Below are positions 1 through 42,843 of a DNA stretch of 42,843 nt, one piece after another (the first letter of the stretch is position 1; each line of letters starts with the position of its first letter). Source of the stretch: Candidatus Roizmanbacteria bacterium GW2011_GWC1_37_12. GTDB lineage: Bacteria > Patescibacteriota > Microgenomatia > UBA1406 > GWC2-37-13. The stretch covers positions 1 through 42,843 of the forward strand of contig LBST01000010.1 of NCBI GenBank assembly GCA_000991135.1, given 5' to 3'. The notes under the pieces were generated by a model. It did no database searches. It saw only the letters and a list, made by a program, of their open reading frames with translations, and was not told where the DNA came from. The translations under genes were made by a program, and so were the position numbers.

Positions 1-111
1 AATTGATAGCGAAGTGTCGCAATTATTGAAAAAAAGTTGCGATTGTTTGGGTTAAGAATTTTTGATAAAATAAGTTCGAGCCAGGGTGTACAATTGCACA
101 CTTCACTTGTA

Positions 112-183
112 GGTCGCTTAGCTCAACGGCAGAGCGCTTCGTTTACATCGAAGATGTTGGGGGTTCAAATCCCTCAGCGACCA
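112..183 (+). tRNA. tRNA-Val (anticodon UAC)
   Basis: A complete cloverleaf can be drawn. The acceptor stem is GGTCGCT with AGCGACC, the D stem GCTC/GAGC, the anticodon stem CTTCG/CGAAG around loop TTTACAT (anticodon TAC, valine), and the T stem GGGGG/CCCTC around TTCAAAT with one G-U pair. The discriminator is A at 183. CCA is not encoded, so it must be added by a CCA-adding enzyme. It reads valine GUA codons and probably other GUN codons by wobble. A TACAAT box at 89-94 is a plausible -10 element. The downstream coding gene has its own -10 box at 196-201. Confidence 0.95.
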
Positions 184-195
184 CAAGAATTTTGT

Positions 196-201
196 TATAA
201 T
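196..201 (+). promoter_or_regulatory. -10 box TATAAT, leaderless start of the PRC/CBS gene
   Basis: A perfect TATAAT ends exactly six bases before the ATG at 208, so the expected transcription start is the A of the start codon. There is no Shine-Dalgarno sequence. This is one of thirteen genes in the window with the same hexamer-N6-start spacing. Confidence 0.6.
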
Positions 202-207
202 CAGACT

Positions 208-1419
208 ATGCTCTATTTTTCCGAAATCGCGGGAAAAAAGGTTTATACAGAAGATAAAATTATTATCGGCAAGCTCGAAGACCTCATTTTTTTAATTTCC
301 GATAATCCCATCGTCAGCAAAATAGTCATTCGAAATAATACCGGCCAAAAACTAATTATTGCCGTAGATTATTTACAGAAGATTAACAATTCGTTGACGA
401 TAGAGAAAGAATTCCTCTCGACGTATTTGGAAGAAAACGAACTATTTTTGGTAAAAAATCTTCTCGATAAACAAATCATTGATCTTAAAGGCAATAAAAT
501 TGTCCGTGTCAACGACGTAGCCTTAAATGAGGACAGAGAAAAACTTTCTATCGCTGGAGTTGATATAGGCATCCTGGGACTTATGAGGAGAATTAGAATT
601 TTTGGCGGTGATAATTTTTATAAGCTGATAAGACTGTTTAATATAAAGATAACTTCGCAATTTTTGTCATGGTCCGATATCCAGCCTCTAGAGTTAATTC
701 GAGGTCAAGTAAGACTTAAAAAGAAGGAAGAAAAATTGGAAAAAGTCAGACCGGAAGATCTCGCTGACTATCTTGAGAAAACTAACGTCATCAACGCCAG
801 AAAATTTTTGAAAATTTTAGAGACGGAAAAAGCAGCTGAAGTAATAAGCAATTTAAATATCAATTACCAAACCTCCCTTTTCAAAAGCTTTCGCGCTGAA
901 AAAGCTGCTAAATTTCTATCATTTATCGACCCAGACGAAGCAGTTGATGTCATACTGACTTTGTCGAAAAAGAGACAAGAAGAAATAATCAAACTGCTTG
1001 ATCCGGAGACTAAAACTAAAATACTTCATCTCCTAGAACTTTCTAAAAATCCTATAGGAAGTATGATTACCAGCGAATTCCTCGTTGTCAGCGCCGAAGA
1101 TAGTGCCCGTCAAACTATAAGTCAAATTCGAAGTAAAACAATAGATTTTTCTGCTTTGGATTATATCTACGTCGTCAATAAAGCTGGAGAGTTGGTAGGA
1201 GTTTTTAGCCTCCATATTCTTTTCATGCAAGATTTAGACACACCGGTTTATAAATTTATGACGCAAAACGTCATCGTCGTTCATTTTACTACACCCAAAG
1301 AGATTGTTATCAAAAAAATGCTAAAATACAAACTTTATGCATTACCAGTTATTGACGAGCAAAAACATATAGAAGGCGTGATTACTCTTGATGATCTCGA
1401 TTTATATAACAGATTATGA
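208..1419 (+). CDS. PRC-barrel / MgtE N-domain / CBS-pair protein without a membrane channel
   Basis: This protein of 403 residues has three parts. Residues 1-80 resemble a PRC-barrel (YFSEIAGKKVYTEDKIIIGKLEDL). Residues about 180-285 are helical repeats like the cytosolic MgtE N domain (RPEDLADYLEK, FIDPDEAVDVIL, LLDPETKTKILHLL). Residues about 287-403 form two CBS domains ending in LPVIDEQKHIEGVITLDDL. MgtE channels use these domains as a magnesium sensor, but no transmembrane helices follow here, so this is a soluble sensor or regulator rather than a transporter. The start at 208 is chosen because upstream codons would run through the tRNA and because TATAAT ends six bases before it. It overlaps the next gene by ATGA, indicating translational coupling. 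Its ligand is unknown. Confidence 0.8.
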   Translation: MLYFSEIAGKKVYTEDKIIIGKLEDLIFLISDNPIVSKIVIRNNTGQKLIIAVDYLQKINNSLTIEKEFLSTYLEENELFLVKNLLDKQIIDLKGNKIVRVNDVALNEDREKLSIAGVDIGILGLMRRIRIFGGDNFYKLIRLFNIKITSQFLSWSDIQPLELIRGQVRLKKKEEKLEKVRPEDLADYLEKTNVINARKFLKILETEKAAEVISNLNINYQTSLFKSFRAEKAAKFLSFIDPDEAVDVILTLSKKRQEEIIKLLDPETKTKILHLLELSKNPIGSMITSEFLVVSAEDSARQTISQIRSKTIDFSALDYIYVVNKAGELVGVFSLHILFMQDLDTPVYKFMTQNVIVVHFTTPKEIVIKKMLKYKLYALPVIDEQKHIEGVITLDDLDLYNRL

Positions 1420-2240
1420 AAAAATTAATAGTTGTTGCCGATTGGGCTTCTGATAGTTTAAATTGCGCTGAAATTAAAATCGCTGTAGAAGGGTATCTTA
1501 AAAACGGCAGTACTAGTAATATAATATTTGTTTCTTCAACTCCCTCCACAATCCAGACTAGTTTTTTAGTCAACCAACTAGTTTTGGATACGGAGCGATT
1601 CGGACAACCCTTGGAAACGGTAATATTTCAAAATACTGATCCTAGGCTTCATACGAATAATAGTACAATGAAAGCAGAAGGAGCTAAGCCAATAATTATA
1701 AGGTTACAGTCAGGCATTTATCTGCTTGGTCCAAATGCAGGTTATGATTTTTCAATGATTAAAGATAAGGTTGAAGAACTGTTTGAATATAAGGGAATAA
1801 ACGAAAAAGGGCAATTTCATTCCCGTGATTTATTTTCAAGAATTTCTGCCCACTTAATGGACTATTTAGAAGATGAACTTGAGCTTGAAGAGGTAGCTGT
1901 AGATGTTATTCCCGATTTTAAAGGATATTATGTTGGGCACATTGACAATCACGGAAACATAAAAACCACGATTACTCAAGAAAATTTTAAAGGAAAATAT
2001 GAATATGAAGATCTTGTGACAATAAAAATCAACAATACGACAAAAAAAGCTAAATTTGTGGCAAATTTGTTTGGCGGGACTCCAGGAGAACTTGTTATTT
2101 ATCCGGGATCATCAGGTAGAAGCGATAATCGATTTCTTGAAATATCAATTTGGCGGCATTTTACAGAAGAAAATCCGACTACTGGCTTAAAAGAATTTAA
2201 CCTTCCCAAAATTGGAAGCTCTATAGAATTACTTTCTTAA
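1416..2240 (+). CDS. S-adenosylmethionine hydrolase family (DUF62-type)
   Basis: The 274 residues match the SAM hydrolase / SAM hydroxide adenosyltransferase family, whose known members split SAM with water into adenosine and methionine. Visible landmarks are an N-terminal acidic motif VADWASDS, the central loop LLGPNAGYDF (family GPNNG), QFHSRDLFSRISAHL (family TFHGRDVFAPAA) and YYVGHIDNHGNIKTTI (family xxIDxFGNxxTNI). The motifs are divergent, for example GPNAG instead of GPNNG and HSRD instead of HGRD, so substrate and activity are inferred. It starts at the ATGA overlap with the CBS gene and is probably translated from the same mRNA. The gene ends before an inverted repeat region shared with the 3' flank of the converging 16S gene. 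Confidence 0.75.
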   Translation: MKKLIVVADWASDSLNCAEIKIAVEGYLKNGSTSNIIFVSSTPSTIQTSFLVNQLVLDTERFGQPLETVIFQNTDPRLHTNNSTMKAEGAKPIIIRLQSGIYLLGPNAGYDFSMIKDKVEELFEYKGINEKGQFHSRDLFSRISAHLMDYLEDELELEEVAVDVIPDFKGYYVGHIDNHGNIKTTITQENFKGKYEYEDLVTIKINNTTKKAKFVANLFGGTPGELVIYPGSSGRSDNRFLEISIWRHFTEENPTTGLKEFNLPKIGSSIELLS

Positions 2241-2280
2241 AAAATTTAGTTTATTAAACGGGTCAGGAGAATTGTTTAAA

Positions 2281-2311
2281 GTCCACCTTCGCTCTTCGAG
2301 CTACGGCGGAC
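2281..2311. repeat. Imperfect palindrome with GTCCaCC/GGcGGAC arms
   Basis: The arms GTCCACC (2281-2287) and GGCGGAC (2305-2311) are almost complementary, and the interior holds TTCG and GAGC segments. It resembles the dispersed palindromes elsewhere in the window (compare the ATCCGCC/GGCGGAT stem at 39061-39136). It lies between the converging SAM hydrolase and 16S genes, and abuts a perfect palindrome at 2311-2338. Confidence 0.6.
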
Positions 2312-2338
2312 TAATTTTTTTCTTAAGAAAAAAATTAG
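2311..2338. repeat. Perfect 28-bp palindrome next to the 16S 3' end
   Basis: The left arm CTAATTTTTTTCTT is the exact complement of the right arm AAGAAAAAAATTAG, with no spacer. On the minus strand it begins immediately after the mature 16S 3' end (CCTCCTTT). It could be a terminator or a processing hairpin for the rRNA transcript. Because it is symmetrical it could also end the SAM hydrolase transcript on the other strand. Confidence 0.65.
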
Positions 2339-3847
<1,509 letters not shown>

Positions 3848-3980
3848 ATGAATCCTAACCCGTTTAATGAAACTAAATAAATTATTGGCTTAAGAAAACT
3901 GTCTCAAATTTTCAAAGTGCAAAAAAATCAGGCAGGCTTCAATTCTATAAAACTATTTTTAAAAAAGCAACCACAAAAAG

Positions 3981-4040
3981 TCAGCCTCAAGAATACCTAT
4001 TAATTCAGCCCTATAACGATAGACATTTTTAAGAATATTA
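3981..4040. repeat. About 60-bp repeat, copy 1 (upstream of 16S)
   Basis: It shares blocks such as CCTCAA, GATAGACA and TTTTAAG in the same order with 4751-4811, roughly 70% alike by eye. The two copies bracket the unknown gene at 4223. The shared part may be a promoter-like segment, since both copies contain a GATAGACAT block. Confidence 0.5.
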
Positions 4041-4083
4041 GAATAGACTTATTGTGTAATAAGAAAATTTAATCATTCCTTAC

Positions 4084-4168
4084 GTCATTCTGGTAAGCTA
4101 AAACGAAGTTTTAGCGCATCCAGAATCGTTGTTAATCAATTTGTAGATTCTGGACAAGCCAGAATGAC
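4084..4168. repeat. ATTCTGG/CCAGAAT palindromic repeat, intergenic copy
   Basis: It begins CGTCATTCTGGTAAGC, continues with GCGCATCCAGAATC and ends GATTCTGGACAAGCCAGAAT followed by GAC. The same three blocks occur in the same order inside the ligase gene at 7535-7615, and a shorter relative is inside recG at 23984-24020. An inner hairpin GCTAAAAC/GTTTTAGC is present. Closely similar elements are, from memory, common dispersed repeats in other bacterial genomes. Confidence 0.8.
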
Positions 4169-4222
4169 AAATTGATTACTAATTACGCAATGATCTAATA
4201 AACTATTTTGATAAAATATAAT

Positions 4223-4744
4223 ATGTCAGTTGGACAAGAAAGATTATCACAACAAATTACTGAACAATTAAAAGTTTTACAAGCTTCTTATAAAATTCAT
4301 TCTTCTGGTGAAAATTTACCTACTTTATCTAAACCTTGGCAGGCATTAAGTTTAGGAGGTGATTTTTATAAATTACTAGCGGTAAATCCAGAATTAGAAA
4401 TTGTTGCAAAAAGATATGCAAGACCCGAATACGCTGCTTTAGAAAATCGTGGATATCAATTGATAAAACCTATAGTTCAAAAAGCAAGTTTCCCTTTATT
4501 ACTGCCTTTATGTCTTTATGAAGATATTTTTGCTTTTCCATTGGTAAATAATAACATTGAAAATGTTCATGATTATGATGCTATGGCCGAACTAAAAAAA
4601 TTAATAAAAGAAATATCCTTACCTTTAGATTTAGCGGGTTTTCTTGACAGAATAAAAACAAAAGATAATAAGACTGTTTATAATGACCCATTTGCTGATT
4701 CTCTAATAGACTTTTATTGTAAAACTGGAATATTACCTGATTAA
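4223..4744 (+). CDS. Unknown protein, 173 aa, upstream of a kinase gene
   Basis: I do not recognise this protein. It has no signal peptide or clear membrane segment. It contains a hydrophobic stretch ASFPLLLPLCLYEDIFAFPL (about residues 92-111) that looks buried rather than transmembrane. The ATG at 4223 is preferred to an in-frame TTG at 4208. An AT-rich TATAAT lies directly upstream. Codon use is strongly A/T-ending (TTA, AAA, ATA) compared with mreB and the pilus genes, which suggests recent acquisition together with the following kinase. Positions 4751-4811 behind it repeat the 3981-4040 segment. Confidence 0.6.
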   Translation: MSVGQERLSQQITEQLKVLQASYKIHSSGENLPTLSKPWQALSLGGDFYKLLAVNPELEIVAKRYARPEYAALENRGYQLIKPIVQKASFPLLLPLCLYEDIFAFPLVNNNIENVHDYDAMAELKKLIKEISLPLDLAGFLDRIKTKDNKTVYNDPFADSLIDFYCKTGILPD

Positions 4745-4750
4745 AAATCA

Positions 4751-4811
4751 TCCTCAAAAACATCCGCTAATCCAACCCCATAAGGATAGACATTATTTTA
4801 AGGTTATTAAC
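4751..4811. repeat. About 60-bp repeat, copy 2
   Basis: This direct repeat of 3981-4040 lies between the unknown gene and the kinase gene. It shares CCTCAA, AATCC/AATTC, CCATAAGGATAGACAT and TTTTAAG blocks. A TATAAT promoter box follows at 4826. Confidence 0.5.
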
Positions 4812-4825
4812 CTTATTTATCAGGT

Positions 4826-4831
4826 TATAAT
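4826..4831 (+). promoter_or_regulatory. -10 box TATAAT, leaderless start of the kinase gene
   Basis: TATAAT ends six bases before the ATG at 4838, so transcription should begin at the start codon. There is no Shine-Dalgarno sequence. Confidence 0.6.
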
Positions 4832-4837
4832 ATAACT

Positions 4838-5800
4838 ATGGGAATTGATTCTCCAGAACTAACAAAATTTAATAATGCGGCTCCACCGCCAGATTTTAAT
4901 AAACTTCCTTTACCTTATGATACAAAACGAATTGATGCTTGGGAAATTCGAGAAAGAATTCCAGTACAGATGGGAAATATGACTCCTTTACCTATACCTG
5001 AACCTGATATAGAAACAAAATATAATGAAGTTTCTGGTGACGCTCGTTATGTTGTTGAAGGAAATGCACTTGTTGGAAACGGTGGAATGTCAGATATTTA
5101 TAGAGCCTGGGACAGACGACTAGGTGAATATGTAGCAGTTAAGAAAATGCAAGATTGGTTTTCTGCGGATGAAGATTACAGAAGTTCGATCGAATTGGAA
5201 GCAAAAACCATGACACGAATAAATCACCCTGGAATACCTGAAATATATGATTTTAATGTAGTTACAACTCCTGACGGAAATGAAACACCAATAATGATAA
5301 TGCAACTAGTTGAAGGTGAATCTTTATACGATAGGATAGATGACGATGAACAAGCGTCATTAACTCTTGATGAAATATCAAGTATTGTTACTCAAACAGC
5401 AAATACTATCGATTTTATGAATAAAAAAGGTCTAACTCACGCAGATATAAAACCCAAAAATATACTCTTATCTCAACCGCATATCAAAATTGTAGATTTT
5501 GGATCTTCAAATTGGGTGCATAAAATGGGAACAGCGACGTCTGGGTATACAGCTTTTGAGTCATTTAGCGGTAAAAGGGATATTAGGTCTGATGAGTATT
5601 CACTTGCAGCGACAGTTTACAATATTTTATTTAATAAAACCCCGCCAGAAATCTCTTGGGGAATTATAAATAAAAAGGCCATAGAATCAAACATACTTGA
5701 TTCAAATAAATTTAAATATAACTTAAGTATAAAAAATAAAAAGAAGCTTATTGAAATATTAATAAAAGGATTAGCAGAAAATCCTGATGAGAGATATTAA
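4838..5800 (+). CDS. Hanks-type Ser/Thr protein kinase, C-terminus cut by a stop
   Basis: This 320-residue protein has a complete kinase core. The glycine loop is VGNGGMSDIYRAWD (about residues 79-92), the ATP lysine is in YVAVKKM, and the C-helix glutamate in ELEAKTM. The catalytic loop is LTHADIKPKNILL (HxD with Ala, so not an RD kinase), the metal motif IVDFGSS, and the P+1/APE-like segment TAFESF. It has no transmembrane segment or sensor domain. The frame ends with NPDERY and TAA at 5798-5800. The same frame continues TSSEFAQELSKVISNP to TAA at 5849-5851, which is the usual kinase C-terminal pattern (NPxxRYxSxxEFxxxL). The likely change is CAA (Gln) to TAA. Codon use is A/T-rich like the gene before it. 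Confidence 0.85.
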   Translation: MGIDSPELTKFNNAAPPPDFNKLPLPYDTKRIDAWEIRERIPVQMGNMTPLPIPEPDIETKYNEVSGDARYVVEGNALVGNGGMSDIYRAWDRRLGEYVAVKKMQDWFSADEDYRSSIELEAKTMTRINHPGIPEIYDFNVVTTPDGNETPIMIMQLVEGESLYDRIDDDEQASLTLDEISSIVTQTANTIDFMNKKGLTHADIKPKNILLSQPHIKIVDFGSSNWVHKMGTATSGYTAFESFSGKRDIRSDEYSLAATVYNILFNKTPPEISWGIINKKAIESNILDSNKFKYNLSIKNKKKLIEILIKGLAENPDERY

Positions 5801-5859
5801 ACTTCTTCTGAATTTGCACAAGAGTTATCCAAGGTTATTTCAAATCCATAATTATAAAA

Positions 5860-6915
5860 TCAGCGGATAATTAGTTTAGAAAGCTCTTCTTTGTGATTGG
5901 CTAGCTTTATCAGGCCGTTAATTGTCGCGTACTGATAATCTTTCGAAGTTATTACATCAATTTTTATTTCATCCCGGAAAAATTTATCCAGTCCCCCAAT
6001 TCTTGAAAGTCCTCCTGTCAATATTATTCCCCTTTTCATGACCTCGTCGACAATTTCCGGAGGAGACGATTCGATTAATTCTTTGATCGCATCTGTAATT
6101 TGATTAAAATTGGTAAGAAGCGCTTCTTTTATGTCCGAGCTTTTTACTCTTACTGACTTAGGAAGCCCAGTTTCCAGAGACTTACCACGGATAGTAACTG
6201 TCTTTTCACTATTTTCAAAATTTAAGAGATCTGTTTTTAATCCTTCACAGGTCGCCTCGCCCAAAATAACCCCGTATTTGAGATAAACATAGTTGTAGAT
6301 AAGCCGATTCATGTTGTCACCGGCGTTTTTCAGGGTTTTTTGAGAGATTATCCCGCCCGATCCGATGATCGAAAGTTCGATCAAGCCCCCTCCCAAATCT
6401 GCGACGAGCGTCGGTTGATGAGAAAAAATATTTAGGTTGCAGCCGGCAGCTGTTGCCAAAGGCTTTTCGATTAGGAAAACTTGAGATAGGCCCGCTTTAT
6501 ACAAGACTTCCTGGGCGGCTTTTTGTTCGATTTCGGTCGCGATCGTTGGAACTATTGTCACGCCGACCATAACCGGTTTTATCATTTTGTTCGTTAGATA
6601 CAGATAGATCGACCTCTCCAAGTACTTGTTAATCAGTGAGACTTCGGCGTCAAAATCAGAAATCACTCCGGCGATGACCGGCCGAACGATCTTGATAAAG
6701 TCGGGCGTTTTACCGATTATTGATTTTGCCTCGTTTCCAAAAAATAAATATTGATTAATCCGACTGTTAAATCCTAAAAAAGTTGGCTCGCGAAGTATGA
6801 TACCCTTGTCTTTGATGGCAATTTTTGTCACCGATGTTCCCAAATCAAAATAGACTTCAAAGTTAGAAAAAAAAGGCAGTTTGATTTTTGACAGCCAGCT
6901 AGTAAAATTAATCAT
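5860..6915 (-). CDS. mreB: MreB-type actin-like protein
   Basis: This protein of 351 residues is an actin-fold ATPase of the MreB family, which guides cell-wall synthesis along the membrane. The phosphate 1 motif is YFDLGTSVTKIAIKDKG (family IDLGTANTLIYxKGxG) at about 20-37. Phosphate 2 is TLVADLGGGLIELSII, and the adenosine motif is GIILTGGLSRIGGLDKF. The length matches MreB (about 345). The ATG at 6915 is chosen because earlier codons would run antisense into the ligase gene, whose ATG at 6917 is divergent with a single base between the two codons. Neighbours on the wall theme are the ligase-like gene and, farther away, the PBP. Confidence 0.9.
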   Translation of the reverse strand: MINFTSWLSKIKLPFFSNFEVYFDLGTSVTKIAIKDKGIILREPTFLGFNSRINQYLFFGNEAKSIIGKTPDFIKIVRPVIAGVISDFDAEVSLINKYLERSIYLYLTNKMIKPVMVGVTIVPTIATEIEQKAAQEVLYKAGLSQVFLIEKPLATAAGCNLNIFSHQPTLVADLGGGLIELSIIGSGGIISQKTLKNAGDNMNRLIYNYVYLKYGVILGEATCEGLKTDLLNFENSEKTVTIRGKSLETGLPKSVRVKSSDIKEALLTNFNQITDAIKELIESSPPEIVDEVMKRGIILTGGLSRIGGLDKFFRDEIKIDVITSKDYQYATINGLIKLANHKEELSKLIIR

Positions 6916-6916
6916 T

Positions 6917-9076
6917 ATGATCGATAAATTTCTTAAGTTTTTATACGGAAGCCTTTTTTTCTTAACTCCATTAATATTTGCGCCCTTAACTTCCGAGCTA
7001 TTCGAATTCAATAAAATAATATTTATTTATGTCATTACTATTCTCGTTGGATTTTTTTGGCTTCTTAAGATGATTTTAGCAAAAAAAACTTATTTTAAAA
7101 GAACCCCCTTAGACACCCCGATATTATTGTTTCTTATTAGTCAAATAGCTTCGTCTATTTTTTCTATTGATCGCCACGTTTCTTTTTTTGGTTACTACGG
7201 CAGGTTTAACGGTGGACTTTTATCAACAATTAGTTATATCATACTTTACTACGGATTTGTATCTAACTCTTTTAATATAATTTCGTTTTTAAAAACTTCT
7301 CTTTGGTCATCAGTCTTGGTGATGATCTACGGTCTGCCCGGAAAATTAGGGCACGATCTGACTTGTTTTTTGGTGAGCGCCGGCAGGACTTTTGACAACA
7401 GCTGTTGGTCAAGAGAAACCAATGTCTTTGACCCAGCTAATCGGTCTTTTTCTACTTTGGGTCAGCCAAATTGGCTGGGCGCCTATTTGGCGATAAACTT
7501 TTTTATCGGAATCTATTTTTATGTTTTTTACTTGCGTCATTCTGGTAAGCGACCGAGTAATTACGAGGGAGCGCATCCAGAATCTCAAAGAGGATTCTGG
7601 ACAAGCCAGAATGACTGGAAAGCTTTTGTTTATCTTTTTGTCAACTTCTCTTTTATTTTATTTACGAGATCGCGTTCAGCCTTGGCCGCTGTTTCAATCG
7701 GACTGATATTATTTATTAGCTATTATCTATTATTTATTAAATTAAATACTAAAAAATTAATTATTACTTTACTATTTATTACTGTTATTCCAGCGATTTT
7801 ATTTAAAACGGGAATTGATAAGTTTGATAAATTTTTAAAATTTCCAACCTCCATCTTCCAATCTCCTAACCCGCTTCCAGCTTCCAAAAACCAACCTCCA
7901 TCTTCTAACAATTCAGGTGTCACAGAATCCCTAGATATCAGAAAAATCGTCTGGAAAGGCGCTGTCGATCTCGGATTAAAATACCCGCTATTTGGGACAG
8001 GAGTCGAGACTTTCGCTTATAGCTATTATTTTGTCCGTCCGGTCGAGCACAATCTGACGAGCGAGTGGGACTTTATTTATAACAAGGCGCACAATGAGTT
8101 TTTGAACTATCTAGCTACTACAGGATTCATAGGATTAGGAGCTTATTTGTTATTAATAATTTCTTTTTTTTATTATTTAATTAAAGAATTACGAATTAAA
8201 AATTACGAATTAAAAAAGGAAAACAAAAAATCCGTAATCCGTAATCCGCAATCATCAAATCAAATAATTCTATTTATGTGTTTATTAATCTCTTATTTAA
8301 CAATTCTTATTACGAACTTTTTCGGCTTTTCCACTACGACGATCAATCTATTTTTCTTTTTAATTCCGGCATTTACCATGTCATTGCGAGGAGGAGACGA
8401 AGTCGACGACGAAGCAATCTCTTCAAAGAGACATACAAACTATCAATACTTTTCCATTTTTATTATTTCCGGTTTTACGATCTATCTACTATTAGCTACC
8501 TTTTCATATTGGTTTGCCGATACCCAATATGCTTTGGGTCTTAATTATCTAAAGCCGGGAATTTCTGATTTTCAAAAAGCCGCCGGCTATTTTGAAAGTG
8601 CTTTGAAGGTAAGAGTGGAACCTGTCTATGAAGACAAATTTTCTTCGAGTCTATCTTATTTGGCCGCCATAGCTTTTTATCAAAAGCAGACTGATTTAGC
8701 CAATCAAATAATTAAAATGAGCGACTATTACAATAAAAAAAGTCTAAATGCTTCCTCGAAAAATATTTTCTACTGGAAAACCAGGGCAAAAAATCAATAT
8801 CTTTTTTATCAGGTAACTTTAGATAATAAAGATTTAGAAGAAGGTATTAATGTTTTGCTGACCGGGCAGAAACTGGCGCCGACTGACCCGAAGATCCCTT
8901 ATAGTTTGGCAGTTTATTACCAGCTGATTTACAATCAGGCTAAAGAACAGTCAATTAAGGAAAACGCAAAACAGGCATCTCTTTTGGAAATTGACAAAGC
9001 TATTGCACTAAAAAAAGATTTTCAAGACGCTCTTATTCTTAAAGATGACCTTCTTAAGAAATACGGCTTGCTTTAA
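6917..9076 (+). CDS. O-antigen ligase / Wzy-like membrane protein with TPR-like tail
   Basis: This 719-residue protein has about ten hydrophobic helices starting at residue 5. Ligase-family landmarks are STLGQPNWLGAYLAINFF, ARSRSAL-like TRSRSALAAVSIGL, and the long-loop motif NKAHNEFLNYLATTGFIGLG. The family joins lipid-linked polysaccharide to an acceptor or polymerises it at the outer face of the membrane. In this bacterium the acceptor is unknown. The last 170 residues look like TPR helices. Residues 207-233 (RHSGKRPSNYEG to SQND), about 425-446 (IKNYELKK to RNPQS) and 489-503 (SLRGGDEVDDEAISS) come from dispersed repeats. A TTGATT-16-TAAAAT promoter lies inside mreB (6881-6908). The stop shares bases with the converging pilin stop. 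Confidence 0.85.
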   Translation: MIDKFLKFLYGSLFFLTPLIFAPLTSELFEFNKIIFIYVITILVGFFWLLKMILAKKTYFKRTPLDTPILLFLISQIASSIFSIDRHVSFFGYYGRFNGGLLSTISYIILYYGFVSNSFNIISFLKTSLWSSVLVMIYGLPGKLGHDLTCFLVSAGRTFDNSCWSRETNVFDPANRSFSTLGQPNWLGAYLAINFFIGIYFYVFYLRHSGKRPSNYEGAHPESQRGFWTSQNDWKAFVYLFVNFSFILFTRSRSALAAVSIGLILFISYYLLFIKLNTKKLIITLLFITVIPAILFKTGIDKFDKFLKFPTSIFQSPNPLPASKNQPPSSNNSGVTESLDIRKIVWKGAVDLGLKYPLFGTGVETFAYSYYFVRPVEHNLTSEWDFIYNKAHNEFLNYLATTGFIGLGAYLLLIISFFYYLIKELRIKNYELKKENKKSVIRNPQSSNQIILFMCLLISYLTILITNFFGFSTTTINLFFFLIPAFTMSLRGGDEVDDEAISSKRHTNYQYFSIFIISGFTIYLLLATFSYWFADTQYALGLNYLKPGISDFQKAAGYFESALKVRVEPVYEDKFSSSLSYLAAIAFYQKQTDLANQIIKMSDYYNKKSLNASSKNIFYWKTRAKNQYLFYQVTLDNKDLEEGINVLLTGQKLAPTDPKIPYSLAVYYQLIYNQAKEQSIKENAKQASLLEIDKAIALKKDFQDALILKDDLLKKYGLL
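7535..7615. repeat. ATTCTGG/CCAGAAT repeat inserted in frame in the ligase gene
   Basis: These 81 bases (27 codons) begin CGTCATTCTGGTAAGC, contain GCGCATCCAGAATC, and end GATTCTGGACAAGCCAGAAT plus GAC. The blocks match the intergenic copy at 4084-4168. It encodes RHSGKRPS to TSQND at residues 207-233, in a loop between membrane helices. Confidence 0.85.
7843..7904. repeat. Short repeat CCAACCTCCATCTT, two copies inside the ligase gene
   Basis: CCAACCTCCATCTT occurs at 7843-7856 and 7891-7904, separated by CTTCCAGCTTCC-like sequence. The encoded stretch is Pro/Ser/Asn-rich (SPNPLPASKNQPPSSNNSG) and falls in the extracytoplasmic loop region, as if low-complexity repeat DNA had been absorbed into the frame. 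Confidence 0.5.
8188..8253. repeat. TTACGAATTA / ATCCGTAATC repeat inside the ligase gene
   Basis: ATTACGAATTAAAAATTACGAATTA-type sequence is followed by TCCGTAATCCGTAATCCGCAATC. It encodes RIKNYELKK and VIRNPQS. A related pair (TTACGAATTACGAA and ATCCGTGATCTGCAATCCGT on the minus strand) lies inside recG at 23315-23375 and encodes NYELRI and KIRDLQSVI. Confidence 0.6.
8380..8432. repeat. GTCATTGCGAGG repeat inside the ligase gene
   Basis: It starts GTCATTGCGAGGAGGAGACG and continues through GACGACGAAGCAATCTCTTC. From memory, this type (GTCATTGCGAGGAG to GAAGCAATCT) is a dispersed repeat in many bacterial genomes. Only one copy lies in this window. It encodes SLRGGDEVDDEAISSK in the loop before the last membrane helix. 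Confidence 0.5.
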
Positions 9077-9564
9077 GGACTGATATTCGGGCTGGAGATC
9101 CCCCAGATACAGCTAATCGGTGTTGCTCCGTCCTGGGCAAAACAGTTGGTTAAGCAGGTAAACCCGCCTTCTGGTGTTAAGACGCTTGAATAAGGCAAGA
9201 CTTGCTGGGTATTCTCCAGACAAGCATAAAGTTTATAACCATCGTTTGTTGAATCGTAGACGTATTTATAGTCTTTTCCAGAAACAGGATCGTTGGGGAC
9301 CTTTTTCATATAAATCTTTCCCGAATCGGAAAATTCGCTGTTAAAAACAAATCCATTGCCTGCAGCCTGAGTCGGATAGGCTCGTTTGTCCTCATAATAC
9401 ATTTCTAGTGCCCGCTGGGTTTGCTCCAAGTCAGCCTTTCGCCTAGCATCCCTTCCCTTTTTTAAAGAAGTAAAAAAATTTCCAGATATTAAGACAGCCA
9501 AAATTCCTAAAATCATAATGACAACGAGAAGTTCAATAAGCGTGAAGCCGGGTTTTAATCTCAT
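9073..9564 (-). CDS. Type IV pilin-like prepilin
   Basis: The 163 residues start with a short basic leader, MRLKPG, then [20 protein letters not shown], the classic prepilin cleavage and N-terminal helix. Glu5 of the mature chain is present. After the helix comes KKGRDARRKADLEQTQRALEMYY and a C-terminal globular part with DPVSGKDYKYVYDSTNDGYKLYACLENT, typical of pseudopilin/major-pilin-like proteins in this type of genome, with Cys pairs near the end. The start at 9564 overlaps the stop of the upstream pilin (ATGA). Its stop overlaps the converging ligase stop. Confidence 0.85.
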   Translation of the reverse strand: MRLKPGFTLIELLVVIMILGILAVLISGNFFTSLKKGRDARRKADLEQTQRALEMYYEDKRAYPTQAAGNGFVFNSEFSDSGKIYMKKVPNDPVSGKDYKYVYDSTNDGYKLYACLENTQQVLPYSSVLTPEGGFTCLTNCFAQDGATPISCIWGISSPNISP

Positions 9565-10088
9565 TTTACGCACCAAAGACAAGTATTTACAGCTGGATCA
9601 GGATCGGATATACAGTCATCCACTCCAGTTGTGGCAGTAAATTTGGTGTTTGGATCGCTGACAAAAGATTTTGCTGTTGGTTTGTAACATACTGTTACAG
9701 TAGCGTTTTCATTGTTTCCAAAAACGGTTATCTTCTCAAGAGTAGCATCTCCAGCTAATGTTGAAAAATCAGTTTTTAATTCTCCTGTATCTGTGATATT
9801 TTCAATTGTTGTAGGGATAGTATCAAGAGTAATAGCCGTATCCTCGGTAAAGCCTGCTTCCATAGTACAAGTAGCATCAGCACACCATGGCATCTGATTT
9901 TTTATCGCATAATATCTTACTACAGCGCCATGAAATTCAGATACAGTATTTCTGACACCGGTATCGGTTCCTTTTTTCAACTGTTCAAATGGATCGAGAG
10001 CGGCTAAAAGGCCAACTGCGAGAGCACCAAGAAGAGCAATGACGATTAAAAGTTCAATAAGCGTGAAACCTTTTGTAAGATTTTTCAT
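9561..10088 (-). CDS. Type IV pilin-like prepilin, Cys-rich C-terminus
   Basis: This 175-residue prepilin has the leader MKNLTKG, then FTLIELLIVIALLGALAVGLLAALDPFEQL, with Glu5. The DPxEQxxKGxD segment after the helix is common in pilins. The C-terminus holds several cysteines (WCADATC, DDCISDPDPAVNTCLWC), likely disulfide-bonded outside the cell. The start at 10088 is the Met directly before KNLTKGF. Upstream on the minus strand is TTGACA (complement of about 10123-10128) with an AATAAT-like -10, giving a leadered transcript. It is the first gene of a two-gene pilin operon, divergent from rpmF. Confidence 0.85.
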   Translation of the reverse strand: MKNLTKGFTLIELLIVIALLGALAVGLLAALDPFEQLKKGTDTGVRNTVSEFHGAVVRYYAIKNQMPWCADATCTMEAGFTEDTAITLDTIPTTIENITDTGELKTDFSTLAGDATLEKITVFGNNENATVTVCYKPTAKSFVSDPNTKFTATTGVDDCISDPDPAVNTCLWCVK

Positions 10089-10142
10089 ATTAAATTCATT
10101 ATTAAGCATTTTTTTGTCCTTGTCAAGGGGTAAATTATGTGT

Positions 10143-10148
10143 TAATAT
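10143..10148 (+). promoter_or_regulatory. -10 box TAATAT, leaderless start of rpmF
   Basis: TAATAT ends six bases before the rpmF ATG at 10155, the recurring leaderless spacing in this window. Confidence 0.5.
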
Positions 10149-10154
10149 ATTTCA

Positions 10155-10304
10155 ATGGCACCGCTACCAAAAAGAAAACATTCGACTAGAAGATCAGGAA
10201 AAAGAAAAGCCTCCAAGATGAAATCCCTGCCAAATTTGGTCAAATGCAGTAACTGTGGCAAAACAAAATTACCTCACAGAGTTTGTAAGTATTGTGGTAA
10301 ATAA
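10155..10304 (+). CDS. rpmF: Ribosomal protein L32
   Basis: This short gene (49 residues) begins MAPLPKRKHSTRRSGKRKAS, the hallmark of bacterial L32, and ends with a zinc ribbon CSNCGKTKLPHRVCKYCGK (two CxxC pairs). It is a protein of the large ribosomal subunit. It is followed after two bases by nusB and then rnc, so it starts a ribosome-biogenesis operon. The start follows TAATAT by exactly six bases. Confidence 0.93.
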   Translation: MAPLPKRKHSTRRSGKRKASKMKSLPNLVKCSNCGKTKLPHRVCKYCGK

Positions 10305-10306
10305 TC

Positions 10307-10651
10307 ATGGATCCAAGACATAAACTGCGGTTAAAGATTGTTCAAGAGCTTTATAGCACACTATTTACCAATCCGACCAACTTGACCAATAAGACCAATT
10401 TGATTCTTAAGGCGCTCCCGACCCTCGATGACCTTGTTAAAAAACACGCCCCAAAATTTCCCCTAGAAAAAATTGCTAAAGTCGATTTGGCGATCCTTCG
10501 ATTAGCGATTTTCGAATTAACTGTAGAAAAAAAAGAACCGGCTAAAGTTATCATTAACGAAGCCGTGGAGTTGGCCAAGGATTTAGGGAGCGAAAAATCC
10601 TTTGCCTTTGTTAACGCCGTTCTCGGAAAAATTTATGATTCAAAAACTTAG
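10307..10651 (+). CDS. nusB: NusB-like transcription antitermination factor
   Basis: The 114 residues are somewhat short for NusB (about 130-140). The N-terminal KLRLKIVQELYSTLF and the C-terminal LAILRLAIFELTVEKKEPAKVIINEAVELAKDLGSEKSFAFVNAVLGKI are the classic NusB helices. NusB with NusE binds boxA RNA and prevents early termination in rRNA operons. The middle (FTNPTNLTNKTNLILK) is built on a short DNA repeat of GACCAA units (about 10376-10402) and replaces part of the usual sequence. It overlaps rnc by 17 bases. Confidence 0.85.
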   Translation: MDPRHKLRLKIVQELYSTLFTNPTNLTNKTNLILKALPTLDDLVKKHAPKFPLEKIAKVDLAILRLAIFELTVEKKEPAKVIINEAVELAKDLGSEKSFAFVNAVLGKIYDSKT

Positions 10652-11333
10652 TTCACTGGAAGCTAAAATTGGCATTAAGTTTAAAAGTAGTTCTTTACTG
10701 CAAAACGCCTTTATCCACCGTTCATATCTTAACGAGCACAAAGATTCCAAGTTGCCGTCAAACGAGCGGCTAGAATTTTTAGGTGACAGCGTCCTGTCTC
10801 TTATTACTTCGGTCTACCTTTTTAGAAATTTTCCCTACCTTATGGAGGGCGATTATACCGAGATAAAAAGCGCCATCGTCAAAACAGATAGCTTGGCGAC
10901 TTCGGCAAAAATATTAGAGCTAAACGAATATCTATTGTTGTCAAAAGGAGAGACAAAAAGCGGCGGAAAGACCAATAGGAATATTTTGGCTGATTGTTTT
11001 GAGGCTTTGATCGGTGCGATATTTCTGGATTCCAGCTTTGAAAAAGCCTATCAATTTGTCGGGCAATTTTTATTTAAAGACAGATTGAATAAGCTAGTAA
11101 AAAGCAAGGAATATTTGTCTCCAAAAAGCCGCCTCCAAGAACTAATTCAAGCCAAATACAAGACGACTCCCCTATACAAGGTCGAGACGGAAACAGGCCC
11201 GGAACACAAAAGGATTTTTAAAATCGGGGTCTACTTTAGGGGTAAAAAACTAGGGGTTGGCGTCGCTCCTTCGAAAAAGGAAGCTGAAGAAGAAGCAGCA
11301 AAAAAAGCCTTTGAAAATCTAAGGGACCTATGA
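10635..11333 (+). CDS. rnc: Ribonuclease III
   Basis: This 232-residue protein has an RNase III catalytic domain and a C-terminal double-stranded RNA-binding domain. The signature is NERLEFLGDSVLSLI at about 45-59, and the second acidic site is ADCFEALIGAIFLDSSFEKA. The dsRBD runs from about 158 (SPKSRLQELIQAKYKTTPLYKV) to KKEAEEEAAKKAFENL. It cuts rRNA precursors and other duplex RNA. The start is ATG 10635, inside the end of nusB. The unlinked 16S with its flanking palindrome is a possible substrate. Confidence 0.93.
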   Translation: MIQKLSSLEAKIGIKFKSSSLLQNAFIHRSYLNEHKDSKLPSNERLEFLGDSVLSLITSVYLFRNFPYLMEGDYTEIKSAIVKTDSLATSAKILELNEYLLLSKGETKSGGKTNRNILADCFEALIGAIFLDSSFEKAYQFVGQFLFKDRLNKLVKSKEYLSPKSRLQELIQAKYKTTPLYKVETETGPEHKRIFKIGVYFRGKKLGVGVAPSKKEAEEEAAKKAFENLRDL

Positions 11334-11335
11334 TA

Positions 11336-11484
11336 TTATCGAATATTGAAAATAGTAATTAGTTGCTAGTGATTGGTTACTAGTTATAGAAAATGGAAAG
11401 TGGAAATTTGATTTTTTCTATTCTCTATTCTCTAATTTCCATAACCAGTAACTAATTACCAGTAACCATTTTCTAATTTTAAAT
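11336..11484. repeat. AT-rich inverted repeat between rnc and rpsP
   Basis: No gene is present. The left part has TGGTTACTAGTTATAGAAAA and the right part CCATAACCAGTAACTAATTA with CCAGTAACCATTTTCTAATT, so the two halves can fold on each other. This kind of low-complexity repeat recurs in the gaps at 22227-22338, 38850-38930 and 41200-41278. Confidence 0.6.
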
Positions 11485-11724
11485 ATGGCAGTAGCGCTAA
11501 GACTTTACAGGATCGGAAAAAAAAGCAAACCTTCGTATAGGGTTGTCGTCGTTAATAAACGCTATAAATCAAATGGAGCCTATATAGAAGAGATAGGCAA
11601 ATATGAGTCGATGGTCGAACCAGCTTTTTTTAAACTAGACAAAGAAAGATTCGACTATTGGATTAGTCGTGGCGCCGTTATCTCCGAAGGCCTGCGCAAA
11701 CTCCTTAAAAACAGAAAGATCTAA
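11485..11724 (+). CDS. rpsP: Ribosomal protein S16
   Basis: The 79 residues match S16 along their length: MAVALRLYRIGKKSKPSYRVVVVNKRYKSNGAYIEEIGKYE and FKLDKERFDYWISRGAVISEGLRKLL. It is a protein of the small ribosomal subunit. Its stop codon overlaps the stop of the converging pilO-like gene (CTAA at 11721-11724), so the two transcripts must terminate inside each other or share a bidirectional signal. Confidence 0.95.
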   Translation: MAVALRLYRIGKKSKPSYRVVVVNKRYKSNGAYIEEIGKYESMVEPAFFKLDKERFDYWISRGAVISEGLRKLLKNRKI

Positions 11725-12404
11725 AATGGATTAGTTTTTTTTGGATAATTTAGGTCTAAATTTTCTTCTTCACTTGTTATTAAATTAAAACTTACCTTTC
11801 GTTTTATAGATTCCAAGTCTTGAAAGGCCTTTTCGTTGACAAGGAGTTCGTTTTCGGTGCCGATTTTTTGGCTTTTGCTATAAAAGGTAAGATCTATTTT
11901 TATCGCTCCGGTAAGCTCGGGCGTGAGCTCGATTTTGTCTGAAGTTATTAGCCTGCCGCCGGAAAAATTATATTGGTCAAGAAATCTGATAAAAGAATTG
12001 CTATCCCCTATTCCCGTAACAGTCAACTTTAATTTATTTACCGTTGATTTGCTAATGTTAACAGAATAGTCGGTAACGAGAAAACCAGTTTTTTGGGAAA
12101 GAGTTTCCAAGGCATAAATAATCGAAAAGTAATCCTCGATATTGGGAATAAGATTGTTGAGTAGCTTAATATCTTCGTCGAGCTTTTCGGTTGATGGGAG
12201 CGCTGTTTGAAAAAGAGTCACCTTTTTTTGTAGCTTGTCTACTTCCTTTGTCAAAGCTTTTATCTTTTTTTCACCCGAAGAAATTTTGTCGATACCAACT
12301 TTAATCATAATTAAAAAAATAATGAAAAGAAAACAGCTAGAAATTAAATAGGTGAGATTTTCTTTTATTAAACGGAAAAAATATGGCTTTATTTTTAGAT
12401 TCAT
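11721..12404 (-). CDS. pilO: PilO-like type IV pilus assembly protein
   Basis: This 227-residue bitopic membrane protein has a short cytoplasmic N-terminus, a transmembrane helix at about 17-36 (YLISSCFLFIIFLIMIKVGI), a coiled coil (EKKIKALTKEVDKLQKKVTLF), then a ferredoxin-like periplasmic-side domain (YFSIIYALETLSQKTGFLV, SNSFIRFLDQYNFSGGRLI). This architecture and its place after PilM and PilN-like genes identify it as PilO, part of the inner-membrane alignment complex. Sequence alone is weakly conserved. Five bases separate it from the PilN-like gene. Confidence 0.75.
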   Translation of the reverse strand: MNLKIKPYFFRLIKENLTYLISSCFLFIIFLIMIKVGIDKISSGEKKIKALTKEVDKLQKKVTLFQTALPSTEKLDEDIKLLNNLIPNIEDYFSIIYALETLSQKTGFLVTDYSVNISKSTVNKLKLTVTGIGDSNSFIRFLDQYNFSGGRLITSDKIELTPELTGAIKIDLTFYSKSQKIGTENELLVNEKAFQDLESIKRKVSFNLITSEEENLDLNYPKKTNPF

Positions 12405-12409
12405 ATTTT

Positions 12410-12991
12410 TTAAAGGGTTCTTTTTAACTGTATAAATATGCCGCTAAAACTCAACTCATAATTCTCTTCTTTTTCCAATGTGGCGCCGATTACCGTAAAG
12501 CTTTTTAACGATATAGTCTCAAAATTTTTTAAGAATGTTTCTGACTCGATAAATTTAAAAAAATTCATTAACTTAGGGAAGTCCGTAAATTCGATGATAA
12601 AATCTACCTCTCTATTTTTGGATATTTCAAAAGACTTGAGTTTGGCTGCTTCGGAGCTTTCGGTAAGGGCAGAATTTAGTAAGGAATAATAAGGTGAGGA
12701 AAAAGCGTCTTCTTTTAAAAAACTGTTTAAATCCTGATACTTTTTCTCTATGTAATTAATTTTAGCTTCGTCGGTTTTTTTGTCTTTAAGAATTTCTAAA
12801 TAGTTTTTTTTCGTTAGTTCCAGTTTCTCAACAATGTCCAGCCTTTTTTTTACAAGGATAAACAAGAATAAAAAAACGACAAAAAATACTCCTAAAAAAA
12901 TGGCTAATCCTATTTTTAAATAGTTAAAGTAATTCTCATATCTTTGATAATCTTCCCTGTTGACGATGAGATTGATTTTTGATTTTTTCAT
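12410..12991 (-). CDS. pilN: PilN-like type IV pilus assembly protein
   Basis: The 193 residues begin MKKSKINLIVNREDY, similar to the PilN N-terminal motif (INLLP-type) that binds PilM. A transmembrane helix follows at about 27-49 (IGLAIFLGVFFVVFLFLFILV), then a coiled coil and an alpha/beta domain. It would link cytosolic PilM to PilO. It overlaps pilM by four bases (ATGA). Confidence 0.75.
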   Translation of the reverse strand: MKKSKINLIVNREDYQRYENYFNYLKIGLAIFLGVFFVVFLFLFILVKKRLDIVEKLELTKKNYLEILKDKKTDEAKINYIEKKYQDLNSFLKEDAFSSPYYSLLNSALTESSEAAKLKSFEISKNREVDFIIEFTDFPKLMNFFKFIESETFLKNFETISLKSFTVIGATLEKEENYELSFSGIFIQLKRTL

Positions 12992-14001
12992 CTTAGGTTG
13001 CCACCAATTGTCGAAACAAAGAGAGGCAATTCTAAGGATTGTCCTTCGACTAATGGCGTTTTTTTAATTGACGACAAGGGGTTTATGATTGACGTCGGTA
13101 TTGATATCAGTTTTTCTAACAATTTAGTCAGAGCAGGAAAGTATGAAATATTATTAATTAGATAAAGGTTTGACAATTTACGGTTGTCAATAAATTTTTT
13201 AATCTCGACGACGAATTCATGGAGCAGTGGCGAGATGATTGTTTCGACAGGATAGCTTGAAGGATGATCGATAAAGTAGTTTTTCAAAATTTCTACGGCT
13301 TTTTTGCTGTCGGTATCGGTGTTGACTTGGATTTCTTTTAAAAACAATTGGTAACCCAGAGAAAGATTGTGGTTTTCTTTGAGAATGGGAATGGCGTTTT
13401 CAAAATATGAAAGATTGCTAGAATTGAAAGAAAAATTGGCTAAAAGAAAATTTCCTTGGTTTGTAGATCGATAGTTTTTATAAAAATTACTGATAAATCT
13501 TGAATTAGCTGAAAGTTCTGTTTCAACAGACTCTGGAATTAAACCAGCAAGTTCGACAGTTGTTTGAATTTTTTCGATTAGTTTTTTCGGCGCGGCCACA
13601 ATCAGAATTAAGATTTTTTTTTCAGCCTTATACTCCTCGATGATCTCTAAATCAATATTTGTTTCTTCAATAGGCATCGGTATGAATTGGTCGGCCTGAT
13701 ATTTGATCGCCGAAATTAATTCTTTTTCGTTAAGGTAGGGCATCGTCAGAATCTGGCTGTAGGTGAGAGAATCAGAAATAACTACGTTGACGTTTTTTTT
13801 AGTTATTTTTGAACTGGAGACTAAATTGCTAATCGAACTGGCTTGATTTTCTAAATTTTTTTCCAGTTCAGTCGCATAAAAATATTCTCCGGTATCAATT
13901 TTTCCAAGATTAGAAACCTCGAAAATGTCACCGATTTTCTTCCCGTCGACGACTTTAGTGTGTTTCTCTCCAATATCGAGACAAAAATAATTATCAGCCA
14001 T
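12988..14001 (-). CDS. pilM: PilM, actin-like pilus assembly ATPase
   Basis: The 337 residues are PilM/FtsA-like: CLDIGEKHTKVVDG at the N-terminus (phosphate 1), TMPYLNEKELISAIKYQADQFIPMPIEETNIDLEII (a strong PilM signature), then ILIVAAPKKLIEKIQTTVELAGLIPESVETE. The phosphate-2 and adenosine motifs (GGNLR at the end) are weak. PilM is a cytosolic ring component that holds the PilN tail. TATATT ends six bases before the ATG at 14001, so this is a leaderless first gene of pilM-N-O. Confidence 0.88.
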   Translation of the reverse strand: MADNYFCLDIGEKHTKVVDGKKIGDIFEVSNLGKIDTGEYFYATELEKNLENQASSISNLVSSSKITKKNVNVVISDSLTYSQILTMPYLNEKELISAIKYQADQFIPMPIEETNIDLEIIEEYKAEKKILILIVAAPKKLIEKIQTTVELAGLIPESVETELSANSRFISNFYKNYRSTNQGNFLLANFSFNSSNLSYFENAIPILKENHNLSLGYQLFLKEIQVNTDTDSKKAVEILKNYFIDHPSSYPVETIISPLLHEFVVEIKKFIDNRKLSNLYLINNISYFPALTKLLEKLISIPTSIINPLSSIKKTPLVEGQSLELPLFVSTIGGNLR

Positions 14002-14007
14002 AATTCT

Positions 14008-14013
14008 AATATA
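14008..14013 (-). promoter_or_regulatory. -10 box TATATT, leaderless start of pilM
   Basis: On the minus strand TATATT, AGAATT and ATG follow each other directly. The spacing of six bases matches the other leaderless starts in the window. It lies in the 12-base gap to the upstream minor pilin. Confidence 0.55.
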
Positions 14014-14580
14014 TCAAAAATTTCTTAACTTTATTTTAGTTTGATAATGAAGAGAAGCGGTTTCTTCCGGTCGGGTTGATGTACAGTTTCCAGTTGAAAC
14101 AACATAGCATATATCAAAAGAAAGATTGACAACGGGGGGAGAATAATCAGCTACTCTATCACAACCTATCGAAAGTCCGGAGACGATAGTTTTGCCCGAA
14201 TTAAGGAAAACGGAGGTGGTAGTTGAGGATGAATAAGATGAGATTTTATCGCTTGATAATAAGATTCTAAACCAATCTCCCTCCTGGTCTTTGAAAAAAA
14301 GCCTCGAGGTAGATGAGTAAGATTCCCCTGACGATGCGCATTCTTCATTAGCGTCTGACGGAGGGTTGCCTGAATGGATGCTCAAAGCACTATTTTTTAT
14401 AAGTGTTGCGGTAGTATTAAGGATAAAATCGCCTTCTTCTTTGACTTTTGATAACCTATATATCTTTGTTTGCTGTCTGACGATACCAAAAATGATAGCA
14501 AATATAGTCGGTATCGTTAGACTCAAAACAACAAGAACAACGATTGTTTCAATTAGAGTAAAGCCTTTTTTCACTCCCAT
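14014..14580 (-). CDS. Minor pilin, PilW/PilJ-like
   Basis: The 188-residue prepilin has MGVKKG, then FTLIETIVVLVVLSLTIPTIFAIIFGIVRQQ, with Glu5. It follows the pattern of larger minor pilins: IYRLSKVKEEGDFILNTTATLIKNSAL. The globular part includes Cys pairs (ANEECASSGES, DICYVVSTGNC). Such proteins prime pilus assembly at the tip. It overlaps the previous gene by ten bases. The name PilW is by analogy. Confidence 0.8.
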   Translation of the reverse strand: MGVKKGFTLIETIVVLVVLSLTIPTIFAIIFGIVRQQTKIYRLSKVKEEGDFILNTTATLIKNSALSIHSGNPPSDANEECASSGESYSSTSRLFFKDQEGDWFRILLSSDKISSYSSSTTTSVFLNSGKTIVSGLSIGCDRVADYSPPVVNLSFDICYVVSTGNCTSTRPEETASLHYQTKIKLRNF

Positions 14581-15014
14581 ATATTTAAAACGGTTTTAAC
14601 TGGCACCTGAAAAATAGTTGTCCCTTCAGTCCAACTGACCGTAATTTGGACGTCGATTGAGCTGACGGGACTTCCTGCTTGATTATCTATTTCAATCTCT
14701 CTTTTAAATATAGCCGGAGTTCCCAAAGTATAATCAGCGCAAGGATCGGGACTATCCCAATTTAGGTCTTTGAGACAATAGGTTGTTCCTGCCCCTGTAT
14801 CTTTAGATGAAAAATCTGTCCAATCGCCTTCTTTTTCCGATTTCACCCACTCCATTCCCTCTTCAGCTAAATGGCTAGCAATAATTTTATATTCTTGATT
14901 TTTCATATTTTTCAAAGAATATGTTGTGACCGCCATAGCAGCGACAAAAAAAAGAGAAAGAATTGTCACAAAAACCAAAACCTCAACAAGTGAAAAACCC
15001 TTTTTTTTAGACAT
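14571..15014 (-). CDS. Minor pilin, PilV-like
   Basis: The 147 residues start MSKKKG, then FSLVEVLVFVTILSLFFVAAMAV, with Glu5. The segment KNQEYKIIASHLAEEGMEWVKSEKEGDW is typical of PilV/GspI-type minor pilins (ANxAxEGxE). The Met at 15014 is preferred over the TTG at 15017. A TATACT box lies seven bases upstream of it. Confidence 0.8.
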   Translation of the reverse strand: MSKKKGFSLVEVLVFVTILSLFFVAAMAVTTYSLKNMKNQEYKIIASHLAEEGMEWVKSEKEGDWTDFSSKDTGAGTTYCLKDLNWDSPDPCADYTLGTPAIFKREIEIDNQAGSPVSSIDVQITVSWTEGTTIFQVPVKTVLNIWE

Positions 15015-15033
15015 CAATTTCAGTATAACACGA

Positions 15034-15507
15034 TCAACAAGAGAATAAGGTTTCGTTCATTTCGACGATTCCGATAGGAGAAATAGTGATATCGAGGCAT
15101 TGACTGATAATGGAATTTTTTAGTCGAATAGAATTAATAGTCAAATTAGTTCCTAATCCTAAAGGTTTAAAGTCAAGGTTACCAGTTCCAATGGTGGCGG
15201 TAATGCTGGTTGAAAAACTATAACTTTGTACAGTTTCATAGCTACCACCGCAACCAAAACTAAAAGAATAAGATCCAGCGTTGATAGTTACGCGGTAGCC
15301 GGAAAAATCTGAACAACTCTCTTTAAGGTCGCTTGAATAAGCTTTTTTTTTGGACAACTCGATTATACCAACGAGTTTTTTCGCATCGCTTTTCAATTTA
15401 GTCTCTTGATTATAGTTATTATAGTAAGCCAAACCAACTGTAGAAAAAATCGCCATTATGGTTATGACGACGAGCAGTTCAATTATTGTAAAACTATTTT
15501 TGACCAT
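15034..15507 (-). CDS. Minor pilin, FimT/GspH-like
   Basis: The 157 residues start MVKNS, then FTIIELLVVITIMAIFSTVGLAYYNNY, with Glu5. The stretch KLKSDAKKLVGIIELSKKKAYSSD corresponds to the FimT/GspH helix (xxLxxxLxxARxxA). The residue before the cleavage point is Ser instead of Gly (KNS-FTIIE), which is unusual for a prepilin peptidase site. The ATG at 15507 lies inside the end of the upstream pilin gene. Confidence 0.75.
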   Translation of the reverse strand: MVKNSFTIIELLVVITIMAIFSTVGLAYYNNYNQETKLKSDAKKLVGIIELSKKKAYSSDLKESCSDFSGYRVTINAGSYSFSFGCGGSYETVQSYSFSTSITATIGTGNLDFKPLGLGTNLTINSIRLKNSIISQCLDITISPIGIVEMNETLFSC

Positions 15508-15895
15508 AAGGTCCAGCACAATAGTTGCAATTACCTCCGCATTGACCGGCGACGCAGTTAGCTCCGCCAGTTTCCAGATAAGCAGCTAAGGTATAGTCGG
15601 AGGTTGAAATTCTATTAAAATAATATGAATAGGTGTCGCTTTTTGGATCAGTAGGAACACTTTGAACATAGACAGTAGGCGCTGTCAAACTACTCAAATT
15701 GACTGGGTAGTCGTCGTTATTACTTCGGTACATTTCTAAAGCCGCCCTTACCTGCTCCAGGTCGGTCTTGCGTCTGGCGTCTCGAGACTGCTTGCTCAAT
15801 TGAGAATAAGCAACAGAGGCAGCGGCAGCCAAAAGAGAAATAATCGTGGCGACGACGAGAATCTCGATCAGAGTAAATCCGTTCAACTTTTTCAT
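15494..15895 (-). CDS. Type IV pilin-like prepilin, Cys-rich tail
   Basis: The 133-residue prepilin begins MKKLNG, then FTLIEILVVATIISLLAAAASVAYSQL. RDARRKTDLEQVRAALEMYRSNNDDYPV is the conserved pseudopilin segment. The C-terminal end is Cys/Gly-rich (GANCVAGQCGGNCNYCAGPYG), suggesting disulfide loops. It has its own start three bases after the preceding gene's stop and sits in a five-gene pilin run. Confidence 0.85.
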   Translation of the reverse strand: MKKLNGFTLIEILVVATIISLLAAAASVAYSQLSKQSRDARRKTDLEQVRAALEMYRSNNDDYPVNLSSLTAPTVYVQSVPTDPKSDTYSYYFNRISTSDYTLAAYLETGGANCVAGQCGGNCNYCAGPYGQK

Positions 15896-15898
15896 AAA

Positions 15899-16267
15899 TT
15901 ATTGAAGTTCGGAAATACTAAAAGTACTACCATCTTCTAAGGTAGTTTGTACAGAGTAGGTTGACGACGTTGAAGTGACAGTATATGTTTTTGTAGTCGG
16001 GTCGGTAATAGTCATATCTGGTCCGGTTTCTGATGTACAGTCTTCAGCAATTGAGGTCGTACCATTCCCCGTGATCGCCGGATAAGAGTAATTATCGACA
16101 GAATAACACTGTTCCATGGCGTTTTGAAAGGCTTTCAAATCGGCTTTTCTTTTGGCGTCGCGAGCCTTTTTTTGAGCGGTCGAATAAGAAGCAATTCCCA
16201 TGCTGACCAGTACGGCAATAATTCCGATGACAACAAGCATCTCTAGCAATGTAAATCCTTTTTTCAT
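15899..16267 (-). CDS. Type IV pilin-like prepilin
   Basis: The 122 residues have the leader MKKG, then FTLLEMLVVIGIIAVLVSMGIASY, with Glu5. They continue with KKARDAKRKADLKAFQNAMEQCYSVDNYSYPA, the pseudopilin signature, and a Thr/Ser-rich C-terminus (TITDPTTKTYTVTSTSSTYSV). It is four bases downstream of the first pilin gene. Confidence 0.85.
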   Translation of the reverse strand: MKKGFTLLEMLVVIGIIAVLVSMGIASYSTAQKKARDAKRKADLKAFQNAMEQCYSVDNYSYPAITGNGTTSIAEDCTSETGPDMTITDPTTKTYTVTSTSSTYSVQTTLEDGSTFSISELQ

Positions 16268-16271
16268 AATT

Positions 16272-16727
16272 TTAAGGCTGTATTACATTATAGCACTTCC
16301 CGCTTGCGCAACTTCCACAGACAGTACAAGTCGTATCGCCGTCCGGGTCGGCGCTGTTTTCCAGGCACGCGCAAAGAGTATAAGTTAAAGCGCTATTGTC
16401 TACATCATAATAATACTGTTTTCCAGGGCTAGGATCACCGGGAAATTTGTTCATATAGATATTTTCAGTACAGTTAGCGCCGCTTGACCAACAGTCTCCT
16501 GATGTTATCGGAAAGCTATTATCTGCTCCTTCCGAAAGAAAAGCCGGAGGAGATTGATCCTGTTTATACATTTCCATTGCTTTCTGGATCTGTTTCAGGT
16601 CAGATTTTCTTTGGGCGTCGCGCGCCCGCTCCCTCGCCCCCATAAAATTTGGCAAAAAAAGAGCCGAAAGCATACCAATAATGGCAATGACAACGAGAAG
16701 TTCGATTAAAGTGAATGCCTTTTTCAT
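16272..16727 (-). CDS. Type IV pilin-like prepilin, Cys-rich tail
   Basis: The 151 residues have MKKA, then [51 protein letters not shown], the standard pattern. The residue before cleavage is Ala instead of Gly. The C-terminal half has [30 protein letters not shown] and a Cys cluster ([12 protein letters not shown]). It is the first gene of the minus-strand pilin run and lies directly downstream of the RAYT repeat unit. Confidence 0.85.
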
Positions 16728-16770
16728 TTCTTAATCAATGCTAACTATTTTATTACTAAAAATCAAGCCC

Positions 16771-16799
16771 CTTCCACCTCGGAGGTGGATGGAGGCTAA
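16771..16799 (+). repeat. Palindromic element family A, copy 1 (RAYT flank)
   Basis: The 29-base unit is CTTCCACCTCGGAGGTGGAT plus GGAGGCTAA. TCCACCT/AGGTGGA forms a 7-bp hairpin, followed by the tail GGAGGCTAA. It is identical to 17549-17577 and lies on the other side of the transposase. Related copies are 32683-32711 (inside pheT) and 38445-38473 (inside mtaB), all in the same orientation. Confidence 0.9.
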
Positions 16800-16802
16800 G
16801 AA

Positions 16803-17465
16803 CTACTCTAAAATCAGTTTTTTTATCATTTTTAGTTTTCTTTGATAATTAATTTGATTATCGACAAACTTTTTATAAAGTTTTGGACTTTTTATAGAAA
16901 TTTCGGTTAAATACTTTTTCAAAATATTTTTGTTCATATAATCGTTATAAGAAGAATATTCCCAGTCCTCAGGCTTATTTACTAGATAATTTGTGACTGG
17001 ATTTAAATGGATATAGCGTGAAACATGAAGGAGTTGTTCGTTGCTCTGTATTAATACGCACTTGAATTCTGATTGCCATAAAGGACCTCTTCGACTTGAT
17101 TTAAGGTCAAAATAACGAGTATAGCTATTTTCAACCGTTCCGATATATTTCGAAAGGAAATTGCTTCTCAGTAATTTTACTAAAAGATGATAATGATCTG
17201 GCATTATGCAATATCCCAAGAACTTAATCAAACAATTAGATTTTTCCGAAATTAAACTCTGAAAGGTATATTTTTTGTATCGTAAAGCATTAGAAAATTT
17301 TCTTTCAGATTTAACATTATTATAAAAATCTAACGTCTCAATAAATCTATTTATATTAGAAGGATAAGTAAAAATTCCAAAATTAGAAATACTTTTATTA
17401 CAAATATGATAAATTTCACTTTCTAAGAATTTTTCTTTTCTATACATTGTTCTATTTTGGGTCAT
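16803..17465 (-). CDS. REP-associated tyrosine transposase (RAYT, Y1 HUH type)
   Basis: The 220 residues contain the RAYT pattern. The metal-binding HUH-like motif is CIMPDHYHLLV (about residues 88-98). The region NSYTRYFDLKSSRRGPLWQSEFKCVLI holds the usual YxxYFN-like and LWQxRFK blocks. HVSRYIHLNPV and EDWEYSSY are the family's C-terminal signatures. Known members cleave and join single-stranded palindromic REP sequences. Identical 29-base palindromic elements flank it (16771-16799, 17549-17577), so this is a REPtron-like unit. Start at 17465 is tentative; a Met at 17447 is possible. The AT-rich codon use is consistent with mobility. Confidence 0.88.
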   Translation of the reverse strand: MTQNRTMYRKEKFLESEIYHICNKSISNFGIFTYPSNINRFIETLDFYNNVKSERKFSNALRYKKYTFQSLISEKSNCLIKFLGYCIMPDHYHLLVKLLRSNFLSKYIGTVENSYTRYFDLKSSRRGPLWQSEFKCVLIQSNEQLLHVSRYIHLNPVTNYLVNKPEDWEYSSYNDYMNKNILKKYLTEISIKSPKLYKKFVDNQINYQRKLKMIKKLILE

Positions 17466-17548
17466 AAATATTAGTTTGTCAGTAGGTTATATCAAACAAA
17501 AATTCAAGAAAGACTATTAAGTAAGTCTAAATTTATTGAAATACCATT

Positions 17549-17577
17549 CTTCCACCTCGGAGGTGGATGGAGGCTAA
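17549..17577 (+). repeat. Palindromic element family A, copy 2 (RAYT flank)
   Basis: Identical over 29 bases to 16771-16799, in direct orientation. Its final GGCTAA supplies the stop codon (TAG on the minus strand, 17574-17576) of the delta-prime-like gene, so insertion of the unit probably reshaped that gene's end. Confidence 0.9.
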
Positions 17578-18179
17578 AAGTAGAGTTTTTTAATAAAAAT
17601 CAACATATGATCGATTGTTAATTGAGGATTCAGATTGTTATTTTCGAGCAAGCTTTTTAGTTTGACGGCTTCTTTTAAGATTAGTGGTGATTTTTTGTCT
17701 GTCATTAATCTTTCTCTAAAAAAAGCAATAACATCCTCAAGTGTTATCTGATCGGAGGACAACAATTTTAAATTGTTATCCTTAATAAGCTTTGTTAGTG
17801 CTTCTTTTGCTTGGGAGCCAAGTGGTAAGGATTTTTTTTTATCGAGATAGACGATTTTAGTCCGTGATCTGATAGTCGGGATCAATTTTTGTTCGTTGTC
17901 GGTCGTCAAGACAAACAAGACATTTCTCGGCGGTTCCTCAAGGATTTTAAGAATTGAGTTTTGGGCTTCAAGCGAGGAAGCGTGAAAATTTTCTAGGCAA
18001 TAAAGTCGGACATTTTTGTTAAAAATATTTGTTTCTTTTTTTAAATTTTTTATTTCTCCGATACAATATTCCTTTCCTTCAGGTCTGACTTGAAAAAAAT
18101 AGCCATTTTTGTCAAGAATAGTTTTTAAATAATTTTTTATTTTTTTTGAATCATCGGAGATTAAAAGCAATGGAATCAT
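17574..18179 (-). CDS. holB: DNA polymerase III delta-prime-like protein without Walker A
   Basis: The 201 residues carry the clamp-loader motif SSLEAQNSILKILEEPPRNVLFVLTT (about 68-93) and SRTKIVYL (sensor region). This is characteristic of delta-prime/gamma subunits, which open the sliding clamp. The N-terminus begins MIPLLLISDDSKKIKNYLK, with no GxxGxGKT P-loop, and the zinc module is missing. The length is well below the usual 300 or more, so it is an ATP-independent or degenerate clamp-loader part. TAAAAT ends six bases before the ATG. The stop codon comes from a family A repeat. Confidence 0.75.
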   Translation of the reverse strand: MIPLLLISDDSKKIKNYLKTILDKNGYFFQVRPEGKEYCIGEIKNLKKETNIFNKNVRLYCLENFHASSLEAQNSILKILEEPPRNVLFVLTTDNEQKLIPTIRSRTKIVYLDKKKSLPLGSQAKEALTKLIKDNNLKLLSSDQITLEDVIAFFRERLMTDKKSPLILKEAVKLKSLLENNNLNPQLTIDHMLIFIKKLYF

Positions 18180-18185
18180 AGTTGC

Positions 18186-18191
18186 ATTTTA
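18186..18191 (-). promoter_or_regulatory. -10 box TAAAAT, leaderless start of the delta-prime-like gene
   Basis: TAAAAT, GCAACT and ATG follow directly on the minus strand (spacing six). The box lies 15 bases from the divergent pilB -10 box at 18206, so two leaderless promoters share a 38-base gap. Confidence 0.5.
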
Positions 18192-18205
18192 ACACAATTT
18201 TTGAG

Positions 18206-18211
18206 TATATT
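18206..18211 (+). promoter_or_regulatory. -10 box TATATT, leaderless start of pilB
   Basis: TATATT, TAATTT and ATG (18218) follow directly, the same six-base spacing. Confidence 0.55.
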
Positions 18212-18217
18212 TAATTT

Positions 18218-19927
18218 ATGGACATTCCTCCGAAAATTCTATTAGACAAGCTAGTTAAAAATCAAAAACTAACTCAAGAAGAGGCTGATCATTATGAGGT
18301 TATCAGTTTACAAAAAAACATTCCAGTTGAAAAATACTTATTTGAAAAGTCAAACCTCAACAGAATTGAAATAATCAAGGCGATTGCCGAGACGGAAAAT
18401 ATTCCTTATGTTGATCTTTCCACTTCGCCGATTGATTCTCAAGCTGTCGGCCTTGTACCCGAGGCAATCGCGAGAAAATACAGTGTCATCCCCTATCATT
18501 ATGAGCCCAAAGAAGAGGCGATATATCTTGGGGCGACTGATCCTTATGATGTTTCGATTATAGATTTTCTAGAGAAAAAAACTGGAAAAAAAATCATCCT
18601 TTCTTTGGGGGACAAAAATCAGATAGAAAAAACTATCGATTTGGCATATAGTCAAGGACTATCTCCTGAAGTAAGAGAAGCTCTTAAAGAGTATATTCCT
18701 GATTCAGGAGGCAGAAAGGTCGACCTCGGCCGGATGGCGATTAACGAAGCGCCGATTGCAAAAATTGTCTCAACGGTTTTGGAATTTTCGATTAAAAGTC
18801 GCGCTTCAGATGTCCATATCGAGCCCGAGGAAACCCGGACTAAAGTAAGATATAGGATAGACGGTATATTGCAGGAAAAATTGTCGCTTCCGAAGACAAT
18901 CCACGACGCTCTCATTTCGAGGATTAAAATTCTCTCTGAGATGAAGATTGATGAAAAACGAATTCCCCAAGACGGCCGTTTCACTTTTAAGATTGCCGAT
19001 GAAGAAGTAGACCTTCGTGTCTCGACCTTGCCCACAGTTAACGGTGAAAAAGTAGTGATGAGGTTATTAAAGAAAACTGGCGGGATTCCGTCCCTGCTTG
19101 AACTGGGACTTCGAGGTCCGCAGCTTAAAGATATAGAAGAAGCGATAGCGAAGCCCTATGGAATCGTTCTCATAACCGGTCCGACCGGAAGCGGTAAGAC
19201 AACTACTCTTTATTCAATCCTTTCCCGCCTCAATAAGCCAAGCGTCAACATTATGACGCTGGAGGACCCGGTTGAATACCAGATCCCCGGAATTAACCAA
19301 GTTCAGATCAATCCCCAGGCAGGATTGACTTTTGCCACAGGATTGAGATCGTTTTTGCGTCAGGATCCCAATATCATCTTGGTCGGAGAGATTCGTGATA
19401 AAGAGACAACCCAACTAGCTATCCAGGCAGCCTTGACAGGACATCTGGTTTTTTCCACTCTGCACACCAATGACTCATCAACGGCGATACCGAGGCTGAT
19501 CGATCTTGGCGCCGAGCCTTTTTTAATCGCTTCGGTTCTGGCAGCCGTGATCGCCCAAAGAATCTGTCGACGCGTCTGCCCAAGCTGTCGTACCTTTTAT
19601 GAACCAGTCAGCCAAGTCAAAGAAAACATCAAGTTAGTTTTGGGTCCTCTCTACCCAAAAAACTATGAGACTCAACCGTTAAAATTGGTAAAAGGCGAGG
19701 GCTGCAGCGAATGCAATCAGACTGGTTATTTGGGAAGAGTCGCCATTTTTGAAGTCTTGAGGGTTACTCCTTCGATCAATCGGATGGTTTTACAGCAAGA
19801 ATCAGGCAAAAACATTGAGGAACAGGCGAAAAAAGAAGGGTTGATCATGATGAAGCAGGACGGATATCTAAAGACGCTCGAAGGAATAACGACTATAGAA
19901 GAAGTCCTTAGGGTTGCAGAGACATAA
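18218..19927 (+). CDS. pilB: PilB, type IV pilus assembly ATPase
   Basis: The 569 residues have an N-terminal MshEN-like domain (PPKILLDKLVKNQKLTQEEAD; NIPYVDLS) and the secretion ATPase core. Walker A is GPTGSGKTTTLYSIL (about 325-339). The Asp box is EDPVEYQIPGINQVQINP, Walker B LVGEIRDKETTQLAI, and the His box TGHLVFSTLHTND. A zinc site is formed by CRRVCPSCRTFYEP and GEGCSECNQTGYLGR. PilB drives pilus polymerisation from the cytoplasmic face. It is the first gene of pilB-pilT-pilC. Confidence 0.95.
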   Translation: MDIPPKILLDKLVKNQKLTQEEADHYEVISLQKNIPVEKYLFEKSNLNRIEIIKAIAETENIPYVDLSTSPIDSQAVGLVPEAIARKYSVIPYHYEPKEEAIYLGATDPYDVSIIDFLEKKTGKKIILSLGDKNQIEKTIDLAYSQGLSPEVREALKEYIPDSGGRKVDLGRMAINEAPIAKIVSTVLEFSIKSRASDVHIEPEETRTKVRYRIDGILQEKLSLPKTIHDALISRIKILSEMKIDEKRIPQDGRFTFKIADEEVDLRVSTLPTVNGEKVVMRLLKKTGGIPSLLELGLRGPQLKDIEEAIAKPYGIVLITGPTGSGKTTTLYSILSRLNKPSVNIMTLEDPVEYQIPGINQVQINPQAGLTFATGLRSFLRQDPNIILVGEIRDKETTQLAIQAALTGHLVFSTLHTNDSSTAIPRLIDLGAEPFLIASVLAAVIAQRICRRVCPSCRTFYEPVSQVKENIKLVLGPLYPKNYETQPLKLVKGEGCSECNQTGYLGRVAIFEVLRVTPSINRMVLQQESGKNIEEQAKKEGLIMMKQDGYLKTLEGITTIEEVLRVAET

Positions 19928-19955
19928 AACAGTTAAACAGTTTAAAATTTAAAAT

Positions 19956-21020
19956 ATGGATCTAAATAAGCTTTTACAACTTGTAATTGATAAACAAGCC
20001 TCGGATCTTCATCTTATTCCCGGTTATTATCCCACAATTAGAGTCGCCGGAGAGCTTCACCAGCTAACTACCCTGACTATGATAACGCCTTCGATGGTAG
20101 AACAGATGGTGTTACCGCCATTAAACGGAGAACAAAGGGAGAATTTCCTAGCCAACAAAGAGTTGGATTTGGCGATTACTCATAATGAAAATCGTTTTCG
20201 TGTCAATCTGTATTATGCCAAAGGAGTTATCTGCGGTAGCTTTAGACTGATTCCAGCAAAGATTCGCACGCTTGAAGATTTAAGTCTGCCGGCAATTCTT
20301 AAGCAGTGCGTCGATTTTCGCCAAGGATTGGTCCTATTGACCGGTCCGACAGGTGAAGGCAAGTCCACTACTCTCGCTTCGATCATCAACGAAATCAACT
20401 ACAAATATTCTCGCCATATCATCACAATTGAGGACCCGATTGAATATATCTATCCACAGTCCAAGTCGATCATTTCCCAGCGCGAGCTTCACCAAGATAC
20501 GCATTCTTGGTCCGTTTCCTTAAAATCAGCTCTTCGCGAAGATCCCGACGTCATTCTGGTCGGCGAAATGAGGGATTTTGACACAATTTCTTTAGTCCTT
20601 ACAGCCGCCGAGACAGGACATCTGGTTTTTTCCACCCTACATACCAATTCTGCGCCCGAGTCGGTAGACAGGATTATTGATATTTTTCCTCCACATCAGC
20701 AGAATCAGGTAAAAAATCAGCTCGCGACGGTACTGAAAATGATCATTACCCAAAGACTTCTTCCTAAGCAAAATAGTGTTGAAAGAATTCCAGCTGTCGA
20801 AATCCTGATTAGCAATTCAGCTGTTTCCTCAACAATTAGGGAAGGCAAAACTTACTTGATCAATAATATTCTCGAAACTGGTGAGGCCGAGGGCTTGCTT
20901 CTCTTTGAAAAAAATCTTCTTTCTCTTTATCGAGCCGGCATGATTTCTAAAGAAACGGCATTTTCCTTCGCGATCAGGCCAAAAGAGCTGGAGAAGTTTA
21001 TTAAGATAGATAAGGTGTGA
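19956..21020 (+). CDS. pilT: PilT, type IV pilus retraction ATPase
   Basis: The 354 residues match PilT in length. The N-terminal DLHLIPGYYPTIRVAGELHQL is the PAS-like domain start. Walker A is GPTGEGKSTTLASII, Walker B VILVGEMRDFDTISLVL, and the His box GHLVFSTLHTN. The AIREGKT-like motif SSTIREGKTYLI lies in the C-terminal region. It powers retraction for twitching or DNA uptake. A TAAAAT box ends seven bases before the ATG, although the gene may also be read through from pilB. Confidence 0.93.
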   Translation: MDLNKLLQLVIDKQASDLHLIPGYYPTIRVAGELHQLTTLTMITPSMVEQMVLPPLNGEQRENFLANKELDLAITHNENRFRVNLYYAKGVICGSFRLIPAKIRTLEDLSLPAILKQCVDFRQGLVLLTGPTGEGKSTTLASIINEINYKYSRHIITIEDPIEYIYPQSKSIISQRELHQDTHSWSVSLKSALREDPDVILVGEMRDFDTISLVLTAAETGHLVFSTLHTNSAPESVDRIIDIFPPHQQNQVKNQLATVLKMIITQRLLPKQNSVERIPAVEILISNSAVSSTIREGKTYLINNILETGEAEGLLLFEKNLLSLYRAGMISKETAFSFAIRPKELEKFIKIDKV

Positions 21021-21023
21021 AAT

Positions 21024-22226
21024 ATGTTTTTTAAGTACAAGGCCCTTAAAGGGACAAATACAGTCGAGAGACAGATAGAAGCGGCTTCAGTCGCCTCGGT
21101 CATCGACTACCTGCAGAAAAACGACTATTTTCCCATTTCTGTTACCGAGGTAAAAGAAAAAGAAGATGGCATATTTAGTTCGCTCACGAGCAAGGTCACT
21201 TTCAATGACATAGTTGATTTTACTCGCCAGACTGCCATAATGTTGAACGCTGGCCTGACCATAATTGATTCTTTGGAAATCCTAAAAAAACAGCTTGTGA
21301 AACCGGGAATGAGAAAGATGATCATAGACATCGACGGTACGATTAAGGCGGGAGGATCGTTTTCCTCGGCCTTAAAAAAATATCCGTCGAATTTTTCCGG
21401 CCTCTACATCGCTTTGGTAAAATCGGGCGAGGCTTCGGGCAAACTCGGTGAAATTCTTCTTCGCTTGGCAGACAACCTTGAAAAAGAAAGAGAATTTAAA
21501 AGTAAACTTAAAGGCGCACTTATCTATCCGGTTCTAATTATGGTGGGAATGTTTGTCGTTATGTTTATTATGATTACCTTTGTCATTCCTAAATTATTGG
21601 GACTGTATCAAGATTTCAATGTTGAGTTACCTATTACCACAAAAATTCTAATTATGATTTCTTCTTTTTCCGTTCATTTTTGGCCATTGATGATAATCGG
21701 AGTTTTTGGAGGAAGCTATTTTTTGAAAAAGTATCTCCAAACCAAAAAGGGAAAGCATTCTTTTGACCAATTGACTCTAAAACTGCCGGTTATAGGCAAA
21801 GTAGTTGCCGTTTCTGCTTTGGTCGATTCAACAAGAACTTTGGCGATTCTGATTGGGGCAGGTGTTTCGATATTGGAAGCCTTGTCAATTATCATAGAAA
21901 CGACAGACAACTTGATTTACCAAAGAGCCTTTATTGATGTCAGTCGGAAAGTAGAAAAGGGCCAATCGCTGGGAGCCTCTCTTGACCAACAGGGTATCTT
22001 TCCTCCGATTTTGGTCCAAATGAGCCAGGTTGGAGAGCAGACAGGTAACCTCGACGACACTCTTCTTCGCCTTTCAAAATATTTTGAAATGGAGTCAGAA
22101 ATATCAATAAAAGCGATGACGACTTTGATCGAGCCGGCGATTTTGGTGGTTTTGGGATTTGGAGTGGGTTTTCTAGTTTTATCAGTGATAACGCCAATCT
22201 ACAATCTGACAAGCTCGTTTAAATAA
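21024..22226 (+). CDS. pilC: PilC, type IV pilus platform protein
   Basis: The 400 residues contain two T2SF domains. The first is about 48-190 (FTRQTAIMLNAGLTIIDSLEILKKQ, FPSxF-like YPSNFSGLYIALVKSGEASGKLGEIL), the second about 250-385 (ALVDSTRTLAILIGAGVSILEALSII, FPPILVQMSQVGEQTGNLDDTLLRLS). Hydrophobic helices lie at about 165-190, 213-232 and 375-395. PilC is the inner-membrane platform that couples PilB/PilT to the growing pilus. It follows pilT by three bases. Confidence 0.95.
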   Translation: MFFKYKALKGTNTVERQIEAASVASVIDYLQKNDYFPISVTEVKEKEDGIFSSLTSKVTFNDIVDFTRQTAIMLNAGLTIIDSLEILKKQLVKPGMRKMIIDIDGTIKAGGSFSSALKKYPSNFSGLYIALVKSGEASGKLGEILLRLADNLEKEREFKSKLKGALIYPVLIMVGMFVVMFIMITFVIPKLLGLYQDFNVELPITTKILIMISSFSVHFWPLMIIGVFGGSYFLKKYLQTKKGKHSFDQLTLKLPVIGKVVAVSALVDSTRTLAILIGAGVSILEALSIIIETTDNLIYQRAFIDVSRKVEKGQSLGASLDQQGIFPPILVQMSQVGEQTGNLDDTLLRLSKYFEMESEISIKAMTTLIEPAILVVLGFGVGFLVLSVITPIYNLTSSFK

Positions 22227-22338
22227 TTTCTAATTTTTAATTAACTTAATTGACCTAAATAATGTCCAAATTCCAATTCTTAATTGGGAACAATTGGTTA
22301 TTGATTAGATCAATTAGAAATTAGGTTAATTAGGTTAA
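22227..22338. repeat. Low-complexity AT repeat between converging pilC and recG
   Basis: No gene is present. Units such as TTAATTAACTTAATTGACC, CAATTCTTAATTGGGAACAA and TTAGGTTAATTAGGTTAATTA form an inverted structure. It may end both converging transcripts. The same kind of sequence recurs in other gaps. Confidence 0.5.
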
Positions 22339-24420
22339 TTAATCCTTAGTTATCTTTCCTTTTCTATACTTCTCCACTCTTTTTTTCAACTCCCCAAACT
22401 TTTCAATCTCATAATGTTTTTCAAAATATTCAACTGCTTTCTTTGTCCTCTCAATTAGTTGATAATCAGATAGTGAGGCAATTTTCAGATCCAAATATCC
22501 ATGTTGTCTCATGCCATAGATATCGCCCGGACCCCTGATTTTTAAATCTTCTTCAGCCAACTTATTGCCGTCGTTTGTCTTGGTGAACATCCCTAATCGT
22601 CCTAATATCCCTGAATCTTCTTTCTCTGTGAATAGAAAACAGTAGGACTGTTTATCGCTCCTTCCCACTCGACCTCTAAGCTGATGAATCTGGGCAAGAC
22701 CGAATCGTTCAGCCCCCTCAATAAGCATAACTGTTGCATTGGGAATATCTACGCCGACTTCAACTACAGGTGTAGTCACTAAAATGTCGGTCCTTTGGTT
22801 TTTGAAATCGTTCATAATCTTTTCTTTTTCTTTTGACTTCATTTTTCCATGAAGAAGAGCGAGTTTAAATCCGGAAAATATTGTTTTTAGGTTCTCGAAT
22901 TCTTTTTTTGCCGCCTTGACTGATTTCATAGTTTCGATTTCTGATTCTTCGATAAAAGGGCAAACAATAAAAATTTGAAATTTGAAATTTGAAATTTGAA
23001 ATTTAATCCAATCGTAACAAGACGGTCTTTTGTGTTTGGGTACGAGATAGGTTTTAACGAGTAATCGACCGTAAGGCATTTCATCAATCAGTGACAAATC
23101 AAGTTCGCCGTATAAAGTCAAAGCGACGGTACGGGGGATCGGTGTCGCCGTCATAGTTAATAGATGTGGATTGAGTCCTTTGTTTTTTAACTCGGCTCTC
23201 TGTGAGACGCCAAAACGATGCTGTTCATCGATAATTACTAAACCTACTTTTTTAAATCGTTTATTTAATAATGCATGAGTTCCTATAATTAAATCAGATT
23301 TATTAATTACGGATTGCAGATCACGGATTTTATTTGCACCTGCTATTTTCGTAATTCGTAATTCATAATTTTTAAATAATTTAATTAATGTGTTATAGTG
23401 TTGTTGTGCCAATATTTCCGTTGGTGCCATCATAAGCGATTGATAACCATTCAGATAACTCAAATAACAGGCTAAAGCGGCAACAACCGTCTTTCCGCTC
23501 CCGACCTCACCTTGTAAAAATCTATTCATCGGGACGCTCCTTAAAAGGTCCGTCCTTATCTCGCTCCAGACGCGATTTTGAGCATTAGTCAATCTGAACG
23601 GAAGATTATCAATAAAATTCTGTAAGGACAATTCATGAATTGTCCCTACGGTAAATTTATTCCCTACTTTTTCTTTTTGCCACTCTTTTTTGACTAAATG
23701 CGACGATAATTGAATAGTAAATAATTCATCAAACGCCAATCTTTCTCTTGCTTTCTGTGCCGCATCCTTTGATTCGGGAAAATGAATCTGTCGATAAGCC
23801 GTTTGTTCTTCTATTAAATTATTTAAAGAAATTATCTCTTTTGGGAGCATTTCATCAAGCCGATCGGCAACCTCCGAGGTTGCGGAGGCAAAAACTAGCG
23901 ATACTTTTTCTCTTATCGTTCTTGATGATAATCCCCTTTTCTCTGGATATATAGGGATGATTCTTCCTACGTGTTTAAATGTTATTCTGGCTTGCTTACG
24001 CAAGCAAGCTTGTCCAGAATCTGTCAGTTCATATTCTTTTGGTTTCATTGATAATTTTCTTCCGTATTGTTCGATAACTCCGGCAACACTTAGGTTTAGT
24101 CCTTTTTTAAATAGTCTTAGTAGATATGGTTGGTTGTAGAATCCAAGTTCAATTTCTCCGGTTTCGTCCTGAAGTTTAAAGACCTGAATTCGTAAACCGG
24201 TTTGAGTGACCTGATATTTTCCTTCTGTAATTTCGCCAATAACTGTGACTGTTTCTCCGGGTTGAGCATCTTTAATTTTAGAAATCAATGAATAATCTTC
24301 ATAGCGAAAAGGAAAATAGTTAAGAAGATCGAAGTAAGTATTAATTCCAAGAGACTTGAACTTTCTAATAGTTATAGAACTAGTCTTGGGAAGAGTCTCG
24401 ATATTTGAAAATTGAATCAT
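22339..24420 (-). CDS. recG: RecG ATP-dependent DNA helicase with repeat-derived insertions
   Basis: The 693 residues match RecG: an N-terminal wedge/OB region (SLISKIKDAQPGETVTVIGEI), Walker A FLQGEVGSGKTVVAALA, motif Ia MMAPTEILAQQHY, DEQH-like IIDEQHRFGVSQRA, TMTATPIPRTVALTLYG, VEVGVDIPNATVMLIEGAERFGLAQIHQLRGRVGR, and the RecG C-terminal SGILGRLGMFTKTNDGNKLAEEDLKIRGPGDIYGMRQHG. RecG reverses stalled forks. Five short stretches derive from dispersed repeats: about 134-146 (DSGQACLRKQARI), 179-187 (SATSEVADR), 258-266 (VGTIHELSL), about 349-369 (NYELRITK to QSVINK) and about 473-483 (KFQISNFKFQI). All motifs remain intact, so it is probably functional. Confidence 0.95.
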   Translation of the reverse strand: MIQFSNIETLPKTSSITIRKFKSLGINTYFDLLNYFPFRYEDYSLISKIKDAQPGETVTVIGEITEGKYQVTQTGLRIQVFKLQDETGEIELGFYNQPYLLRLFKKGLNLSVAGVIEQYGRKLSMKPKEYELTDSGQACLRKQARITFKHVGRIIPIYPEKRGLSSRTIREKVSLVFASATSEVADRLDEMLPKEIISLNNLIEEQTAYRQIHFPESKDAAQKARERLAFDELFTIQLSSHLVKKEWQKEKVGNKFTVGTIHELSLQNFIDNLPFRLTNAQNRVWSEIRTDLLRSVPMNRFLQGEVGSGKTVVAALACYLSYLNGYQSLMMAPTEILAQQHYNTLIKLFKNYELRITKIAGANKIRDLQSVINKSDLIIGTHALLNKRFKKVGLVIIDEQHRFGVSQRAELKNKGLNPHLLTMTATPIPRTVALTLYGELDLSLIDEMPYGRLLVKTYLVPKHKRPSCYDWIKFQISNFKFQIFIVCPFIEESEIETMKSVKAAKKEFENLKTIFSGFKLALLHGKMKSKEKEKIMNDFKNQRTDILVTTPVVEVGVDIPNATVMLIEGAERFGLAQIHQLRGRVGRSDKQSYCFLFTEKEDSGILGRLGMFTKTNDGNKLAEEDLKIRGPGDIYGMRQHGYLDLKIASLSDYQLIERTKKAVEYFEKHYEIEKFGELKKRVEKYRKGKITKD
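22971..23004. repeat. Tandem heptamer AAATTTG inside recG
   Basis: Four full copies and one partial copy of AAATTTG lie in frame and encode KFQISNFKFQI (minus strand). A similar TTTTGAAT/CAATTTT stretch at 31669-31694 lies inside pheT (QNSKLKIEEH), and relatives fill intergenic gaps such as 41200-41278. Confidence 0.75.
23315..23375. repeat. TTACGAATTACGAA / CAATCCGTAAT repeat inside recG
   Basis: Plus-strand ATTACGGATTGCAGATCACG and CGTAATTCGTAATTCATAAT bracket a short linker. The minus strand encodes NYELRITK to IRDLQSVI. The ligase gene holds the related pair at 8188-8253. Confidence 0.6.
23622..23649. repeat. Palindromic element family D, copy in recG
   Basis: GGACAATTCATGAATTGTCC (23626-23645) is a perfect 20-bp palindrome with GTAA/CTAC ends. 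It encodes VGTIHELSL (residues 258-266). The homologous 28-base copy in pheT at 31385-31412 has a C-G to T-A paired change. Confidence 0.85.
23859..23886. repeat. Palindromic element family A', copy in recG
   Basis: This 28-base unit has the core GCAACCTCCGAGGTTGC and the tail GATCGGC. It is the exact reverse complement of 37545-37572 in mtaB. The minus strand encodes SATSEVADR (residues 179-187). The core shares ACCTCsGAGGT with family A. Confidence 0.9.
23984..24020. repeat. ATTCTGG/CCAGAAT palindrome inside recG
   Basis: ATTCTGGCTTGCTTACG and CAAGCAAGCTTGTCCAGAAT form a 37-base imperfect hairpin. It is a short relative of the repeats at 4084-4168 and 7535-7615. It encodes DSGQACLRKQARI on the minus strand. 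Confidence 0.75.
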
Positions 24421-24451
24421 TGAAGTTTCAGTGAAAATTGAAAACTGAAAA

Positions 24452-24562
24452 TTATTTAATAAACAACGGCGCCAGTGACGACAATATCAACAACAAAGAA
24501 GAAACAACTACGATAATCTTCCAAATAAAATCTTTTTTTATCTTTTTCCCCAATATTCTCAT
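24452..24562 (-). CDS. Small single-pass membrane protein, 36 aa
   Basis: The predicted product is a basic N-terminus MRILGKKIKKDFIW followed by one hydrophobic helix KIIVVVSSLLLILSSLAPLF. Its ATG overlaps the nuclease stop as ATGA (24559-24562), a strong sign of coupled translation. I do not recognise a function. A second overlapping frame (MERAYENIGEK, ATG 24575, 39 aa) is open but less protein-like. Small one-helix proteins like this are easy to miss in annotation. Confidence 0.6.
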   Translation of the reverse strand: MRILGKKIKKDFIWKIIVVVSSLLLILSSLAPLFIK

Positions 24563-25248
24563 AGGCTCTCTCCATCCGGGCAATCTTTTGATTTTCTAAA
24601 TCCTGCGGTTTTTGCTTCTTCTTCAGAGCAAAACCAACGGTCGGATGTACCTGGTTTGATAGTTATTCTATCATAGTTATAACAATCAGGAGTGTGATAG
24701 ATTCTGGTATTGTCAGCAGGACGATAGTTGCCTTTGATCAGGCAGCCCTCTTTTTTTGTCTGACAAAAACTTGACCAGACTCCCCTGCCAGCAGATTTAG
24801 CTTTTTCTTGAGATTGTTCGATTATCAAGGAATTCTCCGTCATCGTCTTTCCTTTTTCAAAATATGCCAGACCTTCTTCAGCCATTGTTTCATTGATTGA
24901 TAGTTTGTCAAGATAGACATAGGCTAAAGTTCTGCCAAAATTATCTTTTCCGATTTTATCCAGAGAAATTATTTTACTTAAAATCAAGTCTTCCATCCTT
25001 GTCTTAGCATCGACCCCCAAACAATCCTTAGGATATTCCGGTGCGTTAACTTCATAAAGTCTTATTCTAACTCCGTTTTCAATATCAAAAGTATCTCCGT
25101 CTATCACCCGGTTGACTTTTGTTGTTTCAAAAAAATTATTTTTTATAGCTTTTGTTTTAAGAATTTTAAATAAACTATAAAAGTTCAATCCTAAACTTAT
25201 TAAAAGAATAGAACCTAAGTATAAAATTGAATTTTTATTAACACTCAT
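24559..25248 (-). CDS. Membrane-anchored staphylococcal-nuclease-like protein with C-terminal Cys domain
   Basis: The 229 residues contain an N-terminal membrane helix (ILYLGSILLISLGLNFYSLF), so the rest is outside. The SNase domain is at about 42-160: NRVIDGDTFDIENGVRIRLYEVNAPEYPKDCLG with conserved Asp, Arg and Glu, then GRTLAYVYLDKLSINETMAEEGLAYF. The C-terminal part GCLIKGNYRPADNTRIYHTPDCYNY to WFCSEEEAKTAGFRKSKDC is a small Cys domain seen in other secreted nucleases (from memory, the 'sunset' domain). Extracellular DNA or RNA cutting may feed the type IV pilus uptake system. TAAAAT ends six bases before the ATG. Confidence 0.88.
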   Translation of the reverse strand: MSVNKNSILYLGSILLISLGLNFYSLFKILKTKAIKNNFFETTKVNRVIDGDTFDIENGVRIRLYEVNAPEYPKDCLGVDAKTRMEDLILSKIISLDKIGKDNFGRTLAYVYLDKLSINETMAEEGLAYFEKGKTMTENSLIIEQSQEKAKSAGRGVWSSFCQTKKEGCLIKGNYRPADNTRIYHTPDCYNYDRITIKPGTSDRWFCSEEEAKTAGFRKSKDCPDGESL

Positions 25249-25254
25249 AAAATT

Positions 25255-25260
25255 ATTTTA
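25255..25260 (-). promoter_or_regulatory. -10 box TAAAAT, leaderless start of the nuclease gene
   Basis: TAAAAT, AATTTT and ATG (25248) follow each other on the minus strand, the recurring six-base spacing. Confidence 0.5.
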
Positions 25261-25279
25261 CTCCAAATATAATAAATCA

Positions 25280-25341
25280 AGGGACTGTCCTTAATAGGGA
25301 CAGGTCCTTAATAGGGACAGTCCCTAAAAGGTATGTCCTTA
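25280..25341. repeat. GGGACAGTCC palindromes, 3' flank of RAYT 2
   Basis: Three units in a row contain AGGGACTGTCCTTAAT, AGGGACAGGTCCTTAAT and AGGGACAGTCCCTAAAAGG. The last TCCTTAAT overlaps the transposase stop (25339-25341). The other flank at 26050-26085 has the same hairpin GGGACAGTCCC. Confidence 0.85.
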
Positions 25342-26043
25342 ATCTATAATGAGTTTTTCATAAACATCAGTTTCCCGTTCCGATTTCTCTTTATATCCTT
25401 CGACAAAACTTTGATAAGAGGAAAATCCGAGATCTTGATCTTTTTTGAAATAAGAAAGGATGTAATCTTTGCTTAACCATTTTGGTCCGTTTCCTTTGAC
25501 ATATAATTTATAGCTCGACCAGGGATAATCAAATAAATTTTTATTTTCTTTAAGTAACTCTTTGGGATTAAGGTGAATATAACGACTTAAATGTAATAAA
25601 TATTCTTCTTTTTTTATTAGTATAGCTTTATATCGACCTTGAAATAAATGACCAACTCTCATGTATTTTCTGTTGAAATATTGGGAATATTTTGTAAACA
25701 AACTCTTTATGAATAATTTCATATCGTTTTTATCAGTTTGTCTTAACACAAAATGAAAATGGTTAGGCATAAATACATAATTAAGAATTTCTATTCTTTC
25801 ATAAAAATTATCTAAAAATAATAATTTTGCAATTCTTTTATTTTTTTCTTCTTCAGATAGTAAATTGTTCATTTTTATCCTCTCTATTAATTCCTGTTTA
25901 GGAAGTAAATATAAGTCTATATAAGATAAAAGAGCACGATAGTCTTGTTCGTCAAAAAAGATTGGTAATTTATTAACGCCGCGGTTATAAACGTGATAAA
26001 AACCTTTCTCTACATAGATTTTAAGAGCATTTTTTCCAGGCAT
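25339..26043 (-). CDS. REP-associated tyrosine transposase (RAYT), second copy
   Basis: The 234 residues carry GFYHVYNRGVNKLPIFFDEQDYRALL at the N-terminus, the HUH-like FMPNHFHFVLRQTD, the catalytic-tyrosine region YSQYFNRKYMRVGHLFQGRYKAILI and LLHLSRYIHLNPKELLKE with DYPWSSYKLY. All are standard RAYT motifs. It differs strongly from the copy at 16803-17465 and sits between a different palindrome, GGGACAGTCCC (25280-25341 and 26050-26085). So the two transposases probably serve different repeat families. Confidence 0.92.
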   Translation of the reverse strand: MPGKNALKIYVEKGFYHVYNRGVNKLPIFFDEQDYRALLSYIDLYLLPKQELIERIKMNNLLSEEEKNKRIAKLLFLDNFYERIEILNYVFMPNHFHFVLRQTDKNDMKLFIKSLFTKYSQYFNRKYMRVGHLFQGRYKAILIKKEEYLLHLSRYIHLNPKELLKENKNLFDYPWSSYKLYVKGNGPKWLSKDYILSYFKKDQDLGFSSYQSFVEGYKEKSERETDVYEKLIID

Positions 26044-26049
26044 AATTTA

Positions 26050-26085
26050 AAGGGACAGTCCCTAATAAAGACTGTCCTATTAAAA
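26050..26085. repeat. GGGACAGTCCC palindrome, 5' flank of RAYT 2
   Basis: AAGGGACAGTCCCTAATAAA plus GACTGTCCTATTAAAA forms two opposed REP-like hairpins immediately before the transposase start. Confidence 0.85.
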
Positions 26086-26180
26086 CATAACTAAAATACG
26101 TTGTCTATAGACTATACGCTACAAAAGGGTAACTTTAGAAGGTTATGACAGTTAATTTCCTTCGATATGCCATCCGTGTT

Positions 26181-26275
26181 TTATCTCCCTCGGTTGAGAG
26201 GAGATGAAGTTGGAGTTGCTTTTGGAGTTATCGTCGGAGTAATCCAATAAGGAGGTTTTCCAAGATAAGAATTCA
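26181..26275 (-). pseudogene. Possible remnant of a PBP-like C-terminal tail
   Basis: One minus-strand frame reads LNSYLGKPPYWITPTITPKA then TPTSSPLNRGR and stop. It echoes the PBP in this window (DAYLGGLPKDG and YITPTVIPSPTL). There is no start, and it lies just behind the unknown gene's stop in another frame. It may be a decayed copy or a frameshifted end. The rest of the gap 26086-26180 holds only the palindrome GTCTATAGAC. Confidence 0.3.
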
Positions 26276-26977
26276 ATTTGTAGCGACTTTTTGAGGAATG
26301 TTAGGAAAGCCTATTAGGTAAGTTAAGTTAGGGACGGGTTTATTACCTAAACTTAAAATCCAATCTTTTTTTCCAGCCTTAGATCTCATTTTTTCCGAAA
26401 AAAGTATACTATCAGGATTTTTTAAGAACTTCTCTAACGCAATCGGTTTAATTTCATAATCAGCCATTTCATTTTTTTCTACGCCGACGTTAAGAGCTGT
26501 TCGGATATAAGCTTCATCTGTAGGATTAAAGGTGTATTCGCTGCTGATTAGTCTTCCATTCTTGATCCCTGAAGTTCTTAAGGTCGGCTTGCCGGCTTCG
26601 ATAGTATAAGCAAGGCAAAAATCGTTTCTAGCCAAACTTGTTAGCTGCATAGATTGTTGTATTAACATAAAGCCGGATTTATTTAGATCAAAAAGTATAT
26701 AGGCGTCTGTAAAAAAATCCTTGTTCATGATTCCTCTTTTTAAACCAAGGTTAGTTAGCAGGTCGAGAAACCGATCAAAATCTTTTATATCAGGAAAACT
26801 CAATTTTAAAAATTCTACCACTTCTCTGTTGTAGAGTCCTCGGTGCTCAAAGCCCTTTGTTTTATACTGGAATGCAGTTAGGTGTGCTTCTGCTTCAGAA
26901 AATAATTTGCTAAGTTCAATTGGCTCGTTTTCTGACTTTTTTACCATTTGAACGATTGCTTCAATTCGTTTTGACAT
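26273..26977 (-). CDS. Unknown protein, 234 aa
   Basis: I do not recognise this family. It has no signal peptide or membrane helix. The sequence is a mixed alpha/beta cytosolic type with a basic N-terminus (MSKRIEAIVQMVKKSENEPIELSKLFSEAEAHL). The start is taken as the second ATG, at 26977, because TATAAT (26984-26989 complement) ends exactly six bases before it; the ATG at 26983 would leave no spacing. It is divergent from the PBP gene across 62 bases holding both -10 boxes. Confidence 0.65.
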   Translation of the reverse strand: MSKRIEAIVQMVKKSENEPIELSKLFSEAEAHLTAFQYKTKGFEHRGLYNREVVEFLKLSFPDIKDFDRFLDLLTNLGLKRGIMNKDFFTDAYILFDLNKSGFMLIQQSMQLTSLARNDFCLAYTIEAGKPTLRTSGIKNGRLISSEYTFNPTDEAYIRTALNVGVEKNEMADYEIKPIALEKFLKNPDSILFSEKMRSKAGKKDWILSLGNKPVPNLTYLIGFPNIPQKVATN

Positions 26978-26983
26978 TCTCAT

Positions 26984-26989
26984 ATTATA
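26984..26989 (-). promoter_or_regulatory. -10 box TATAAT, leaderless start of the unknown gene
   Basis: TATAAT is followed by ATGAGA and then ATG (26977). The six-base spacing decides between two in-frame ATG codons. Confidence 0.55.
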
Positions 26990-27027
26990 AGATAATATTT
27001 GATTTTTACAATTTTATTTTTCACCTA

Positions 27028-27033
27028 TATAAT
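27028..27033 (+). promoter_or_regulatory. -10 box TATAAT, leaderless start of the PBP gene
   Basis: TATAAT, AAATCT and ATG (27040) follow directly. Six-base spacing, no Shine-Dalgarno. Confidence 0.6.
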
Positions 27034-27039
27034 AAATCT

Positions 27040-29598
27040 ATGTACCTATCTCGCCGTTCACGCTTCCAAAAACAATATTTTAAGCAAAGGCTTTTGGCTT
27101 ATGGTTTGATCGGAGCTTTGGCCGTAATTGTCGTTGGTTTTATTTTTTCTTTTTTAATCTTTGCCTGGTATGCCAAGGATCTGCCTTCGCCTTCCAAGCT
27201 TTCCAGTCTTTCTGGTTACTCGACTGTTTTTCTTGATCGCGACGGCAAAGTACTTTACGACATGTATAAGGACAAGAATCGCGTTCCGGTGACTTTTACA
27301 GAAATACCCGATTACTTAAAACAAGCAACAATCGCAATCGAAGATAAAAATTTTTATAAACACGCTGGGATTTCCCAATTTGGGATATTGAGAGCCGCGA
27401 TTAACATCGTCCTTGGTCGAGGTCTTCAGAGCGGATCGACGATTACCCAGCAGTTGATTAAAAATGTCCTTTTGACATCGCGCCGGACTATTGCCAGAAA
27501 AGTCCAGGAAATGATTCTCGCCTTTGAGGTCGAGCGCCGCTACAAAAAAGACGAGATTTTATTGATGTATCTGAATGAATCTCCTTATGGCGGGACTTTT
27601 TGGGGAGTCGGTACGGCTGCTAAAGGCTATTTTGGCAAAGAAGTCAAGGATCTAAATTTAGTGCAATCGGCAATTATCGCCGGACTCCCCCAATCGCCGA
27701 GCTTTTACTCACCCTTTATCGGTAAAAACGACGCTTGGAGGGGTCGGGCCAAAGACGTCTTAAGACGGATGAGGGAAGACGACTATATCACGCGTGATCA
27801 AGAAAAAAAGGCACTGTCTGATTTGGAAAAAATTCGCTTTACCGCTCCAAAATTGGCAATTTCCGCTCCTCATTTTGTTTTTTATTCCAAAGACCAGGTG
27901 GAAAAAGAATACGGCGAAAAGCTCATTGATCAAGGGATAAAGGTAAAGACCACTCTCGATTTGGAAGTCCAAAAAACCGCGGAAAAAATTGTCAGCGAGG
28001 AAATTGAAAAACTTAAAGGTCTAAACGCCACAAACGGCGCTGTTGTCGTACTGGACTCAAAGACCGGTGATATATTGGCGATGGTCGGAAGCTATGATTA
28101 TAACGACGAAAAATTTGGAAAGTTTAACGCTGCTTTGGGTCTCCGCCAGCCAGGAAGTGCCGTCAAGCCGATTACTTATGCGACGGCCTTGGAAAAAGGT
28201 TATACACCCTCAATGGTCCTAATGGATGTCAAGACAGAATTTTCATCAGGAAATAGCGCCGATAAACCATATACACCAGTCAACTATGACGGAAAGTTCC
28301 GCGGACCCATGCAGATAAGGTTTACTCTAGGCAATTCGGAAAACATTCCCGCAGTCAAAATGTTGGCAATTGCTGGAATTCGTGATTTTTTACAAAAAGC
28401 AACCGACATGGGGATGACGACCTTTGCCCCCACCCAAGAAAACCTCAATCGCTTTGGTTTATCAGTGACTTTGGGTGGAGGCGAGACTACTCTTCTTGAT
28501 CTGACTTCAGCTTTTTCTGTGTTTGCTGGAAACGGCAATAAAAAGGAAAGGCGAGTTATTTCAGAAATCACTGACTTCAAAGGCAAAAAAATTTATAAGC
28601 AAGTTCGCGTAAGAGAAAAACAAGTTTTGACTCCAGAAGTAGCATTTCTGATTTCTCATATCCTTTCAGACAACAACGCCCGTCTTGAAGTTTTTGGTCC
28701 AAATTCCTACCTAAATATTCCCGGTAAAACCGTCGCTGTAAAAACTGGTACGACAGATGACAAACGGGACAACTGGGCGGTAGGTTATACCAAGTCGATT
28801 ACGGTTGGCGTCTGGGTAGGAAATAATGACAATTCTCCGATGAATCCGAAGATTGCATCAGGAGCAACAGGCGCTTCTCCGATTTTTTATCGTCTGATGC
28901 GAGAATTATTGAAAGATCATGAAGACGGGATTATGGACAAGCCTGATAAGGTGAAAGCTTTGACAATCGATGCTTATTTGGGTGGACTTCCAAAAGACGG
29001 TTACCCAACAAGATCAGAATACTTTATCGAAGGTACAGAACCGAAAGACGTTTCGCCTTTTTACAAAAAACTAAAGCTTTCCAAAGCCAATGGAAAATTA
29101 GCCAACGACGTGGAAATAAAAAATGGAAATTTTGAAGAAAAGGAATTTGTCATTATTACTGAAAGCGATCCTGTGTCAGGAGACGGAAAAAATCGCTGGC
29201 AGGAAGGCATAGATGCGTGGTTGAAAGACCAGGGCGACCCCAAGTTTCACCCTCCGACCGAGACTTCAGATGCCTCAACCGATGATGTTATAATATCCAT
29301 AAAAAATCCATCGGGTCAGCAAACCGTAGATTCAAATAATGTTGAAATAAAGGCTAAAATAATCAGCATTGCTAAAATAAAAAACGTAAAAATAAAAATT
29401 AATGGTAGTGAGGTGAAGTCTATCGATGGAGATAAGGAGGAGGTAAATGAAACTATTAATTTGGTCGATGGTGCTTATGAACTACAAGTAGTCGCCACCA
29501 ATGAAAAAGATAAGCAAGGAGAATCCACAATAAAATTTGGAGTTAATAAGCCTTGGGATTATATTACGCCAACAGTTATACCGTCACCAACACTATAA
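27040..29598 (+). CDS. Class A penicillin-binding protein (PBP1A-like)
   Basis: The 852-residue protein builds peptidoglycan. It has an N-terminal basic segment and membrane helix at about 21-44 (LIGALAVIVVGFIFSFLIFAW). The glycosyltransferase domain has AIEDKNFYKHAGIS, GSTITQQLIKN and EMILAFEVERRYKKDEILLMYLNESPYGG. The transpeptidase domain has the SxxK-type GSAVKPITYA, the SxN SENIP and the KTGTTD motif. A C-terminal Ig/Big-like domain (about 740-840, ISIKNPSGQQTVDSNNVEIK to ATNEKDKQGESTIKFGV) ends in a Thr/Pro tail, YITPTVIPSPTL. The ATG at 27040 is fixed by the leaderless TATAAT. Confidence 0.93.
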   Translation: MYLSRRSRFQKQYFKQRLLAYGLIGALAVIVVGFIFSFLIFAWYAKDLPSPSKLSSLSGYSTVFLDRDGKVLYDMYKDKNRVPVTFTEIPDYLKQATIAIEDKNFYKHAGISQFGILRAAINIVLGRGLQSGSTITQQLIKNVLLTSRRTIARKVQEMILAFEVERRYKKDEILLMYLNESPYGGTFWGVGTAAKGYFGKEVKDLNLVQSAIIAGLPQSPSFYSPFIGKNDAWRGRAKDVLRRMREDDYITRDQEKKALSDLEKIRFTAPKLAISAPHFVFYSKDQVEKEYGEKLIDQGIKVKTTLDLEVQKTAEKIVSEEIEKLKGLNATNGAVVVLDSKTGDILAMVGSYDYNDEKFGKFNAALGLRQPGSAVKPITYATALEKGYTPSMVLMDVKTEFSSGNSADKPYTPVNYDGKFRGPMQIRFTLGNSENIPAVKMLAIAGIRDFLQKATDMGMTTFAPTQENLNRFGLSVTLGGGETTLLDLTSAFSVFAGNGNKKERRVISEITDFKGKKIYKQVRVREKQVLTPEVAFLISHILSDNNARLEVFGPNSYLNIPGKTVAVKTGTTDDKRDNWAVGYTKSITVGVWVGNNDNSPMNPKIASGATGASPIFYRLMRELLKDHEDGIMDKPDKVKALTIDAYLGGLPKDGYPTRSEYFIEGTEPKDVSPFYKKLKLSKANGKLANDVEIKNGNFEEKEFVIITESDPVSGDGKNRWQEGIDAWLKDQGDPKFHPPTETSDASTDDVIISIKNPSGQQTVDSNNVEIKAKIISIAKIKNVKIKINGSEVKSIDGDKEEVNETINLVDGAYELQVVATNEKDKQGESTIKFGVNKPWDYITPTVIPSPTL

Positions 29599-29639
29599 TA
29601 CTCTTGAATTTGTTTTTATATATATATATTATTTGAATA

Positions 29640-31058
29640 ATGAAGGATAAGGTTTGTATTTCTAAAACATTTGTTTACTTAACACTTTTTATCGGGTTTT
29701 TAGTAGGTTTAATCTACTTTTTAAGTTATATAAATTCTTCAAAAAAAGTTCTTAATTCAAAGGCTGAAGGAATAACTTCTATACCTAATCAATTAGCTCC
29801 TTCACCTAGTCCCTGCTCAAGAAGATATGACTATCTTGATATATATGATAATAAAATACATAAGGCAAAGACTAGTAATATAAAATCAAATACTTGTGAA
29901 TACCGGGTTAGGGCTTATGATAAAATCGGCGTTGGTACCGCCTACGAAAATGCTTTGACCGGTTATACTTGTGAAAATGGACAGTTTGTAAAAAGCAAAA
30001 AATGTACTCCTTTTTACTATGGTCAAAGAGATATTCGTGGGCAAAAATTACAATGCTATCTGGAATTACTAGGAACTTATGAAACAAATATTTATTGCAA
30101 AAAGGCAGATGTCAATTCAGTTGGTGATATAAAAATCGGATCATTATTTTATGGATATGATAATGAAGATCAAAATGTCCCTATTTATCAAAAAGACTCT
30201 TCAAACAAAAAGACATTTATTAACTGGCACTTTGATATAGCAAAAGAACCAAAAACTATTGAAGGTTTGCCTGGTTACGCAGCAACAAGGATGACTTATG
30301 TTAGTCCTACACTCATGCCAACATTTTCGATTACTCCAGCCTCTACTGTAGTTCAGCCAACCCCACTTCCAACGATGGCAGTTTATAATTCAAAAAATAA
30401 ATGCATTGACAACTCTTCTTTGATTCAAATAAATACAGAGCCAAATTTGAGTTCCTTTGAACCAGCCGATACTATAAAAATAACTTTTAGAATAGCGAAT
30501 TCAGGAGACTGTACTTGGAATACTTCCTATTCTTTGGTTTATTTAGCTGGAGATAGATTGAATATTATAAGTGTCCCTCTTTCAGTAAAAGTTCTGCCGT
30601 CAAATTACGTTAATTTAGCTTTGGGATTATTAGCTCCTCCTAGTCCAGGTGAATATAGCAGTAAATATCAGCTCAAAAATGATTCTGGCTTTCTCTTTGG
30701 TGAAATTTTTGAAGCGAAGATTAAAGTTGACTTATCCCCAATTGAGGTTAGAAATTGCTTAGTCCAAGGGGAAAAGGTATATTATGGATTTTACTATGAC
30801 AATGGCGAATATTTTATTTCTAACCTAAAGAAAGATGACTATTTTATTTTAAAAGCTGATACAGACAGTGTCATCTCAAAACAAAAAGATAAAGATACGA
30901 TAATCAGGAAAGTCCTTACAGATAAGGATTCTATTATTCAAGATACCTCTGCTTTCAGGAACTTTTATAATGATGGTGGTTGGGCCTGGTGCGAACCTCA
31001 AAGCGCTGGTTTCGCCAGTCAAGTTGATTGGAAGTTTTTCCAATATTTAAATCAGTAA
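29640..31058 (+). CDS. Membrane-anchored protein with an NBR1/FW-type Ig domain
   Basis: The 472 residues start with a basic region and a membrane helix at about 9-30 (FVYLTLFIGFLVGLIYFLSY), so the rest is extracellular. Residues about 30-245 are a Cys-containing region I do not recognise, ending in a Ser/Thr/Pro linker (PTLMPTFSITPASTVVQPTP). Residues about 265-365 fit the FW (NBR1-like) fold: FEPADTIKITFRIANSGDCTWNTSYSLVYL, then LGLLAPPSPGEYSSKYQL and FGEIFEAKIKVD. The last 110 residues are a further unknown domain. FW domains occur in bacterial surface proteins and usually bind ligands. A TATTAT box lies seven bases before the ATG. Confidence 0.7.
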   Translation: MKDKVCISKTFVYLTLFIGFLVGLIYFLSYINSSKKVLNSKAEGITSIPNQLAPSPSPCSRRYDYLDIYDNKIHKAKTSNIKSNTCEYRVRAYDKIGVGTAYENALTGYTCENGQFVKSKKCTPFYYGQRDIRGQKLQCYLELLGTYETNIYCKKADVNSVGDIKIGSLFYGYDNEDQNVPIYQKDSSNKKTFINWHFDIAKEPKTIEGLPGYAATRMTYVSPTLMPTFSITPASTVVQPTPLPTMAVYNSKNKCIDNSSLIQINTEPNLSSFEPADTIKITFRIANSGDCTWNTSYSLVYLAGDRLNIISVPLSVKVLPSNYVNLALGLLAPPSPGEYSSKYQLKNDSGFLFGEIFEAKIKVDLSPIEVRNCLVQGEKVYYGFYYDNGEYFISNLKKDDYFILKADTDSVISKQKDKDTIIRKVLTDKDSIIQDTSAFRNFYNDGGWAWCEPQSAGFASQVDWKFFQYLNQ

Positions 31059-31073
31059 TCTTATTTGATGATT

Positions 31074-32960
31074 TTATATTCTATTGAGTTCTTCTTTTGC
31101 GTCTTGTTCAGTGATGTTTTTTTCGGATGATGAATAATAGAAACGTAATGTCAGCTTGTTTTCGAAAAGAGTGACAACTTCGATTTTTTGCAATAGTTTC
31201 GACCCAAATGCCTTTTTCCGAATAACCTCATAGGTTAGTTGAGGTGAAAGATTAAAAGTTTTATCTAGTTTGATAACAGCATAGGGGTTAGTCGGCTGAT
31301 ATTTAGAGAACTGTCTATATCTGTCAATCAACCATTGAAGATCGATTTCGATTATAAAGACGCCGTCACGTTCAATAATCTCTGGTAGGGATAATTCATG
31401 AATTATCTCTACGTTTAATTCCCTATATAACGCCTCGATAATTCCTTTCAAATCAAAGTAATCAGTATTTACAGCGACTCCTAACTTATAAGTTTCTTCT
31501 GGAAGCTCATTCTTTCTAGGTAGATAAACCTTAGCAATTTCAAAGAATTTCAAAACATCCTTTTTCCCTGTATTATCATCAACATTTTTATAAAGAGAAG
31601 GTAATAATGTTTGTCTCATATATTCGATTTCTTCAGAAATCGTACTAGATAGTTTTAGATGTTCTTCAATCTTCAATTTTGAATTTTGAATCATTTCCTT
31701 CGATATCATCGAGTAGTTGATGACTTCGTTGAGTCCCAGATGCTTCAGAAAATATTTAACTTTTGAGTTTATGAAAAATAGTTTTTCAAATTCTTTTGGC
31801 TGCTCTACAATAGCAGGAGGCTGTAAGTTATTTGGAAGCTTGTGATAGCCGTAGATTCTTGCCACTTCTTCGACAAGGTCTTCTGGAATAGAAATATCGT
31901 TACTTCTCCACGAAGGAATTTTTAGTTGTACCATCTTTGCGCGGTCGCTGTCGAGATGGTATATTTCAAATCCCAGATTCTTTAAAACATTATCTATATC
32001 TTCTTTCTCAATTTTTACTCCAATAATTTTTTCAAAAATTTCGTAATCTGTCTCCACGGCTTTATATTTACTTTTTTCAGAATTTATATCATACAAAGAA
32101 CTGATAACTTTTCCATTTGCAATTTTTTCGTAAAGTTCGATTCCCTTGTCAAAAGCCATCCTGGCCGCTTTGGGGTCAGGATTTTTTTCATTGATGGAAG
32201 CGGCTATGGTTCTTATCCCTAATTTCATTGAAGTTCTTCTGATTGCCTTCGGATCGTTGGTCTCGATCCAAAAGACGATTTTTTTGGTCTCGTCAGTGAC
32301 AACGCTATTTTCCAATCCCATTATTCCTGGTAAATCAATTATTCTTCCTGTACCGTCGTCAAAAACTACATCTCGATTATCAAGTTGATATTCTTTTTTG
32401 TCCAAGGTAACGATCTTTTCACCTTTTTTTGCATAACGAATAAGGATTTTTCCAGTTTTGATTCGATCAAAATCAAATACATGAGCCGGGTGGCCTGTTT
32501 CAAGCATGACATAATTTGTCACATCTATTAGGTTGTTAAGCGCTCTGATTCCGCAGTTTTGCAGTCTTTCTTTTATATATGTAGGCGATTTTCCTGTTTT
32601 TACATCCATAACAACTGCCAGTTTCCTTGGGCAAAGATTATCATCATCAATAATTTTTAATTCCGTCAATCCCCTTCCACCCCTTCCACCTCGGAGGTGT
32701 AAGGAGGCTAAATTCTTTTTTAATTTAGCTTTTTTGTCGAAACGAGGTAGGATTGCCGCAGCTTCTCTTGCAATTCCAACAACCGAAGCATAGTCAATTC
32801 TATTTGAAATTACTTCAATATCGTAGACCCAGTCGTTCTTAACTTTAGTAACTGATTCGATTGATGGACCGCATAAGGATAGATATTCGCTAATTTCTTT
32901 AGGAGTAGCATCCGTATCTAAATATTCAAGTAGCCAATTGTGAGTTATTTTTATATTCAT
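31074..32960 (-). CDS. pheT: Phenylalanyl-tRNA synthetase beta chain, short form
   Basis: The 628 residues are far below the usual 790 or so. The N-terminus (MNIKITHNWLLEYLDTDATPKEISEYLSLCGPSIESVTKV) runs straight into NDWVYDIEVISNRIDYASVVGIAREAAAI, so the EMAP-type OB-fold (B2 domain) between them is missing. The B3/B4 region (RALNNLIDVTNYVMLETGHPAHVFDFD), B5 (GYHKLPNNLQPP) and a C-terminal FDX-ACB anticodon-binding domain remain. Repeat-derived inserts are NLASLHLRGGRGGRG (residues 83-97) and VEIIHELSL (517-525). It pairs with PheS to charge tRNA-Phe. It follows pheS by one base. Confidence 0.92.
   Translation of the reverse strand: MNIKITHNWLLEYLDTDATPKEISEYLSLCGPSIESVTKVKNDWVYDIEVISNRIDYASVVGIAREAAAILPRFDKKAKLKKNLASLHLRGGRGGRGLTELKIIDDDNLCPRKLAVVMDVKTGKSPTYIKERLQNCGIRALNNLIDVTNYVMLETGHPAHVFDFDRIKTGKILIRYAKKGEKIVTLDKKEYQLDNRDVVFDDGTGRIIDLPGIMGLENSVVTDETKKIVFWIETNDPKAIRRTSMKLGIRTIAASINEKNPDPKAARMAFDKGIELYEKIANGKVISSLYDINSEKSKYKAVETDYEIFEKIIGVKIEKEDIDNVLKNLGFEIYHLDSDRAKMVQLKIPSWRSNDISIPEDLVEEVARIYGYHKLPNNLQPPAIVEQPKEFEKLFFINSKVKYFLKHLGLNEVINYSMISKEMIQNSKLKIEEHLKLSSTISEEIEYMRQTLLPSLYKNVDDNTGKKDVLKFFEIAKVYLPRKNELPEETYKLGVAVNTDYFDLKGIIEALYRELNVEIIHELSLPEIIERDGVFIIEIDLQWLIDRYRQFSKYQPTNPYAVIKLDKTFNLSPQLTYEVIRKKAFGSKLLQKIEVVTLFENKLTLRFYYSSSEKNITEQDAKEELNRI
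31385..31412. repeat. Palindromic element family D, copy in pheT
   Basis: The 28-base unit centres on GATAATTCATGAATTATC. It is homologous to recG 23622-23649; the paired change C-G to T-A keeps the palindrome. The minus strand encodes VEIIHELSL (517-525), matching recG VGTIHELSL in frame. Confidence 0.85.
32683..32711 (+). repeat. Palindromic element family A, copy 3 (inside pheT)
   Basis: The unit CTTCCACCTCGGAGGTGTAA plus GGAGGCTAA differs from the RAYT-flanking copies at two bases. A partial duplicate CCCCTTCCAC precedes it (32671-32680). It encodes NLASLHLRGG in the minus frame of pheT, at the seam between the N-terminal region and B3. Confidence 0.88.
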
Positions 32961-32961
32961 A

Positions 32962-33984
32962 TCAAAATTGTTCGAGAAATCTTATATCTCCTCCGTATAG
33001 ATCTCTAATCTCATCCAGTCCCAATTTCATCATAAGGCATCTTTCCGGTCCAAAACCGAATGCCCATCCGGTATAGATGTTAGGATCAATGCCGCCTGCC
33101 CGTAAAACCTCCGGATGGACCATACCGCTTCCTCCTAGTTCGAGCCATCCGGATTTGCAGACTCGGCACTTTTTCCCATTAATTTTAGTCGTTCCTTTGC
33201 AGATGTTGCAATTAATGTCTGTTTCAAATGACGGCTCTGTGAACTGGAAGTGATGTGGTCGAAGTCTTATTTCGCGATCAGGTCCAAAGAACTGTTTGGC
33301 AAAAAAATCTATTGTTCCTTTGAGGTGGGTTATGTTTATTCCTCGATCAACACACAAGCCTTCAAACTGGTAAAACATCGGCGCGTGGGTGGCATCCCAG
33401 TTTCGACGGTAACACTTGGCGATATTGATCATTCTGATAGGAGGCGTTTTTAGCCTTCTCATTTCTCTATTCTGTCCTGAAGATGTATGAGGTGTTAAAA
33501 CCATTCTTCCGAATTTTTCGTGCTCGGGATAGTCTATAAAAAAAGACTCAAAGTCGTCGCGGGCAGGATGTCCTTTGGGCATGTTGAGAGCTTCAAATGA
33601 AAAATATTCCCATTCTACTTCAGGGTAAGAAACGCGAATAAATCCTAATTTTTGAAAGATTGAAGCGATCTCCTCTATCGTATAGGTTATTGGATGAAGG
33701 CTTCCTTTTGGATAAATTTTTCCTGGTAAAGTTGCATCGAAGAATTTTTCTGATTTTTTTCCAGCAAGTTCTTTTTTCTTTACTTCGATTAAACGTTTAA
33801 TCGAAGTTTTCAATTTATTTACTTTTTGGCCGTAATCTTTCTTTTCATCTGACGGGATATCTTTGATTTTTTTGAGAAGATCGTTTATTACTCCGTTTCG
33901 ACCTAAATATTTTACTTCCAATTGCGAAAGTTTATCTGAAGAATCAGTCAAGTTTATTTCTTTTTCGTAAGTTTTTGAATCCAT
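32962..33984 (-). CDS. pheS: Phenylalanyl-tRNA synthetase alpha chain
   Basis: The 340 residues match PheS: an N-terminal coiled coil (SDKLSQLEVKYLGRNGVINDLLKKI), then HPITYTIEEIASIFQKLGFIRVSYPEVE, DDFESFFI, TPHTSSGQNREM, the class II motif 2 NIAKCYRRNWDATHAPMFYQFEGLCVDRG, the Zn-like cluster CNICKGTTKINGKKCRVCKSGW and the motif 3 region GWAFGFGPERCLMMKLGLDEIRDLYGGD. A TATAAT box ends seven bases before the ATG, so it may have its own promoter in addition to operon read-through. Confidence 0.95.
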   Translation of the reverse strand: MDSKTYEKEINLTDSSDKLSQLEVKYLGRNGVINDLLKKIKDIPSDEKKDYGQKVNKLKTSIKRLIEVKKKELAGKKSEKFFDATLPGKIYPKGSLHPITYTIEEIASIFQKLGFIRVSYPEVEWEYFSFEALNMPKGHPARDDFESFFIDYPEHEKFGRMVLTPHTSSGQNREMRRLKTPPIRMINIAKCYRRNWDATHAPMFYQFEGLCVDRGINITHLKGTIDFFAKQFFGPDREIRLRPHHFQFTEPSFETDINCNICKGTTKINGKKCRVCKSGWLELGGSGMVHPEVLRAGGIDPNIYTGWAFGFGPERCLMMKLGLDEIRDLYGGDIRFLEQF

Positions 33985-34007
33985 GAAAAAGATTATAGCA
34001 AAGATTA

Positions 34008-34361
34008 CTATATTTTATGCGAGATTTTTTCAACAACCTTTTCGAAGACTTTGGGATATTCGAGAGCTAATTTAGAAAGAATCTTTCGATCAAGGGAAAC
34101 TTTCTTGGTGATTAGTTTTTGGATAAATTGGCTGTAGGTTAGACCAAAGGATCGAACAGCAGCGTTGATCCTTATAATCCAAAGCTTTCTAAATTCCCGT
34201 TTCCTTTGTTTTCTTCCTGCAAATGCATATTCACCGGCGTGTAAGACAGCTTCTTTGGCTTTGCCAAACTGTTTATGTCTGGTCATCCAGTAGCCTTTAG
34301 CCATCTTTAAGACTTTTTTATGTCTTCTTTTTGTCTGAATTCCTGATTTGACGCGTACCAT
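34008..34361 (-). CDS. rplT: Ribosomal protein L20
   Basis: The 117 residues match L20 in length: MVRVKSGIQTKRRHKKVLKMAKGYWMTRHKQFGKAKEAVLHAGEYAFAGRKQRKREFRKLWIIRINAAVR. L20 is an early assembly protein of the 50S subunit and in E. coli represses its own operon. It follows rpmI directly. Confidence 0.97.
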   Translation of the reverse strand: MVRVKSGIQTKRRHKKVLKMAKGYWMTRHKQFGKAKEAVLHAGEYAFAGRKQRKREFRKLWIIRINAAVRSFGLTYSQFIQKLITKKVSLDRKILSKLALEYPKVFEKVVEKISHKI

Positions 34362-34362
34362 A

Positions 34363-34566
34363 TTATTTTCTTCCCAGCATTTTTAATATTTTCCTTTTGT
34401 AAGATCCTTTAACATTAACAGTTTTTTTCAGTCTACGAAGCCATTTTTTATTTTTTTTCGCTTTAAGATGTCGGAAACCTTTAGCTCGATGAGTTAGTTT
34501 TCCGCGGGCGGAAACCTTAAATCTTTTGACTGCAGATTTTCTAGTTTTTTGTTTATTTTTAGCCAT
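34363..34566 (-). CDS. rpmI: Ribosomal protein L35
   Basis: The 67 residues start MAKNKQKTRKSAVKRFKVSARGKLTHRAKGFRHL, the standard L35 opening. An upstream in-frame extension (MLNENKYF) is not part of the protein. It lies between infC and rplT, as in the E. coli IF3-L35-L20 cluster. Confidence 0.95.
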   Translation of the reverse strand: MAKNKQKTRKSAVKRFKVSARGKLTHRAKGFRHLKAKKNKKWLRRLKKTVNVKGSYKRKILKMLGRK

Positions 34567-34588
34567 AGGATTTGTAATTATAAAATAT

Positions 34589-35131
34589 TTATTTTCGTTT
34601 AGCAACCACAGACCGGATTACTCTACCTTCCTGCTTGGGAGGCTTGGAGACGTTGACTTCTCCAAGGCTTACGATGTATCGATTCATCAGGTCGAAAGCC
34701 ATCTGCTTTTTTCCCATTTCCCTGCCTCTTAAAGTCAAATTGATTCTTACTTGGTGACCCTGCTTCAAAAATTCTTTACCTTTATTTTCGAGTCTTGTAA
34801 GGTCTCCTTGAGCGATAAATAAGCTTAGACTGATGTCTTTTGTCGTACTTTTCTTGATTCCCTTCTTTGCTTCTTTAGCTTTTTTTTCCTCCTGATAAAG
34901 AAATTTTTTGAAATCAATTATTTTTGCAACAGGAGGTTGGGCTTTTGGAGCAATCAAAACCAAATCTAATTCTAAGTCTTGAGCCTTTCTTAATGCCTCC
35001 TCTTTTGTTAACACTCCTATTTGTTCACCTTTGTCATTAATGACTCTTAGTGTTGGTGAGTTAATCCGATAGTTGATATCGTAATACTTACGGGGTTGAT
35101 ATTTTGGTCTTGGTCTATAAAAACTTCTCAA
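34589..35131 (-). CDS. infC: Translation initiation factor IF-3
   Basis: The 180 residues fit IF-3. The N domain starts at about 20 (INYRINSPTLRVINDKGEQIGVLTKEEALRKAQDLELDLVLIAPKAQPPVAKIIDFKKFLY), then the C domain (DISLSLFIAQGDLTRLENKGKEFLKQGHQVRINLTLRGREMG). The start is TTG at 35131, inside the last codons of thrS (overlap 17 bases), with no Shine-Dalgarno. IF-3 penalises non-AUG starts. E. coli infC uses AUU for autoregulation, so a rare start here would fit the same control, although the real start could be elsewhere. Confidence 0.93.
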   Translation of the reverse strand: MRSFYRPRPKYQPRKYYDINYRINSPTLRVINDKGEQIGVLTKEEALRKAQDLELDLVLIAPKAQPPVAKIIDFKKFLYQEEKKAKEAKKGIKKSTTKDISLSLFIAQGDLTRLENKGKEFLKQGHQVRINLTLRGREMGKKQMAFDLMNRYIVSLGEVNVSKPPKQEGRVIRSVVAKRK

Positions 35132-36866
35132 TTTGAGATTTTAGATTTGAAATAAACTGGTTAATTGTTAATTGTCCTAAATCCTTTCCATCGCGCGTAC
35201 GGACAGAACATTGTTCTGTCTCTACCTCTTTCTCTCCAATTATAATCATATAAGGAATTTTTTGCAAGGTGGCTTTTCTGATCTTTTTTCCAAGAGTTTC
35301 ATTATCCTGGTTAACCTCGATTCTTAATCCTGCTTCTTTTAAAGTCTTTTCGACTTTCAGAATATAATCTTTAAATTTATCTGAAACCGGCAATATTGCG
35401 ATTTGAACAGGCGCAAGCCATAAAGGAAATGCTCCGGCATAATGTTCTATCAAAAAAGCCATTGTTCTCTCAAAGGCTCCGATTGATGCCCGATGGATAA
35501 CAACAGGTTCTTCTTCCTTTCCTTCGTGATTAATAAATCTCAGTTCAAATCTTTTAGGCATGACGAAATCATATTGGACAGTAAATGCGGTATCTTCTTT
35601 TCCGTTGACGTTCTTCATCTGAACGTCGATTTTTGGACCGTAAAAGGCCGCTTCGTTTTCAGCCTCATAATATGGTACTTCTTGGTTTTTTAAAACTTTT
35701 CTTAGAATACTTTCGGCATAGTCCCACATTTTGTCATCCTTATAGTATTTTTTTGAATCTTTTCTGTCTCCTAAAGATAGCCTAAATCGGTAATCTTTTC
35801 CAGCCTTAAGGCCAAACGCTTTATTTATGAAAGAAATAAGGTCTAAAACTTTTTTTATTTCTTCCTCTGCTTTTTCTTTTGGAGTGATGATATGGGCGTC
35901 TGACAGTAAAAATGTTCTAACTCGAATCAGTCCTGTTAGTTCGCCGCTTTTTTCATAACGGAATTGTGGCGAAATTTCTGCAAAGCTGACAGGCATTTCG
36001 TGATAAGATCTTGGTCGACTTTTAAAAAGGGCAAAGTGGTGAGGACAGGTCATCGGCCGCAAAATAAGTTCTTCATCATCGACAACCATCGGCGGGTACA
36101 TCGTTTCTTTGTAATATGGATAGTGACCAGAAGTTCGATATAGATCAACTTTGGCGATAGGCGGCGTAGATACATGGGAATACCCTCTTTTCAGCTCTTC
36201 GTCAACTATAAATCTTTCCAATATCCTTTTTATTGTTGCCCCTTTTGGAGTTAAAAGAGGCAGACCTTTTCCGACTAAATCAGAAAATACAAAAAGGTCA
36301 AGATCCTGACCTAATTTTCTATGATCTCTTTTTTTTGCTTCTTCTAGTCTTATAAGGTGTTCTTTTAGTTCTTTTTCCGATGGCCAGACTGTTCCGTAGA
36401 TTCTTGTTAACATTTTGTTTTTTTCACTGCCCCGCCAGTAGGCTCCGGCTACCGAAAGAAGCTTAAAATTCCTTAATTCTTTTGACGGGTTTTCTACGTG
36501 GCCCATTTTACAAAGGTCAAGAAAGTCTCCGGGGTCATTCGTCTGGAGCTTTTTTCCTTGTTTGGCAAATTCTTTGGCCATCTCAACTTTATATTTATTA
36601 TCTTTGAATAATTTTTTCGCTTCAACAAGCGTTACTTCTTTGAAGGTAAATTTTTGCCATCTTGGGAGGATCTCCCTCATTTTAGCTTCTATTTTCTGGA
36701 AGTCCTCTTCTGAAATACTCCATTTGCCCATGTCAAAATCCTGATAAAATCCATTTTCTATGGCAGGACCAATCGCATTTAGTGCACCTGGGTATAACTG
36801 CTTCACCGCATGGGCTAATAAATGGGCGCACGAATGTCTTAAACTGTCTAGATTTTTGTTATCCAT
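35115..36866 (-). CDS. thrS: Threonyl-tRNA synthetase without TGS domain
   Basis: The 583 residues are shorter than the usual 640 because the N-terminal TGS domain is missing. The start MDNKNLDSLRHSCAHLLAHAVKQLYPGA is already the editing-domain region (HxxxH). Class II motifs follow: motif 2 RYEKSGELTGLIRVRTF, the zinc ligands in TCPHHFALFK, and motif 3 HRASIGAFERTMAFLIEHYAG. The C-terminal anticodon-binding domain is WLAPVQIAILPVSDKFKDYI to GQLTINQFI. It charges tRNA-Thr. The gene is preceded by a leader peptide with three Thr codons and a terminator (36903-36998). It is the first gene of thrS-infC-rpmI-rplT-pheS-pheT. Confidence 0.95.
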   Translation of the reverse strand: MDNKNLDSLRHSCAHLLAHAVKQLYPGALNAIGPAIENGFYQDFDMGKWSISEEDFQKIEAKMREILPRWQKFTFKEVTLVEAKKLFKDNKYKVEMAKEFAKQGKKLQTNDPGDFLDLCKMGHVENPSKELRNFKLLSVAGAYWRGSEKNKMLTRIYGTVWPSEKELKEHLIRLEEAKKRDHRKLGQDLDLFVFSDLVGKGLPLLTPKGATIKRILERFIVDEELKRGYSHVSTPPIAKVDLYRTSGHYPYYKETMYPPMVVDDEELILRPMTCPHHFALFKSRPRSYHEMPVSFAEISPQFRYEKSGELTGLIRVRTFLLSDAHIITPKEKAEEEIKKVLDLISFINKAFGLKAGKDYRFRLSLGDRKDSKKYYKDDKMWDYAESILRKVLKNQEVPYYEAENEAAFYGPKIDVQMKNVNGKEDTAFTVQYDFVMPKRFELRFINHEGKEEEPVVIHRASIGAFERTMAFLIEHYAGAFPLWLAPVQIAILPVSDKFKDYILKVEKTLKEAGLRIEVNQDNETLGKKIRKATLQKIPYMIIIGEKEVETEQCSVRTRDGKDLGQLTINQFISNLKSQIEKFL

Positions 36867-36902
36867 GTTATTTATTTTAAACTATTAATAAGATTGTAGC
36901 AT

Positions 36903-36925
36903 AAAAAAACCCTCCTCTCGGAGGG
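36903..36925 (-). terminator. Attenuator terminator of the thrS leader
   Basis: On the minus strand CCCTCC, GAGA tetraloop, GGAGGG and seven T follow each other (stem complement of 36920-36925 with 36910-36915). It lies 37 bases before the thrS ATG. Its left arm CCCTCC can instead pair with GGAGGG at 36948-36953 to form the antiterminator. Confidence 0.88.
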
Positions 36926-36953
36926 ATAATCTATACTACAACACTACCCCTCC

Positions 36954-36998
36954 TTAACAGGAGACAGTAGTTGTAGCAACAATAATTTCTTTTTTCAT
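36954..36998 (-). CDS. Leader peptide of thrS attenuator, 14 aa
   Basis: The ORF encodes MKKEIIVATTTVSC and stop TAA. Three consecutive threonine codons (ACA ACT ACT, 36974-36966) sit in region 1 of the attenuator. TATCAT ends six bases before the ATG, with TTGAAT 16 bases further up (37027-37032), giving a leaderless leader peptide. It is too short for routine gene callers. Confidence 0.85.
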   Translation of the reverse strand: MKKEIIVATTTVSC

Positions 36999-37004
36999 AA
37001 TTTT

Positions 37005-37032
37005 ATGATACACCAAAATTTTTCAAATTCAA
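37005..37032 (-). promoter_or_regulatory. Promoter of the thrS operon
   Basis: TTGAAT (complement of 37027-37032), 16 bases, and TATCAT (complement of 37005-37010). The predicted start of transcription is the A of the leader ATG at 36998. Confidence 0.6.
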
Positions 37033-37046
37033 GTAGGACAAGAAAG

Positions 37047-37262
37047 TTAGTGGGTTAAAAAATAAAAAATAGCGCCTCCAGCGCCACAAGCAGCTGTTAG
37101 ACCGAGAAGTAGTTTTATAGCAGTTTTTTTAACATCTTTACTTAATATATGTAGAGCATTATAATCGCTATCAGGTCCACTGCTGACAAGACGAGTTGCA
37201 TTTTTACCGCGATTAAACGATTTAAATAAAAAAACTTTTCTTCCAGGTTTTTTGTCGGGCAT
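37047..37262 (-). CDS. Unknown small membrane protein, 71 aa
   Basis: The N-terminal 50 residues are basic and polar (MPDKKPGRKVFLFKSFNRGKN). A single helix lies at the end (AIKLLLGLTAACGAGGAIFYFLTH), so it is tail-anchored. I do not recognise it. AT-rich DNA with TACTAA lies upstream. Confidence 0.6.
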   Translation of the reverse strand: MPDKKPGRKVFLFKSFNRGKNATRLVSSGPDSDYNALHILSKDVKKTAIKLLLGLTAACGAGGAIFYFLTH

Positions 37263-37362
37263 ATATTATTTAGTAAGTATTTTACTTCTTCTTCTTCTTC
37301 TTGTCAAGACAATCTAAGTTTACGTGGCCTGTCTGATGGACATCTAAACGAACTAAAATTTG

Positions 37363-37436
37363 TGGACGGTAGAGGACTTGAACCTCTGACCTTTACAATG
37401 TCAATGTAACGCTCTAGCCAACTGAGCTAACCGTCC
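37363..37436 (-). tRNA. tRNA-Val (anticodon GAC)
   Basis: The full cloverleaf is GGACGGT/ACCGTCC (acceptor), GCTC/GAGC, TTACA/TGTAA around TTGACAT (anticodon GAC, valine), and AGAGG/CCTCT around TTCAAGT. The discriminator is A. CCA is not encoded. An 11-base inverted repeat CTAAAATTTGT/ACAAATTTTAG (37353-37363 and 37440-37450) flanks it and would extend the precursor's acceptor stem beyond a GAA bulge. Together with tRNA-Val(UAC) at 112 it covers the valine codons. Confidence 0.95.
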
Positions 37437-37448
37437 TTCACAAATTTT

Positions 37449-37470
37449 AGCCAACTAAGCTACGCGACCA
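37449..37470 (-). pseudogene. Fragment of a tRNA 5' half
   Basis: Minus-strand TGGTCGCGTAGCTTAGTTGG plus CT has an acceptor-like GGTCGC (as in tRNA-Val at 112) and the D arm TAGCTTAGTTGGCT (as in tRNA-Val at 37363). It ends before the anticodon arm, so it is a remnant, not a gene. It sits in the 38-base gap between tRNA-Val and mtaB. Confidence 0.6.
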
Positions 37471-37474
37471 TTTA

Positions 37475-38827
37475 TTAAACTATTTTACCAAACAATCGAC
37501 CCTTTTTAAATTCTATTATTTTGACGTTTTTTATCTTGCCGGTTTCCGCAACCTCGGAGGTTGCCGATCGGCCTTTGTCAGCAATCCAAATAGGGAGTTG
37601 ATTGTCCAATAAAGCTTCACGAAAACCTTCTTCTGACCTCTGAAGAAACAAAGTCAAAGACACTCTGTTAATATTTTTTTGCTTGAATTGAAAGTACTTC
37701 TTTTTGCCAAGCTTAATCAATGCTGCCGCACGTTTAGTTTTTTCTGCGACGCTAGGCTCATTTAGCCTTTTTTCCATATAGTCGGCGGCTGTTTTTGTTC
37801 GTTTTGAAAATCTAAATACGTGAAACTTATCTATAGGAGATTCTTTTAGGAAATTGTATGTGTCCTGAAAGTCTTTGTCCGTTTCATCAAGGAAACCAAC
37901 GATGACATCGGTTGCGATCAGGGCTAAAGGATTAATTTTATGTAATTTGTGCAATTTTTCCATCATTTCTTCCCGTGTGTAGCCACGCTTCATTAAGTTT
38001 AATATTTTATTGGACCCTGATTGGATTGGAACATGAAAAAAATTAACTAAACGTTTCAAGGGTAAAATATTTTTATAATAGTTAATAAATTCATTATTGA
38101 TACTCCAGGGATGAATTGACCCGAAGCTGATCCTTGGAACGGTTGAATCAGTCAGAGTCTGTTGAATCAGTTGAATCAGCGTTTCCCCGGTATCGTATCC
38201 AAACGCTTCTGTATTAATTGCCGTGAAAATTACCTCTTTGACTTCTCTACCTAAATTCTTCTTGTCCTCCGAAGCCTTGGCGTAGGAGGAAATTCTTGAT
38301 AATATACTTTTAATTCTTTCTGACTTAGGCATTCCACGAAGATAAGGGACTATGCAAAAAGAGCAATACCTTTGACAGCCGTCTTGAATCTTGACCATAA
38401 GCCTCCCAGAATCGATAAATTTATTTTGATTTTGAAAATTGCCACTTCCACCTCCGAGGTGGAAGGAGGCTAAATTTTCTATATTTAAGCGTTTTTTAAT
38501 TAAATCAACCAAATATTCCTTATTGACATTATCGATAATAATGTCAATAGGAAGGTCTTTGTAGAGGTTATTTTTTAGCCAATATGTGGCACTACAGCCT
38601 GTTACGACTATTTTAGCTTCTGGTAACTTCTTTTTGGTTTGGTAGATCAACTGTCGAGCTTCCCTTTCGGCTTTATTGGTGACAGAACAGCTATTGATGA
38701 TAAAAATATCGGGTTTATTTTTATCAAATCTAAAGCCGTTTAGGCTCATTTTACAATCGATTTCTTCCTTTTCAGCCTCATTTACCCGGCATCCGAAGCT
38801 GTAACTAAAGAAACTCATTTTTTTCAC
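37475..38827 (-). CDS. mtaB: MiaB/MtaB-like tRNA methylthiotransferase (radical SAM)
   Basis: The 450 residues have an N-terminal UPF0004 domain with SYSFGCRVNEAEKEEI, INSCSVTNKAEREARQL and VTGCSATYW (cluster cysteines), the radical SAM motif CQRYCSFCIVPYLRG (CxxxCxxC), then TDVIVGFLDETDKDFQDT and the C-terminal SEVAEKTKR-like part. GCRVNEAE suggests the MtaB branch, which modifies t6A37 in tRNA; MiaB or RimO activity is less likely. GTG at 38827 is chosen because TATAAT ends six bases before it. Repeat-derived inserts: NLASFHLGGG (118-127), SSYAKASED (180-188), RSATSEVAE (about 420-428). Confidence 0.88.
   Translation of the reverse strand: MKKMSFFSYSFGCRVNEAEKEEIDCKMSLNGFRFDKNKPDIFIINSCSVTNKAEREARQLIYQTKKKLPEAKIVVTGCSATYWLKNNLYKDLPIDIIIDNVNKEYLVDLIKKRLNIENLASFHLGGGSGNFQNQNKFIDSGRLMVKIQDGCQRYCSFCIVPYLRGMPKSERIKSILSRISSYAKASEDKKNLGREVKEVIFTAINTEAFGYDTGETLIQLIQQTLTDSTVPRISFGSIHPWSINNEFINYYKNILPLKRLVNFFHVPIQSGSNKILNLMKRGYTREEMMEKLHKLHKINPLALIATDVIVGFLDETDKDFQDTYNFLKESPIDKFHVFRFSKRTKTAADYMEKRLNEPSVAEKTKRAAALIKLGKKKYFQFKQKNINRVSLTLFLQRSEEGFREALLDNQLPIWIADKGRSATSEVAETGKIKNVKIIEFKKGRLFGKIV
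37545..37572. repeat. Palindromic element family A', copy in mtaB
   Basis: TCCGCAACCTCGGAGGTTGC plus CGATCGGC is the exact reverse complement of 23859-23886 in recG. In the gene frame it encodes GRSATSEVAE. The recG copy is inserted the other way round, yet SATSEVA is the same. Confidence 0.9.
38265..38290. repeat. Palindrome with TCCTCC/GGAGGA arms inside mtaB
   Basis: TCCTCCGAAGCC and GGCGTAGGAGGA are complementary except for a short central mismatch. It encodes SSYAKASED in the minus frame. From memory, peptides like SYAKASED recur in other proteins of such genomes. Confidence 0.65.
38445..38473 (+). repeat. Palindromic element family A, copy 4 (inside mtaB)
   Basis: CTTCCACCTCCGAGGTGGAA plus GGAGGCTAA differs from the RAYT flanks at two bases. 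It encodes NLASFHLGGG (118-127). Same orientation as the other three copies. Confidence 0.88.
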
Positions 38828-38833
38828 GAAACT

Positions 38834-38839
38834 ATTATA
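38834..38839 (-). promoter_or_regulatory. -10 box TATAAT, leaderless start of mtaB
   Basis: TATAAT, AGTTTC and GTG (38827) follow directly on the minus strand. Spacing six selects the GTG start over the downstream ATG. Confidence 0.55.
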
Positions 38840-38937
38840 AAACAATTATTTAATTTCTGATTTCTAATTACAAATTAATTAGTAATTTTTAATCTGTAAT
38901 CCTTTAATTATTAATTATAGGGTTTTTCTAAAACTTA

Positions 38938-38966
38938 TTGACATACCTATAGTTATATGCTATAAT
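38938..38966 (+). promoter_or_regulatory. Perfect sigma-70-type promoter, TTGACA-17-TATAAT
   Basis: TTGACA (38938-38943), 17 bases, TATAAT (38961-38966). It is the only exact consensus promoter I found. The palindrome TATAG-N7-CTATA (38948-38964) overlaps the -10 and could be an operator. The predicted start is near 38973. Confidence 0.85.
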
Positions 38967-38974
38967 ACTTTCAG

Positions 38975-39022
38975 ATCCTAAGGTTTTTCAGATTTTTCTC
39001 GAAAAGCTTTAGGATTTTTTTT
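38975..39022 (+). terminator. Strong terminator just behind the promoter
   Basis: ATCCTAAGGTTTTTC (38975-38989) pairs with GAAAAGCTTTAGGAT (39001-39015) over 15 bases including G-U pairs, followed by eight T. It would end a transcript of about 50 nt. It is either a hairpin small RNA or an attenuator in front of the lysozyme-like gene. Confidence 0.75.
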
Positions 39023-39023
39023 A

Positions 39024-39136
39024 AGAGTCTGTTTCCCGCTTAGCGGGATTACAGACTCTAATCCGCCGAATAAACGCCCCTCAAGACGTCGAGCGAATAG
39101 CGAAGAGTTAAGTCTTGAGGTAAGTTTAAGGCGGAT
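39024..39136 (+). other. Structured 5' leader of the lysozyme-like gene
   Basis: Hairpin one: AGAGTCTGT/ACAGACTCT (39024-39032, 39051-39059) with inner TCCCGCT/AGCGGGA. Nested stem two: ATCCGCC/GGCGGAT (39061-39067, 39130-39136) enclosing CCTCAAGAC/GTCTTGAGG (39079-39087, 39112-39120). The second stem ends four bases before the ATG and could limit ribosome access. I recognise no riboswitch class; parts may be dispersed palindromes. Confidence 0.6.
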
Positions 39137-39140
39137 AACT

Positions 39141-39698
39141 ATGAAATACTTTTTACTATCTTTAATCATTACAGGTCTTTTATTTTTTTCAGCTTCACCT
39201 GTTATGGCGGAAAAACAGGCGGGTAACTCTGCCCAGCTCTCCTTAAAAATGGATCAGGAAGAAAAGATTACCCTTGATCTAAAAAGGAAAGAATTGGCTA
39301 TAAAATCTGTTTTAAATCGTTATAATTCACCAATGGTTGATTCGGCCTCAAGCTTTACCGAAACATGTCTTAAATATAATCTAGATTGTTATTTGCTTCC
39401 ATCTATCGCGGGTCTTGAGTCAACTTTTGGTCGTTTTATCTGGCCAAATTCGTATAATGCTTTTGGTTGGGCTCGTGGCTTTATGATGTTCAATTCGTGG
39501 TCAGAGGGTATAGACACAGTCGGAAAAGGTTTGCGAGAAAACTATCTAAACCGCGGCCGCCTCGGTATCTATGAAATTGGCCCGATTTATTCGGAAAGCG
39601 CTACTTGGGCTGTTAGAGTAGAGTGGTTTAAGCGGGAATTTGAGAAAGAAGAAAAAAGGTTGTCGTTGCTTTCACTAGAAATTCCTGTAAAATTATAA
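39141..39698 (+). CDS. Secreted lysozyme-like (glucosaminidase/transglycosylase fold) protein
   Basis: The 185 residues have a signal peptide (MKYFLLSLIITGLLFFSASPVMA) with an AxA-like site. The core CYLLPSIAGLESTFGRFIWPNSYNAFGWARGFMMFNSWSEGIDTVGKGLRENYLNRG fits the lysozyme-like superfamily, with Glu in GLEST as the probable catalytic acid. It would cleave peptidoglycan outside the membrane. A paralogue is at 41279-41842. It is preceded by the consensus promoter, terminator and structured leader. Confidence 0.75.
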   Translation: MKYFLLSLIITGLLFFSASPVMAEKQAGNSAQLSLKMDQEEKITLDLKRKELAIKSVLNRYNSPMVDSASSFTETCLKYNLDCYLLPSIAGLESTFGRFIWPNSYNAFGWARGFMMFNSWSEGIDTVGKGLRENYLNRGRLGIYEIGPIYSESATWAVRVEWFKREFEKEEKRLSLLSLEIPVKL

Positions 39699-39703
39699 TC
39701 TAA

Positions 39704-40573
39704 ATGTATAGCTATAAATTCAAAAAGCTTCCAAAAAGTACCGTAGAAATCAATCTTGTAATCCCGCTATCTGATATCCAAAAAGAAAAAAGCGAAGCCT
39801 TTTCAAGGCTGCAAAAGGAGTTGACAGTTGAAGGCTTTAGAAAAGGCAAAGTTCCTCTTGTTATTGCGGAGAAACATCTTTCTCCTGAAGCCATCTATCA
39901 AGAGATGATAAGAGTTTTTTTACCCAAAGTTTACGAGGAAATCTTAAAAAAAGAGTCTTTTAAGCCAATAATGAATCCCCGTATCGAACTTATTAAGGCA
40001 AAAGAAGGCGAGGATTGGGAGGTAAAAATTTCCATTGCCGAAAAACCCATTGTTGATCTTAAAAACTACAAAGACGCAGTAAAAAAGATTAAAATCGAAG
40101 CTAAAAAGGAAGATATTTGGATTCCCGGGAAAGACAAAGTTGCTGACGAAAAAAAATCCGAACAAAACAAAAGCAAATTGATCAATCCTATTCTTGAGGT
40201 GATTTTAAAAGAAGTCAAGGTGGAGATCTCTGACCTTATTATCGACGAAGAATTAAATCATAGACTTTCACGGCTTGTTGACGATGTCGAAAAGATCGGT
40301 TTGACCGCCGAAGCTTATCTGAAATCAAAAAATCTGACGATGGATCAACTCAAAGCCAACTACAAGAGGGAAATAGAAGACACCTACAAGCTAGAATTTA
40401 TCTTGGCGGAAATCGCGGATAAAGAAAGTATAAAAGTAGAAAAAGAGGATTTAGAGAAACTTTTGAGGAATATTAAAGACGAAAAAGAACGCGCCTTGGC
40501 CATGCAAAATAGCTACTATTATGCCTCGATCTTGAGAAAACAGAAAACACTTGATTATCTGATTGGCCTGTAG
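39704..40573 (+). CDS. tig: Minimal trigger factor without PPIase domain
   Basis: The 289 residues begin like the trigger factor ribosome-binding domain. The signature GFRKGKVPLVIAEKH is at about 44-58, then YQEMIRVFLPKVYEEILKKESFKPIMNPRIELIKAKEGEDWEVKISIAEKPIVDL. The FKBP-type PPIase domain (about 90 residues) is missing, replaced by a short Lys-rich linker (about 120-160). The C-terminal helical chaperone arms follow (LIIDEELNHRLSRLVDDVEKIGLTAEAYLKSKNLTMDQLK). It binds L23 near the exit tunnel and folds nascent chains. Confidence 0.85.
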   Translation: MYSYKFKKLPKSTVEINLVIPLSDIQKEKSEAFSRLQKELTVEGFRKGKVPLVIAEKHLSPEAIYQEMIRVFLPKVYEEILKKESFKPIMNPRIELIKAKEGEDWEVKISIAEKPIVDLKNYKDAVKKIKIEAKKEDIWIPGKDKVADEKKSEQNKSKLINPILEVILKEVKVEISDLIIDEELNHRLSRLVDDVEKIGLTAEAYLKSKNLTMDQLKANYKREIEDTYKLEFILAEIADKESIKVEKEDLEKLLRNIKDEKERALAMQNSYYYASILRKQKTLDYLIGL

Positions 40574-40579
40574 TAAAAT
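40574..40579 (+). promoter_or_regulatory. -10 box TAAAAT, leaderless start at 40586
   Basis: TAAAAT, AAAGCC and ATG (40586) follow directly. The box overlaps the trigger factor stop region. Confidence 0.45.
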
Positions 40580-40585
40580 AAAGCC

Positions 40586-41197
40586 ATGCAAAAATCAGGT
40601 TCAAATCAAAAATCGCAAACGCCGGTGCCTTACAAAAATCCCCTAGAATCTCTTCGTGATCTTGGAACAAATACAGCCAAAAAGACTGCTAATGCTTTCG
40701 GAAAAATCGGTGGCGGCATGCTCGACCAGTTTTTTGGCGATTATGAATCGGACGATGAAGAATTTCCTCAAAAACCCTTCGAAAAAGAGGCGAAAAAAAC
40801 CGGAAAAAAGCAGGAAATGAAGGTATTTAACTATAGCGAGTATTATGAGGACACGCTTGTTAAAAAACAGATTAAAGAACTGACCCAAGAGATAAAACGC
40901 GAAGTAGAAGCTCTCAAAAAAGCCGACGCTTCATTCATCCAGGAAGTCAAAGATATTGAAAAACTGACGATCAATGAACTCCCAGAAAAGCCAGGCATCT
41001 ATCATATCAGGTTTTTGGAAATCGTTTTGAATATTTTAAGGGTACTTCGGGCCAAGGTTGGCGAGTCAAAAACTTGGTTACAGGCTTTAATGACGCGCAA
41101 GAAAAAAAGAGGTTCTTTATTTGCCGCAAGAAGCAAAAAACAAGGTACTCAATATTCATTAAGTCAAGAACTACAATCTGCTAGATCAGTGCAATAA
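40586..41197 (+). CDS. Unknown soluble coiled-coil protein, 203 aa
   Basis: The N-terminus is low complexity and polar (PVPYKNPLESLRDLGTNTAKK), followed by a Gly-containing helix FGKIGGGMLDQFFGDY, acidic EFPQKPFEKEAKK, then a long charged helix LVKKQIKELTQEIKREVEALKKADASFIQEVKDIEKLTI. FLEIVLNILRVLRAKVGESKTWLQALMTRKKKRG follows, then a basic Gln-rich tail. From memory this fits a conserved unknown family of Microgenomates (possibly DUF5660), which I cannot confirm. Confidence 0.7.
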   Translation: MQKSGSNQKSQTPVPYKNPLESLRDLGTNTAKKTANAFGKIGGGMLDQFFGDYESDDEEFPQKPFEKEAKKTGKKQEMKVFNYSEYYEDTLVKKQIKELTQEIKREVEALKKADASFIQEVKDIEKLTINELPEKPGIYHIRFLEIVLNILRVLRAKVGESKTWLQALMTRKKKRGSLFAARSKKQGTQYSLSQELQSARSVQ

Positions 41198-41278
41198 AAT
41201 TTTCAATTTACAATTTCCCATTTTCAATAAATTTACTATATTTTAATTATCAATATTTGAAAATTAATTCATTGAAAA
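41198..41278. repeat. AT-rich inverted repeat between converging genes
   Basis: No gene is present. ATTTTCAATTTACAATTTCC and GAAAATTAATTCATTGAAAA fold together. It may terminate both genes. It is similar to the TTTGAAA repeats inside recG and pheT. Confidence 0.5.
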
Positions 41279-41842
41279 TTATTCAAGGGCTTTAAGAAAT
41301 GTGTTGACTCCGTGGGCCCAGCTGCCTTTTGATGAGGGAGTGTATTTTTCCATGATCGCGGTTGCTGTCACCAAACCTTTATCTATGTATTCCCGTTTTA
41401 TACCTCGTCCGACCGTCTCAATTGCTTCGTCATATGATTCGAATCGTGTTACCGTCGTTCCATAAATCCCCCATCCCCAGCAGTTATGGGAATCATCTGG
41501 TATGACGCGGCAGAGATTAGATTCCTGCATGGCGATTGCAGGTAACAGCCGGTAATCAAATTGATGTAAGTCAGATACTTCGACGATCTTTTCCGCGTTG
41601 TTATAAAGAGGCGAATTATATTTTCGGAAAAATGATTTAAGGTTAGCGACTCGACCGTCAACGACAGTGGCCTCGGCGCGGTAACCTTCATTGGGCTTAT
41701 TTTTTTCTTCTGCTATGGCAGAAAGGATTTTTTCGATTTGAGTTTGTTTATCAAATACGCCATAGGTTTTTATAACAAGGAAAAAATTTAAACCAGACAA
41801 ACACAGAAAAAGAACAAAATAAATAAGACCCTTTTTGAGCAT
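41279..41842 (-). CDS. Lysozyme-like extracytoplasmic protein, paralogue of 39141
   Basis: The 187 residues start with a basic end and a membrane helix at about 5-25 (GLIYFVLFLCLSGLNFFLVI). The core FDYRLLPAIAMQESNLCRVIPDDSHNCWGWGIYGTTVTRFESYDEAIETVGRGIKREYIDKG is homologous to the protein at 39141 (LLPSIAGLESTFGR). The catalytic Glu is in MQES. The C-terminal KYTPSSKGSWAHGVNTFLKALE is typical of the family. TATAGT ends six bases before the ATG at 41842. Confidence 0.78.
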   Translation of the reverse strand: MLKKGLIYFVLFLCLSGLNFFLVIKTYGVFDKQTQIEKILSAIAEEKNKPNEGYRAEATVVDGRVANLKSFFRKYNSPLYNNAEKIVEVSDLHQFDYRLLPAIAMQESNLCRVIPDDSHNCWGWGIYGTTVTRFESYDEAIETVGRGIKREYIDKGLVTATAIMEKYTPSSKGSWAHGVNTFLKALE

Positions 41843-41848
41843 AATTTA

Positions 41849-41854
41849 ACTATA
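41849..41854 (-). promoter_or_regulatory. -10 box TATAGT, leaderless start of the 41279-41842 gene
   Basis: TATAGT, TAAATT and ATG follow directly on the minus strand. Confidence 0.45.
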
Positions 41855-41864
41855 ATAAATGTGA

Positions 41865-42118
41865 TACCATTATTCAAGGTAGGATTTGCTTTAACATCGT
41901 CAGAAATCATCGCCGACATTGGCACGGAAAAAGAAGTCTAAAAAGAGATCTAATCCTCAAAAATGTGAACTCGGAGGGCAACTTTTAGAACTCTTTTAAT
42001 ATATTTGTCAACCGAGTATTAGAATATTTTAGCAGCAACAAAATCATAATGCCAGTTTTCTCTTAATTTCTATTAAACTATTGTATTTGCTATTCGATAA
42101 AGTATAATAAACCTAATT
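41865..42118. other. Gap with a possible gene remnant
   Basis: No secure gene. A short frame from a TTG at 41917 reads MARKKKSKKRSNPQKCELGG and on to LF before a stop near 41997. It looks like a basic N-terminus of a larger protein that is otherwise gone. TATAAT at about 42103 precedes the small gene at 42119. Confidence 0.3.
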
Positions 42119-42355
42119 GTGTCGTCAGGTGAAAGTACGCGAGTTAAAGCTACACAAAATGAAAAGTGGGCAAGAAGAATCGCACATGCTCACCTTATAG
42201 TTGAAGTTATATTATTTGTTGGAGGGTTTGTGGATTCTATATTAAGAAAATCTGTTAGTCCATTAATAGGTCTCGCTGCTTTAGAATTTCCAATAGCATT
42301 AACTTCAGTTGCGAACGGAATGCTGAAAGAAAATCAGAAAATAAAAGTTTCATAA
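42119..42355 (+). CDS. Unknown small membrane protein, 78 aa
   Basis: The frame begins with GTG. The polar N-terminus (SSGESTRVKATQNEKWARRIAHA) is followed by two hydrophobic segments (LIVEVILFVGGFVDSIL and SPLIGLAALEFPIALTSVANGM). I do not recognise it. TATAAT lies ten bases upstream of the GTG. Confidence 0.5.
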   Translation: MSSGESTRVKATQNEKWARRIAHAHLIVEVILFVGGFVDSILRKSVSPLIGLAALEFPIALTSVANGMLKENQKIKVS

Positions 42356-42406
42356 AAATTGTAGTCTTCAAAAAGAATTTTCGACAGAACTTTATTGTAG
42401 TAAGTA

Positions 42407-42721
42407 TTATTTAAGCTTGTCATGACAATAATTTGGAACTATAACAAAATCGGTTGGTAAAATAGTAACTTTTACTCGTAATAATAGTATGAAATTAGGT
42501 ATAGAATGTATGTGGAATTTTGCAGCCAGCGAATGGTTTTCATCGACATTTACCTTTCCCACCACTGCTTTATCCCCTATCTGGCGGGCCACATCCTCCA
42601 CAATCGGTCCCTGCATCTGACACGGACCGCACCATACTGCCCAAAAATCCACAAGCACCGGTTTAGTACTTTTCAACACCAGCTGTTCGAACGTTGCATC
42701 GGTTATTGTTATATCACTCAT
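42407..42721 (-). CDS. Thioredoxin with an abnormal C-terminus
   Basis: The 104 residues have FWAVWCGPCQMQGPIVEDVARQI (active site WCGPC), GKVNVDENHSLAAKFHIHSIPNFILL (cis-Pro SIP), as in thioredoxin, which reduces protein disulfides. After SIPNFILL the usual FKxGxxVxxxVG segment is replaced by LRVKVTILPTDFVIVPNYCHDKLK without the conserved glycines, so the end is divergent or damaged. AAGGAGG lies three bases before the ATG, a strong Shine-Dalgarno unlike most genes here. TACACT further up is a possible -10. Confidence 0.8.
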   Translation of the reverse strand: MSDITITDATFEQLVLKSTKPVLVDFWAVWCGPCQMQGPIVEDVARQIGDKAVVGKVNVDENHSLAAKFHIHSIPNFILLLRVKVTILPTDFVIVPNYCHDKLK

Positions 42722-42780
42722 AGTCCTCCTTAAGGATCACTAGTGTACCATGTGTATTTTTATTGTACAATATTATTCTT

Positions 42781-42843
42781 ATGCGAATATTTTTCGCCGG
42801 ACCACTCACGGATCTAAAGAATCCGGACGCTACCAAAGCGTTT
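42781..42843 (+). CDS. Nucleoside 2-deoxyribosyltransferase-like, N-terminus only
   Basis: The 21 visible residues MRIFFAGPLTDLKNPDATKA match the opening of the nucleoside 2-deoxyribosyltransferase family (xIYFAGPL). Such enzymes move deoxyribose between bases in salvage. The gene continues beyond the window. The call rests on a short motif. Confidence 0.5.
   Translation, partial: MRIFFAGPLTDLKNPDATKAF

Follow-up and report, generated by a model that had tools for sequence, protein, structure and literature searches.

The window (the whole 42,843-nucleotide stretch of DNA analysed here) contains a gene for a REP-associated transposase (RAYT) between two identical 29-bp palindromes, and close copies of the same palindrome lie in frame inside two conserved protein-coding genes, pheT and mtaB. 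How did a short palindrome come to lie inside such genes, and is the transposase next to two of its copies responsible?

RAYT-1 and the palindromes of the window

The RAYT locus consists of the following features.

16771-16799, plus strand: A-type palindrome, 3' flank of RAYT-1 (exact copy; hairpin fold)
16803-17465, minus strand: RAYT-1 gene (220 aa), REP-associated HUH/Y1 transposase (PF01797, 4er8 match, alignment, synteny)
17549-17577, plus strand: A-type palindrome, 5' flank of RAYT-1, oriented like the other flank (exact copy)
17574-18179, minus strand: holB-like gene, stop codon within the palindrome (ORF list, synteny)

The 29-mer, CTTCCACCTCGGAGGTGGATGGAGGCTAA, is exact at both flanks and lies on the plus strand in each case, i.e., the two copies are direct and not inverted. 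A scan of the window located it with two mismatches each at 32683-32711 (in pheT) and 38445-38473 (in mtaB), and the chance expectation for matches this good is 1.4e-10 (window, both strands). The arrangement described in an earlier note on this DNA, a RAYT between two identical 29-bp elements with two-mismatch copies in pheT and mtaB, was borne out with exact coordinates. The element is longer than 29 bp, as its copies agree over ~33 bases (GCCCCTTCCACCTCSGAGGTGGAWGGAGGCTAA), which fold into a bulged hairpin with a z-score of about -3.7 to -4.0 relative to shuffled sequences. The 5' copy supplies the TAG stop codon of the holB-like gene (17574-17576). RAYT-1 matches PF01797 at 6e-9, over the family cut-off, and the HUH motif PDHYH is conserved in the alignment. 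Its best solved relative is 4er8, the E. coli RAYT (TnpAREP) on a REP hairpin (phmmer 2.6e-4), which is also the top match by fold (Foldseek 1.1e-5, predicted model with pLDDT 90). The gene is flanked on both sides by palindromes dispersed through the genome, the arrangement by which a RAYT is recognized. The locus reads pilin-RAYT-holB-gspE, and RAYT-1 is syntenic in the relative G022; the gene is thus fixed there, and the palindromes are the dispersing part.

Three genes of the window carry palindromes of this family in frame.

22339-24420, minus strand: recG (sequence)
23859-23886, minus strand: B-type palindrome in recG, in frame, ASATSEVADR (sequence)
31074-32960, minus strand: pheT, phenylalanyl-tRNA synthetase beta chain (orthologues across the family)
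32683-32711, minus strand: A-type palindrome in pheT, in frame, NLASLHLRGG (two-mismatch copy)
37475-38845, minus strand: mtaB-like gene with two palindromes of two subfamilies (sequence)
37545-37572, minus strand: B-type palindrome (RAYT-2 family) near the mtaB C-terminus, close to the 3' end of the gene, GRSATSEVAE (site also filled in G028)
38445-38473, minus strand: A-type palindrome in the mtaB linker, in frame, NLASFHLGGG (two-mismatch copy)

The translations of the A-type copies in pheT and mtaB agree with those given earlier, and the mtaB copy falls in the linker between the N-terminal and radical-SAM domains. The two copies of the sister subfamily (B), in recG and at the mtaB C-terminus, were absent from the earlier list. 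In the comparison of pheT and mtaB orthologues proposed in the earlier note, pheT orthologues do not show these residues as ancestral sequence, and the mtaB linker holds other palindromes in other species. Over the palindrome region, pheT exceeds its nearest orthologues by only 2 residues, and one of these, that of G022, seems to hold a decayed copy in this position; on these grounds a clean 10-residue insertion was not upheld.

The window holds further palindromes and repeat-like peptides. Another RAYT (25339-26043) is bracketed at 25291-26065 by TAGGGACTGTCCCTA palindromes of a family of its own, TTAGGGACTGTCCCTA, unrelated in sequence to A and B. The palindrome GTARGGAYAATTCATGAATTRTCYCTAC lies in frame in recG (23622-23649, IHELSL) and near the 3' end of pheT (31385-31412, IIHELSL), and at the latter place G022 has CHSREGGNPD, resembling a peptide encoded by a different repeat. 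Repeat-like peptides also occur in frame in mtaB near 38290 (SSYAKASEDK, also in G026) and in an O-antigen-ligase-like gene at 6881-9076 (RHSGKRPSNYEGAHPESQRGFWTSQNDW and SLRGGDEVDDEAISSKRH). The recG loop that carries the B palindrome has other repeat-like peptides in relatives (loci L170, L183 and L186), AHHDNSVTLSLTKG and VGDDPRVVPVGHDGP, which suggests that this loop may be a shared docking loop for unrelated palindrome families.

Palindromes across the genome and their match to the local RAYT

The core ACCTCSGAGGT occurs 37 times in the genome of ~0.99 Mb and not at all in the reversed control; the 29-mer that the earlier note proposed to look for elsewhere in the genome is indeed present. 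The copies align into three groups, A, B, and C. Group A (~12 copies) is tied to RAYT-1, and group B (~14 copies) flanks RAYT-2 on contig C1, a paralogue 56% identical to RAYT-1. Each RAYT has its own subfamily as direct-orientation flanks, A and B together making at least two RAYT-linked subfamilies. Group C comprises inverted core pairs 30-36 bp apart, about four such dimers in this genome, plus a few single cores outside both A and B. Six Y1 transposase genes are present in the genome. From the alignment of 12 A and 14 B copies, the A consensus carries TTAGCCTCC and the B consensus a GCC...GGC foot, and neither has a GTAG or CGTC tetranucleotide at the hairpin end. Some 20-50 bases to the 5' side of the B palindromes, the copies share a weak AT-rich pattern (for example, window 23810-23858) that ends in TTTAGA ~20 bases from the palindrome and may be an outer part of the element.

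For the count of intragenic copies, a copy was taken as intragenic when it lay within an ORF of 100 aa or more, and copies beside a RAYT were excluded. On this basis, 16 of the 25 single copies in this genome and 39 of the 65 in six genomes are intragenic, and by number the palindrome family is mostly intragenic. Intergenic space is small in such genomes, and the density of copies per base is probably still higher there. The intragenic hosts in this genome include pheT, mtaB (twice), recG, glmS, rdgB, yidC, murF-like, Xaa-Pro peptidase, yfiH-like, rmlD-like and other genes, most of them with Pfam or solved-structure support. Essential genes are among the hosts both here (pheT, mtaB, recG, glmS, mreB, murF, recJ, yidC) and in relatives (TyrRS, LeuRS, Def, Era, UvrA, MiaA), supporting the earlier views that this is a dispersed palindrome family with a visible transposase and that its insertion is tolerated inside essential proteins. 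The further claim that only one reading frame survives was wrong: four of the six frames of the A 29-mer are open, with a stop in two only, all six frames of the B element are open, and family members in this genome use all three phases (TSEV, HLRG/NLRG and PPRR). The effect on the host protein varies. In MreB and the Xaa-Pro peptidase, the copy adds or substitutes residues that homologues lack. In RdgB, the palindrome leaves the length unchanged relative to all orthologues, and some of the LKG/LRG it encodes looks native; the unchanged length speaks for replacement or overprinting rather than simple insertion. The yfiH and rmlD copies align to solved homologues without clear length change. 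As judged from these alignments, some copies (RdgB, yfiH, rmlD) may represent overprinting or chance.

Most RAYT homologues that we parsed in the family have a matched palindrome on both sides, mostly in direct orientation, with arms that differ by species and a common layout, ACC-N5-GGT. To relate the single copies to the RAYTs, the 12+12 arm bases of each were set against the RAYT flanks from every one of the six genomes. The flank from the copy's own genome was the best match for 29 of the 39 intragenic copies, while 3 tied and 7 failed, and when the genome labels were permuted, the true labelling alone of 720 reached the observed mean of 16.0 (average 10.2, next best 15.4). The mtaB loci of G000, G020, G026, G028, and G046 each fit the element of their own RAYT better than does any of 29 other mtaB loci, and those of G013, G022, G029, and G015 are among the best four for theirs. 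When whole orthologous loci were compared, mtaB showed an own-genome excess, and rdgB, recG, and pheT showed no general one. From these results, we consider it very likely that the palindromes form a mobile family linked to the RAYTs.

Orthologous sites and inverted dimers

When the proteins are aligned, the palindromes of separate species coincide to the residue at several sites: the mtaB linker, the mtaB C-terminal loop, RdgB, RecJ, YidC, TyrRS, AroB, a PMT-like protein, and an unnamed one. In one further protein they lie within a few residues of each other. Among orthologous proteins carrying the core, there are about ten sites of such coincidence, mostly in the same phase, against ~0.1 roughly estimated for random placement. 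In seven orthologous pairs, the palindrome arms are 8-58% identical and the flanks 54-86%.

TyrRS gives the fullest series. The distance from SHHM to KMSK is 25 residues in many orthologues without a palindrome and 33 or 35 in those with one. The palindromes differ, in an unchanged register, among TyrRS sequences 84-93% identical to the query (G029/G033, G016, G024, G025, and G028), with yet another in the more distant G056; in G029, G016, and G024 the TyrRS palindrome resembles those beside the RAYT of the respective genome. The filled sequences have the flanking residues SAIQRTIER in common and are not monophyletic in a tree from which the insert region was omitted. Because this tree is weakly resolved, one insertion followed by swaps and repeated insertion look alike there. 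The nearest relatives are ~70-80% identical in most proteins, and no empty/filled pair of near-identical strains was found among them. In the G056 TyrRS, from a distant genus, the DNA just 3' of the palindrome, AGCGCTATTCAGAGGACAATTGAGAG, is common to the main filled group, which hints that a short tract may have been exchanged along with the palindrome. Taken across the orthologous sites, in-place turnover of the palindromes is probable. A published account of same-codon turnover in step with the local RAYT was not found in the literature searched.

A second module, the inverted core pairs, is present in several genomes of the family, and a sequence scan placed the following dimers in the genome studied here.

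contig C1, 51259: inverted dimer
contig C3, 37040-37521: inverted dimers

The start-to-start spacing is a multiple of three (30, 36, 39, 42, 45, or 48) in 20 of 21 dimers and 34 in the remaining one. All 15 dimers that were read in context are in phase 0 and encode TSEV-spacer-TSEV, one of the 15 in a doubtful short ORF, although five of the six frames of the dimer unit are open. Their hosts, assigned by sequence and in some cases with Pfam or structure support, are RecJ (two), MreB, Era, UvrA, a ClpC-like protein, YidC, MiaA, and LeuRS. RecJ of G029 has partly decayed dimers (e.g., TSAV...TAEV) at about the same two places as G000. We found no RAYT whose flanks match the dimers, and the flanks of the own genome were the best match in only 3 of 14 dimers. 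A RAYT as the mover of the inverted dimers was rejected on this difference, and the dimers were also rejected as a class-wide feature, being present in only 4 of 372 genomes.

Known systems and alternative explanations

The elements are filed under RAYT/REP. Like REPtrons, they combine an HUH/Y1 fold nearest TnpAREP with cognate palindromes that flank the gene, arms that co-vary with the RAYT, and intragenic copies. Published RAYTs have their flanking REPs in inverted orientation (Nunvar 2010, PMC2817692), unlike the direct flanks of RAYT-1, RAYT-2, and most matched-flank RAYTs of this family. REPs inside genes, including repair and tRNA-synthetase genes, have been described for GTAG REPs, and in two Xanthomonas species recB carries unlike REPs at roughly the same position (Di Nocera et al. 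2013, PMC3733652). The present elements differ from the GTAG and CGTC superfamilies in lacking either tag, from the predominantly extragenic REPs in the intragenic position of most single copies, and from the usual REP numbers of over 100 per genome in their ~12 A copies, ~14 B copies, and 4 dimers in 0.99 Mb. Further departures from known RAYT/REP systems are the same-codon turnover matched to the local RAYT in several genes and the Microgenomates host; the literature searched gave nothing relevant on such elements in CPR/Patescibacteria. The dimers resemble REPINs as inverted palindromes 30-48 bp apart, but they differ from the RAYT flanks and lie in frame in coding ORFs with a spacing that is a multiple of three. 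IS200/IS605 elements, which are target-specific and excise precisely, belong to the same transposase superfamily and have hairpin ends, but RAYT-1 is syntenic in a relative with no jump seen, and the palindromes alone are dispersed. The likeness to Rickettsia palindromic elements drawn in the earlier note holds for behaviour, i.e., short palindromes in frame inside conserved proteins of a reduced genome, and not for membership; no sequence relation is claimed, and an element-flanked RAYT is present here. To our knowledge, Rickettsia palindromic elements have no assigned transposase.

The explanation we favour, and hold to be fairly probable as a whole, is that the 29-mer is a REP-like palindrome cognate to RAYT-1, spread by the RAYT, with old copies replaced in place by the current family. 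RAYT-1, a chromosomally fixed HUH/Y1 transposase, would recognize the palindrome as a single-stranded hairpin and spread copies through the genome, perhaps by cutting and rejoining such hairpins where DNA is exposed; in vitro, the E. coli RAYT both binds REP hairpins and cleaves them (PMC8266576). The recognition step draws on that biochemistry and on the matching of arms. Intragenic copies would survive only where frame and fold allow, and when the RAYT/palindrome pair changes, permissive sites would be vacated and refilled, or converted, with the current family taking over the positions of the old palindromes. The novelty of this account lies in the in-place turnover, whose mechanism we infer from the orthologous sites. 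That the RAYT itself catalyses the turnover there is possible, at slightly below an even chance. More tentatively, RAYTs may themselves overwrite the palindromes residing in essential genes with the new cognate one, keeping register and frame, when a lineage changes its RAYT/palindrome pair; permissive loops would then be long-lived docking sites for successive families.

The same sites could be filled with nothing swapped, if the RAYT of each species inserted anew at the same permissive, perhaps sequence-specific, target. This agrees with the positions of the sites in variable-length loops and linkers (the mtaB linker, the mtaB C-terminal loop, TyrRS, the recG loop), with the scatter of the filled TyrRS sequences outside a single clade, and with the target specificity and precise excision of IS200/IS605 (PMC8266576). 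However, we found no common target motif, and both the coincidence at about ten sites, mostly in the same phase, and the common SAIQRTIER flanks are more simply explained by inheritance; we regard repeated insertion as rather doubtful. Concerted evolution independent of the RAYT, by gene conversion or template switching at hairpins, would make the RAYT flanks just two more copies. It would account for a common core with differing arms, and similarity within a genome needs no RAYT activity, but the conversion tracts would have to be of an unusual kind, ~30 bp long and delimited by the ends of the element, and the single copies follow the RAYT flank type while the dimers, in some of the same genomes, do not (3/14). 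This explanation seems unlikely.

The other two explanations concern the encoded residues. A role of the palindromes as mRNA-regulating hairpins or useful added peptides might be read from the dimers, always in one phase with in-frame spacing (TSEV...TSEV), although this phase bias is also expected if a hydrophilic loop is simply best tolerated. The host proteins are unrelated, many copies are intergenic, and the elements decay at orthologous sites, as in the G029 RecJ, which makes retention for such a role improbable. It is more improbable still that the residues are ancestral protein sequence and the palindromes coincidences of coding. The RdgB, YfiH, and RmlD copies, aligned to solved homologues without clear length change, fit that idea, and it is possible for single copies. 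For most copies it is contradicted by the 37 cores against none in the control, by the species-specific arms, and by the residues that the pheT, TyrRS, MreB, and Xaa-Pro peptidase copies add or replace and homologues lack.

The movement of protein-coding palindromes has been an open question ever since the first description of Rickettsia palindromic elements, for want of an enzyme linked to them. Here, palindromes inside essential genes bear the signature of a RAYT of the same genome, and a given codon is occupied by different palindromes in related species; this puts the enzyme, its substrates, and the sites before and after within reach of direct test. Short selfish DNA may, by this possible route, keep adding and rewriting peptide loops in the core proteins of reduced genomes.

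Follow-up and report, generated by a model that had tools for sequence, protein, structure and literature searches.

The window (the whole 42,843-nucleotide stretch of DNA analyzed here, from Candidatus Roizmanbacteria bacterium GW2011_GWC1_37_12) carries on its minus strand thrS, which encodes threonyl-tRNA synthetase (35115..36866, with its ATG at 36866; TIGR00418, 640.6 bits), followed by infC (IF-3; 34589..35131), which overlaps thrS, and then by rpmI (L35; 34363..34605), rplT (L20; 34008..34361), pheS (32962..33984), and pheT (31074..32960). This is the order thrS-infC-rpmI-rplT-pheS-pheT named in the original prediction, with rpmI (41.4 bits against a cut-off of 51.2) and pheT (377.3 bits against 402.7) scoring just under their NCBIfam cut-offs. 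Upstream, between a tRNA-Val gene and the leader described below, lies a small ORF (MPDKKPGRK..., 37060-37307, minus strand) that has a near-consensus promoter and a terminator-like hairpin of its own at 37087-37069. At the Rfam gathering score, the only matches in the whole window are the 16S rRNA and two tRNAs, and the scan returned no Thr_leader, other leader-peptide family, or T-box.

Directly upstream of thrS, also on the minus strand, a candidate promoter P1 (37005..37032) consists of TTGAAT (37032-37027), a 16-nt spacer, and TATCAT (37010-37005), and its -10 box ends 6 nt before the ATG of a 14-residue leader ORF (36954..36998). The ORF encodes MKKEIIVATTTVSC (also given as ATGAAAAAAGAAATTATTGTTGCTACAACTACTGTCTCCTGTTAA) and includes a run of three Thr codons, ACA ACT ACT (36966..36974), that is kept before thrS in relatives. 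At the sequence level, this fits trp-type attenuators, which are marked by a short ORF in the leader whose consecutive codons match the controlled gene. The Thr codons fall inside region 1 (CTACAACTACTGTCTCC, 36960..36976), as originally predicted. Region 1 pairs with region 2 (GGAGGGGTAGTGTTGTAG, 36936..36953), which begins immediately 3' of the stop codon and can pair either with region 1 as a protector or with region 3 as an antiterminator. Region 3 (ATTATCCCTCC, 36920..36930, with its CCCTCC core at 36925-36920) can alternatively pair with region 4 (GGAGGG, 36910..36915), the 3' arm of an intrinsic terminator that ends in a T7 run (36903..36909). The leader ORF, region 2, and the terminator CCCTCC-GAGA-GGAGGG-T7 (36925-36903) all lie exactly where they had been placed before. 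Further downstream, TATGCTACAA (36894..36903) is complementary to TTGTAGTATA (36941-36932) and could form an outer helix round the terminator in read-through RNA. This helix is significant in the window and its close relatives, and at p < 0.05 in 9 of 37 leader-bearing loci (see below); since significance fails across the whole 37-locus set, we dropped it as a general feature.

The 104-nt leader has a predicted folding energy of -38.1 kcal/mol, compared with -20.8 ± 2.9 kcal/mol in shuffled sequences (z = -6.0, with 0 of 200 shuffles as good). We also positioned a ribosome in turn on each Thr codon and on the stop codon and folded the RNA that it did not cover, taking its leading edge to be 11, 13, or 15 nt past the first base of the A-site codon. 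Under all three footprints, region 2 captures region 3 in a helix of about -18 kcal/mol, whichever of the three Thr codons holds the ribosome; with the ribosome at the stop codon or absent, region 3 pairs with region 4 in a hairpin of -11.8 kcal/mol. The predicted folds contain the mutually exclusive 2:3 and 3:4 helices and the 1:2 protector of trp-type attenuators, and the geometry is also of that type, in that region 2 is freed by a stall at the Thr codons and hidden by a ribosome that has reached the stop codon. Among dinucleotide shuffles of the window's own upstream region, a terminator with a region 2 and an adjoining ORF stop with at least one Thr codon was found in 3 of 2000, and with at least two Thr codons in none of 2000; the window has three.

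Based on sequence, conservation, geometry, and modeled folds, we consider it very likely that this element is a trp-type ribosome-mediated transcription attenuator that senses tRNA-Thr charging and controls thrS, and probably its operon. In the proposed mechanism, RNA polymerase would begin on the leader ATG or next to it, and MKKEIIVATTTVSC would be translated from this leaderless end. Under a shortage of Thr-tRNA, the translating ribosome would stall at ACA ACT ACT and cover region 1, leaving region 2 (GGAGGGGTAGT...) free to pair with region 3 (ATTATCCCTCC), so that the terminator would be blocked and thrS transcribed. When Thr-tRNA is ample, the ribosome would reach the stop codon and cover region 2, the 3:4 hairpin would form, and transcription would stop in the T run with a product of about 95 nt. 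In the absence of translation, the 1:2 helix would form and the terminator would form again. The original prediction of a classic Thr-tRNA attenuator applied to the whole operon is strongly supported in its core by comparison and simulated folding; its reach over the operon is better taken as a proposal, given a possible second promoter downstream of the attenuator.

The same prediction supposed that the genome probably lacks Thr synthesis. This is contradicted by adjacent genes for aspartate kinase, homoserine dehydrogenase, and aspartate-semialdehyde dehydrogenase (lysC-hom-asd), and by a protein scoring over the threonine synthase cut-off (a thrC homologue). A GHMP-type homoserine kinase was not found in the genome, whose assembly is 94% complete. 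With lysC-hom-asd and the threonine synthase homologue encoded, Thr auxotrophy is not evident, and we rejected it as the reason for the attenuator.

By ThrRS, several of the nearest relatives likewise bear the name Roizmanbacteria, a group of Microgenomates in the candidate phyla radiation (CPR). The comparison with relatives used 200 non-redundant thrS upstream regions, mostly from Microgenomates, and a detector that requires three elements together: a terminator, a region 2 able to base-pair with the 5' arm of that terminator, and a short ORF stopping beside region 2. It then counts each amino acid over the last 13 codons of the ORF. Thirty-seven of the 200 upstream regions qualified with at least two Thr codons, compared with 0 of 1000 shuffled upstream regions. 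Four or more Thr codons among the last 13 were found at 30 loci, and as many of any other amino acid at two loci at most. Approached from the peptide side, a terminator with a region 2 followed 30 of 36 short ATG ORFs with a Thr cluster and 9 of 340 others (p = 1.7e-30). Half of the six misses (L049, L063, L128) appear intact on inspection by eye. The trp-type arrangement is conserved at the 37 detected loci and at these three more. In minimum-energy folds, 32 of the 37 loci form the antiterminator in one or more Thr-stalled states and the terminator with the ribosome at the stop codon; the full switch is absent from these folds in the other 5. The leaders use all four Thr codons (ACT 69, ACC 64, ACA 31, ACG 4), and this third-base variation fits the amino acid being what is conserved. 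The last Thr codon usually lies 10-20 nt, and the stop codon usually 2-9 nt, upstream of region 2. The original prediction had looked to relatives for conserved Thr codons and covarying stems. The Thr codons are indeed conserved, and regions 2, 3, and 4 shift jointly between clades (GGAGGG/CCCTCC, GCGGGG/CCCCGC, GGGGAGGT/ACCTCC), but pairwise covariation is nearly nil among near relatives, where it is uninformative because the segments are almost invariant. Region 2 was also considered as a required Shine-Dalgarno site holding the terminating ribosome (the 16S rRNA of the window ends in CACCTCCTTT), and this was rejected, as other clades have GCGGGG or GCGTGG instead. Over half of the thrS genes in the family of the window lack a recognizable leader directly upstream.

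In 20 of the 37 leaders, the ATG follows the end of a -10 box by 6-8 nt, the 6-nt spacing of the window being the mode, and many relatives have consensus TTGACA/TATAAT promoters. With this spacing, transcription would begin on the ATG or right next to it, and the leader is probably translated leaderless. Other gene starts in the window often show such spacing too, and Shine-Dalgarno-like sequences are rare at them (1 of 37). At two loci (L126, L130), the A that opens the Thr leader ATG also belongs to the CCA end of an upstream tRNA-Val gene, and tRNA 3' processing may there create the 5' end of the leader mRNA.

A further -10-like box, TAAAAT (36874..36879, minus strand), sits downstream of the attenuator, 7 nt short of the thrS ATG, and suggests a second, leaderless promoter, P2. 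P2 may supply a basal, attenuator-independent transcript and may let thrS bypass the attenuator, leaving only partial control. Boxes of this kind are common at gene starts here, and they also suit a different reading, in which the hairpin is a terminator of the upstream genes only, thrS is transcribed from its own leaderless promoter, and the Thr ORF is incidental; two loci (L011, L044) do retain the terminator and have lost the Thr leader. However, the small upstream gene comes with a terminator-like hairpin itself, relatives keep Thr-rich leaders in which Thr stands far ahead of every other amino acid, and the stop and Thr codons hold narrow distances to region 2, so that we regard this reading as improbable.

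The scaffold of the thrS attenuator is also found before other genes. In the window's own genome, just two hairpins fit the form CCTCC-loop-GGAGG-NN-T4, one before thrS and one before hisS. The latter (L003; G000:C2, hairpin 13279-13300) has the same CCCTCC/GGAGGG terminator and lies about 200 nt upstream of hisS; its leader, MKIFCLSNGVHHFLPNGG, contains two His codons, and the leader ATG follows a -10 box by 6 nt. A stricter version of the hairpin pattern occurs in 34 of 72 family genomes, and a reversed control pattern in none. Within the family, Thr leaders precede thrS, as well as thrC with thrS downstream (for example, the Thr-rich leader of L303 before thrC), and His leaders precede hisS or racemase-like genes, with hisS next in several. 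Trp-rich leaders with the scaffold precede trpE (L283, L307), and Cys leaders with the scaffold precede cystathionine genes (L295, L357, L362), leaders with CCC or CTCTT being found before cystathionine beta-synthase-like and gamma-synthase-like genes. Among 46 hisS upstream regions of the family, His is the commonest leader amino acid, yet only 6 qualify, and the His leader is thus patchy. We lean toward a joint reading in which leaderless leader-peptide attenuators form a regulon in this CPR lineage. All would be built on one scaffold (stop codon, GGAGGG, CCCTCC, GGAGGG, T run), and each would carry codons suited to its gene: Thr before thrS and thrC, His before hisS, Trp before trpE, and Cys before cystathionine genes. 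On this reading, the scaffold has been copied or re-evolved repeatedly and alternates with T-boxes. The shared scaffold with exchanged codons is a newer part of this account than the single thrS element. Leader codons alone may in this way predict the regulated amino acid of unannotated genes. Several genes downstream of the scaffold have no NCBIfam or Pfam family match, including one at 940-2 (minus strand) behind a scaffold-bearing leader that ends in SSFYYYQLLYGG (Tyr-Tyr-Tyr; L359); this gene is possibly Tyr-regulated.

In E. coli, thrS is under autogenous control, with ThrRS binding a tRNA-like structure in the leader. The gene order is the same here, and the enzyme could in principle act on its own leader in this lineage too. 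We consider this highly improbable, as ribosome position accounts for the terminator and the mutually exclusive helices of the leader, and as one scaffold with swapped codons serves His, Trp, and Cys genes, unlike an enzyme-specific operator.

T-boxes are the other recurrent element at this position. The core TGGAACC is present in 56 of the 200 thrS upstream regions, compared with 5.5 expected from shuffles, most of these T-box calls being made on the core motif alone; at the Rfam gathering score, there was no T-box in 60 loci scanned, and four loci have covariance-model matches below that score at the core. A Thr leader and a T-box core never occur together (0 loci, p ~1e-6). The window's own family has Thr leaders and no T-box cores, and the sampled families f9, f14, f5, and f25 have T-box cores without the leader. 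Short ThrRS genes sampled from Parcubacteria-like genomes have no Thr leaders and some T-box cores. The presence of two independent tRNA-charging sensors at one position is good evidence of what the leader senses. A divergent T-box in the window, with uncharged tRNA-Thr binding the leader RNA directly, would fit the cores before thrS in many relatives and the four sub-threshold matches there, but is extremely improbable, because the window's thrS upstream region has no TGGNACC core, the window has no T-box match, and no locus has both elements. On a ThrRS tree, at least 22 changes between leader and T-box are needed, compared with 27-33 among the five shuffles listed, and such change counts do not distinguish transfer of the synthetase from a swap of the regulator. 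With thrS under a leader peptide or a T-box across one class, these genomes form a natural series in which the exchange of tRNA-charging readouts is traceable.

Enterobacterial thrL-thrABC (with a Thr/Ile leader) and trp attenuators have a leader peptide of regulatory codons, 1:2, 2:3, and 3:4 helices, and an intrinsic terminator, with the stop codon within the 1:2 hairpin. The attenuator before thrS shares the leader peptide, the three helices, the terminator, and the position of the stop codon, and on all testable features it belongs with the trp-type ribosome-mediated attenuators. It differs in that its target is a synthetase rather than biosynthesis, Thr alone is sensed, and the leader is probably leaderless. 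In E. coli, pheM-pheST has an attenuator between rplT and pheS, with a leader peptide of the synthetase's own amino acid. The gene cluster and the pairing of a synthetase with a leader of its own amino acid are shared, whereas in the window the gap between rplT and pheS is about 23 nt, and the attenuator lies before thrS instead. In Streptomyces lividans, a leaderless thrL leader (MKRVRPFLETTPGFVPAR) with two Thr codons has been proposed before thrS, with no clear intrinsic terminator (PMC8079986); a leaderless Thr leader before thrS is common to both, but S. lividans belongs to another phylum and its leader has two Thr codons only. In bacilli, a hisS leader peptide takes the place of a T-box (PMC2965389). 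A cognate-codon leader before a synthetase, with T-boxes in relatives, is common to both cases, the amino acid being His and the phylum Firmicutes there, and Thr here, with the exchange spread across many families of one class. Our search, which covered mainly open literature, found no account of leader-peptide attenuation in this phylum. The findings indicate that CPR bacteria with genomes of about 1 Mb keep a feedback that needs tight transcription-translation coupling, on leaderless mRNAs.

Two further sets of leaders were observed among the relatives. At two loci (L041:5441-5560 and L045:5396-5512), Phe-rich leader peptides (MITQTYFTFFFFTSH... and MQTQRFFFCFFTSH..., respectively) with terminators and weak Rfam Phe_leader matches lie about 1.2 kb downstream of a thrS that bears a T-box core. 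Before thrS in two Dojkabacteria loci (L068, L070) and one WWE3 locus (L055), short ORFs with Thr codons lie inside or beside a terminator-like hairpin, an arrangement that is possibly a simpler, two-segment attenuator.
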